DNA from: Acorus gramineus
Taxonomy: Eukaryota; Streptophyta; Magnoliopsida; Acorales; Acoraceae
Assembly: GCA_030737835.1 (NCBI GenBank)
Contig: CM060850.1
Location: 1,577,788 to 1,641,787 of the forward strand
Direction of reading: 5' to 3'
Length of the DNA: 64,000 nt
This document shows positions 1 to 64,000 of this stretch, one piece after another (position 1 is the first letter of the stretch; each line of letters begins with the position of its first letter). The notes under the pieces were generated by a model, which saw nothing but the letters and a program-made list of their open reading frames with translations, was not told the origin of the DNA and searched no databases. A program made the translations under genes and the position numbers.

Positions 1-172
1 GAGGAGAATTAATTTTGTGAACAGAAATGGCAAAGTTCTCAATGAAGTTACATATTTGTGCATGCATATGATGGAGATCTGTGTGGATGGGTGTGTTTGG
101 CTGTCATGCAGGCATATAGTTTATTTTCTTCTTTTTTTTGGTGTCAAAAACGATAACTTGTCCAATCCTTAC

Positions 173-249
173 TTTAAAACAGACTCAATCGTCCTCTCCA
201 AATAATCTGCACGGTTGCATGCCATTACCACAACAGCCGCTACTGGCAC
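173..249 (-). CDS. GNTI: GnTI catalytic-domain exon, intact copy
   Basis: This 77-nt minus-strand exon is bounded by an acceptor (TTTTCCAG) and a donor (AA/GTAAGG). It reads VPVAAVVVMACNRADYLERT then IESVLK, which is the beginning of the GnTI catalytic domain (the Arabidopsis protein has MPVAAVVVMACSRADYLERT at the same place). It begins in phase 0 and ends in phase 2. The rest of the catalytic domain should lie to the left, outside the window. It is the left member of a tandem pair; the right copy at 1395-1470 is damaged. Confidence 0.82.
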
Positions 250-1394
250 CTGGAAAATTAAGAACCACAGATAGTCCTTAGATGACAAAGATGTTGAGTT
301 GGGCGACCAAAGCAATCAACAAAGTCGGCCTCCCCTAATCCAAGTGATAGGTGAAAAGGCATTTTAAATATGCAAAAGATGAACATGGCTTGAAACATAC
401 AGCAACTGAAACATGTTCCTTGTAAGGTGTCTGCTTTCTATGAAGACGTATCTAAATAAAAGGAAAAAAAAGTGTCATCGGAGTGATTAATATAATTTCC
501 ATGAAAAGGCAGAAAAACAATGTGAATTCCATGTCTTAAGAGCAAAAAGTAACCTCCAAGATTAGCAAATGAATACAAAAAAATCAAGAACCAACAAAAA
601 TTGACATCTCAACATTTTCTATAACTAATTAGTACTAAATGAATAACCCAAATTTATTTAAGATGATAAAACAGAGCATTGCAAGAAAAACCCAGCACCT
701 TGAATACCAACTAAAACATTGAAGATTTTTCTTCAAAAAAAACAACCAATCTGACACACCTGCTCAAAAAAGAATGTATATAACATCTTATATCTTCTGA
801 AGATCAGAAATTCAAATAAAAAATACATAAAACCAAGTGGACTCCCGTTACTCCCACATCAAAAGCAAGTACATAAAACTTTTGAATCATTCACTTTTTT
901 TTTCTCTCTTTTTTTTTTTTTTTTTTTTTGGAGAAAAGGCTAGGAGACTCTTATTAAAAGAAACCCCCAGATAGACGGAGACAAGGGATCTTCTTACAAT
1001 AAAAAGAAGAAGAGGATGGAGAGAGGATATGACAAAATAAGGAGTGGGCTAACGGCTAACCATTCACTCTTGCTGTCAATAGAAAAAAAGAGTCACATTT
1101 TGCATGGTTCAAACTATTGTTTTTATGTAGGCTAGCAATCCAACCATCCCATATAAATCCGTAATTCCTCACAACAAATGTCACATAATTGTGAATAGTG
1201 TGAGCGGGAGTGTTAATTTTGTGAACAGAAAAACCAGCATGGAGGAGGATTAATTTGTAAACAGATAGATCATAGTTCTAAAAAATGTCCCATAATTTTG
1301 CATGCATGAGATCTGTGTGAGCAGATATGTTAGGCAGTGGTGCAGGCATATGGCTTTTTTTTTTTTTTCCATTGACGACTTGTCCAACCATTAC

Positions 1395-1470
1395 TCTAAA
1401 ACAGACTCAATTGTCCTCTCCAAATAATCGAACAGTTGCAGGCCATTACCACAACAACTGCTACCGACAC
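1395..1470 (-). pseudogene. duplicated GnTI exon with 1-nt deletion
   Basis: This is a second copy of the 173-249 exon, 76 nt instead of 77, with acceptor (TTTTCCAG) and donor (GA/GTAATG) kept. It reads VSVAVVVVMACN, and then a one-base deletion in the codons for the Arg-Ala-Asp stretch shifts the frame and destroys YLERT. If spliced into the transcript it would break the reading frame, so it must be skipped or the transcript is non-functional. It lies between exon 1 and the intact copy, in the same orientation. Confidence 0.75.
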
Positions 1471-2418
1471 CTGGAAAATCCTAAGAACCACAGATAATCC
1501 TCAGACGACAAAGATGTACATGGGAGTTGGGAAACCAAAGCAATCAACAAGGTCAACTTCTATCTTAATCCAAGTACAAGGTGAAAAGCATTTGTCCAAT
1601 TAAATATGCAAAAGATGAACATGGCTTGAAACATACAGCGACAGGTATGTGCTCCTCCGAATATGTCTGTGTTCCATGAAGATGTATCTAAAACAAACAA
1701 AAAACATCAACAGAGTGGTTCATTAAATTTCCACAAGAAAACAGGGAAAAAAAATTAAGGTGAAATCCATATATTAAGAAAAATATTCAACCCTAAGGAT
1801 TCTGGATGCACAGAAAAAATGATAAACCAACAAAATTTTACATCTCAACTTCGTACTAAATGAATAACCCAAATTTATTTAAGATGCTCATAAAGAGAAT
1901 CATAAGAAAAACTTGGCATCCTGATTATCAACTACAACATTAAAGAATACCAAAAAAAGGCAATCTAAACAATCTGTTCAATCTTCCATCAAAAAATAAA
2001 AACAATCTGTTCAAAAAAAGGAATGTATAGAGAATCCTTTATATTTTATTGAAAAATGGAAATGAAAAGAAACTACATATAACCAAGTGAACTAAAAATA
2101 TCAAAATCAAGTACATAAAAGCATAGAATCATTCACTCTTATTACAAAAAATTGTCAATTGAAAACAAGAGCCGCTTTTCCATGGTTCAAACTACTGTTT
2201 TATGCAGGCTAGCAATTCAACCATTCCATATAAATATATAATTCCGCACAAATTCAACTCGTGAGCGTTTTGATCCTTCCACAAGTAACTAAAGATCCAG
2301 TACTAATTCGCAGATCACCGAAATGATGAGCAGTTCTTTAAGATCGCGGGAAGAAACCCTAGAAACCAACCCTAGATCGTCAACTCTATTGCGCGCGCGA
2401 GAGAGATAAAGAGAGAAC

Positions 2419-2487
2419 CTGGATCAAGATGAAGGCGACGGCGGAGACAAGGAGGAGGAACCGCACGTCGCAGAAGTTCCTCGCCAT
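2419..2487 (-). CDS. GNTI: GnTI exon 1 (signal anchor), gene continues left
   Basis: N-acetylglucosaminyltransferase I is a Golgi type II membrane enzyme that adds the first GlcNAc to Man5 N-glycans. The minus strand from the ATG at 2487 encodes 23 residues, MARNFCDVRF followed by LLLVSAVAFILIQ, then a splice donor (CAG/GTTCTC). This is the short cytosolic tail and transmembrane anchor seen at the start of plant GnTI (Arabidopsis CGL1 starts in the same style and has the same exon end after IQ). The leader to the right carries a TTTAGGGTT box. A catalytic-domain exon lies further left on the same strand, which supports the call. The usual stem and coiled-coil exon beginning MRLF was not found in the intervening 2 kb. 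Sure of the family, less sure that the gene is functional. Confidence 0.8.
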
Positions 2488-3130
2488 CTTCGAAGGAGAT
2501 GCAAGGAGGCATCAACAAACGGGAACCCTAAAAAATCTCTTTCTATCAATACAGAGCGGAACAGTTGAAACCGCGAGTGTCTTTTGTTTTAAAAAGACTC
2601 GAATAAGTGGACTTTGCAGAGGTTTCTCGTAACCGCTGCATCCGACGATGAAGTGACAATGTATCGGAGAACAGGACTCGTGTGAATAGAAAATGAGGGT
2701 ACCTGTACCATTTTATATTAATTGATTCTACCATAACTTATAACTTAGTATTTTAGACATCCAAACATCTTCTTTAACATATTCGGCTTTATTTTAGAAT
2801 TTATTCAATGTTGTATTGCATCCAAACAGGGGTTATAAGATATTTTGATTTTATTTTATTTTATTTTAGAAAACATTCATATTTGAAAAAACAATAAGAG
2901 ATTAATTATGTTATTATATTTAATTATTTATATTATCGTAAATATTATGTTAAGGTTATTCTTATTATTTTTACTTATTGGTTAAAAATTAACTATAGTG
3001 AAATTTGATTATGTTTAAAAAAGATGACAGACTTTTTCATTAAAAAAAAATCCAATGATATAAATATGTTATTTGTAGTAATATAAAAAATAAATAACAT
3101 ATTTTTGATGTTATACATGCAAAAAATCCT
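2488..3130. other. GnTI leader/promoter side and AT-rich spacer
   Basis: The first part to about 2540 is the likely GnTI 5' leader, read leftward. The remainder is AT-rich sequence without recognisable coding exons. I see nothing else supported here. Confidence 0.4.
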
Positions 3131-3752
3131 GGGCTGGTTTGGTAAGGGTTAAGGTTTTGAGGATAAGTTATTATAATTTTAAGGAATAAAAAGTCCATCA
3201 ATTTTGTTCTCATGTACATCTATCAAAATTATAAAAAAATATTATTCTAGCCTTTAGCCCTCATTTAGATAAAGAAGTAAATTATTATGAAGTTTATGAC
3301 TATTCTAGTATAGATAAAGAATAAGTGATTTTTTTTATTTGATTGTGTTGTTAATTATTCTCGTTGGAAAAATGATAATAAAGTTTCTGTTGTTTAGCTA
3401 ACCATTGATAAATCGTGGATAAAATATGAATAAGGTGTAGATACTAATTTATAAAAAGTAAAAAAATGATTTTACCTATAGGTCCCTTGATTTATAATAG
3501 GTGATGAAATTTATTTGATAGTGAAACCACATATTTAAATGGTCTAAATAACTTATAATAACTAAAATTCTAAGGGGTAACAGAAAAAATTATACCACTT
3601 TATATCAGTTATTTCTGATATACAAATTCTCATTTATTATGATTTTCCAAACATCCATTTTCTATCTTGACCCTCTCTATTTCACCCTCAATGTCCCAAA
3701 CAAACACCGGACAAGTAATCATCTATGGTCACAATTACTTGCAAACCAGCCC
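3131..3752. mobile_element. MITE-like element with short terminal inverted repeats
   Basis: The left end reads GGGCTGGTTTGGTAAG and the right end, reverse-complemented, reads GGGCTGGTTTGCAAG. The 622-bp interior is AT-rich and has no open frame of note. No convincing target-site duplication was found, so the superfamily is uncertain (PIF/Harbinger-like ends are possible). Confidence 0.55.
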
Positions 3753-6057
3753 TTAATTAACAGATTTTTCCCCTTTTAATTGAACATTTTTGCCCTTATT
3801 AATTCTAAAAGTAAACCCACATGCCCTTCACCTTGCATAAACGAATTCTCCATGTTAAACTCTACGACCCTTTACCTTCCCCTTGCAGAAACGGCTCCCT
3901 CGCCTTCCCCAACATGCCGACCCATCGTATTCAACGACCTCTCAACTTGCTCCACACGCCATTCAAGAGCTTCATCACCAATACACATTCATCTATATAA
4001 ATAGACCCATGGTCAGTTCGTTTTTCTCCCTCTACGGTTGTTATTTTGGTCTTCGAAGGTCGGTCCGTTCATTTGGGGTTTTTGTTATGGATTTTGTTGT
4101 TTATGTTTCTTTTCTTTTTGTTCTTTTTTTTTTGTGAACCAACAAGAGCATCAAATGTTTTTTTGTGCCAGTTATAATTGTTTTAAGTTGGGTCAAATTG
4201 TTAATCGTGGATGTTCTGATGTGGGTTTTGACATTTTGTGTGTGTGTGTGTATTTATGAATGAATTGGTTTTTCGGTGATAGATTGTTATTTTGTCCGTC
4301 TTGGAATTGTATTTTTGGGAATGATTGTATCGGAGAGTTTGGATTCTTTTCCTCATAAAATCCTTGTCTTTGTTGGGCTTAATTTTTACTTTAAAATGGT
4401 GTTTTTTTTTTCATTATTGTTGGATCTCACTTAGATTCACTTTTGTTGTTTGTTTTCCTCTTATATTTTGTTATTTTTAAAAAGTTCATATATCACATAT
4501 TGCTATGTTTAGTGATTATTATTATTTTTTTGTTTGGATGATTCAATGAAATTGTATTCTTTACGTTGGATGGCATTATAGAGGTATTGTGCTACCCCCA
4601 TTTTCCCTAGACCCTGATATCGGAAACAACACGTTTGAATTGTTGCAGTATTGTTTTTACTTGTCTATCTAAATGTTCTTCATTTAGTGATAATTGTTTC
4701 TTGGCCTTTAGTTCAGTCCTGTCAATTATATAACCCCGATTTTATATCATCAGCCTAATGTTTCAGCCCGAAATTCAATGACCATGAAAATTTTCATGTC
4801 ACACGACTGCTATGGGAAATATTGAATGATCTCTTTTTACCTTTTAGTGTCTGCAGAATGTGATTTTGTTTTTGGTGCTCTTTGCATGAGAAAGCCTTCC
4901 TTCATTAAGCCATCATCTTTTGTTGAATATGGAGATTAAATGGATGAAATCCAAAAATGGAAGTTCAATGGGATGACTTGTCATAAGGAGTAGCTTTAGA
5001 AGGGTGGTGGATGAGTGGGATACTTTTTTTTTTTTTTCCATTTTAAATCCTTTGTTTTTTTTTTTTGCAAGCTTTTGTGATTTGCTGTTATCTTTTGGTA
5101 CTGTAGCATCTTTCTTTGGTTCGGTTTTCTTCAATGTTAGAGAGAAACAACATATGGTTATTCATAATCCTTAAATTTAGCGACGAAAGGCCTTGCATAA
5201 AGAATGTGTCCAAGGAAGTAGGAAAAATTCAAGAGGAACAGATCTGAGTGATGAGCAAGTTTACAGCATATGCCTGCAGTAGCACAATATCTTAGATGAA
5301 CTGTACGTGTTTCGTTGTCTTTGGATTGTGTTGGAGAGATTGCATTATTTTCTCTCTTATTGCCTTTTTTGGGTTGCGTTCTTTTTTCATTTTTTTAAAA
5401 GTGGTTTTAAATATAGATAAAAAAAAAATAGATTTTCTTGTTGAATATAGATAAAAAAATTTCAAGATGAATTTTGTTTTGGCGGTTGATGGATCACCCT
5501 TAGGTTGACTAAAAAGGTTTTTGTTTGGTAGATTTCAATGAAATCTTATGGTTTACCTTGGATAGCCTTAATAGATTTAGCCCTCATTTTTCTCTATACC
5601 CTGAGATTGAAAATGACCAGTGTTAAGTGTTGTGGTGTTGTTTGTTGTCTGTTATTTTTCCCTCCTATAATTGCCAAGAGTAGTAAGATTACTAGAAATT
5701 GAGTGTGTTCATGGTTTTCTTTAGTGACTCTTATAGGTCCTTCTTAATTTCTCAACATACAAATATTCATGCATTTCGAATGCATGAATATTGTTTTAAT
5801 ATGTTAGTGTTTATTGTTTTAAATGTTGTTTAAGTAAATATTGTTTTGAATGTTTGTATGATTAGTTATGTTTATTGTTTAGGTTAATATGTTGTTTATG
5901 TTGGTGATTATTGTTTTAGATGTTTGGTAATTCATTTACTTCTTTTAAATTGTATAAAATTATGTTCAAACATAGCCTCATTAATAATAATGTTTTATTA
6001 CAAAAAATTTCAAATAGAATGATAAGGCAAATAAATTCATGAGCTCTCCTCTCTTTT
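3753..6057. other. intergenic; TATA-like site and a diverged internal duplication
   Basis: A TATA-like CTATATAAATAGA lies near 3994 on the plus strand, followed by a T-rich, intron-like stretch without a convincing coding exon, so a non-coding transcript is possible but unproven. A segment near 4545-4680 recurs in diverged form near 5525-5650; both pass through TGAAAT, then TTGGAT, then CCCT with a GA-rich tail. Confidence 0.4.
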
Positions 6058-6209
6058 TTTACCAACCATTCGGGTCGGACTTGGGTCCGGGTCGGGTCCA
6101 CATTTTCTTGAACCCGTCAGGTCCTGGGTTGAACTCAGACCCGCCGGGTCCTGCCACGGGTTGGATTTGAGTCCACCCTGACCCGGCCCGGACCATGCAA
6201 AATATGACA
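6058..6209. repeat. GGGTC-rich low-complexity tract
   Basis: The stretch is dominated by CGGGTC/GACCCG and GGGTTG words and is GC-rich against AT-rich surroundings. The open frame across it exists only because the words lack stop codons. It may be an older relative of the adjacent hAT-type element. Confidence 0.45.
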
Positions 6210-6217
6210 CATAAGTT

Positions 6218-6663
6218 TAGGGCTGCAACTTGGGTCTGGTTGAACCCGAACCTGACGGGTTGAACCCAATCGAGTTCGGGTTCGAGTTTCGTCAATTCGG
6301 GTTGAGTCACAAATCGGGTTGGGTTCGGGTTGGCCTCACTCACAACCCGACCCAACCCGAACCCGTATAATAATTCTAATATGGGTAGTCCAAATTTTAA
6401 GTAAACCTAGCTAATCTTATAGGTTAAGTAGGGTTGATTTATTTAATTTGCATATCATGTTAGAAATTCGGGTTGGGTTGAGTTGGTCCAATTCGGGTTG
6501 GGGTCGGCTTAGTCCAATTCGGGTTGGATTCGGGTTGGTTCAATTCAGGTTGAAAATCGAGTTGAAAATCAAGTTGGATCAGGTTAAGATTGAATAGTTT
6601 AGAATTCAGGTTGAGTTCGGGTTAGAATCAACACGAATTTAATCAGCCTGAGTTGTAGCCCTA
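6218..6663. mobile_element. non-autonomous hAT element with perfect 8-bp target duplication
   Basis: The left end is TAGGGCTGCAACTTGGG and the right end, reverse-complemented, is TAGGGCTACAACTCAGG. The flanks are the identical 8-mer CATAAGTT at 6210-6217 and 6664-6671. An 8-bp duplication with TAGGG-type ends is diagnostic of hAT transposons. The 446-bp body is built of GGGTTGGGTTCGGGTT-like words and encodes nothing. A relative in opposite orientation lies at 16106-16492. Confidence 0.85.
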
Positions 6664-7117
6664 CATAAGTTTGATGTCCAGTGTAAAATCATGTCTCATG
6701 TTTTCAAAGCACACACACTTCTCATAGAGAAAAAGTTGTAATAAAAAAAATTAACTAGGGGATATCTTTTTTAATGAAGTTTTATATGTTCGCGCCATGG
6801 ACAATTGATCAGCTATAGTTTTGAGTATGAGATGCACGTCATTAGAGAAACCTCTCCTTTGATTTTTTTAATTTTTATTTTAAAGTTTTATATGTGGTGT
6901 GTGAATTAATCCAGACACGGTTGGGCCATTTTGGATTTGACAGGTTAGACATATCTGTTTATTTATTTCATAAAAATTGTCACTTAAACCTTATTTATAA
7001 TTAATTCTCACGATAAATATATATATAAAGAGTGCTGATACATTCATATTTGTTTTGCGTTTTAAAAGTTATCGAAACGACTTGTGCACTGCTATATATT
7101 GCACTGTATGAAAAAAA
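6664..7117. other. intergenic, AT-rich
   Basis: There is no gene, RNA or repeat I can support between the hAT element and the foldback element. Confidence 0.3.
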
Positions 7118-7590
7118 AATTATTTTTTTTTAAAAAAAAATCTATATAACTATGTGTACACTGTCTAAAATTCATATAACCCTCTAATATTTTTGAAGTT
7201 ATTTAACCCCCTGAAAACGCCTATGTAACTTTCCTAAGCTAAATTTCTGTTGATAAATGATGAATATTATGTTTGATTAACTTTGATTGAAACCGAATAG
7301 ATTAAAAATCCTTCACAATATGTTAAATATGGAAAATCATTTATAAATAACGATTTTCTCTCTTTGAACAGATTATCACAATCTAGAAAGGTAAATCGTC
7401 ATTTATGGAAGGTTTTGAATTACTGTGATTTCAGTTAGTGTTAATCGGTTGGAATATTTGTACAATATTCATCATTTGGCAACGAAAGTTTAACTCATGG
7501 GGCTATTTGGATTTACATATATATTTTCAGAGGGTTATATAGATTTCAATCAATTTGTAACAGGTTATTTGAATTTTTTCCTTTTTAAAA
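7118..7590. mobile_element. foldback MITE (near full-length inverted repeat)
   Basis: The left arm (CATATAACCCTC, then AACCCCCTGAAAACGCC) pairs with the reverse complement of the right arm (TATATAACCCTCTGAAAA). The arms extend through most of the element, to a centre near 7350. A member of the same family, with the same CCATATAACCCC words, lies at 36645-37165. Confidence 0.6.
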
Positions 7591-8360
7591 AGAAAAAATT
7601 ATATATCTCAATATATAATTTACTTTTATAGCAGTATGTTTACAAAAAACAAAAATTGATGAGGAACTTAACCTCATCGGCGTAGATGCAATATAAGTGA
7701 ATTTTTAAGAGGTACGTATGCAGTTACTTTTTAAAAGGAGAATAACACTATAATATTCATTTAATAAAGATATAAATGCAAATTTTCCAAAGAAAAATAT
7801 TGATACTCTATATTTCCAATCAGCTGGTTCTCATTGTCAGTAAGTGCATGTCAAGTATAAGTATTTACGCAGTGTACATCCTTGTCAGATACGGATTCAG
7901 AGTATATATATATATATAAGATAATTTAGCAAAATTAGATTTATTAATTTGAATTTTGCTGATCAGACAGAGACGTGAGTTGTTTTTTTTTTTTTCTTTT
8001 TCAAGAAAATTTAAGAAGATAAATACACCTTTCCATAGAGAGCTCCAACCATTAAAACAAAAGAAAATAAGTTTATGGCCGGCATAGATAGAATAGGATA
8101 AGAACCACTTGAATAAATGTTTGGATTAGATGTTGCTTAGCTTACGAAATAGCCAACATGGTTAAAACAAGTGTGGCGCAAGCTTTTAAGTGGTGTGGTC
8201 AATTGATCCCATCAAAAAATTAACTATAAAAAAATATATCAAAGTTTAGCCCTGCTCAGAATTTGATTTATTAAAAACTATACAATACACCCATTTTGGG
8301 AAAAGAAAAAATAGTGGGACTGGGACCCTTTATTTTTCTATCAAACTCAGCAGACTCGTC
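7591..8360. other. intergenic, AT-rich
   Basis: Only short AT microsatellites (around 7900-7918) and T runs are seen. No coding exon was recognised. Confidence 0.3.
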
Positions 8361-8424
8361 AATGACCTAGATAGACACGTCGAACATGGACGAACGGATG
8401 CACCGATTGTTGACGGTCACAGGC

Positions 8425-8757
8425 GACGGCAAGGGCACGACGACGACGACAACGACGGCAAGGGCACGACGACGACGGCAAGGGCACGACGGCAACAGCG
8501 ACGGCAAGGGCACGACGGCGACGACGACGGCAAGGGCACGACGGCGACAGCGACGGCAAGGGCACGACGGCAACAGCGACGGCAAGGGCACGACGGTGAC
8601 GACGACGGCAAGGGCACGACGGTAACAGCGACGGCAAGGGCACGACGGCGACGGCGACGGCAAGGGCACGACGGCGACGGCAAGGGCACGACGGCGACGA
8701 CGACGGCAAGGGCACGACGGCGACGACGACGGCAAGGGCACGACTGCGACGGCAAGG
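8425..8757. repeat. GC-rich minisatellite of GACGGCAAGGGCACGACG units
   Basis: About fifteen repeats of a GACGGCAAGGGCACGACG core are separated by 0-15 bases of GACGAC/GGCGAC spacer, so periods are 18, 21, 24 or 33 nt, all multiples of three. The array gives stop-free frames on both strands; these are a by-product of the repeat and not evidence of a gene. It sits in what would be the internal leader of the copia-type element whose LTR lies to the right. Confidence 0.8.
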
Positions 8758-8801
8758 AGGATACCAAGGGGTGTTTTTAGATCTCGCGAGCAAAATTCCT
8801 C

Positions 8802-8838
8802 CCCCGCTTCGATTGAAGACTCTTCAATCGAAGCGGGG
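8802..8838. repeat. perfect 18-bp inverted repeat, 1-nt loop
   Basis: CCCCGCTTCGATTGAAGA is followed by one base and then its exact reverse complement. It lies between the retroelement primer-binding site and the minisatellite, so in the element's RNA it would form a strong hairpin in the leader. Confidence 0.85.
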
Positions 8839-8883
8839 AAGAGAAAGAGAAATTTTTGTGGATCTAGGATTTTTGAGGTGGAG

Positions 8884-9300
8884 GCTCTGATACCATGTTA
8901 GAATAAAGAAAAGGGAATTATTGTTATTATATTAGAGGAGTCAAAGGGCTCTATTTATAGATACATAGAGGAAACCCTAAAATACAGATAAGGAATCTAA
9001 GAAAACTAGGAAACTAATAATATCACAATAATGACAATAAAGATATAATATTATCCTAATAATGATTCTTTAACAATAACAAACACATATAACACATATA
9101 ACAAACACATATAACAAAACACATATAACAAGATATAACAAACACATATAACACATAACATATAACAAAACACATATAACAAGATATAACAAACACATAT
9201 AACACATATAACAAACACATATAACAAAACAGTCACACTTTGATTCATTGATTCCCTCTTAACAAACAATGCCAGAATGAACAAGAATGAACAATCCCAG
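8884..9300 (-). mobile_element. copia-type LTR with primer-binding site, truncated element
   Basis: On the minus strand an LTR end (TTCTAACA) is followed directly by TGGTATCAGAGC (8884-8895), the primer-binding site complementary to initiator tRNA-Met used by many Ty1/copia elements. The LTR therefore runs rightward on the plus strand from TGTTAG at 8896. Its outer end is not certain (about 9300). The LTR holds a purine-rich tandem tract of AACACATATAAC words at 9070-9235. The internal region to the left contains only the hairpin and minisatellite; no gag or pol was seen, so the element is a remnant or leader-only derivative. Confidence 0.7.
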
Positions 9301-9980
9301 ACTGATATCCAATATCTAGATTCGTAGATTTTAAAAAATTAGAATAGGTACAACTATTTTTTAAATAATTAAAATGTTTAAATATAGAGATAGTTGGATG
9401 ATCAAGTGATAAATTAGGAATGAAAACGTGTAATCAAGGTTTCAAGCCTTCTCGTCATTTTCTGTGATATCTAAAAGATAGCTGAAAGATTAATTACAGA
9501 TTATGATTAAAGATAAAATATGATTAAATTTGAACAATATAAATGCAAATATATAATTTTATACTATATCAATTCAGATATTTTTCCATAGCTGAGTCAT
9601 ATCCACATATTTTTAATTTTTCAATAATACTGGATAACTAATCGGAGATGAGATTCAATAAATGATGCATTTTTTCTCAGTTCTCAACCAAGGACTTCCG
9701 TGTGTTTAAATTTGCCATAAATATAATGTCTTATACATGACATGAACCATGTTAAAAAAAAAAAATTATGAATAAACTTAAGAATAATCCCGCCTGTAGT
9801 TCACTCATGTTTTGATTTTTTCATAAATAGTAAAACATATATACTTTTATAAAAAAATTATATGGACTAATTGGATGAAAAATATAAAAAATACATTGTT
9901 ACCAATGTATATGGTTTACATAGCCATCAAGATATATAGTTGGTCTGCTAGACCGTCTGCGTAATGACACATTTAGAGTA
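9301..9980. other. intergenic, AT-rich
   Basis: No gene or repeat that I can support. Confidence 0.3.
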
Positions 9981-10230
9981 GGTATTTTTAAGTTCCCACA
10001 AACCATAGGATTTAATGATCAATCTCTCATTTCTTCGTATTTTGGTTTTAGTTCTCTAGATTTAAAAGATATATTCCTTTTTAGTCCCTCCCATAATTTA
10101 GGGATAGATCCCTTCCAGGGACTAAAAAGAAACATATTTTTTAAATCTTGAGACTAAAACCAAAATACGAAGAAGTGAGGGATCGATCACTAAATCTAAT
10201 GGTTCACGGGGACTTAAAAATAAAAAATCC
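9981..10230. mobile_element. foldback MITE, about 250 bp
   Basis: The left half (TATTTTTAAGTTCCC, CTTCGTATTTTGGTTTTAG, CTTTTTAGTCCC) is matched by the reverse complement of the right half (ATTTTTAAGTCCCC, CTTCGTATTTTGGTTTTAG, CTTTTTAGTCCC). Nearly the whole element is one long palindrome, centred near 10105. Confidence 0.75.
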
Positions 10231-10421
10231 TATATTTTTTAGGATTTTTTGCATATATACCCCTAAAAAAATGTATTATCAAAATACCCCTCTTAACTTT
10301 ATTTCCGTCAATATCCTTTAAAAAAGAAAAAATTTACATGAGTGCCATTTTGAAGGAAATTTATGCACACTATATATATTTATTATTTGGGACTAATCAA
10401 AACTTGATCCCTCCCAGCTTA

Positions 10422-10429
10422 TTATATAA
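10422..10429 (+). promoter_or_regulatory. TATA-like box of the UGT gene
   Basis: TTATATAA lies 73 bp upstream of the UGT start codon, a usual spacing for a plant gene with a short leader. Confidence 0.4.
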
Positions 10430-10501
10430 TCAGGCCCCTAACATCTGTAGTAGAAACAACACTGAGAAAAAGCACCACCACTACGACCACAAGATCAAAG
10501 C

Positions 10502-12193
10502 ATGGGATCGTCATCTCCGCCATCGCCAACTCCGCCGCACGCGGTGGTCCTCCCCTACCCTGCCCAAGGCCACGTCATACCCCTCATGGAGCTCTCCCAC
10601 CGCCTCGTCGACCGCGGCTTCAACATCACCTTCGTCAACACCCACTTCGACCACGCGCGCGTCGTCCGAGCCTCCCTCTCCGGCCCGCGGGCCGAAACCG
10701 GGCCGCTGCGGCTCGTGTCGTGCCCGGACGGGCTCGAGCCGGGCACGGATCGCGACGACCTCGGGAGGCTCACTCTCTCCATACAAGAGCACATGCCGGG
10801 CCACCTGGAGGAGCTGATACAGGCCGCCTCCGCCGATCCCGAGCAGGGCCCGGTCACGTGCGTCATCGCCGACCAGACCATGCCGTGGGCGCTTGACGTG
10901 GCCAAGAAGATGGGCCTGCGGGCCGTCGCGTTCTGGCCCGCCTCGGCGGTCATGCTCGCGACAACCCTTAACATACCCAACATGATCAATGACGGCACCA
11001 TCGACAAAAATGGTAGCTCCAATGAGTGTTGAATCTCATCGGTTCTTGTCAGTCTAATCGATATGGATTCTTAACAGGTGTTCCGATGGAGCACCGGGTG
11101 ATCCGGCTAGGCCCAGAGATGCCACCGATGAACACTGCCCACTTTTGGTGGAACCACCTTGGGGAGCCGATCACGGAGCAGATCGTCTTCGACTACATGG
11201 CGAGGGGGAACAAGTCCATCGAGACCGCTGAGTGGGTCATTTGTAACTCTTTCGCCCACGCTGAGCAGCCCATCTTCAAGCACGCACCGAGGATCCGTCC
11301 GATTGGGCCATTGTTACCCGGGCTCAAGCCCGATAGGCCGGTTGGCCAATACTGGCCCGAGGACTCAACGTGCGAGGAGTGGCTCGACCAGCAGCTGCCC
11401 AAATCCGTCATCTACGTCGCCTTTGGGAGCTTCACTGTCTTTGACCCCCGACAATTTCAGGTTCAATGCCTTCAATACCTATCGTTCCAACATATTACTG
11501 TTAATGGTGTTTTATTTTAAAAAGTGATCTCCAACCATTCTTCGTAATTTAAAATTTGTTTTAATAGTAGTCATCATCTTTACATTCAACATAGAGTTTT
11601 CTGCCTATGTTACTCGAAATAATAATTTAATTATATGTGTATTTTGATCATACTTATCTCATATGACATACGAATTTACTCCTACTCATCAACCGGAATC
11701 ATATAACGAAAAATGCGTGAATGCTTGACTATACTTGTGATGATAACGTCATGTTTAGGAGCTCGCGTTGGGACTTGAAATCATGAGACGGCGGTTCTTG
11801 TGGGTGGTGAGGCCCGAGCTCACCGAGAAGGTCAACACGGCCTTCCCAGAAGGCTTTGAAGAGAGGGTGGCGGGGAGGGGGAGAATGGTGGGCTGGTCGC
11901 CGCAACAGAGGGTGTTGGCGCACCCGTCGGTCACGTGCTTCGTATCGCATTGCGGTTGGAATTCGACCATGGAAGGAATCACTAACGGGGTGCCTTTCCT
12001 TTGTTGGCCTTATTTTGCTGATCAATTCATCAAAGAGAGCTACATTTGCGACACTTGGAAGGTCGGGCTGAGGCTGTGCAAAGACGCAGAAGGGATCGTC
12101 ACGAGGGGGGAGATCGAGGCGAAGATGGATATGTTGCTCGGCAACGAGGAGGTGATGGGGAGGGCTTTGGAGTTGAAGGAGATCGCGATATAG
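10502..12193 (+). CDS. UDP-glycosyltransferase, UGT83A-like, premature stop
   Basis: A family 1 glycosyltransferase moves a sugar from a UDP-sugar to a small acceptor in the cytosol. Exons are 10502-11012, 11078-11460 and 11759-12193, with phases that agree. The N-terminus has the catalytic His24 in PYPAQGH and an acidic partner near Asp124 (VIADQ). The PSPG sugar-donor box runs from Trp344 (WSPQQ) through HCGWNS to FADQ, 44 residues, ending in Gln as in glucosyl transferases. It most resembles UGT83A1 (GSFTVFD, KEI near the end). Translation stops at TAG 12191-12193 after 442 residues. The same frame continues GIAEGGSSFVNFNEF to a TGA at 12260-12262, so the last 23 codons are cut off by a point change, probably Lys to stop. 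It may be a weakened gene or a recent pseudogene. The acceptor substrate cannot be told. Confidence 0.85.
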
Positions 12194-12356
12194 GGCATCG
12201 CCGAAGGCGGGTCCTCGTTTGTCAACTTCAATGAGTTCGTTGAATCCATAAAGAACCTTTGATAAGAGAATTTACAGCTAATAAATCATTTTGGTTACGA
12301 GTCCCAACGTTTACTTTTAAAAAAAGTGTTTAATTAAAGAATGTCATTTCCATATT

Positions 12357-12720
12357 AAACCCTCTCTATTTGACAAGTAATGGATCTTATAGTCATTCAG
12401 GCTTATACCATTACACTCACAAGTTTCGATGCGTCCAGCTTACTTTCGCACACCTCCGTTACTCTTTAGGAGGCTTCCATCCTAGATAAACTACCCACCT
12501 TGCACTGTCCCACCCTCGCCTTTCGACATTTATGCGGTTAGGAAAATCCTTAGATGAAAGAGTGGTATTTCATTATTATACAAAGTTATGTCTCCCACCT
12601 GTTCTACACATTCAATCAAGATTGTCATTGCGAACGAAGATATAGTCAAGGGTGCACGGGACCTCACAATCTAGCTGTTGGTACTCCGCATCTTCAGGAC
12701 ATTTTACTTGGAATTGAAAC
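12357..12720 (-). pseudogene. organellar large-subunit rRNA fragment (likely mitochondrial rrn26)
   Basis: The minus strand matches domain IV-V of bacterial-type 23S rRNA in collinear blocks. These are a GTGAAGATGCGG-like stretch, GTCCCGTGCACC, ATGTGTAGAACAGGTGGGAG, GAAATACCACTCTTTCAT, GGGACAGTG with GTGGGTAGTTT, CCTCCTAAAGAGTAACGGAG and GTAATGGTATAAGCCTG. The GTGCACC version fits plant mitochondrial 26S better than chloroplast 23S. Many substitutions and small deletions show it is an old, non-functional insertion. It lies between the convergent UGT and carboxypeptidase genes. Confidence 0.75.
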
Positions 12721-12851
12721 GCAAGAAGGAAAAACAAAAGGGACCATTAATTAGAAAGACCGACCTCAAAAGGTCGATCTATACAATAAAACCAAGCCAA
12801 ACAAACCCTAAACATATAGATAAATATAACCATATATATATATGATTTTCA

Positions 12852-15710
<2,859 letters not shown>

Positions 15711-15744
15711 TGTTAGGAGCTCTCTTGATGTATTGAAGAGTTGC

Positions 15745-15752
15745 TATATATA
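15745..15752 (-). promoter_or_regulatory. TATA box of the SCPL gene
   Basis: On the minus strand TATATATA ends 35 bp before the start codon, which implies a very short 5' leader. Confidence 0.45.
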
Positions 15753-15759
15753 GGAGGAA

Positions 15760-16097
15760 TCATTGATCATTTTATGAAGCTTGTGACACACATAAAATGA
15801 TGTGGTACTAGGTTTGTGACACTAATGTACAAAATAGAAAGTGTGGGATGCAAAAAGAAAGGGAGGGAGAAGTTTATGAGGGGAATTACGAGATTACCAT
15901 GTATTTTGTTTGTTATTAATAGGGGCATATTAGTCATTTGACGGAGACGGCATGGAAGATGTGTTTTTTTTTAAAATGACGCGGAAACGACAAATTTGGT
16001 ATTTTTTTGTCGTTTTGTACCCGGTCAGGTTTCCTCGGTCCAAACCACAAAAAATCGGGATATCCTCGGGAGGGAGCCGGCAAAGATTGGCAAATCC
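15760..16097. other. SCPL upstream region
   Basis: Promoter-side sequence of the carboxypeptidase gene; no other feature is recognised. Confidence 0.3.
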
Positions 16098-16105
16098 ATC
16101 TTGAT

Positions 16106-16492
16106 TAGGGGCAACTCGGCCGAGTTGAGTTTTTCGTTGATTCCAATCTAAATTTTAAATTACTCAATTCTAATATGAACCAACCTGATTTTCAATCCAG
16201 ATTGAACTAACTCGAACTCAACCCGTAATTAAATAAACCAACCCGATCCAACCCGTAAGATTAATTATGTTTACTTAAATTTGGACTACCCAGATTAGAA
16301 ACCATATAATGAATGGCCATGATCATTTTTTTTTAACTATTAATTTACGGATTCGGGTTGGGACGGGTTGTGAGTGAGCCAATCCGAACCCAACCCGATT
16401 TATGAGTCAATCTGAATTGTCCAACCCGAACCCGATTTGACCAACCCAATCCATGAAAAATCAGGTTCAACCCGACCGAAGTTGCAGCCATA
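16106..16492. mobile_element. second non-autonomous hAT element, inverted relative to 6218-6663
   Basis: The right end, reverse-complemented, is TATGGCTGCAACTT and the left end is TAGGGGCAACTCGG; both are worn forms of the ends at 6218-6663. The flanks are ATCTTGAT (16098-16105) and ATCTTAAT (16493-16500), an 8-bp duplication with one mismatch. An interior block around 16225-16300 matches, in reverse, the block around 6380-6450 of the other copy (AATTTGGACTACCC). Confidence 0.8.
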
Positions 16493-16500
16493 ATCTTAAT

Positions 16501-17042
16501 CGTTCAATTTTTATTTTTATTTATATCGGAGGGACCCCCATGACTGACTTTTCGATTGAGCTAGGAAGGCTATCTCTGTCGATTTATCCCAGTCCCACGA
16601 AAAATTCTTTCTACATCGTCCAATTGATGAGCTTTCGATCTATTTTGATTTTCTTTGGAACTTTATGATTATTCTATGCACTCATATGTTTACATAAAAA
16701 CAAACTAATATTCGAATGACTTTGTTGCTCTAAAATCTAAAAGATGCCTTTAACTAAACGTTTCAAGAATTATTGTGTTTTAAAAAACGCTCAACGGTTA
16801 GATGCAAAAACGGTTTTTCTTTTTAAACTTTTCTTTCAAATCTTTTCTCCAAGTCTTAATTTTATTATACACGTCTAAATTTTCCTTTTATTAAATGGTA
16901 TAAATCGTTTAATGAATTATTGAGATATGAAAAATGAATTATATACTTCAATGAATTGCATGGATCAAAACATATGGTGCATATTGGACTATAATTAGGA
17001 TGATTGAAAAAAAAAACTATGTAATAAAGTTATTATATAAAG
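16501..17042. other. intergenic
   Basis: No gene or repeat that I can support. Confidence 0.3.
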
Positions 17043-17695
17043 TAGAGAAAACTTGATATAACTCCCTAAAAATTTAGCTAAATTGGTATCAGTCTCTGTA
17101 AATTGTCACATGCCTTTAGAAAGTATGTATAGTTAACGGATTTAATCCTTCAGTCAAATTGTCATCAGTTTACAGGGAATATTATAATAATATTTTGTTT
17201 AGTAAACGGAGCTTCAATAAATGACATTCAAATAAGTTCCTACAAAATATTAAAAAATTGATTTTGTCCATTTGATGATAAAAATGCCTCTGTTTTTTCC
17301 TGAAAATTATTTATTATTCTATACTTACCAATGGTAAATAAAAAGAGAAAAAAAATGATGAAATTCCTTGAAAACTTATGAAAATCAAAAGAAAAAAAAA
17401 ATGTCCAATAAGATATAGACCTAAAGGAACTTACCGATTTTACAAAGATCTTTTTCGATTTTTATAAATTTTTAAGAAGCAATATCGATTTTTCCCATGA
17501 AAATAAGGGGTGAGGGCATTCTAGTTACTTTTAATGTGAAGTTAAAGTTAATCATATACCTGGTTAATTGGGGTGACGGTAGAGATTGAAACAATATTTT
17601 TTTAATAACATAAGGGCATGTGACAATTTTTTAATTTTATAGAGACTAAAATCGATTTAGCTAACTTTTCAGGGATTTATATAAATTTTTTCCTA
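17043..17695. mobile_element. foldback MITE, about 650 bp
   Basis: The left arm has AAAAATTTAGCTAAAT, TCAGTCTCTGTAAATT and GTCACATGCC in that order. The reverse complement of the right arm has GAAAAGTTAGCTAAAT, TTAGTCTCTATAAAATT and GTCACATGCCC in the same order. No coding sequence. Confidence 0.6.
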
Positions 17696-17924
17696 TAAAA
17701 TGAAGTTGCACGTAATATTATTCATAAAATAAACCTCTAGAATGGGCCGGGCAGGCCCAACCCATCCCATGCAAGCCCAGTATCGGCTCATCCCAAGTGC
17801 GAGGGCTTTTATGGTCCATGGGTACAGGCTAGACTGGACTAATGTGTGTTGATAATGAAGATAAACCCACGTATTTATAGATTATTTAGGAAACATTTTT
17901 TTTTAGTGATGTCATACTAAGTTT

Positions 17925-18185
17925 TTCATCGTACATCAATTCCAGTATCATATGCGTCGATAAAAAAAATTAATGCAATGTATACTCACATTAACAAGAT
18001 ATATGCTTTATTAAAAATTTTATATTTTTTATAAATACATCAATGCAATTTATTGAAACATATGTTATACTTTTTATAAAAACATGTATTTTATTAGATC
18101 AGGTATATCATTTTTTAAAATTTCAAAAATCATATAGATTGAAATTAAAGTTGAAAATAAGACTGTACATAACATTATCAATTTT
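17925..18185 (+). repeat. dispersed AT-rich repeat, copy 1
   Basis: It matches 26985-27225 in the same orientation through a chain of shared words: GCGT.GATA, TATACTCA, TTAA.AAG, TTTATAAA.ACATG, TTAGAT and GAAAAT..G.CTG.AC.TAACATTATC. The element type is unknown. Confidence 0.5.
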
Positions 18186-19153
18186 TTTTTAAAATACAAA
18201 ACTTTATTAATACATGTAATTTAATTTTTATAATAACATATATTTCATGTAGTTACATGAATATACTATTTAAAAAAAAAATTATAATTTTTCCTGAGAA
18301 AGACAGGTATAAAAACTAAAATGACACGTGACAATATAAAGAGGTTAAATCCCATCCGTTCATATCATTTGTTTGGGTTTCCTGCGCAACAGAAGGGACA
18401 TAGGTGTCACTCTCGCGTGGGTTTTATAAGTTATTAAACGAACACTTGCTCTTTAAGCTTAAATAAAATATAAAATTAGTCTAATATATAAAATTTAATC
18501 ATTTAAAATAATTTAATAAGTATTGAATCTATCTCTATTTTCAATTGAATAACTGTTCACGTGAAATTAGTTTGATACAACTGTAGTGAATGTGATTTAC
18601 AATTCAATCCACATGTTTAAAAAGAAAAAGAAAAAGAAAAAGAAAAATTTGAAAACTATTGAGCCTCAGAACGTTTTAATTATATAGGGACAGGAGTGGT
18701 AATATCAATAATATAATGTGCCTCCATATATCTGGACCACACAAAATCTTCCCTAATTGTAATCCTTAAATCAATCATTTTCCATAGTCTCCTCCTCTCC
18801 CAATTTTTTTCCCAAATCTCCCGTTTTTCTTTCCTTCTCCAACCCAATCGAAAAACAAACCATCAAACTTTGATTGATTCCATCTCTCTCTCAAAACCCA
18901 CAAAAAGGAGAGAATTTTGTCACAACCCACACAAAAAAAAAAGCTCTCTTTTCTTTCCCTTCTCTCCCAAAACCCAATATTTCATTGATTCAATCGATTC
19001 TCCCTCTTTAATCTTTCTCTTGATCTCTCTCCATCAAAATCCGACCGACCCAAACCCTGACTGATTCAATCTCAAAAAACCCGAACTTCAATTCATTCAA
19101 TCCCCCCCTCAAAACCCATAAAAAAAGATTGAATCTTGAGACAAAAGGCAAAG
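18186..19153. other. upstream region and leader of the AVT3 gene
   Basis: AT-rich DNA with an AAAAAG microsatellite near 18617-18645. From about 18780 on, CT-rich sequence (CTCTCTC, CCTTCTCC) fits a pyrimidine-rich 5' leader of the gene starting at 19154. Confidence 0.4.
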
Positions 19154-20422
19154 ATGGTGTTTGAGAGGGAGGCCTCAAGCTCCTACCACACCCTCTCCTT
19201 CCCAAACGAGGACACCCCACTCCTCTCATCCCCTTCAAAGACCCCTCTCTCCTCCAACCCAAAGACCTTCGCCAACGTCTTCATCGCCATCGTCGGCGCC
19301 GGCGTCCTCGGCCTCCCCTACACCTTCATGCGCACCGGATGGCTTATGGGCTCTCTCATGATCGCCTTCGTTGCCTTCCTCACCTACCACTGCATGATGC
19401 TTCTCGTCTTCTCCCGCCGCCGCCTCGAGTCCCGCATCGGCTTCTCAAAGATCTCGTCTTTCGGCGACCTCGGCTTCATCGTCTCCGGCCCACTCGGCCG
19501 CCTCTCCGTCGACGTCATGATCGTCTTGAGCCAGGCCGGGTTCTGCGTCTCCTACCTCATCTTCATCGCCAACACCTTCTCTCACGTTTTCAACCAGCCC
19601 CGGTCGATGATCCTCGGTTTCAAGCCCAAAATCTGGTACATTTGGGGGATGTTCCCCTTCCAATTGGGTCTCAATTCGATTAAGACTCTGACCCATCTTG
19701 CCCCTTTGAGCATCTTCGCTGACGTTGTCGACTTGGGCGCGATGGGTGTCGTCATGGTTGAGGATGTGATGATTTTCTTGAAGCAAAAACCGGTTTTGGA
19801 GGCGTTTGGGGGACTCTCTGTCGTGTTTTATGGGCTCGGCATCGCCGTCTACGCTTTTGAGGGGATCGGTATGGTTTTGCCATTGGAGGCCGAGGCTTCC
19901 GACAAGAACAAGTTTGGGAAGCTGTTGGGTGTGTCGATGGGATTCATTTCGGTGATGTATGGGTTGTTCGGCGTTTTGGGCTACTTCGCATTTGGCGATA
20001 ATACCAAAGACATCATCACCACGAACTTCGGGAGTGGATTGATTTCGGTCTTGGTTCAAATGGGTCTCTGTGTGAACCTCTTCTTCACGTTCCCTCTGAT
20101 GATGAACCCGGTATACGAAGTCATCGAGAGGCGGTTCTGCCAGAAGAGGTTCTGCCTCTGGTTGAGGTGGGTGGTGGTGTTGGGGGTCAGTTTGGTTGCT
20201 CTGTTTGTGCCCAATTTTGCTGATTTTCTGTCCTTGGTGGGGAGCAGTGTGTGTTGTATTCTTGGGTTTGTTTTGCCTGCTCTGTTTCACTTGAAGGTGT
20301 TCAAGAGGGAGATGGGATTTTGGGCTAAGGCTTTGGATGTGGGGATTATGATATTGGGTATTGTGTTTGCTGTCTCTGGGACCTTGTCTTCACTCATGGA
20401 GATCTTCTCTGTGAAGGGTTGA
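19154..20422 (+). CDS. vacuolar amino acid transporter, AVT3-type
   Basis: This is an AAAP-family transporter expected to export neutral amino acids from the vacuole. One exon encodes 422 residues and about 11 hydrophobic segments. The signature FANVFIAIVGAGVLGLPYTF lies near residue 40, followed by TGWLMG. AFEGIGMVLPLE and GYFAFGD sit in the middle of the protein, as in AVT3 proteins. An acidic dileucine motif, Glu19-x-x-x-Leu23-Leu24 (EDTPLL), fits tonoplast targeting. The open frame extends 18 nt upstream without an ATG; the ATG at 19154 begins MVFEREASSSYHTLSF and is the natural start. The exon is GC-rich at the 5' end and less so toward the 3' end. Arabidopsis AVT3 genes are also single-exon. 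Confidence 0.9.
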   Translation: MVFEREASSSYHTLSFPNEDTPLLSSPSKTPLSSNPKTFANVFIAIVGAGVLGLPYTFMRTGWLMGSLMIAFVAFLTYHCMMLLVFSRRRLESRIGFSKISSFGDLGFIVSGPLGRLSVDVMIVLSQAGFCVSYLIFIANTFSHVFNQPRSMILGFKPKIWYIWGMFPFQLGLNSIKTLTHLAPLSIFADVVDLGAMGVVMVEDVMIFLKQKPVLEAFGGLSVVFYGLGIAVYAFEGIGMVLPLEAEASDKNKFGKLLGVSMGFISVMYGLFGVLGYFAFGDNTKDIITTNFGSGLISVLVQMGLCVNLFFTFPLMMNPVYEVIERRFCQKRFCLWLRWVVVLGVSLVALFVPNFADFLSLVGSSVCCILGFVLPALFHLKVFKREMGFWAKALDVGIMILGIVFAVSGTLSSLMEIFSVKG

Positions 20423-20493
20423 TGTTGGTTGTGGCGATGGTGGTGGTGGTGGTGTTTGTTAGTTTCAGACACACCATTGAAGAATAGATTGGT

Positions 20494-20525
20494 TATATTA
20501 TTATTATTATTATTATTATTATTAT
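20494..20525 (+). repeat. (TTA)n microsatellite in the AVT3 3' region
   Basis: About ten TTA units lie roughly 75 bp past the AVT3 stop codon. Confidence 0.8.
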
Positions 20526-23261
20526 GATTCTGTTATTTTGTATTGGAATTGTACATGGTGGGTGGGATTTTATGTTTTAGTTTTTCTGCAAGACATAAAG
20601 GATAGAACACCTACTGGATGTTTGAATTCAAGAATTTGATTATTATTTTCTTTAATTGTGAGGGATTGTGGTGCAGGACAGAGTGTTTATTATGTGAGCT
20701 TTTGATTCCATGCAATAGTTCTATATGGGTGTTCTGGTTTTAGTAACAAAGTTTATGCAAAATGCAATAATGGAATGATAGCTGGAATTCGCTTTGTTTT
20801 TGTTTTGCCAGTTTGTTATCTGAACCTAAACGTGGTGTTTAATGTCACCAAAAAGGGGCATCTTCTTTTCTTCTTGTTTTACCTTTTTTTTAGTTATATT
20901 TGTCATTGTTGTATCACACTATTTGATGCTCATTGTTTTTCTGTGTTCTAGGACACCTTTAGGGTCAATCTTAGCACATGGAAATAACAAATATGAACAA
21001 AACAAAGGCATTCACACGATTAGATGGTTTGACAACTTGTCTACTTAATCAACATACAATAATCTCTTGTTCAATAATATGACTCTTCCCAACCTCTCTC
21101 TGCTAGAATGTAAGACATTGCCTTTGTTAATCATAGCATCAGACGCTACTTCATTAGATTCATTTAAATATTGCTGATGTTGTGAAACACTTCTCAGAAA
21201 ATCACCATATATGATTCTATGCTTTCTCCTGTTCGTACACCCTCTTTATTTACTGGATTGCTTACAATTTTGAAACAGTGGCATGACAGTGATGAGGAGT
21301 CGGAGAAATGAAATGTTTAAAATATCTACTGTCCAGGGTAACCAAACAGAAGAATTGAAGAAAGTAAGAACTTTGCATGCATTGAGGGTCGGTTTATCAA
21401 GTGTTAGTTTAACAAGGGGATAAATGGTGAGATAAGGAGTAATTATAGGAATAAGTGAGTGAGATGATAATTTATCCCTGTTTGATAATCGGGATAAATT
21501 GTGGATAATTGTCTTAATTTTAAAATAAAAATGAAGATATTTTATTTCATCTAAAAGTTATCGACCCAGCACCACCCTTTAGCAAAGTTCAATTTTATAT
21601 CTTAATTTTGATAACTTATCTTGAAAATTTTAACTCATCAGCAAACTAAGTCTTCAGAGACGTGACAGATGAACATTGGTGGGCCACTCTTCCCCCTTGA
21701 CCTATTATTTGCTTAGCTGCAATTTAATAAGCAACCTTTTATTGACTTTCCATCCCTGATATTCCACACCCACATCTGGTTGGACCTATCCTGAAGAGCC
21801 AAACAAGTGTAAGTTGATCATAATTGGGCAAAAATTATCATTTATAAAAGTAAAAAACAATAGGAAATTGATTCCAAGTATATTTTTTATTTTCAAGCTT
21901 ACAATTTTTTTTAGCGTATCAAAATACTCTTATGTTAGCTATTATATTTTTTTAGCAGGATAAACATAGAGAAAAAAGACTGAATGACATAGTAAAAATC
22001 TAATTGAATTTTCTAATCTTACAGAAAATGTATATAATCTCGCGTGACGTGTTATATTAATGAATTATGTTTTTTTTTCTAATTTTATACAATATGATAT
22101 AATATAAAAATTAAAAAAAATCAAAACATTATATTTTTGTGGGTAATGAAAGGATTATACACGAGATATCCAAGATATTTGTTCATTACATCTCATCTTT
22201 TATTTGGACACTTGCATAAGCTATCAATATAAAATGTAAAATTTGATTCGACTTATCTCCTCCAACGGTCAGAAACAAACAGCAGAGACCAAAAATGCAT
22301 AATCGCGTGACATGTGTGACAACCAAATCAATGAAAACGACGTTTGCTTCAACAAATCCAAATGATGGACTTCAATTTGCAGATATACAGATGCAATGGA
22401 TTTGAACAAACCCTTAATATAATTCTATTAAAGTTCTGTTTAAAAACACATATTAAAAAATAACTTTTAAAATAAAGCTGTTAGATTTTGATTTTTATTA
22501 GAATGTTTTTTTTTAATTCAAAAATCAATATTTCAAAGCAATTCATTTTTGATAAAGAAAGTTGCTTTTCAATTCAAAAAATCAATTCCACCAAAAAAAT
22601 AATGTTTTTGAGTTTTTTAAAACACGGATTTTAAGAAAAAAATTAAAAGGAATTCAGTTTCTGATTATGAATAAAGCTGTTCCGTTTGACTGCACGATTT
22701 TAATTTTTCAATATTTTAAAAAATAAAAACTACATCAAACATGCAATCAAAACAGGATCTAAATTCATTTTCTGGCCTGAAAAAAAAAACACACCAACAC
22801 AGGAGAAAACAAAACAATTTTTTGTACTTATGCCGTGTCTGCCAAGCCAGTAAAAAGAAGCCAATTTGTACACTGATTATTATTATTATTATTGGTCTCT
22901 TTCATTTTGAGCAAAACCAGTGATTTTTTTTTGGGGTACCGGGTAGAGATATGGAGACGGGTTTGTGTGTGTGTGGTAGTGTTTTTGTGCTTAAGAATAT
23001 ATGCAAAAAAAAATAAAATTATCTTGGATCTATCATTTCATAAAGAAAAAAAAGAGTTTATCTTGTATCTATCATTTCATATTATTTTATCATATATGTA
23101 TTTTTTCTTGATCAAAATTTTCTTTCAATTAGGGTAAATGGAGCGTCTATCCCTACTATCTATATTTTGGTCTTCACCCCCATGTGGATTTTTTCAGTGG
23201 TGGGGGAAAAGAGAAAGGCTGAAGAAGGTAAAAGCGGGTGATCGTAGCCCACCTCTTAAAA
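20526..23261. other. intergenic, AT-rich
   Basis: The stretch 21385-21660 (GGTCGGTTTATCAAG, then AAGGGGATAAATGG) resembles a decayed MITE, but its ends could not be paired. No coding exon recognised. Confidence 0.3.
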
Positions 23262-23452
23262 AATTTTCATATCAATAAATATTGATAGGAATCACATCAG
23301 TACGCATTTTGATAGACGAGATATATCTATCAAAGTGTATTAATGAAAATTTTTTTAATTTTTTTTAATTAATAAGTTTTGATAAACATGTGTTGTTATC
23401 CAAACATGTATGGATGTGATTTTCATCAGTACGTACTGACATGAAATTTTTT
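23262..23452. mobile_element. short foldback element
   Basis: The left arm (AAAAATTTTCATATCA, GAATCACATCAGTACG, TTTTGATA) pairs with the reverse complement of the right arm (AAAAAATTTCATGTCA, AAAATCACATCCATAC, GTTTGGATA). The total length is about 190 bp. Confidence 0.5.
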
Positions 23453-24082
23453 TCACCTCCGTCCCCTTCCACCACGTCACTCCTCTCTCTTCCCTCTCTC
23501 CCTATTGTCTTTTATCACTAAAAAAAAAAAAAGAACATCTAGGTGATGGGAATGGAGAATTAATTGATAAAAGTATCTATTCGAGTGGTAAAACACTACT
23601 TCAATAATGATTATCACTGTGCATTTTCCAATTTTCTTTGTATATAACTTAATTTCAAGACTTGTTCATCAATCTATCATATCAAGTAAGACAAGACAAG
23701 TCATTAATTTGTACAGATCTGCAATTATTGTCTTCCCGGGGGTGATTTTGCAATTTTTCCAAAGAGACACAAAGATGGGCCGACCCGGTGGGCCGGTAGT
23801 GGGTTATACGGATGCATGTCCCTGTCAAATTTAAAGAAGCTGTTTGGATGTGTTTCCGAGGTTAATGATATTCCAAGGTACTGTTCGTTCCCCCCAATAA
23901 TAAACCCTCGTTCCCGCCAAAAACCCGCTCATGATTTAGGGTTTCGCTTAAATCATCCTCACCCGCGCAGATCACGCAACCGTCATCAGTTCTGTTGTTT
24001 TCGATTGTTACTCTTTGTACGATGAAGAAGAATTTACAGATCTAGTTCTTTTTCTCAGTAATCAAGACAATTGCATCCGTTT

Positions 24083-26582
24083 ATGGTCAAATCAGGGGAG
24101 GTTCAGAGAAACGTAGAATGGCGGATGAAGAGCCCTTTGAAGAAGAGGTCCTTGGATTCTTCTTCCGTTCTTCGTCAGGTGATGTGGTTCTCCGATCTCT
24201 TATAGTCCCTTTTTTATGTGATCAGATTGATCTATGCATGAGTGAATCAATTCAATTGTTTTTGGACATTGGGGTTTCTAAATTTTAATCGGGATGACTT
24301 TATGTTTTATTAATGCAGTTGGCATTGCTGATTTTATGTAAAGACAAGGAATTAGTGGGAGAAAAAGCTTATAGCTTTGCATAACTTCACTTTTAGGTAG
24401 CTTTTGGAAACACTTTTTTGTTGATTATGCTTGTAGTCTTTAGAGAGGAATCAATTTAACTCTACCATGTTTTCAAATGCCCCATATGGTCGCAATTTTT
24501 TTAATACACAACTTTTAATAATAGAGCAAAAAAAACATAGCTTTATAGGAATCTAATTTTAATAGCAGCTTTAATGTTTTAGTTGATCGATTATTTTAAT
24601 TTGTTATGCGCACACGCAACTACTGCATGGTGTTACATAGTGTCAATTATGCAGCTTGTGTTGTATTTCGAATTGGTTGATCCGAGCATTGTAAGATCAT
24701 CTTTGACTAAAGGAAACAATATTGAACAATTGCCTGCACTTGTTTGACATAATCAACTACTCTTAAAGTCTTAATGCTTCTGCCCCAAACTGTTACCAAA
24801 CCAAGGGTCTGAAGTCACCCATTCCCTAAATCAAGAATTCTCTACTTGTTAAAAATGATTGACCTTCTTCAAGTCTTTTTCCTTTGAGATGCATGGGCTA
24901 TCATACCTGAGAGGAGATTTAAGCTTCCTTGGGTGGAAGGATACTCTGGTTACTGGTGGTGCCCGGGGCCATTATGTTTGCAACTGTAATTATGGATTCA
25001 TATGCCTAGAAGCCTTTGTAGATGCATTGAGTAGTCACTCTTGAGCCCTCGGGTACGCTTCTAGAGCTGAGTTTTTCTCATGAAGCGGAGTACCATGGAA
25101 AACACCTTTTTTCACTATCAAATGTAATGGGCATGCCCTCTGGGCATTTCAGATTATTGTCATTTTTTACCCATTTTATTAGCCATATCAAGCCTAGACA
25201 TTTGGGGCCAAATTTTAGTCAAGGAAAGTTGCATCTTCTTACGTATCAAATGTTAGCTGTTACTAATCATAAGCTTTTCTTTGATAGGGAAGGATGGAAT
25301 TAGCAGATTGCAAGTGTTCGCTATTCATGGCTCATCACACATTACTAAAGAATTATTTGACTTCAAGCTTCATTCGGCTTCCACCATTACAAGTTGACCA
25401 ATCAATTAATGAATCTGAATCTGGTATGCCATAATTCAAATTTAGCTCAGCTATTGTCAGACTCCACATTGATGCATACACCTGTTGCTTTTGTGATATA
25501 AATATGTTTCCATGATTCTGTAATGTGAAATTAATTGAAATCCGTTGGAATATATCGAATCACCAACTTATAGCCGATGAGGAGCAGAGTCATTCGGAAC
25601 AACCACATTTCCTACTCTCTAAATGGGCATCTTCCAAAGGCAAAAAACATATGTCCAAGGAAGAAAAGATTGGACGAAGTGTTGGCTTGATCACTTAAGT
25701 GGCTATGACCATATATCATGCTGCCATCATACTGTAGTAGCTGATGAATCTTGGAAAATCACTCACGAACCAATGAATCCACTCTTATCGTTTTTTAGTC
25801 GCTCTCCACATGTTCTTAATTTTGATTTTCCATATGAGAAACCTTTCTAGTCATTCTTCATTATGTAACATGAAAGTGGTATAGGTTTTTGTTTGACAGG
25901 CCATTAAACTCTATTGGGGTTGTTGCACGCCATTCAAGTTCTGACAATGTAGAATACCAGAGGTGATGGATTGATTGTTTGTTGACAGGGGACCATAACA
26001 AGATTAGGAAAAACCTGGAGTTTATATTAGCCCATAAATTCTGTGTATTAGCTAAGAGGGTATTCAAACTATAGACCTTTAGAAAGCAAATCCATGCCTC
26101 CAGCAGAAGAGCCACCCCTGTGTGGTGTGATGGACCGATTGTTTGAGGTTATCACAAAATACTTTTTTGAATGCAATTTTAAAAGTGAGGACTCTGTTAA
26201 AGATGAAGTTAGGCATTTTAAGGTTATGGCTACCTTCCATTCATTTGCTTGATTTGGTTTGCGTATTGTAGTTTAAACAGGAAAGATTGAATTTGCTCTC
26301 AGTTTTTGGAACTTTGGTTTTCCCAAAGCTTCGGGCTACCCAAGATTCATTTGGGACAGGTGTTTATTTACTCAATTTTTAAGATGACCTACATTATATA
26401 ATATAATATAATATGATATGATATAATATAATCCACCTCTCTTTTTTCTGCAGCTCTAGAGATGCTTGTAAAAATTGCAAATATTCAGTACTCCATGTCA
26501 TGTTGTCTTCCTTTGCGCGACTACAACAGAAAATCAGAACAGTCGGTTGATTTGCCATTGCTGGTTCTTGAGGGTTTTTCAG
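24083..26582 (+). CDS. unrecognised multi-exon gene, possibly 3'-truncated
   Basis: I do not recognise this gene. A leader with TTAGGGTTT-type boxes around 23900-23945 precedes it. Candidate exons with good splice sites and matching phase are 24083-24178 (MVKSGEVQRNVEWRM...), 25288-25423 (GRMELADCKCSLFM...), one starting at 25574 (ADEEQSHSEQPHFL..., frame open to TAA 25696-25698, donor not assigned), 26281-26359 (ERLNLLSVFGTLVFPK...) and 26454-26582 (LEMLVKIANIQYSM...). Junctions 1-2, 2-3 and 4-5 are each phase-compatible, which is unlikely by chance. No domain, membrane segment or signal peptide is evident; exon 1 is basic. No clear continuation was found before the repeats that begin near 26900, so the 3' end may be lost. 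Confidence 0.45.
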
Positions 26583-28874
26583 GTACCTTATCTTTATAAC
26601 CGAGTGTACGTTGTTATGCTGTTGGTGTTGGCAATCTAGTCAGGTGGATCAAGGCTACCATTGCTCACTTGAGGCAGCAGCCTCTTAACCATTGCTATTC
26701 AATTACCAGTTTTTGCATCAGGGCATCATAAGTTGATCCCAATCCAACCACACTTTTGTAGTTGATAATTACTGCATAAGTAGTCCTACTTTTTTTTATT
26801 TTCTTCAATATTATATTTATTATAAACTGTTTGGCCCAGCCAATGTTGTGAATCAAATATGTGGGTGACATTTAAAATTGAATTGTGGAGTTTCTGATCT
26901 TCAACCATTGGGCTATTGTGCCTTTACTGGGAATTCGTGTCTTGGGCGCTTGTACACCCAGATCCGTTTCCAGCCCCAATTCCAGCCCTATACGCGTTGA
27001 TAGAAAATTAATGACGTATATACTCATGTTAATAAGGCACATGCTTTGAAAGAATTTTTCTTTATTTTCTATAAATGCATCAATGCAATTCATTAGAGTA
27101 TATGTTTCATTTTTTATAAAAGCATGTACCTCATTAGATGACGTATGTTATTTTTAAAAAATTCAGAACACATGTAATTTAGAATTGATGCTGAAAATGG
27201 GGCTGGACGTAACATTATCCTAGTGTCTTTTATGCAGGGGATACATCTCTATGAGCACTACTACACTCCCCCCCCCCCCGTTTGGGGTGGAACATAACCG
27301 ATGGATAGGGGAGAATACAGTAGAATAGCCCCCAAACAGCTGTTTGTTTGACAAGAATAAACCTTGATAGCTATGCCTGGATAAACTAGGATAATGCTTT
27401 ATAACTATTTTAAGAAAATTATGGAATTGTTTATCAGGGCTTATCTATGCCAATGGATAAAAATACTATTTTCTGTTATTTTAAAAAATTTATCTAACCT
27501 AACACTCTCTGCACACATTTAAAAAACTGTCACATCTATCATATCAAACATACATCTCTCATACTTATTCTCAAACATAAATAATTTATGTAGGGGTATA
27601 GTTGTCATTTAAAAAGTCATAAACTCTTATTCATCTCTTATCTACTACGTATTCTTATTTTATCCAAGGTGAACCAAACAATAAAAAGATCAATTTTACG
27701 TTTCCCAATGAGAATAACAGAAAAGACAATCAAATAAAAATTTACTTATTCAGTATGGATTATTATTTATTTTAGTATAGTTATCAAGGGCGAATAACCT
27801 TATGTCACACTTCAAATGGGGGGTTAAAAAATATATATGTGCTTATTAGTGTCGTATAGTTTCATTTCGCTAATAAGACATATGCTTTATTAGATAAAAT
27901 ATATAAATTTTTATTTTTATGTTTTTTGTAAAATTGGATATGTATTTCAATTTTTTTTTATTATAAACCATGCATGTTTTTTTTTAGTTAACTGTAGTTA
28001 TTTTTTTATTTCAAAAGAAGAGTCAAAATAGAACATGATCGAGTGAAGATAAGAGAGTAATAGAAGAAGAATCAAAGAAAGCAAAAAGAAACACACATCG
28101 ATTAGACGGATATAAAAAGCTTCTACTCAAACCATCGATGTCATCCCTGTCACTCCATGATTTGAAACACGTTCACACTGATTTGGGTATACAAAGCCCC
28201 ACAAACATTCGTGCCCCAATCCTTGATGCTCAACCGTGCTAACTGGAGGCGTAAAAATTGACTATCCGGATTCGAGTCGTCAAGATCCGTCGACTCCACT
28301 CCTCCCAGTCTCCTCCGGTCGATCTTGGAGGCTTCCCTCCCTCTAGGGTGTAGTAGAGAATTTGTTTTTTTACTGAACTTGAGATCTCTTTCTAGGCTGC
28401 CTATGTACCCCTCCTATTTGTTTATGGGGATCAAGTCATACGCAGTTTCTTTTTTATAGTGTTTTTTCAATCCCTAGAACCTCATGGAGATCACATCCCT
28501 ATGGATCAGATGGGATCTCAGATTCTAGGGATAAATCCATTGCAATTGAGATTTGCATAATCCATAACCATTATCCTTTTGTGAATTACCTAGATTTGCC
28601 AAGATTCATGAGTTGACTCATTCATTAATTCAATATTTAAGGCATATCCATACAATCCTAGTGGATCAATGTTCTAATGGTTCCAGATCTGTTGGATTTG
28701 CATATCCCAGGAAGTCAACAAGTTTGATAACTTTTGACTGGGTTAGGGATTTTGGTTGGTTGGCTGGCCAGATCCACTGACGATGGGCGATCTGGGTGGT
28801 GGGCTGTTGCTTAACTGGATCGTGGGCCGCCGTCACTTGGAGCTCCAGAGGTGGGTCTCATTTTTGGGCCCTAC
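26583..28874. other. repeat-rich intergenic stretch
   Basis: It contains the dispersed repeat copy at 26985-27225, a MITE-like stretch at about 27280-27690 (opening GTTTGGGGTGGAACAT), and sequence at 28110-28870 that may be the LINE 3' region or another retroelement. An in-frame continuation of the gene to the left at 26640-26731 is possible but weak. Confidence 0.35.
26985..27225 (+). repeat. dispersed AT-rich repeat, copy 2
   Basis: This is the partner of 17925-18185 in direct orientation, less AT-rich in places. It ends in GGGGCTGGACGTAACATTATCC, where copy 1 has GACTGTACATAACATTATC. Confidence 0.5.
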
Positions 28875-29995
28875 ACTAACTCAATAGGTTCTCAAAATAG
28901 AAGGATAACCCCTTGAAGATCACCTTGTTTCTCAACCTCCATATTGCCCAAGCGCCCCCCCCCCCCCCCCCCCCCCCACGGGAATAATTGGAAACCAAAT
29001 CAAACATGATTTGCTCCTATCGTTCTTCTGTCTCATGCGACGCGCCACCTCTCACAGCTCCTCCATTGACTTGAAATGCAATGGTTTCCCAGATATGTCG
29101 GCTAGCATGGCCCAAAGGTGAGACACCACCGGACACTTGCAAATTAGGTGATCGAGAGATTCTGCTTTCTCATGTGACACAGTGAACAGTCAATCGCCTT
29201 GAGGGGGTACCAACGCTCGCTTAAGACTTTGGTGACTAGCTGTTCCTGCAGCAAAAGCCAAGTGAAACATTTCAACTTAAAGGGAATTTTGGCCCTCTAG
29301 ATTCCCGCCGCTGGGGATAGAAAAACATTGTTCGCCGAAGCACCTTTGTTCCACCACTCATAATTCATAACCAAGCCAGACCAAGTATTGTTGGCCAGGT
29401 TTCCCCTCCCAAACCACTGAGTCCTCAACCCCTCCGATTGGTCTAAATGCCTGCAGTAGCCCAAGGAGCTCCGAGAATTGAGATATCTCATCGTCTCTTA
29501 ACCCCCTTCGCATACGAGTATCCCAGGTGTCGCTTGGTCCCTCACCGTGCTAGAAATTGCAGGTCCTCCCATCAAAATGAACCGCTTTCCTAGCCAATCT
29601 AGGAAACAACGCGCGCAAGGGACAGTCTGCACACCACCTATTGTCCCGGAAGCAAAACGATGATCCTTCACCAAGGTGCCATACCACCTCCTCCATGAAT
29701 GTCGGCCAATCCTCGAAAAAAAAACTTTGCATAACTGCGACCTCCATCTAGCAGGCTTCGGCACCAAATCCCTTGCATCGTCCAAAATCCTGTAGCGCTC
29801 GTTGAATAGACGCACCCACTTAGAATCGGGCCTATAGATCTAGTTCCAACACCATTTTGATAACAATGCACAGTTCATCATCTCCAAGTTAAGCACTCCA
29901 AGGCCCCCTTTCTTCTTGCTTCAACAAACCGAACTCCAGCTCACCAGGCCAGGAGTCTTGGGGAGGTAGGCTTGTGTTGCTACAATCGGTTCTTT
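28875..29995 (-). pseudogene. LINE ORF2 C-terminal relic (reverse transcriptase tail and zinc-binding region)
   Basis: Read leftward on the minus strand and allowing frameshifts, typical plant L1-type pieces appear in order. They are PKTPGLVSWSSVC then KKGGLGVLNLEMMNCALLSK (RT thumb), KWVRLFNERY, RWCADCPLRALFPRLARK, then the zf-RVT piece AESLDHLICKCPVVSHLWAML, and finally AWAIWRLRNKVIFKG ending in TAG near 28876. A run of 23 C on the plus strand (28955-28977) interrupts the coding sequence just before AWAIW. Several stops and frameshifts make it non-functional. Confidence 0.75.
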
Positions 29996-30095
29996 CATCT
30001 CTCCCTTTATTTTTTCTGTCAATTTTCTAAGCTCCGAATGGGGTGATTGACCGTTTGGATGCAATCCGACGGTGTTTCTTCTGACAGGGCGCGTC
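29996..30095 (+). pseudogene. inverted 5' piece of the same LINE
   Basis: The plus strand encodes PNGVIDRLDAIRRCFF, a stop, then QG. This matches the LINE segment (P.WVI..ID.IRR.F.W.G) that normally lies just upstream of the LVSW...KKGGLG region, which here is on the minus strand immediately to the left. This is the arrangement expected from twin-primed insertion with 5' inversion. Confidence 0.55.
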
Positions 30096-30559
30096 TCAGG
30101 TGACATGCTAATAATAAAAAGATCAATAATACATAACATTTCTTCATTATCATTGTTATTATAAAAATTTATATGCGCATTTCATGATTTTTTTTTTTTT
30201 TTTTTTGGGCATGAGCACATGCTGATAATACATTTTGGTTACTATATTCGTAATCAGTTTTTACAATTCAGGTACGTCTGATCTCAGGAATAGTGTGACA
30301 CAAACAAACATAATTAAACTATCATCATGAGATCATCAGTTTATCAATAATGCGATCAGACGGTCAGCAGATGCTGGCCCCGCTCTAAGTGGACGGCTGT
30401 AACGCATAAGAGCACCAAAAGGCACACCTTTAACAACTCCTGAAAATCAATTCTCAACCGACGAACGTCTTCCATATCTGTCTCTCTCTCTGTTTCCATC
30501 GAAAACCCAATCAATCAAAGGTCGAAAGCTTCGTCGGTCGATCTAAAGTCTAAACTGGC
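30096..30559. other. SRPK upstream region and leader
   Basis: It includes a T run near 30190-30206 and a TCTCTCTCTCTCTG tract near 30480 that fits a pyrimidine-rich 5' leader. Nothing else was seen. Confidence 0.35.
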
Positions 30560-33536
30560 ATGTCGTGCACGTCTTCTTCTTCGTCGGGGTCCGGTGAGGG
30601 GGAGGAGGGTTTCGACGCGTACAGGAAGGGAGGGTACCACGCCGTGAGGGTTGGAGACCGCTTCGCCGGCGGACGGTACGTCGCGCAGAGGAAGCTCGGG
30701 TGGGGACAGTTCTCCACTGTCTGGCTCGCCTATGACACCAGATCCTCCGTAAGATCCTCTAAAGGTCCCGCCTTTTGATTGATTTCGATCGAATTCTTAT
30801 ATGGGTTTCGTTGTTTTTGATCCGATCCGTCTTGAATTGACTTTTTTTAAAAACAAAATTGGGTCGAGTCTAGGAGATCTGTTAGGATTGATTTTTGGAT
30901 GTGAAATTTGATTTGATTGCTATTTATTGGATTATGGGCATCAAATTCGGGCTGAATCTTTGTTCCGATTTTGGTCAGATTCTTGTCTGGGTTCTTTGTT
31001 TCACCTAAATTTGTCTGAAATTGCTTCTTTTTTTTTAAAGTATTATCTGGATTGCTTAGGAGATTTGTTGTAGTTGGCTTCTGGGTTATTGATATCTGAA
31101 GAATGTTTTGATTGATATGTTATGTGTGGGTTATTTTTATAAGATGCACTTTTTTAAAATAGGTTTTTTTTTATGAAATTTTTTTTTAACATTTCTCACA
31201 AAAGATCACCTTTTAATATAAGAGAGAGATGTTTTTTTATATAAGAAGATTAAAGAACCAATGCAACTCTGTGTGAAAAAAAGTGTGCCAGTGTCGACTG
31301 CAATGCTTCTCTTGAACGATGCTTATTCTGATTGTTTTTTTAATTAAAAGCAGGAGCACTCCACCCAATCTATTAATTGAATGGGTCCCAAATAGAGAAT
31401 TGAAAAAAAAGACTGAAGGAGTTGAGCCGTCTTTAAGACCAAAAGAAATTCAAATACTTGTTCTGATTGTTTGTTCTTAAATATAGACTATTATTTACAT
31501 TTCATCTTATCTACAACTTTCCTTGGCTTTTTGGCAGAAATTTGTCGCACTTAAAATTCAGAAAAGTGCAGCGCAATTTGCAGAAGCTGCACTTCATGAG
31601 ATTGAGTTTCTTTCTGCCATTGCTAACGGAGATCCTACAAATTCCAAGTGCATTGTTCGATTGATTGACCACTTTAAACACACTGGCCCAAATGGACAGC
31701 ATCTCTGCCTGGTTGTTGAATTTCTTGGTGATAGTTTGCTCAGATTAATTAAATATAATCGTTACAAAGGCATTGAGTTGAATAAAGTAACAGAGATATG
31801 CACTTCAGTTTTATTAGGTCTTGACTACTTGCACAGGGAACTTGGTATAATTCACACAGATTTGAAGCCGGAAAATGTTCTTCTTGTATCAACCATTAAC
31901 CCTGCAAAAGACCCTGTGAGGTCTGGATTGACACCAATTCTTGAGAGGCCAGAGGGCATTACAAATGGTGGATTCATCATGTCTAATAACATTGAGAAGA
32001 AGTTGAAGAGGAAAGCAAGGAGAGCTGTGGCGAGGATTTCAGAGAGGAGAACATCTATGGTAGGGATTCCCCAGAAGAAAGAAAGGACCTTGGAAGGTAT
32101 TGATCTACAGTGCAAGATTGTGGATTTTGGGAATGCTTGTTGGGTGGATAAGCAATTCACGCATGACATTCAGACGCCACAATATAGAGCTCCTGAGGTT
32201 ATTCTGCAGTCCGGCTACTCGTTTTCTGCCGATCTGTGGTCTTTCGCATGCATGGCATTTGAGCTTGCTACGGGTGAAATGCTATTTACTCCAAAGGCTG
32301 GCCAAGGATTCAACGAAGATGAGGTATCCTCTTTGTCATTTCTTATGAGAATAAATAGAGTAGCAACGCTCCTCTGCGAGTATTTACAAGTTCAGTTCTC
32401 TATATGCCTCTTGATATTTCGGCATCCTGCAAACTCCTGAACTCTTGGGGATGAGTCTTGCACTCTTTTGAAATATTAAGCAACCATAACACAATAGACT
32501 GGGTAATATGCTGATGTTGCATCAAAATTTATTCATCAAGAATGCAATCTTGAAGTTAACTCCTCTATGTTAAAAAAATGGTTTTGATACTAGATTGTAC
32601 TTCCACGGGACTTCGTAAGTAAATTACCAGACCTTCTCTTTCCTATATAAATCTTGCCAAAACCAACTATTTTGTCAAAGGACAACAGTTTTGTAATTAG
32701 TACTTCTTGTGACGATACAAATAAACTTTATTCTGCAATAACTACAGTAAACCTCTTACACTGATTTCTCACACTGAGTATATCCGAAAGTGTGATACAA
32801 TGAGTTTCTGGGATATGACCCAAATGTTGAAGAAAACCACAGAATGCATATTTTCCCTTATCTTTAGGGAATGCGAGAAAGAATTAAAGATCCTTTTTCA
32901 TTATTAATTCATGAAATAAGGAAAAAATGGTTGGTGGTAGTTAGTTGGGCAACCTCTGATTGTTGGAGTTGAACCAACGTGAGTGGAAGTTAACGTATTA
33001 TTGCAGAGTTGTATTATTGTTCTTTCATTTCTGACAAATTGTCTTCTGTTTTCTTTGTTATTTACTGACATATAAGACTTGGTTGCAGGATCACCTGGCT
33101 CTCATGATGGAACTCCTTGGAAAGATGCCTCGGAAGGTAAGAACCTTTCATTATTTGTAAATCCTACAGTTAATGTGATGCCAACTGTCCTTACCTTTTG
33201 TCAAAACAGATTGCAATTGGAGGAGCTCGATCAAGAGACTTATTTGATAGACATGGTGACCTTAAAAGGATCAGGAGGCTGAAGTTCTGGTCGATAGAGC
33301 GGCTACTAGTCGATAAATATAAATTCTCGGAGTTGGACGCCCATGAGTTTGCTGAGTTCCTTACACCTATTCTTGATTTTGCACCTGAGAAGCGGCCAAC
33401 AGCAGAACAATGCCTGAGACACCCGTGGCTAAAGAGCAAAACTTCAAAGTCAAGCAGTGACAATAAAGAGGTGTGTATTGAAAAGATGGAGGTTAGTATG
33501 GGTAACCTGCAAATTAAAGGTGGAAAAGTGAGGTAG
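30560..33536 (+). CDS. SR-protein kinase (SRPK)
   Basis: SRPKs phosphorylate Arg/Ser repeats of splicing factors in cytoplasm and nucleus. Four exons, 30560-30748, 31538-32323, 33089-33136 and 33210-33536, keep phase and give 449 residues. Kinase landmarks: GGYHAVRVGDRF before the lobe (a hallmark of SRPKs), glycine loop LGWGQFSTVW at 46-55, Lys69 in FVALK, catalytic Asp171 in HTDLKPEN, DFG at 259-261 in DFGNACW, and the activation segment TPQYRAPE. Between HTDLKPEN and DFG lies a basic spacer of about 80 residues (KKLKRKARRAVARISER), the short plant form of the SRPK insert. RPTAEQCLRHPWL closes the C lobe. All key residues are present. Intron 1 (789 bp) and intron 2 (765 bp) hold nothing recognisable. 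Confidence 0.92.
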
Positions 33537-35545
33537 GCCAAATGTGTTGAGTCGACATATGCTGCTCCTGTGGACTTTTTTCTCTCTAAGCTTCATTTGA
33601 TATGAGGAGTTGGCTTCAAGGCAATGATTTCATGATAGAAAAATTGCCCATTGGCTTGCTTGACATAGACATGAATTATGGTAAAGATTCAGACTTTCAG
33701 AGTATGAAGTGACTTTGGAATCGCTTCAATTTGAAGAAAGGCACACTACATGTTCTAGTTCTGGAGTTCAAAGTTCACGCTTTTCGCCAGTTATAACAAA
33801 CTCTCTATTTGCTTGTGTGCCAAGTATCATCAGCATAGCTTTGGATTTTTTTATTGGAGGGTGGATGGCCCATGTTATGGAGACATTGTGGCTTGTTGGG
33901 ACTGAAGTTTTGGGTGGGTTTGTGAGCTGTAAAGAATTTTATCTGTGGATTTTGATATTGCAGAAGTTCAAGGTGGATAAGAGTTCTCCGAAAGGGAAAT
34001 TCTTTTTCAGGTACGCCCTTTTAACACATGCATTGTTTCTGAACTCCCACAGAGTGATTGGGAGACTATAGTTTCCATTTGAAGTTGAGGACATGATGAT
34101 CCGTGTATTTATGAAATGCTGAAACTAATTCAAGTATAGTTATACGACATGTTGTTGTTGTCTTTATGCAATTTATTTTCAGCAAGAAATGTCTGTATTT
34201 ATACAACATCTGTTCTCCGAGACTTTAAAACATCAATTGTTGATTGCAACATATCACTTCTATTTGATACTATTCTTTTAGAAGAAACTTTTGCAAACTT
34301 AATTCAAGTTGCAGTGAGTATTGGTGAGTAACTGATTAAGCATATTGAGCATCATGGGATAAGAATGATGTAGCCCATCCAATTTTTCAATGATCTCCTG
34401 TGTCTTTTTTTTTAATATATATTGAATCAGTGAAACTCCATGTAATATATACTCAATGAAGAGAGAAATATGTTTGATGAATTTCAAATATTCATTACAT
34501 ATCTTCTTTGAAATATATAAGTACATGGTGAAGCCATTCCATCCGGCATAGCCTTGAATTAATCAATCAAGTACCAAATTTATAAAGTATCAGTGGTATC
34601 ACTATTTGACAATGATCGTAATAGTTTAATTTGTTTTTCCTTTTCTTTTAAATTCTGATAAGGACACAAAAATCATGAAACATTATATCCAATCTTTAAT
34701 TAATGTATTATCATATGCTTATGATTCTCTAGAAATCTATCATCTCTACATGCAAGAGTGATTTAAAGTTCTCGTGTTTTTATGCTAATCCTACTTAAAC
34801 AAAAGTTAGATTTATCTTTACCAAACAAAAGTGTGATGCTTTCCACAATCATTGAGTAGTCAACATCAACAAAACAAGGTATAAAATAAAGCAAAATGAT
34901 TGCACCTAGCAAAACAATTTTCATAGCATCATATCTAATGATCAGATGATATCAGTAACATGTCAAAAATGTCATTAGCAAAATGATTGCAACGAGTAAA
35001 ACAACTTTCATTGAGAGGCCAAGTGTGGTGGCACTCTTGTTTTATCAAATATTTGGGATTTTTTTTAAAGCAAAAATAAACTTTCTTTTGGACACAATGA
35101 TGTGGTACCCATTTTCAATTCACTTCAAAAATGGAATTTTTGGCTTTACAGTTAACCCGTATATATCTCATTGAGTGTTGATACACGTAGCCTGTGTTAC
35201 AGTTCTATACGCTATAATAACGTAGTATATACTGTATTATTATAGTGTATACTATACTATTATAGTATATACTGCAGTCCATTTTTTATATTTTTTCAGT
35301 ATATATTTCATTTTATATTATAGCATACACTTTAAAGGGCGAGTATATAATTTTATAAAAAGAAAAAAACGATATGGCCTGTAATTGGGCTTGTAATAAG
35401 GGCTCTGTGTATATTTTTCCTATCTCATCTATTAGAGCCTTTATTTCCCTGGGCTGAATATAGGAAGATTTGATGAGTTTATGTCAAGAAAAAAAGAAAG
35501 GGGGGGGGGGGGGGGGGGGTTGTTAGGGACGACCCTCAACCCTAT
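33537..35545. other. SRPK 3' region and spacer
   Basis: The first 600-800 bp are likely 3' UTR. Around 35200-35280 are AT-rich palindromic words (TATAGTATACACT type). A run of 20 G lies at 35500-35519. No other gene recognised. Confidence 0.35.
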
Positions 35546-35554
35546 TTCATAAAA

Positions 35555-36615
35555 GGGGATGGTTATTTAAACCTCTGTTTAATGGAAAACCACCCTATGA
35601 GAAAACCACCCGATCAATTTTTTGAAACCTATAAAACCACCCCTTAATAAGCGTTATTGTGTAAAATCACCCCAACTCATTTAACAAAATTATTTCTCTT
35701 TTCGATCCATCTCCACCCGTGCGCCATTTCGATTGTCGACGACGACACCCGCTGATAACCGTTTCCTGCTCCATCCGCCTTTCCTCTTTTTTCTTCGCCG
35801 CTCAGATATTGTTCCACCCGCCGATCATCGTCCTTTGTTCGATATTGAAGTGTAAGGTAAATATACTTCCTCCATCTTTTTTCTTTTTTTTTCTTGTTGT
35901 TGTTGACCTTATTTATGTTATATTTTGTCATTTGAAAACCTAGTTGATCAATGATTTTAATTTATTTCCTAATTATGAGTTTAATATAATTTTTTGTTTG
36001 TTTGTTTATATTCAAACTAGGCTGGCAATATAAACTAACAATGACTCATTTTATTCAAATATGTGATTGATGTTAGTTTGAAAAACATAACTCTTTTTTT
36101 TGTGTATATGATCCTACTGGATATATAACTCTTAATTTCTTGTATATTATCGAGTATTTACTTAATTTTTTGCAGTTTAGTATGACTCTCAAACAACATA
36201 TTCGACCTACAGCTTTCAATCAAAAAAATTATTCCAATGACATGGCATTGAGTTCTTGAGATAATGAAGTTCAAGCAGATCTATAAGAAGTAGCTTGCAA
36301 TTATCTGTTCGTATCGACACTATCATTGTCGGCCATTGATACTTTTCTCGACATCTCATGTATCGACTGATACTTTTCTTTTTATTTTTCAATAATCTGC
36401 TAGTATCGGCACTCCGCTTGGCAACATTTTTAATACATATCAACAATACTTATGCCAATATTATAACAGAAAAAAATGTTTGTATAACCCTTCCGTTTGA
36501 CACTAGAAGTGTTGACATATGTAACACTGGTTGACATTACGTTTGTTAAACAATACAAGGGGTGGGTTTAGTTCAAAATAAAGTGTGGTTGGTAGGGGTG
36601 GGTATGTCACTCCCC
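35555..36615. mobile_element. MULE-like element, 1.06 kb, with near-perfect 9-bp duplication
   Basis: The flanks are TTCATAAAA (35546-35554) and TTCATAGAA (36616-36624), 8 of 9 identical. The ends are GGGGATGGTTA and, reverse-complemented, GGGGAGTGACA. Both ends are rich in ACCACCC words like those of the element at 51918-55400. The block 35700-35850 is GC-richer than the rest and could be captured host sequence. The weak end match keeps confidence moderate. Confidence 0.5.
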
Positions 36616-36644
36616 TTCATAGAAACTAAACTATATACTTAAAA

Positions 36645-37165
36645 AAAGGAAAAAATTCAAATAGCCCCCTATAAAGTGCATGAAATCCATATATGCCCTT
36701 GGCTTTTTCTAAAGTCCATATAACCCCCTGAAAACACCTATGTAAATTCAAACAACCCCCTGAATTAAATCTTTATTTACATATTAGAAATATTTTACGA
36801 ATATTTCATTTTTCTAACCATGACTGAAAATACAGTATATCAAAAATCCCCTAAAATTTATACATGATGATTTCACCCCTCCGGTTGGATTATAAAATCC
36901 TATCTGGGGGTAAAATCATCGTTTACTGATGATTTTTATATTTTTAACACATTGTAGGGAGTTTTAAATATACTATATTTTCAACCAAGGTTAACTAGAG
37001 AAAATACTCGCAGAATAATCCTGTAATCTGTCAATGAAAATTTAACTTAAGGGGTTAATTGAATTTATATAGATGTTTTTAAGGGGTTATATGGACTTTA
37101 CAAAAAGTTAGAGAGTTATATGAATTTTAGGCAGTCCCTAGGGGTTATTTGGATTTAACCCTGAA
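36645..37165. mobile_element. foldback MITE, about 520 bp
   Basis: The left arm (TTCAAATAGCCCCCTA, AAAGTCCATATAACCCCCTG, AAATACAGTATAT) pairs with the reverse complement of the right arm (TCCAAATAACCCCTA, AAAGTCCATATAACCCCTTA, AAATATAGTATAT). The arms cover nearly the whole element. It belongs to the same family as 7118-7590. Confidence 0.7.
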
Positions 37166-38954
37166 TACATACATACATACACACTTTTACATAAAAAAAA
37201 TAAAGAAATTTATGTTTCATTTAACGAAATATAAATTTCATTAGAGAAGTGGGACTGAAAGCATTGACGCATATAAGAACTGTGTATAACAATGTCCAAG
37301 ATAAAATTAGCAATTATCCTAATTTTAGGGAAAAAAATCTATCGATTTTATCATTGTTCCAACATTTAACCAAAATACAACAAATCTCTGTTTTATAATT
37401 GCCTATACTTTATCCCAATTTTTTAGTAACATGCAAGATAAACTATCATTAATCTAGCAAACTTATCCCCTCGTCAAATTAGCCTAGAGAGGTCATTGTT
37501 TGATTTCAACATTGTATACGTTGACAACATACAACAAAAAAACTTCACTAAAAAGGGACAATCTTCATGAGTCTGATTTTGTTACAGATCAGTCACACTC
37601 AAAATTTAACAAAAAAATGTAACCACCACAGTTTCCACAACATGAAACCACAGAAATCTGACTGTACAAAGATGCGCACACCAAAAAATGAAAATAAAAT
37701 GATAAACACGAAGGGGGGGGGGGGGGGACCTCTATATGTGGAACTGTCTAGCATTCACTGCTCCCATAGCATCATATTTGGAACTGCAAGGTGCAATAAT
37801 GATGTAGTTAGTAATTAGTAGTATTAGATGTGGAGAGATGCTCATCGATCACATAATCAAATTTCAAATAAAGATTAACCATCGTCAATTTATTTCATGG
37901 ATATATAGCAGTTGGCTCATCACCTCCATTTGAAAATCTCTCTAAATTATCAATCAAGTCATGCAATCAGAGATCAATGAACAATCGGGTACCAATCGCC
38001 CCCAATTGACAATAAAATATATTGATAAGAGAGTGATGGGAAATGCTTGACATCGCTTGTGATGCTCTGCACTATAAGAGGGGACCAAAAGATAGAGACA
38101 CTTCATCATGAATATAACAGATGACCAAACACAATCCAGTCCAAATAATCTGGACTGCACCATAGATTACAGCTGAGAACATTTATACTTGTCATCTTAA
38201 AAATAGAAAACATGGAATGGTAATGGATTTTAGATTGGCTCAGAATTGTCATTCCTAATGTGATGTTCCACTACAGCAGCTAAAAATTTCAACACTGTAT
38301 AAAAGTTTAGTCCCCTCAAAGTCCTTCAATTAAAGTCTTCATTTAAAATTCTTAGAAATGTGGGAATCTAATGCAAAGAAGCAAAGCAAGAGAACCCCTA
38401 AATGCTTTGAGACAATTATCGAGATACCATGCACAAATTTGAAAGAAAGATGGGTGCATCGCGTCCCATTCTCATTCTAATGACAGACACAGGTGGAAAT
38501 GGAGCAGAGATGGAGACAAAATCCTTGCTTGAGATGTTGTAACAGTAATTTAGGATCACCCAGAGTGAAAATTTCATCAATGGTGGAGATCTTCAAATCC
38601 TTGGGTCTCACTGCATAAAGAGGACAGTATCAGAGGTGACTGATGGTTCCCCCATAACAACCAATTCTCACCCAGATGGTATCTATAATCAGGTCTCCAC
38701 CTGGCCCAAGTCAAGCAAGCTAAGCATGAAACAAGTCCATAACCCAAGCCTGTTAGTCACAGTTGCACAACATAAACAATAGATGTCTAAAAGAACCAAA
38801 CACCCAACGAAAAGCGAGACACTTTAGACCAGAAGCATAAAATTTCAAGCAATTCAACATACATGTGAGCAATAACTGTACTCATACAAAGTATGACCAA
38901 TTTGAAAGAGTAAGCCAAAGATTACCTCCAAAACGAACCTCAAACACAGTGGCT
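37166..38954. other. spacer, probable 3' region of the AT-hook gene
   Basis: A run of 15 G lies at 37713-37727. The part from about 38100 to 38954 may be 3' UTR of the minus-strand gene at 38955-39560, with a donor-like GAG/GTAATC just after its stop. No coding exon recognised. Confidence 0.35.
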
Positions 38955-39560
38955 TTAATACGCCGTTGATGCAGCCTTGAAAGCTTTCGCGGGAACCAAC
39001 CGTGTGTCACCCACTCTAGATTCCTCCTTCAATGAAATCTTCTTACGATCCCTACTTTTCATCAAAATCTGCGATGACGACGAATTCCGCCTAAATTTTG
39101 CTTTCTTTCCGCCTCCCCCATCATCATCTGAATCCACCGAATCGACCGACTCATTCACCTCCAAAACAGAGCCTTCATCGTTCTCGTCGAAGTCCCCAAT
39201 CAAAGCCCGTCGTCTCTTCCTCGGCCTCCCCCTCCTCCTCCTCCCAGAAACCAAGGCGACGAGCTCCAGCGCCCTCTTCGCAGCGGCGACCGCCTCCACC
39301 GCCGCCCGCGCCTTCTCCACGGCGGCCGCTCTCACGGCGGACGCGACCTCCGCCGCAGCGGACGCCGCGGATCTCGAGGCGTCCGCGAACTCCTCCGGCG
39401 AGAGATCGAGCTCCAGAAGCCCGCGAAGCTCGGCGGTCACGTCCTTCCTGAAGGACGGCACGGTTGCGGCGGAAGAGCTGCCGGGGAAGGCGCGCTTGCG
39501 AGGAGGCAAACATGCCTCGGCGTTCGTGCGGACGAGCTTTCGATGCAAGTGCGCCTCCAT
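38955..39560 (-). CDS. small AT-hook protein, probably nuclear
   Basis: A single minus-strand exon encodes 201 residues from the ATG at 39560 (MEAHLHRKLVRTNAEACLPP). The frame is open 13 codons further up, but MEAHLHRK follows an acceptor-like TTTCCAG and is the likelier start. Visible parts: a basic N-terminus, an acidic stretch (LELDLSPEEFAD), an alanine-rich helix around 60-100, an AT-hook (RRRRGRPRKRRR) near residue 110, an acidic patch (DFDENDEGS), and a Lys/Arg/Ser-rich tail. The AT-hook implies binding to the minor groove of AT-rich DNA. The 5' part is strongly GC-rich. Its place between SRPK and MLH3 matches Arabidopsis At4g35510 by position (from memory). Function unknown. Confidence 0.7.
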   Translation of the reverse strand: MEAHLHRKLVRTNAEACLPPRKRAFPGSSSAATVPSFRKDVTAELRGLLELDLSPEEFADASRSAASAAAEVASAVRAAAVEKARAAVEAVAAAKRALELVALVSGRRRRGRPRKRRRALIGDFDENDEGSVLEVNESVDSVDSDDDGGGGKKAKFRRNSSSSQILMKSRDRKKISLKEESRVGDTRLVPAKAFKAASTAY

Positions 39561-39599
39561 CGATTCCTGGAAACCTAAAGCAGAGAATGGAAAGAACAC

Positions 39600-40850
39600 G
39601 TGAATAACGTGATCAAATGAAGTTAGGGTTCCATCTGTTCTTTCTTTCTATAAGTTTTTGATGGATTGGATTTGTGGAGCTTTGTTCGACAATGACAACA
39701 ATATCCGATCAGGGGAGGCGGCCGTGGAATCACCCCCTCACTTTGCTTGAAATTACGAGAACAGTCCCTGCTTTTTTTAGCTCTAAAAAAACTCAGGCAG
39801 TGGCGGTTGGACAGTTTTTAAAAGAAACTGATTCTTTTATTCATGCAAATAAACAGTTTTATTATAACAACTTTCTACATATAGATTTTAAACAAATAGT
39901 CAGCTTTCTACATAATTAGTTTCGTAACCACTCTGAAGCGTACTTGAGCCTTCAAATTATAGAAATTCAATCCAAACCAACCCATCAAGATTGGATTGGA
40001 TTTACATTTGATTATGATTGATTGGTTTTGAATTGGGTTTAATTAGTTGATTTAAAAAATGTGTCATTTAATACAATTATTATAACTCATCTCCAATAAA
40101 AAAAAAAGATGAATTTTTTTGTTTATATAATAAAGAGATAAAATTATAAAAATGATCATTTTTAAATAAAAAATTTGAACAATTCAGATTTATCTATTTA
40201 AAATTGGGTTTGGATATTAGGTTTTCATTTCAAACTTTTGAGTCTGGGAAGATTATGGATTTGCAGGAATCTTATTTTTTCAAATCTATTATCAAATAGA
40301 AAAAAGCTACAGTTTAATTAAAAAAATACAGAGATTTTTATATATAAATACTTAAAAGGTAGTTTTTTCATAATCTATGAAGAGTCAGCTTCCTGCAAAC
40401 TCAAATTTAAACTCGGTTTTTAAGGAAAAGCTAATTCTCAAATCCACATCCAAATACGTTTCAGACCCTATTTGGAAATGGGTTTGCATAAAGCTATTTT
40501 CCTAAACTAATTTCAAACAAAAAAATTGGGGCTACAAGCTATAGACATTTATGTGACAGAGTGTTCAGAACTTGGGTTTTTCAGAAGCTGTGGTGAATAA
40601 TCGTGCAACCAAATGTAGCCTCGATCCGAATTACTCGGTTCGGATTGTCCACTGTTCAGTGGCTTTGATCGATGGACCAGAATGTGCAATTGCATGTAAC
40701 GGACGGTTAGGAAGCGAAGATTCGTTCGCTCCGCGGAACACCCGAACGCACAAATTTACAATGTGAAAGGGTAATTTAGTCTTTTCATGTTTATATATAT
40801 ATTTTTTTTGTGTCGGTTTTTGGGGTTACGCAGAAAGGAAAGCTATATAA
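39600..40850. other. divergent intergenic region between the AT-hook gene and MLH3
   Basis: AT-rich sequence with no coding exon. It should hold the promoters of both divergent genes. Confidence 0.4.
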
Positions 40851-40954
40851 ACACAGTGGTTCCTCGTGCACAAAAAAATCGGCTTTTTTTTAAGAAAAAA
40901 ATAAAACCTTCAAAACCCTACAACGGAACCCTAATTTTCTCAGTCGGACCTCTG
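40851..40954 (+). other. probable MLH3 non-coding first exon
   Basis: AAAACCCTA and GGAACCCTAA boxes precede a good donor (CTCTG/GTAAGA) at 40954-40955. A strong acceptor (TTGTCTTTCAG) ends at 41501, six bases before the MLH3 start codon. The 5' end of the exon is approximate. Confidence 0.5.
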
Positions 40955-41507
40955 GTAAGAAATATTGACTAAACTACGGATCTTTTTCGGGGATGCTTGT
41001 GTTGCCTATTTTTCTTTTCGTTCAGAAGGTTATATTTTCTTGAATTTCTATGTTGGGTTTCTTTTTATGGTTTGGAGTGATTTTGATCATCTGAAGTTGA
41101 AGGCACTGTGAATTAGGGTTTCATGTGATCATCAGTACTGTTTCCTCTCATCGGAGAAATTGTGATCGATTTTATATATTTTTATTTACACGTGTATGAA
41201 CTTTCGAGGTCAAGGATTCTTGAGCGTGCGAGACCCATCGTTTTTCAAGGAAATATAAGGCCTGAGACTGAATGCAGTAGTTTTTTTTTTCATTTAGAAA
41301 TCTTTGGGTTATTTTTTTCCATGATTGTCACATAGATATGGGTGGCTCTGTTGTCGTCGTGTTGTGGAACGAGTTTTCACAAGGTTTAGAGAAAGACATA
41401 GCGGCAGGAGATGAAAGTGTCCTCTCTCTCTCTCATGCCTTTTGAGCTTTATTGGAAGATGTTGACATTTATTCCCAGTAATATATTGTGGTTGTCTTTC
41501 AGTGCGC

Positions 41508-44500
41508 ATGAAGGGCATTACTCGTTTGCCAAGAACCATTTACAGCTCTTTGCGCTCAAGTGTAATTTTCTGTGACTTGACTAGAGTTGTGGAAGAGTTG
41601 ATATTTAATAGCTTGGACGCCGGCGCTACCAAGGTATTGCGGTTTGAAATGGGCATTTGTGATATAATAATTTCATTTCATTTTTTAGAATGGAACTTGA
41701 AGTTGTTCATGGATTTTCATCGTCTAAGATTCATAATTGTGCATCTTTTGATGTCTGTATATATAGTATCTTTTTTTATTATCTAATACTTGTTATTCAC
41801 TAGCTTCTTCTTCAGTTTATTTGTTAGCTTTTTTAAAAAATTGGCATTTTTTAATTTCTGTAAATTTGATGTTGTCTGTATGTACAATTATTCATTTATA
41901 ATATCCTGGTCCTTTTATCCATCACAAAAAAAACCTTGGTTATTTTTAGTGGAGCACTGTTTTAAAGGGCTGACGTTTGTAACTAAAAGTTTGAATTTTT
42001 GCTTTTTATTACAGGTTTATGTTTCTGTAGATGTTGGTACATGCTATATTAAAGTTGAGGATAACGGTGGGTGAATGTCATCTTCTTCAATATGGATTTT
42101 ATGTGCGCACAGGTGTACTAAGTTCTTATTTTCATTTTGTATCCATATGTATAGGTTGTGGCATTACACGAGATGGATTGGTTCTTTTGGGGGAAAGACA
42201 TGGTATTTAATGCTTGAGACATTTTTCTTTTATTTCCCCAATCAACAGTATTTTTGCAATATTACGTTGGTACACTCAGTAAGAGTGTTGCTATTTAATT
42301 CATTTTTTATAAAATGGAATTTCATCCACATTGTCCACGTTTCAAATTTGTAATGAGTGTTAATTTTAAAAATGGTTATTTGAGCAGCAACTTCGAAGCT
42401 TGACCTATCTGAAATGGATGCTAATACTACAAGCCTGGGTTTTAGAGGAGAGGCACTGGGTTCACTTTCAGATGTTTCCTTGCTGGAGGTTGTAACAAAA
42501 GCTGCTGGGAGGCCGAATGGATACCATAAAGTCATGAAGGCATGGATTTATTTTCTCTCGCTATAAAAATACGACTACCATGATTATTTTTTAAATCATC
42601 TTGGCAGAATTTTTATGTGATCTAAATTTTTCATGTTTTATAGGATTGGAAGTGCTTATCTCTTGAAATTGATGATCGTAGGCAAGATGTGGGTACCACA
42701 GGTAATGTATCCTTGTCAAATTTACCTGTTGCCTTGTGATTTGATTTTCTGGGAAAGACATGGTTCTTCTATTATCTTGTTGTGGAGGACATCAACTTTT
42801 TTGTTAGCAGTATTGAAAGTGGTAACAATTTTGTGTGGAAAGATTGCAACGAATGGGCCTCGTTTTTTTATCTTCTTGGAGGAGCACTAAATGAAACACA
42901 CAGGCACACATGAACTCACAATAGTCTAAAAATCCAGAATGTGCAATGATGTTACTGAAGGGAGGCTTCTGATAATTATAAGATCAAACGGTGACACTGT
43001 TGATATTAATTATACTGATCTCTATTCCTGTACTATGCATGGTAAACAGTTTCAGGATGTGTAATGATCAATTATATATATCCACAGCCCCCTCTTTCTA
43101 GTTTCTTTCTAAGATGGCCAGTCGGTGGTTTAAGTTGTATTTTACCTGATGGGTTACATTTGTGCAATCTTGATTTGTAAGAAATGGCTCTGGCCTTGCA
43201 GTCATTGTTCGTGATTTGTTTTACAATTGGCCGGTCCGGAGGAAGTGTATGCAGTCCAGGTACCTCTTCTCAACCTCTTCTCTCCTAAAATCGTGCCATT
43301 ATTGTTATAGTCCAGTAAATGGCATGCAATTCACTTCACTTTTAAATTTTTATGCTATATCTTGGAATTCAGTTTTGTGGTGACATAATAGTTCTTGTAT
43401 CTGTCCTTGAAGTCCCAAAAAGGTGCTGCATTCTGTGAAAAAATGTGTACTTCGGGCTTCTCTGGTTTATCCACTGGTTTCATTTAAAGTCATTGACAAC
43501 ATTGGGTGAGTCTGTGTTACGTCGTGTGAGATTGAGGCAGCCATGCATTTACAAATTTCTAATCTTTTGAGTTTCTTAATGCAGCGAAGATGTGCTGCTC
43601 TGTACTGTTCCTTCCTCGTCTCCCTTGCCACTAGTAAAGAACTTTTTTGGAAATGAAGTTTCTAGTTGTCTCCAAGAATTAACATTTCATGGTGGACCAC
43701 TAAAGCTTTCTGGCTACATATCTGGCCCTGCTGATAATCTTTTGACAAAGGTAGACATGATTTAATTTCTGTGATACATGGGTGCCTGAATTTGTAGTAA
43801 CATGGTTCTCAGTGGCTGTTATGTTGCTGTTGCAGGCTCTCCAGTTTATATGTATCCATCTTCATGCATATGTTTGCAGAACAATATGGAGTTAAAAAAG
43901 CTGCCCTGCATTAATGCAGTCTTTTTGTGTTTCAGTGGATTGTTGACCTTTACATTTTCAGACATCAATTCGAGATTTGTGTACAAATGCCCCATACATA
44001 AATTACTCAATAACCTCGCCATGCATTCACACTGCCCTTTGACCCCATGGAGGGATGAACCTGAGCTTCAATCTACAAAGAGGCACAAGGTTCAAGGATA
44101 TCCTGTGTACCTGCTGAACTTATGTTGCCCCCTATCCAGTTATGATCTAACCTTTGAACCATCAAAGACGATCATAGAGTTCAAGGTGGTATTTATCAAT
44201 TTCTGCCTCTTTCTGAATTTAATTTTCTTCTGAATCTGTGGCCTCTTTTACTGCTATCTATAATTATTTATAGTATAATTCTGCTCTTAATAATTTCATT
44301 TTGATTAGATACAGAGATATATTATATATACAAGCAATTTAGTATTTTTTTTCCTTTTACAGGATTGGGTTCCTATACTTTCTTTTATTGAACAAGCAGT
44401 CATGAACATCTGGAAAAAAAGTTCTGCCATTCAAAGGCGAGGTTAAACTTCAACTGGATGTCCTTCTCAGTAATATTATACCTTCCATTATTTTATTGTG

Positions 44501-47500
44501 GAATCAATTGATTCTTTACAACTTTTTTATATTTTATAATCAACAGGATTATTTGATGATTGCAAAGATAGTCATCCCACAAATGGTGTAATTTTGAAGG
44601 AAGGTGTGCCATCTTACTCATCTATAGATATTGCTTTTAAAAATTACTGAAGTTCTGTTGTCAATGTAGTAGCATAGATCTCCATTCAGCAGTAAAATTT
44701 GATGACACTATCTTTTCTCCAAAAACCGTTGTAGTATGAATGTATGATCCAGCATCATTAATTTATACCTGAACAAGACTAGAAAGCATCAATATGTCAG
44801 AAATAATGACAAAATTTTATTCCATGTAAATTGTTATAAGTATTTTTAGATGAATGGAACTTTTAGGTGAACAACTTATTAACCTTTAGATACTTTGAAG
44901 TCAAATTTTGAAGAAAGATATCCTTACAGGTCTAGAAAAATCTTGCTTTAATAAATTTTGTTAAAAAATTTCTGTCTCGGCTTATTGTAGCAGGCAATCA
45001 CCCATGAAATATTTATTCCTTAGATATGGCATCTTTTATTTTTATGTCTCTAACTTGGGTATTTGCTTGTTTGAGACATTTTTAGGTTTATCTGTAAGCT
45101 CTAGATTGGGGAAACACAAATACAGTTCCCAGGTTTCTCAGAATTCTATGTGTCATAGCCCAAAAGCTAGTTTCCTTGAGACATCACCAGGAAGTGGGTT
45201 GTCTGATAGGTGTTACAGAACATTTAGAGGAACGTGGGATGATTCTGATATTGATGATCACACTTTCCAGAACACTTCTACAGAAGCTTATAATGTTTCT
45301 GATGCAATGTATGATCGAATATTTGACAAAAAACAAAGCTTTCATCAATGGGGAACTGATGCTGATTTTTTCTCCATGGAGGAGAACATCATCTCAAAAA
45401 GTTCACTGGAGAGACATGCCACAAATGGTGATAACTATGGTGCTTTAGATTCTGCATGGGGATCTGAATCTCACAAATTATATGAAACCTCAACTGAAAT
45501 ATTTACACCAAGCACCGACATGCGTAACCACTATTACTGTAAAAATGACCGAGAAGATCCATTTCTGTTAGTCTCCCCTAGGCAGGGTGATAAGTCAGGC
45601 TTAAGAAAATTTAATTCACTGGAAAAGAATCCAACTGACTCAATGTTATTATCAAATCTTCAAAGTCGTGGAGTCGAGTTTGATATCTTCAGGATCAAAG
45701 AAAATGAGATTTCTTCCGATGACATTATTTCAATTGCAAATTCTTGTTCCTTTGAAGCGGATTGTTCTTACTTAAAAGAGAATCTATGGGATGAGAAATC
45801 TGCAAATCCTCGACTTCGCTTTGGTGTTCTAAGAAAGTGCCAGAATAACTTTGATGTAGATCTATCTCCAGGGCATTCTCCCTTTACAGAGTGCTTCACC
45901 AAGTATGGCAATGCAGTTGCCCAAGTTGGTGAGAGAAGTGTTGCCTTTCAGTCCACTGAACAAGGACAGTGTTCTGGATCCCCATTGTCCATTCCTGATC
46001 ATTTTCTCCAGGATGCTGGTTATTTTACAGAAAAATATGCAACAATAGAGGATCACATATCACGAAAAAATCTCCGCTCTAAATGTTTCAGCAATGGTGG
46101 AGTGGGGGATGAACATGTTAACAATACTCAAAATAATTCTGTCGCAGAAGATTTTCTGACCATGAGTAGTCCCAACACTTGGAGGAATTGGTATACTCCT
46201 AGAATGAATCACCGCAAACATTCACACTATATACACCCACTGCATGAGAAAAAGTTTTCTAACTCTAACCCATCAAGTAAGTTAGACGGTGAAACAGATG
46301 AAACATTTCCGGATTTTTCCATAAAAAACAAGACTAACAATTGTGTGAAATCTGTATTTGATAAAAGTGATGATATGGGCACCTCAGATATAGATATGGA
46401 TATGCTGGATTTTCGAGATTTGAGAAGGTCCTATGTTTCCAATTTGCGATCAAGGAGAAGCCATTCAGCCCCACCCTTCTACAAAGGCAAGAACAAGTAT
46501 TCACTCTCACAGGAATGTTTTAATGGAACTTTTGAAAGTAAGAATCATGAAAAGTCTTCCCATGTTGATCATACTTCATCAGGTTTGCATGCTGGATCCT
46601 TAGTTTCATTTCTCAAAAAAAAAAAATATAAAACGCTGAATAATGTCAAGTTATGTTGTGTGCTCATCCTTTGCAGAAACTTCACATGACGCCAACAATC
46701 CATTGGGTGATTCAAAATCTTATGGTATTCCAATCGAAGTTTCTCTCTCATATTCTAGGTAATATTCTTTGTTTGCCTTCTGCCTAGTCATCTAGTATCA
46801 CACACACAAATTACATGCTTAACACCATGATGATTTGGTCCTTAGAGAACACATGAAAACAGATCAGTTTTGCATACCTAACATGAAAGATATGGAAGCC
46901 AGGCATCAATTGGAGCACCCTCCATGTTTTTACCAGCCTGACTCTGTTGTAATAGAAGGTAATGAAAAATTTACTTTCATTTAAAATTTTAATACAGATT
47001 TTTTTTTTGTCTAATTTGATAATATATTACCTTCACAGACATTGTTCCTAACAAATTAGAAGAACCAAACATTAATCTGACGAAGTGGAGGAATGGTGAA
47101 CCACAGCCCACAGATGCAGATCTGGTGAAATGTTGAAATATTTCAAAAAAATTAAATTAGTTTGTTTGAATATTTTTTGAAGTTCATAGAAAATGTTTTG
47201 GCTATTGTATTTACCATGAACAATTTTCTGCTGATTTTTTCAGGGTGGATTTCATGGCAAATCACACAAGGTTACTCGTCATGAGGATGATATACTTGAT
47301 GTATCTTCTGGGCCTTTGCATCTTGCTGGTGGATTATTAGTACCACAATCTATCACTAGGGATTACCTTCTAAATGCTACAGTTCTTCAACAACAGCTGG
47401 ACAAAAAATTTATTCCTGTTATGGCAGGTGGGGTTCTTGCCATTGTTGATCAGGTTGGCAGCATTCCACTCTCTTTACCTTCTTTTTGGATATTGATAGG

Positions 47501-50500
47501 TTTCAACTCTATCTCTACTCTCTATTTGTATAACTTTTCCCTCCAATGCGAACCCTTCATTCGTGCTGTTAGAGACTTTGCAAGCATCTGATTGTAATCA
47601 TTCATACTGATAATACTTAAACATGCTTTATAGCATGCTGCAGATGAAAGAATCCGTCTGGAAGAACTGCGTCAAAAGGTATGTAGCCAGATTTCCTTAA
47701 AAGATTTCTCTTATTTAGCTCTTGCTTATTAGGCTTCTTGGGGTTATAGGTATTGTCTGGTGAAGGCAAGGGGACTACTTTTCTGGAGTCTGAGCAAGAG
47801 CTGGTATGCTGGTCTATTTTGCTTATGCAATGAAATATTGTTACTTTTTTTTTCCCTGGGAAGCTTCAAATTCAGTTTTTTTTTTTTTTTTTATTAAATC
47901 CTTAGAATTTTTTGAACGGATTTATAAAGTGGTTCAAATCTTTTACATAGATGCTCCCCGAGACAGGGCTTCAGTTGTTGCAGAACTACACTGAGCAAAT
48001 ACACAATTGGGGTTGGATATGCAATGTTCATGCTCAGAGAGCGGGATCCTTTACAAAGTAATTTTGTGCATTGTATTATCTGTCATTGATTTAATTTTAA
48101 GTGCTAATTTAGGAATGACCACGGAAAGGAATTATGGTGTGTTTTGAGTTCATACATCTGATATGACCCAGCCCAGCTTTGGAAATTGGCTATGTTGATG
48201 TTGTTTTTTTTTCCGATTTTTATCTGTTCTGCAGGAATCTGAATACTCTAAACAAACAATCAGCTAGGGTGCATCTTGTTGCTGTGAGTACATAATTTAT
48301 TTAATGAATTTAGAAAAAGCTTAACAATTTTGTTTTTCAGTCATTTTCTCTAGTGGCAAGATAACCAGTATCTTTGTTTGTTGTTTGTTTTAATGTTTTG
48401 TTTCTTTAAAGTTGCCAACTCACAGTAAACCTTGTGAGGGCCAATTTTATTTTGCTTTTCCTTTTGTTGTGGATTTATAGCAGGCATTTTGAGTTAAAAT
48501 TCAGCATTACTTCCATCTTTTGCCTCATGTTCTCATTTTTACTAATAATTCCACCTGTTAAGCTCATATAATTTGTTTTTGTTCCTTTTATCCTTCTAAT
48601 GACTGGCACCCATCAAATTAATTTTTCTATGCTACAAGTGGTCATCTCTACAGACATCACCCCTTGCTTGTTTGCTATCATGAACACTTATCTCAGATTT
48701 TGCATAAAAATTATGAGTATCAAATATTGTTTATGTAGGTTATTTTTTTAAATGCATGCTGAGGTTTAACAATGGTGTACAGACAATCATATAGTTCACA
48801 TTGATTATTTTACATTTCCAATATGTATGGGAATTACAATATGATAAACACCTTTTTGTGTTCCTTAGATACCTCAACTTTAGGAAACATATAAAAGTAT
48901 TTAAATATGGATATTTGGCTGATAAATTGCTGCAGAGATGACTGTAGACCCAGTATTGATTATGCTTTCGTACCTCCTCATCTAGATTCTTTCCATGAGT
49001 TGAAATTTTGGCTCTCTGGTTGCATGAGCTTTGACCATAAGCCTTCCCTTCTCTCATCTCATCTTGGCCAAGGGTTTCATCACAGTCCCCTTTCCTGCCC
49101 AATAACTAGGGTCTGGAATATTGACATCAAGTTTTCAGCTGGCCATGAGACTCAGTTGATTTTGTTGCGGGGCCTTTTTTTTAAAATTTAATGTGCTCCA
49201 TGCTTGACTGCATTTTTGGGGACAAGGTTTGGTGTTACTTTTTGTTTATGAAGAAAATACGAAGTGCAGCTCTCTAAATTCCATTACCTGCCTAACAATG
49301 TAAACATGGTTCCAGTATGAAATGCTGTTTTTTTATTGCATATTCACATGTATGTGCATGACCGTGCAGGTGCCTTGTATTTTAGGAATCAACTTGACTG
49401 ACAAAGATCTCATGGAGTTTCTTCAACAGGTAGGACAATTTTTTTTCCGCTATAGACCAGGTATACCTTTAATCGTTGAGCAAGAATATATCTGTGCCAC
49501 ATTTGTGTCGCGTATATGCGTGTGATTCACTTGCTGAAATTAGACCCTTTGTCTTTCCATGACAAACTCCACTGAGTTAATTCGCATTTGAGGTTCTTAA
49601 ACTGATCAAAGCTTGTGCAGGCACATTAAGATTATTTCTTCAGCAATTCTAATTCCTAAATCCTAATCTTAATCACCTATTTATATCCTGTCTATACTTC
49701 TAACATCATTGTGGTGTCACGTTATCTAGCTAGCTGAGACAGATGGATCATCAGCTGTGCCACCTTCTGTCCTTCGAGTACTCAGTTTCAAAGCATGCAG
49801 AGGTGAGTTTATTTCTTAGACACAGCGGTTAATCAGGAGAAAAAAAAACTACTGTCATGTCATTGTGTATTGTTGCATATGAAAATTCTGTGCTGACTGT
49901 ATATATTACATCTTCTGAACAAAAGGCGCCATCATGTTTGGGGATTCCCTGTTACCTTCCGAGTGTTCGCTCATCATTGAAGAACTTAAAGAAACCTCTC
50001 TTTGCTTTCAGGTTAGTTATCAGTTCCTCTGGCTTTCAGGTTAGTTATCAGTTCCTCTGGAATTTTACTCTTTTGATCAAATTATTCTGAATCAACCAAT
50101 AAATTATCTGACCCAAATAATTTATTTCATTGGAAATGTCAAGAGACAATGTTTGAAAATAAGTTTGGGTAGCTTTGAAGATTCTGCTCTCGTGGGAATC
50201 ATGCGTAATCTGAACTCGTTTCCAAATGCACCCTGATCCAAATTCTAAAAAAAAGCGGAAAACATCTTTGGGCCAGTATGACGTTTGCTCAACAGCCAGG
50301 AAAATTCTTTTTGGAATCTTCCATTCCTACGTTCATTCTTGGCCAGGCAAAATTCCTCCTTTCAGGGAATCTACTAGAATTAGATTCCTGGGAAGAACTT
50401 CTGGGCCAGAAATACCATACTACTTTTCATGAATCTAACAATTGTATGTTTCTTGAAAAAATATTTTTAAAAACTGCTTTTGAAAAATTGTTTTACTAAA

Positions 50501-50757
50501 CTTGTTCCTAATCAGGTTCTTTTCAATTTATATCGCTCATTGATTTTTGCTCCAATGAATTACATGTTATGCAGTGTGCTCATGGGCGACCTACGACCGT
50601 CCCTCTCGTCAGCCTGCCAGCTCTGCGCAAACAGTTGGCTAGGCTCGAATTGCAGAGTGGTGGCCGATCAGAGCGGTGGCACGGACTCCGCCGGCAGGCA
50701 CCGAGCCTTGACCGAGCACGGCTGCGTCTCAGTTCGGCTAAGGGTCTTAAGGCCTGA
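41508..50757 (+). CDS. MLH3: DNA mismatch repair / meiotic protein MLH3, complete
   Basis: MLH3 pairs with MLH1 to form the MutL-gamma endonuclease needed for meiotic crossovers. The 25 phase-consistent exons end at 41633, 42066, 42202, 42539, 42701, 43259, 43505, 43750, 43851, 44185, 44441, 44603, 46582, 46758, 46958, 47124, 47453, 47678, 47803, 48057, 48283, 49429, 49802, 50011 and 50757, giving 1257 residues (Arabidopsis about 1170). GHKL ATPase motifs: VVEELIFNSLDAGATK (to residue 42), VEDNGCGI, ATSK and GFRGEAL (93-99). Exon 13 (45086-46582) is the long, poorly conserved linker. The metal-binding nuclease motif DQHAADERIRLEE spans 1038-1050 exactly as DQHA(X)2E(X)4E. ACRGAIMFGDSL and FQCAHGRPTTVPL follow. 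Exon 9 is 16 nt (43836-43851). Intron 4 starts with GC. All key residues are present. Confidence 0.95.
50004..50059 (+). repeat. 28-bp tandem duplication over an MLH3 splice donor
   Basis: GCTTTCAGGTTAGTTATCAG plus the next 8 bases occurs twice head to tail (50004-50031 and 50032-50059). The duplication copies the exon 24 donor CAG/GTTAGT. Use of the second donor would add 28 nt and shift the frame. Confidence 0.9.
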
Positions 50758-51845
50758 GGTTCTACACCATTCACTGTAAAATATAGTTTCTTCTCTGTTG
50801 TACCGTAATGAATTCCTTTACTGATTGCTGATGTGATATGTAATTCTTTCCAACCAAATATATCTCTGATATATGTATAGGATTTCCACTGTGAATTGTC
50901 AATTTGTATAGGTACAGTCGTACAAACAAAAAATTTAAGGGAGATGAACTGCACTTCTAATTTTTTTTTAAACAAAGTATATGCTTAAGCATGATTTTTT
51001 TTTTTGGCGTAAAGGAATGCATTGAATTTATTAGAGTCTATTTTTCTATTGAAGAAAATGAAATTATATAGTTTTAGAAAATCAAAGCTACGTGGATTGC
51101 ATGTAAAACTGAATGTAACATTCATGTCAAGAACATGGTTTAAAGGTAAGCTTTGTCAATTAATTAGTTTTCTTCATTAAAATGGTTCAGAGGTAAATTT
51201 ATGGATTATATTAAAATATATTTATATCTGTTCTGACTGATGTTTGAATATCAGGATTGTGGATTGGATATCAGTGTAATATGTTTGTTACATATTGTTC
51301 ATAATTATTAATTTACATGATTAGTCATAATTATTATATTTTTTTTTATGTATGATGATATCTGAAAATTTTATTAGAAGAGATTTGAATATAAAAATTA
51401 ATATTTTTCATGTACAAATGACTGTTAGGATTTAGATATTAGCATATCTCTTGCTCTCGTTGACAAAGTTTGGGTGGGCCAGACCGGTGGGTCCATCGGT
51501 TGGTTCTGACTGAACCAGGTCATCCGGTCCGGTTTTTAAAACCGGGCGCTATTACATTTAGTAAAACACATGAATTATTAGATGAAATATATAAGTCGTT
51601 ATTTTTTTTATATTTATTAAAAACATGTTCATTCAATTCAACATAAAATAATATATATTTTTTAGGATTATATTTATTATTTTTAAAAATTAAAAATACA
51701 TGTGATTTACGTTTTGAACCAATAAAAAGACCAATAACATATTCCTTTAAAACAGTGGTTCATCAAATCAGAATGTAATAAATCGGTTTTTGGTGGTGAG
51801 ATTCCGACTGACGTGACCTCTCGGTGCGGTTACCGCTCACGCTCG
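50758..51845. other. MLH3 3' region and spacer
   Basis: Mostly AT-rich. A short GACCGG/CCGGTCCGGTTT-rich tract lies around 51480-51545. No coding exon recognised. Confidence 0.35.
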
Positions 51846-51892
51846 CGCGGGAAGCCTAAAAAAAGGGGGTGTTCAAACACATCTTTCCCGCC
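51846..51892 (+). promoter_or_regulatory. two E2F-like sites, probably the original FANCJ promoter
   Basis: GCGCGGGAA (51846-51854, reverse complement TTCCCGCGC) and TTTCCCGCC (51884-51892) match the E2F consensus TTTSSCGC closely. E2F factors drive S-phase replication and repair genes in plants. They lie 17 bp left of the target duplication of the Mutator-like element, so before that insertion they would have been about 65-110 bp upstream of the FANCJ start codon. Confidence 0.5.
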
Positions 51893-52084
51893 GATCCAAC
51901 AAAGCTTTCGTTCCATAGGGGGCCGATATTCCCACCACCCCATTTATATTAAACACCACCCTTTATTTACAATATTGCCATCCGTGCATAACTCTCAAAA
52001 ATGCATTAAGGGCACCACCCTCCCCTTTTCACCACCCTAAGTAATTGGCTTGGTCAATCCCACCACCCTAAGTAATTGGCATAA

Positions 52085-52640
52085 GTTAGACACATGGGAT
52101 GTCTATGTAATTTTATTTCCTACACAATGTCGTTGTCGATGAAAATAGAAAAAAAAAACATGTAGGTTCTGGAATGAGTTAGACACATAGGGTGTCTACA
52201 TAATTATATTTCTTAGACAATTCATATGTCGATGAACACGGAAAAAAAATCATGTAGGTTCTGGAATGAGTTAGACACATGAGATGTCTATATAATTATA
52301 TTTCCTAGACAATGGCCATGTTAATGCAAACAGAAAAGAAAACCTTAGGTTCTGGAATGAGTTAGACACATAGGGTGTCTACATAATTATATTTATTAGA
52401 CAATTCCTATGTCGATAGACATAGAAAAAAAAATATTGTAGGTTCTAGAATGCGTTAGACACATGAAATGTCTACATAATTATATTTCCTAGACAATGAC
52501 CCTGTCGATGGAAACAGAAAAAAAACCTGTAGGTTTTCGAATGAGTTAGACACATGGAGTGCTTACATAATTATATTTTCTAGACAATATCCATGTCGAT
52601 GGAAACAGAAAAAACTCTGTAGGTTCTGGAATGAGTTATA
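52085..52640 (+). repeat. 92-bp tandem array, left
   Basis: Six units and part of a seventh start with GTTAGACACAT at about 52085, 52178, 52270, 52362, 52455 and 52546. Each holds AGACACATGGGATGTCT, an interrupted palindrome, then TAATTATATTTC.TAGACAATG, a GTCGATG word, an A run, and GTAGGTTCTGGAATGAG. Confidence 0.85.
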
Positions 52641-53206
52641 GTTGTGTGTTTTACTACACCAATGTCAATGGTTGTAGTAATTGGAGACTATTACTGTCGA
52701 ACACATAAATGTATGAAAGTTTTAATATTTTTTTTAAAGGTTAGATACATCGTGTGTCGAGTATATGTGTATTGTTAGACAGTTTGTTTTTCTATTCTTG
52801 CGTAAATCAAGTTTCCTCATGAAACATAAGGAAAAAATTCACAAATTTAACACGAATTACTTATCCAATAAAACATTTACAAACACATTCAACATTCATA
52901 TTCAATAGACATTCACATTCCCCAAAACACATTGACATTAATTAACATATTCACCCCTAAAGTATTATGAGGTTCTACAAACACAACCAAATCATAATAC
53001 AATCATGTGTTGAAACCTAAATAGTTTCATTTAAACTTCTGTTTCAATACACATAATACAAATTAAAACCACAAAACACATAAAAAATTATTCAACACTA
53101 ATTGTTTGTGGGCACTGAAATCTATAACACAAAAAAATTGAAAAATTTATTCTAACATGAATCAACTAATTCATCAATGTCGATTGTGCATTTGCTTTGA
53201 CATACA

Positions 53207-53399
53207 TCACACAGGTTTTGAGTCATGAAGTGGTGTTCCATCTTGCAAACAATGTATCATGTATCCAACTACTCTCTGCGTAGCCTTAATAGTTGTCTCC
53301 TGTCTCGAATTGTGGTTCATCATCTGAAACCATGCCATGTACCCCGAAACCACCTCCCAAGGTGTAGGTACTGGCTCGTCATGCCAATAATACTCTTCT
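53207..53399 (-). CDS. candidate coding exon in the Mutator-like element (plant-mobile-domain-like)
   Basis: On the minus strand, an acceptor (TTTCTCTTAG) is followed by 63 codons and a TGA. They read EEYYWHDEPVPTPWEVVSGY, MAWFQMMNHNSRQETTIKAT and QRVVGYMIHCLQDGTPLHD, then SKPV. The W....SGYMAWF pattern recalls the C-terminal end of the plant mobile domain found in MULE-associated and MAIN-like proteins; this is a weak resemblance from memory. A possible first exon lies around 54125-54150 (MTSHRGVFPPTP before a GT). It may be an element gene or captured host sequence, and it is probably incomplete. Confidence 0.35.
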
Positions 53400-54304
53400 C
53401 TAAGAGAAAAAAAAAAGATTCATCAATGCCACCAACATACAAACACTGAAAATTTGACTAATACATAGTATTTAATTCAATGAGTTACTAAAATGCATTC
53501 ACAACGCTATCTTTCAATCCTAAATCATTCAAATTCATCCAACACAATTCATTTTTCTAAAAAGATACCCTAACTTTCTCTAAATTATCTTTACTAGATT
53601 GATTGGAGCATGAATAAATTAGTATTACATTATTGTTTAAATATAGTTCTCAACAATATGTATTGAACCATTTTACAATTTTATATCAATGTCAGTATAC
53701 TAATTCATCTCATGAATATGTTCAACATGCCAACAATAATATTCTCTAAGGGGAATTTTTTTTCCCAACCAACGCCACCAACATACAAATTAATGAAAAT
53801 TAAACCAAAATGCATACCATCCCTAGCTTTGACTAATGTATTGAAATTCAACCAACACACTTCGTTATGAAATAAACAAAAAATAAAATAAAAATAAACA
53901 TAACTTTATATATCAAAAAACCCAAGCTCTCTTTCAAAGCCCTAACTTTCCCTATCAAAACCCTAACTTATCTACAAGAAGAACAATAATACTCATTAGA
54001 TCACAATTAACAATTGATTAAAAAGATATTTTTAAAAAATAGATATATTAATTTATTTCAAGAGAGATGAGTTTATGGCCTCAAGAGTGGCACGGGGAGG
54101 ACCTTACGGGGGTGGGGGGAAAGACTCCACGATGGCTTGTCATCGGCGTCCTCACAGCTGGAATAAACGGGAGGGGTACTGAATGAGAGAAATAGCAGAG
54201 AGAAGAGAGAGAATTATGTTATGATATGTGAAGGGTGGTGAGGTTGGTGTATATGAATCTAAAATGCATATGACCTTTATGAAAAAAAAAAAAAACCGTT
54301 GGCT

Positions 54305-54770
54305 TTGAAATGGGTTAGACACATGGATTGTCTATGTAATTATATTTTCTAGACAATGTACCTGTCGATGGGAACATAAAAAAACCCCGTAGGTTTGAGA
54401 ATGGGTTAGACACATAAGTTGTCTATGTAATTATATTTTCTAGACAATGCACATGTCGATGAGAACAGAAAAAAAAACTCATAGTTTTTGGAATGGGTTA
54501 GACACATTCCATGTCTATGTAGTTATATTTCATAGACAATGTAACTGTCGACGGGAACATAAAAAATAACTCGTAGGTTCTGGAATAGATTAGACACATG
54601 GATTGTCTATGTTGTTATATTTCATCGACAAAGTACCTGTCGATGGGAACAAAAAAAAAAACCTCGTAGGTTCTGGAATGGATTAGACACATGGGGTGTC
54701 TACATAATTATATTTCTTAGACAATGTCCTTGGCGATGGGACCAAAACGAAACTAGTAGGTTCTAAGATT
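54305..54770 (+). repeat. 92-bp tandem array, right
   Basis: Five units start with GGTTAGACACAT or GATTAGACACAT at about 54313, 54406, 54497, 54590 and 54684. They share unit structure and orientation with the left array. Units within this array share variants such as GTACCTGTCGATGGGAAC, which indicates separate expansion after the split. Confidence 0.85.
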
Positions 54771-55456
54771 TATAACACAAAAATGCAAGCTCCATCAGTT
54801 TTCCTATCAACAATAAATTTGAAAACAAACACATATATAAAAAAAACCATCCAAACTCATCTTAAGCCTTAACTCACAAGTTAATGCAAATCATTCCCAT
54901 AATTCAAAAGAACCCTAAAAAATACACAACAACTCTAACAAAATCTCATATAGGTCACAATAAAAAAAATGAAATCATCTTAAACAAAATAACCAGATCC
55001 AGATAACAGATACCCAGCAATACAAAAACAAGAAAGACAGATTGGTTTAGATAGATTACATTGATCGACCGACCCAGAATCCTATCAAAGAGAGTTGACA
55101 ACGTTAAAAGCGGACTGGAGAGATGTGGAGCGTCTTCACGACAGCCAATCGTCGGCGTCCTCATGAGTGCAACGTATGGGATGTGCCAAAGTGGTGTTCG
55201 AGAGGCTAGATCGGAAAAAAAAAAAAGAGAAAAGAAAGGGAAGAGAGAGGTCGATGGGATGAAATATGGTGGGTGGTGAGAAGGGTGTTTCTCATAGGGT
55301 GTTTATATATGGTGGTGCATTTGGTAAGTAAAAAAATTGAAGGTGGTGGACTACAAAAGGTGGTGCCCTAAAAAAAAAGGTAGTGGGAGTATCGCTGCCC
55401 CGTTCCATATCGTCTCGTCTTCTAAACCCCCAAAACCCGTACAAACCCTAATAAGA

Positions 55457-58400
55457 ATGGCTCCCCCAACCCAGAAGAGCCCTAACCCTAATCGAAACGT
55501 ATACCAGATCGGAGGGGTGCCCGTGGAGTTCCCCTACAAGCCCTATGGATCCCAGCTGGCTTTCATGGGGAAGGTCATATCGACCCTGGACCGGGCCCAT
55601 AGACAGGGTCACTGCCACGCCCTCCTCGAGTCCCCCACCGGCACCGGCAAGTCCCTCTCCCTCCTCTGCTCAACCCTCGCCTGGCAGCGCCACTACCTCT
55701 CCAGGATGCCCCCGCAGCCGGACCCGCGGATCGACCACGACCCGCTCATCGATGGTGGTGGGTTTCTCATTGAACCGGAACCGCCAAGTGAGCCCCCCTT
55801 CCCCCTCTCTTACTTTCCTGAAAAAAAAAGATTGATTTTTTATGATTCTGTATTATTTTATTTTTAAACAGCTTTTGTAGCACTAAAAATAGCAAATTGG
55901 ACCTCTGAATCTTGGGTAGTGTTTCAAAACGGGCTTGAAAAGGAGCTTTTGCTATTAGATTTTTAATTCCTGAAAAGCTCTTTTTCCATTGTTTATAGCT
56001 AAAAGCTGTTTTTTTTTTTTTTTTCAAAGCTGGGACTACTTGGGGCATGTGGAAACATGTTTGGGTTAAGGATGATTCCTGCAAATGCAATATCATCCAA
56101 ACGTGATTCCTGATGCGACCTTATTTCACTTGGATTGGGTTTAACTCAATTGGGTTGATGTAAAGATGCCCACTTTCCTTTGGTTTGGATAAAATTATAC
56201 TTTTTTATGAGTGGGTCATGCCTTTTGTCGTCTCAATTTCAGCTGTGAGCTTGCTACTTCTCTTTGTGGCATATATCAAGAATGGGATGCAAATCAATTG
56301 GTTTTTTTCTTGTAGTTCACATTTTAGTAATGCAGGGTTGCTTGGTTTTGTGCAATGTGTTATGTAGCCATTTTTTAAGTAGGAACAGACACAGGAAGTT
56401 GTTTAAAAGTATAATTATTAACATTTCAATTGTTTGATTGCTAGCTATTATGTTCACATGTGAGTTACACATGCCTGTTTCATTTGTGTTATCAATCACA
56501 CTGCTGAGTTTCTTTATTTTAAACAGGTAGGACACTTCCTGGAAAAGTTGGTCAGTCTCAAACTGCAAGCAATGGTAGGACACAAAGCAAACCAAAAGTG
56601 CCTAGGATCTATTATGCATCGTGAGTATTTGTTTTTTATTGGATAATGTTACTTACAACCCCTTTTTGAGCCCCAATTCTGGTCTACCCGTGTTTTGAAT
56701 TTTTTTTGTTGCAAAGAATCCTATGTTTCAAGATGGGTTTTAAATTTTACATTTGATAATGGATCCAGGAGGACACATTCTCAAATAAGCCAAGTGCTTC
56801 GCGAATATCGCAAGACATCTTATCGGGCGCCGATGGCAATTTTGGTAGGTCTACTTGATTTGGTTAACAGGATCGCATAACCGAGTGGTCTCATAAACAA
56901 GATCTTGTTTGGAAAATTCAGATGTAGACCTCTTATGGGGTTATTATAAGGTTATGATCAAAATGTGCAAATGTCATTTATATATAGATTTTACTTTCCA
57001 TGGTAGGATTTTTTTATTTCAATGTTTTTTCTCCACCATTTTTTTTTTCTTTTTCTTTTTTTTTTTTTGCAAATTTCTGACTTCTTTAAAATGTCTACAC
57101 CTAACCCTTTTTGGATGCCTGTTTAACTGTTTTGGTAAAATATAAATGACGATTTCAATTATATTCCTTTGAACTTCTAAGTTTTCCCTGGACAAGGTCT
57201 TGCTGAGTTTGCCTTAATATTAGTATTTTTCTTCTTTTCAGGCATCTCGCAAACACTACTGCACAAACAAATCCATATGTGGCAAAGAGAGTGTAGACGA
57301 AGAATGGTAAGTTTTCATGCTCAAAAGACGCCTTCAACCATTTTTTTTTTTTTTTTTCCTCTCTAATAGGGTTTGTTACATATGATCCAGCAAAGCGCTT
57401 TTAAAGGAAAAAGATCCGGATGCAGGATGCCTTGAGTTTAAGTGAGTTTTTTTTTTTTTTCATCTGTTGTTTTTCCTAACCATTATCACATATTTGACCT
57501 GTGGTTTGAGCAGAAATGTGCATAAAGTCAAAGGACATCCATCGCTTCAGATAGGTGGCTGTCACGAGGTTCATGATATTGAAGACCTTGTCAAAATTGG
57601 CCGGTCAGTCAAAGGTTGACTGCTTTGCCTTGAACCATATATACACGATACTGATGTTTATGACATTAATATTTGATTTTTTGTCTGGCAGGTTGTTCAT
57701 ATTTTGCTGCGCATGCCTTTGCAGATGAAGCTCATATAGTTTTTTGCCCATACAGCTACATAATTAATCCGATTGTTCGGAGAGCAATGCAAGTCAATAT
57801 TAAGGGTGCAATTGTGATTCTTGATGAAGCCCAGTATGTCATGAATCTTTTCAGATTATTTGCTTTACTTGTTTTACTTCATTTTCTGATGATATTTATG
57901 CTGCAATTCTGTTGGTTATGTATCTAGAAGAATTTTATGTGGTGCCCACTTTTTTCAAGTTTTTTTTTCTCGAGCCATTTATTTATTTTTATGATTTATG
58001 ATGGGGAAGCCCAATATTATTAATTTTTTAATGTTGGGAGAACCTAGGATGCGCAGAATCACTCACAAATCCTGTGCATTGGGTAAGCTTGGAAGGATTT
58101 GAACCCGAGACATATGGGGAGCAAACCCATGGCTCTAGACAAATTATTGAGCTTTTTTATTGTTAAAATCATTTTTTACTTGTTAGCGCTTTGAAGTTGA
58201 CCCGGCAAGTAAGTACTTGATCCAAAATCAGAGATGTATGCTCTCTTTATTTGATAGCTTCACAGTGTTTTTTGTACTTAGTGTGTTGGTCCATTTGTTG
58301 TCAAATCCATTATATAAAACAATGACATGATTTGAGGAATATTCATTGACAAAAAAAAAATGTGTGCGAGGATGAGGGATTGGTGGGGTCCTAAAAATGA

Positions 58401-61400
58401 AAATGAAAGCATTCTCAATGCATGTCGGGTCTATTGGCCACATGGACTTGACAGGCAATGAGAGGTATACAACCCTCCATGTTCCTAGAGATGCTGCAGA
58501 TTGCTACATCACTGGCCAGATATGGTGTATTTGATGGTATGTTGTCGTGGGAAATTGTTTGATTTCACCTGACCATCAGATGTGTTAAAGCGATGAGCAT
58601 TCATCTTATAAAGTATAAAGTACTAAACAAGATGATTTTTATACAAAAAGAAAGAGAGGGAGGCCACCCCTGCTTGTCCAGGATTGCTGATGACAGTTTT
58701 TCATACAAAACTTTAACTTTGGGCTAGGCCCTAGAGTATAAGGAGTCTTTAAGTTTTACAAATTAGCGCAACTCCAGTCATATATGGAATTCATCATTCA
58801 TGCTATGTAATCTTAGAATAATCAATCAAATGTGACAAGCTTGGTTCAATTAGATTTCTTTTTATAGAAGTACATTTTTTCTCATTTGAAGTTCTGTCCA
58901 CCATGTAATAATTATTAGCAATTAAATTATGATGTTCATTTTTCTCTCTCTAAGTTCTCTTCACTGTATCCAGCAATATGGAGGATATGGCACGCGATGC
59001 TGGTAGTCTAGATGTGGAAGAAGAAGCACTACATGGTAAGTTGAGCGTTTTGTATTTTCATTGATGAGAAATATTGATTTATTGGGATATTCATTAGTGT
59101 GTCCTTGTCAAGCTCTTCAAGCGGAACTGGGGCAGTTCTGCATTGCTGGGAATGACGCACTGATGTATCAGCCTTTGTATGATATGATTCAGGTAGTATT
59201 TACATGTAGAGTATATAGATATAATTGTCAAGCAATTGTAGTATCTGAATTGGGTGTTTTGTTTGTTCAGGGAATCATAACATGGATGGGGCACAAGAGA
59301 GATAAATTAGAAAGACGTGAATTTGAGCATTACTGCTCAAGGTGAGTCTACTCCATGTCATGATACTTTATGTCCCACCATCAATAATCAGTCTTGTAGT
59401 TTCATTTGCTAATCTTCATTGAAGTGGAGGGAGCTCTTCCATGTAACCCATTTGTTTCCTTTTAAACAATATCTCCAGCAGAGAATTGATAAATTGAGAT
59501 GAGATACTGTATGAATGTGTTGATTGTTTCTTAATTTTGCTTGACCTTCTGTTAATGGTATATCTACCTACAGTTGCATGTTAGTTCAATTCAGCTATGA
59601 GCAGGCAAAGCTTATGCCTCACATTTTTTTCTATTTATTATAATTTGATAACTAATTATGAGTTTACAGTTTTCTGCTGCTAGTCAACTGTTGAATGTTT
59701 GCTTCACTCTTTTTTTTTAATGGAATTTCTTCACTCTTTTTTGCTGTTATAATGTAATTTAAGTCTGTGATCTGTTCCAGTTGGACTGGTGATAAAGCTC
59801 TGAGGGAGCTGCAAGAAGCTGGAATATCTCTGCAGTGCTTTCCAGTCCTCCAGGAATGTGCGTCAAAGGTACTCTTGTGCAAAAGTTTGCTGTATATTCT
59901 AACCAATTTGCTTTATCATTAAATGTATATTTGTTGGTCAAGGCAATCAAAGCTGCTTCAGAAGCAGATCCGGAAGTTGTTCATCTGAGTGGCATGTCAT
60001 CAATAACCCTGGAATGTAAGGGCACCTCATTTGCAACTTATTTATTCTTATCATTGATTCTTATTTATTTGGTTTGCTATCTCTTGCAGGTCTTTTCTCT
60101 TCATTCTGCTACTTCTTTTCTGAAAATGGCATTCATGCGGTTGATTACAACCTAACCTTGCGGCGCTATGTTAAAAGGAATGCCAGTAAGTGGAAGCAGT
60201 GTGACACTGTTTCTATGTTTCTTTTCACTTGTTGAATAGATGAAAGTTGATAATTAAAAACTGAGATCCTCATATGTGAGGTTGATGCCATAACTGGATC
60301 AGGATTTTGTATTTAGTTTGACTTCTCTTTTCCACTCTTAGCTTGTTTAAAGTCGTTTGTTCAAGTTGATGTAAGGTTAATATCATCTATTATTTCCTGA
60401 AGTTAGCTCCTAGAGGTCCTTTTAACTTGAACAGTTCAAGGACGTCAAGTATTTTTTTTGTTATGCCATAGTCTTTAACATAATTAACAAAACTATCAAC
60501 AAAAAGTTGGTTTAACTCTCAATTCATCTGCTGACCATTGTGCTTGCAGGTAATGCAGCTGGTAGTTGGACATACTCTTTTCATCTGTGGTGTCTAAATC
60601 CTTCTGTCGTCTTCAGAGAAATCGCTGGTCTATCTCTTTCTGTGATTCTTTCTTCTGGGTACTTTTTTATCCATATTATGCCACTTGATTACAACCGAAT
60701 GCTTCATTCTTTTTCCTGTGTGTTTCAATTGTCACTGCTCTTTTTTGTGAATTTTATGAGTGGTAAGACTTTATGAATCGCTGTTCAACATTTTATGACA
60801 TTTCTGCGACAAGGCAGGATTGGCTTTATGAATTGTAATGCAGAAAATATTCATCTCCAGGGGCATATCCTCTATTAAGTTAATAATAAGCAATATTCAT
60901 GTTCACTATTCCATACAAGCCCCCTCTTTTATCCAAACTGTTTTCTTTTAATTAACTTGCAAATGGGCAAGCCACCTAAAAGCTTCTATGTGTAAATAGC
61001 ACCCAATGCTAAATCTAGTTATTAGTTTTGTCTCACATCTATCTGAACATCTTCATTTTTCCCATATCTTTTGAATGGTTGTCTGGCACTCTTATCCTTA
61101 AAGCATGATCGCCTTTCTGGCTGTTTTATTAGTTTCTCATTCAGTTAACTAATACGTGTGATATCAAAACATGCCAGTGGTAAATCAGTTGGTTATCATG
61201 TTTTGAGATTGCACATCCATCTGAATGAGCCCCATGTTGCTTCAATGGTTCCATTGAAAGATTACCAGCTTGTTAGATTGCAGGATCTGTATGTCAATGT
61301 TGTGTTCTCTTCAGAAATATTTTAACCGTTTATATGTCCATTTTCTGATGTCTAGGACACTTTCTCCTATGAGTTCCTTTACATCTGAACTTGGCATTCA

Positions 61401-63989
61401 ATTTGATGCTTGCATGGAAGCTCCACATGTCATTGATGTGGAATCACAGGTTTGTGTGGTTCCCTATGAATATGATGGTTTCTGTTTATGTTGCAATCTA
61501 CTGTGGAGCTACATTGATAATTTTACCGACCTTTATTATTGCAGCTTTGGGCTTCTGTGATCTCTACTGGTCCTGGAAATTGTCAGTTGAATGCTAGTTA
61601 TAAAACAGCTGATGGATATGCTTTCCAGGTAAAATGTGATTAAATGCTTAGGTTAGATGCATCAGTTATAGCTAAATAATCACTTGACGTTCATTGTGAA
61701 GGATGCGCTTGGTGCATCTCTAGAGGAGATCTGCAAGATTGTACCAGGTGGTGCCCTTGTATTTTTCCCTAGTTATAAGCTGCTTGAAAAGCTGAGAGCT
61801 CGTTGGTGCCAAACGGGTCAATGGACTCGGTTGAATGCTGAAAAAACATTGTTTGTTGGTTAGTGTTTTTTCCCATGGAGATGGGTATTTCTTTTACTCT
61901 AGTTTTGATGTATTGGATTAATTTCATGAGAACACCTACTGAATCGCAAACATGGAACTATATGATATCTCATCTTCCATGTGACATGGGAAAAATGCAG
62001 AAAGAAAATACTCCATAAGAACCCCTTTTGTTGTTTGCATTCTTCTAATATTTCCTGGCTTGAGGAGTGTTGTTTGCTATCTGCATGTAATTTTCTCAGA
62101 ACCAAGAGGAACCATGGAAGATTTAGAACCAGTTTTGAAGGGTTATTATCACTCAATTCGCAAAAAGAATGGATGTGTTTCTTGGAAGTACAAAAGGGGT
62201 CAGAAGCGGAACTTTAACCAACTTGATACAAAGGGAACATCAGAAAGTTCTCCACAGGGAGGAGCTGCTTTTCTTGCTGTTTGTAGAGGAAAGGTGTCCG
62301 TTTTTACTCATCGAAATATCCCTTGCAGATTTTTCCCTGTATTCTCTTGTTCATATATGCCTGACACCAATTAAAATTTTATTTCATTTATGTTTGTTTT
62401 AGATATAAAATGTTTATTAAATATTTCTCAATTGCATCTTCTTTGAAAGTGTTCAACATTGTCATAACCGATGTATACATTTGCTGATTAATTATCTCTC
62501 ACCATGATATGTGCTCAACACCTGATATAAAGAAAAGTAGATGATTTACAGTTTCTCTAAAACTGTCAACATTAAATGCACGATATGTTGTAAAATGTTA
62601 TTTATGATTTTTGGCATATTTTTTCTTGATTGTTAAGTGAGAAGTGGCTCTAAACATATCATGTGCATGAAGTTTGAAGTATGTAGTTCTTGTTACCTTT
62701 CCAGGTATCAGAAGGAATTGACTTTTCCGATGATAATGCTCGAGTGGTTGTATCCTTCAAGCCCTCTTTGTCTTGAAAATTTTGACCTGCTTTAAAAAAT
62801 AAGTGAATAGTTTCTTAAGTCTTGGAAATATTAAACCTGTTCTATTGTTAAACCAAATCCTGGTACCTGGCATGTGTTGAACAAACCGATTACAATGGGA
62901 TGGATATTTGAATTTATGTATTCATATTGTTTCATAATAGTTATCCATGTTCATGCATATGGTTATATTGTGACTTATCCTTAACTGAGTTAGGTAATTG
63001 TTGGTATTCCATTCCCAAACAAGTGAGTATATTCATGAAGCCTTGTCAAGTTACTTTGCCACTAATCTTCTTTTTGATCTTACTAAGTCATATCTTGAAC
63101 CAGAAATGATATTCAGGTGGCTATGAAAAAGAAATATAATGATATGTACAGAACATCAAAAAATCTCTTAAGCGGTAGTGATTGGTACTGCCATCAAGCA
63201 TTTCGTGCCTTAAATCAGGCTGCAGGTATGTCTTGCCTCTTATCCTCTGTATGGTGTAGTTCTCATTCCCAAATTTACATTTTCCTGTATTCTTTTAGAT
63301 ATTGATCCCTTTTTGAAGGCATATCATCCAAAAGTTCAATGTTATGCACATCATTCTTACTGTTATATGTTTTTGTTCCATAAATTGCTATTATTTTATT
63401 CTTCAAATGCAAGCCCAAACATATTAGGAAAAATGCTACTCCCTGTAAGAAAAAAAAAATTGACCATAGCCTTTTGAAGTCCTAGTTGGTAAAATTGGTT
63501 GCTGTGCTCAAATAGCATTATAAGTGAATTGACATTTTTTAATCATCATACATTCTAAAATTCATATTTAAATCAATGTTTTTGTTGCCAAGTAAATCAT
63601 GGTAAAATTTAATTTCCAATGATCTTCGTGCAATAAACTAGTTGATTTTTGGCTATCAAATATTTTAGTGCCCTCTACTCTGACTGGTTGTCTTATATTG
63701 GAGAGGAAATATGGATCTATAGAAGCTTTAGCTTTCCTGTGAGCATCTAATTTGAAGCCTCAATGGTATATGTTGGTTATGTTACATGTTTAATTTGATT
63801 TGGTCTGGTTATAGAAGTTTATATAGTGGACAGATCCAGCCACATGTACTTCCAGTTTTAGACAGTTTGTGCCTACTCTATATAACTGTGGTCTTTTCCT
63901 TCTTGATGGTTCAGTTTTATTTTATTTTATTGTTTCTGCAGGTCGTTGTATAAGGCATAGGTTTGACTATGGAGCGATCATCTTCATGG
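55457..63989 (+). CDS. FANCJ/BRIP1-like DNA helicase, 3' end outside the window
   Basis: This is an XPD-family 5'-3' iron-sulfur helicase for crosslink repair and meiotic recombination. The 22 phase-consistent exons end at 55797, 56620, 56844, 57306, 57441, 57614, 57833, 59035, 59192, 59341, 59868, 60015, 60185, 60658, 61449, 61628, 61858, 62293, 62749, 63022, 63225 and 63989, giving 744 residues so far. Motifs: [12 protein letters not shown] (Q motif), SPTGTGKS with Lys65 (Walker A), PRIYYASRTHSQ (motif Ia), Cys176, Cys191, Cys204 and Cys224 at the iron-sulfur positions by comparison with human FANCJ, DEAH at 286-289, [11 protein letters not shown] (motif III), [12 protein letters not shown], and [14 protein letters not shown] at 726-739 (motif VI). 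RTEL1 and XPD are the alternatives; the overall pattern favours FANCJ. The start is 56 bp from a Mutator-like element. Confidence 0.93.
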
Positions 63990-64000
63990 GTAAATACCTT

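Follow-up and report, generated by a model that had tools for sequence, protein, structure and literature searches.

A 3.48-kb segment lying just upstream of the FANCJ start codon is very likely (probability about 0.85) a DNA transposon of the Mutator-like (MULE) kind, young and non-autonomous, that inserted at the 5′ end of the gene with a 9-bp target duplication. That figure applies to the identity of the element and is separate from the question of where FANCJ transcription now starts, which is treated below. Table 1 collects the features of the locus within the 64-kb window, that is, the whole stretch of DNA that was analysed. The sequence-only reading had proposed an element of about 3.48 kb between identical 9-bp duplications, and this was confirmed, with a length of 3,483 bp and an exact copy of CGTTCCATA on each side. 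It had also placed the right duplication 48 bp from the FANCJ ATG at 55457; the two are indeed that close, but 47 nt intervene, 48 being the coordinate difference.

Table 1. Features of the FANCJ upstream region (window positions).
Feature	Position	Strand	Remark
Older dispersed repeat directly upstream of the FANCJ proximal promoter	51560..51750	.	
Putative native FANCJ proximal promoter remnant, ending in the left target duplication	51751..51917	+	no other match in the assembly
GCGCGGGAA, E2F core only (TTSSCGC)	51845..51853	-	7-base core, 8 occurrences in the window
TTTCCCGCC, good E2F word	51884..51892	+	sole TTTSSCGC match on either strand in 64 kb
Left 9-bp target site duplication CGTTCCATA	51909..51917	+	
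Non-autonomous Mutator-like element, 3,483 bp	51918..55400	+	
Left terminal inverted repeat GGGGGCCGATATTCCCACCACC	51918..51939	+	matches the terminus pattern
Left subterminal array, six units of ~92 bp	52080..52640	+	short dyads, e.g. AGACACAT..TGTCT
Right subterminal array, five units of ~92 bp	54287..54764	+	oriented like the left array
TATA-like box TTTATATATGG in the element's right end, directed at FANCJ	55302..55312	+	
Right terminal inverted repeat, GGGCAGCGATACTCCCACTACC when reverse-complemented	55379..55400	-	
Right 9-bp target site duplication CGTTCCATA	55401..55409	+	
Native sequence left before the FANCJ ATG, 47 nt	55410..55456	+	AAACCCTAA at 55443
FANCJ exon 1 with start codon	55457..55787	+	exon end placed from a GTGAGC donor

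The 9-mer occurs exactly twice in the window, and each occurrence abuts one end of the element. The pair by itself is not strong evidence (0.33 occurrences are expected by chance in the window, and 6 of 100 shuffles also gave two matches); its strength comes from its position exactly at both element ends. The terminal inverted repeats are imperfect and about 22 bp long, with 17 of 22 positions equal in a hand count. The element is apparently non-coding. With regard to a possible Pack-MULE, an element carrying fragments of host genes, the longest start-codon frame wholly within it spans 74 aa and three internal frames have no Pfam match.

The element belongs to a family that, judging from its copies in the assembly, is mobile and dispersed. 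Its left end recurs at 39 other scored places at 91-98% identity (40 scored of 100 candidates), and its right end at 39 other scored places at 78-99% identity (40 scored of 51 candidates). The family terminus can be written as GGGC-N1-4-GATANTCCCACYACC, and the terminus pattern gives 98 matches in the 399-Mb genome versus none in a reversed control. Both ends were called in 19 other copies; when up to 3 bases of register slack were permitted, 13 of them had exact duplications of 8-11 bp and the remaining 6 did not. Two of the 13 (L041 and L048) are one insertion, so the independent duplications number 12. In L044 and L045 the duplications consist of T or TA runs. Among 17 joined sites, two (those of L039 and L043) fall within older repeats that have uninterrupted relatives elsewhere, with these relatives being only ~72-83% identical and those of L039 differing by 2 bases in length within the target.

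The Mutator-like reading proposed from the sequence alone is thus supported by the 9-bp target duplication together with a mobile family. A duplication of 9 bp suits MULEs better than hAT elements (8) or CACTA and PIF/Harbinger elements (3). It is highly improbable that the element is instead some other terminal-inverted-repeat transposon that makes duplications of 8-11 bp: for some copies 8, 10 or 11 bp is a closer fit, but 9 bp is the commonest exact length (8 of the 13 copies), and the genome holds at least 150 matches to the MULE domain PF10551 above the cut-off (150 scored of 1162 candidates). The other point in favor of a non-MULE origin is that the searches found no transposase with these ends, and the MULE assignment therefore rests on structure. 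Comparing by eye the 150 scored PF10551 matches with the 98 termini yielded no convincing autonomous partner; one match, on C10, lies within 15 kb inward of a terminus, where chance would give about half a case. On C2, where a pair of ends (L051) spans 8.9 kb, 2.5 kb of the interior contains frames of at most 154 aa, four of which have no Pfam match. A plant mobile domain in another copy (L040) was dropped as evidence, because such domains are presumably derived from Ty3/gypsy elements (PMC8616336) and because homology of that copy to the family ends at element position 1209.

The insertion at FANCJ is young. Divergence between the FANCJ copy and seven other full-length copies is 0.46-0.91%, and in a comparison with 13 copies only 2 of its 3,483 bp carry private substitutions. 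At an assumed rate of 7e-9 per site per year, these private substitutions correspond to an insertion age of ~0.08 My with an upper limit of ~0.3 My. An insertion this recent should have left an empty allele surviving in the species or its near relatives. Searches with both flanks found neither an empty site nor a second allele in the one assembly. The left flank matches elsewhere solely through the older repeat at 51560-51750, which has 39 other scored places at 69-88% identity (40 scored of 339 candidates), none of them reaching past query position 191 of 358. For the right flank together with exon 1, the only further match is one of 54 bases at 85% on C2.

The gene downstream of the element is FANCJ by sequence similarity. 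When its exon pieces are joined, they match the PDB entry for Fanconi anemia group J protein (9ej9) at 4.5e-48, better than XPD at 5.7e-19; exon 1 on its own has no Pfam match. The nearest upstream neighbor is a gene for a MutL-type ATPase on the same strand, presumably MLH3, with a last frame ending near 50,757. Its middle and C-terminal pieces have no Pfam match, and the C-terminal pieces have no PDB match. Left of the insertion, the 167-bp remnant of the putative FANCJ proximal promoter has a GC content of 0.485 and a CpG observed/expected ratio of 1.32; the 47 nt left on the other side contain AAACCCTAA, which we take to be a telo-box.

Two E2F-type sites had been claimed to the left of the insertion. 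The word TTTCCCGCC stands as a good match, whereas GCGCGGGAA has the short core only. The claim that the element separates an E2F-like word from FANCJ also holds: TTTCCCGCC now lies 3,564 nt from the ATG compared with 72 nt when the flanks are joined, and GCGCGGGAA lies 3,603 nt away compared with 111 nt. TTTSSCGC is not present within the element, where one WTTSSCSS occurs at 54115. Assigning the E2F word to a divergent neighbor was considered and rejected, since the upstream gene runs on the same strand and ends near 50,757. We regard it as rather unlikely that the words are chance matches on which FANCJ never depended. The core of GCGCGGGAA occurs 8 times in 64 kb, and the source that describes the TTTCCCGCC word and the E2F consensus reports TTTCCCGCC as non-cell-cycle-related in Arabidopsis (PMC1779545); against this, TTTSSCGC occurs a single time in 64 kb, at a place that is 72 nt from the ATG once the flanks are joined, and both words fall within the 167-bp stretch that has no other copies. 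A literature search on FANCJ, Arabidopsis and E2F, judged by titles and abstract openings, returned no paper on plant FANCJ.

There are several possible explanations for how FANCJ is transcribed across the altered site. In the sequence of events that we propose, the element would have been mobilized by a transposase encoded elsewhere and would have landed at the FANCJ 5′ end, in the leader or core promoter as is typical of Mu elements. Since 47 nt would make a short leader, the element may have entered the 5′ leader and not the promoter. The insertion would have taken the native E2F-like word, formerly 72 nt before the ATG, to a distance of 3.56 kb, and initiation would have moved to or beside the right end of the element, where a TATA-like box faces the gene, so that the FANCJ level would probably be altered and perhaps reduced. 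We put this initiation step at slightly under even odds. As evidence of a promoter, a TATA-like string is weak when the element is AT-rich. Of 19 copies viewed, the window copy included, TTTATATATG is present in 15 and TTTATATATGG in 14, the other 4 having a different type of right end; as the copies that share the box are close relatives, its presence in them is no independent support. Between the box and the start codon (55313-55456) there is no ATG before that of FANCJ itself.

The sequence-only reading had also allowed that transcription starts upstream and the element is spliced out. Introns in the leader are frequent in plant genes, and this general point favors a working native promoter from whose transcript the element is removed as a 5′ leader intron, as do a GTAAGT at 55324 and a TAATAAG just before the ATG as a possible acceptor. 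That pair, however, would remove the right end only; GTAAGT occurs solely at 55324 within 51,800-55,457, and GTATGT is absent there. The GT words checked in 51854-51925 (GTGTTC, GTTCAA, GTTCCA) are poor donors, and from the E2F word to the element the sole GT is that of GTTCCA, within the duplication itself. Read-through from the E2F word to the FANCJ ATG would meet 101 ATGs and 9 AATAAA signals. Splicing out is thus disfavored, and we consider it very unlikely.

It is quite possible, although we lean against it, that the insertion created a weak or null FANCJ allele, persisting because it is recent, segregating or tolerated, with an empty allele perhaps coexisting in the plant. The very few private substitutions are compatible with such an allele, and the assembly represents the locus by a single allele, which leaves room for an empty one. 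However, the exon pieces inspected still read as FANCJ, and expression may well survive an insertion placed before the ATG. The reading that we prefer is an ordinary MULE insertion at a gene 5′ end, one that probably moved initiation to the element end. A stronger version, in which a very young MULE replaced E2F-linked promoter control of FANCJ with initiation at the right end of the element, and in which carriers and non-carriers within one species therefore differ in the timing and amount of this repair helicase, appears distinctly unlikely. If it were true, the insertion would segregate as a modifier of DNA repair or of meiotic recombination. Regulatory change is well known to arise from MULE insertions at gene 5′ ends, and the finding leaves existing knowledge of MULEs or FANCJ unchanged; what the FANCJ case offers is an example that is datable and testable. 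Probable control sites of a repair gene have been displaced by a known 3.48 kb, and this, together with the recency of the insertion, would allow promoter use and DNA-repair phenotype to be compared cleanly.

Known systems offer both likenesses and differences. Mu1 in maize hcf106 is said to carry an outward-reading promoter demonstrated by experiment, and FANCJ would resemble it in outward initiation from an element end beside a gene 5′ end; literature searches on the outward-reading promoter of Mu1 at hcf106 yielded no more than reference titles in one paper. Mu elements carry inverted repeats of ~200 bp, and their non-autonomous members rely on transposase supplied in trans. The FANCJ element would share that reliance, but its inverted repeats are short and imperfect, with 92-bp subterminal arrays. 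Maize Mu insertions are reported to be strongly enriched at transcription start sites, with a peak shift of less than 50 bp (PMC7337890), and the FANCJ insertion is like them in lying at a gene 5′ end with a target duplication. A second comparison is OsMULE-JSS1, a 2.7-kb MULE upstream of rice OsPsbS1 with a possible 9-bp duplication, CTTTTCCAG, which is described as missing from most indica cultivars and from O. glaberrima (PMC4178011). The promoter type with OsMULE-JSS1 gave higher reporter activity (PMC4178011). The rice element has inverted repeats of ~80 bp and lies 0.4 kb upstream of its gene (PMC4178011), compared with ~22 bp and 47 nt at FANCJ, but the two are alike in placing a MULE close upstream of a gene with a 9-bp duplication, possible in the case of OsMULE-JSS1.

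The sequence-only reading, which placed a 3.48-kb element with identical 9-bp flanking duplications upstream of FANCJ, is right about the insertion. The window contains two exact copies of the word CGTTCCATA and no more, separated by 3,483 bp. Its chance expectation in the window is 0.33 and two matches were reached in 6 of 100 shuffles, so the weight of the pair lies in its location at both element ends. The termini are imperfect inverted repeats of ~22 bp, and the two subterminal arrays share one orientation; their ~92-bp units contain short dyads (AGACACAT..TGTCT) that are possible transposase-binding sites. A segment close to the right end recurs ~1 kb further inward at 73% identity, giving the appearance of an additional, internal right end within the element. 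The longest start-codon frame fully within the element is 74 aa, and no Pfam match was found for three frames inside it.

Features around the insertion upstream of FANCJ, in window positions
Feature	Position	Strand	Remarks
MutL-type mismatch-repair gene	41500-50757	+	HATPase match; MutL and PMS structures; last frame ends ~50,757
Older dispersed repeat	51560-51750		ends immediately before the 167-bp FANCJ promoter remnant
GCGCGGGAA	51845-51853		E2F-like word
TTTCCCGCC	51884-51892		E2F-like word
CGTTCCATA, left copy	51909-51917		target duplication
Putative MULE	51918-55400
Left subterminal array	52080-52640		six ~92-bp units
Inward duplicate of right-end stretch	54118-54154
Right subterminal array	54287-54764		five ~92-bp units
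Right-end stretch	55127-55163
TATA-like box TTTATATATGG	55302-55312		directed toward FANCJ
GTAAGT	55324		within right end
CGTTCCATA, right copy	55401-55409		target duplication
FANCJ start codon	55457

The genome searched (398.6 Mb, 137 contigs) contains the left end (158 bp) in at least 39 other places at 91-98% identity (40 scored of 100 candidates), and the right end (321 bp) in at least 39 other places at 78-99% (40 scored of 51). The terminus pattern GGGC-N1-4-GATANTCCCACYACC matched 98 times, against 0 for the pattern read backward. In the genome-wide listing of pattern matches, many termini of the form GGGCAGAGATACTCCCACCACC are unpaired over a distance of a few kb, and these may represent a further, larger subfamily. 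We compared the 20 best-ranked of the 39 left-end matches, each with ~2 kb of left flank; both ends were called in all except L040, where the right end is absent within the fetched reach. Exact direct repeats of 8-11 bp, scored with a register slide of up to 3 bases, flank 13 of these 19 copies and measure 9 bp in 8 of the 13 (in L044 and L045 these repeats are T or TA runs); the other six (L031, L032, L036, L038, L049, L050) lack an exact duplication. Since L041 (C132) and L048 (C1) have flanks that are 96-97% identical, they count as a single insertion, leaving 12 independent exact duplications. Both this pair and L022 (C94) with L040 (C73), 99.1% identical over 3,152 bp, share insertion and flanks between paired contigs, so the assembly seems to contain some duplicate or alternative-haplotype stretches. 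Among 18 other copies measured, 7 are 1.3-1.5 kb, 10 are 3.3-3.5 kb and one, L036 (C7:19209760), reaches 4.9 kb through an interruption by ~1.45 kb of other sequence around element position 812-820. In the 1.5-kb copies L032, L038, L042 and L045 the right end is of another type.

Duplication length, common inverted ends and the mobility of the family make the element very likely a MULE. The name is structural, since comparison by eye of PF10551 profile matches with the 98 termini found no MULE-domain transposase with the same ends: at least 150 matches exceeded the cut-off (150 scored of 1162 candidates), and one of those listed lay within 15 kb inside a terminus, about chance level. An 8.9-kb end pair on contig C2 has frames of up to 154 aa in 2.5 kb read from inside, and four of these frames gave no Pfam match. 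Some 3.3 kb inward from the left end of L040 is a frame with a plant mobile domain (PF10536, 1.1e-30); on that contig, the nearest right end among the matches listed is ~38 kb away.

For 17 insertion sites, flanks joined with one target copy were compared to the fetched sequence and the window. Two sites, L039 and L043, interrupt older repeats whose relatives (~72-83% identical) cross the junction without the element, at L039 with a 2-base length difference within the target; these empty relatives indicate that the family has been mobile. Of the full-length copies, L043 is closest to the window element, from which it differs by 0.46%. The FANCJ site had no element-free relative in this comparison, and neither the left flank (51751-51917) nor the right flank with exon 1 has a second copy in the assembly, so an empty allele is not visible there. 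In an alignment with 13 other copies (7 full-length close, 3 sister-subgroup, 3 partial, deleted or edited), 2 of the 3,483 positions of the window copy bear private substitutions, indels excluded, and the others have 1 to 51; as such substitutions may predate insertion, the count gives an upper bound on age within the sample. Assumed rates of 7e-9, 2.5e-9 and 1.3e-8 substitutions per site per year yield ~82,000, ~230,000 and ~44,000 years, with Poisson upper limits of ~296,000, ~830,000 and ~160,000. The species, or one closely related to it, is therefore expected to harbour an empty allele. MULE insertion is an ordinary kind of event, and this prediction is the useful part of the case.

Joined exon pieces of FANCJ match Fanconi anemia group J protein (9ej9; 4.5e-48, well above XPD) and Pfam DEAD_2 and Helicase_C_2. 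The MutL-type gene directly upstream, presumably MLH3, shares the strand of FANCJ, giving a tandem of two repair genes. The 167 bp left of the insertion are single-copy and CpG-rich (o/e 1.32); with the older repeat abutting this remnant and the element beyond, mobile DNA reached the promoter from both sides. Of two E2F-type sites proposed here, TTTCCCGCC is a good candidate word, being the only TTTSSCGC match in the 64-kb window (none lies within the element), 72 nt from the ATG if the flanks are joined. GCGCGGGAA, at 111 nt on the same joining, fits only the 7-base core TTSSCGC, present 8 times in 64 kb.

Transcription from the former promoter would place as many as 101 ATGs and nine AATAAA ahead of the true start. 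Between that promoter and FANCJ there is one GTAAGT; positions 51854 to 51925 hold three GTs, all poor donors. Plain under-expression of FANCJ is predicted as the second most likely outcome, behind initiation within or next to the element's right end. A start ~30 nt past the TATA-like box would give a ~120-nt leader with zero ATGs. TTTATATATG is found in 15 of 19 copies examined, the window copy included; the four without it are those with the other right-end type. Initiation within or next to the right end is judged the most likely outcome, at a tentative probability of roughly 45%, on the predicted ATG-free leader, the TATA-like box and two known systems: maize Mu insertions show strong enrichment at transcription start sites (PMC7337890), and reporter activity was higher from the rice OsPsbS1 promoter type that carries a MULE (PMC4178011).
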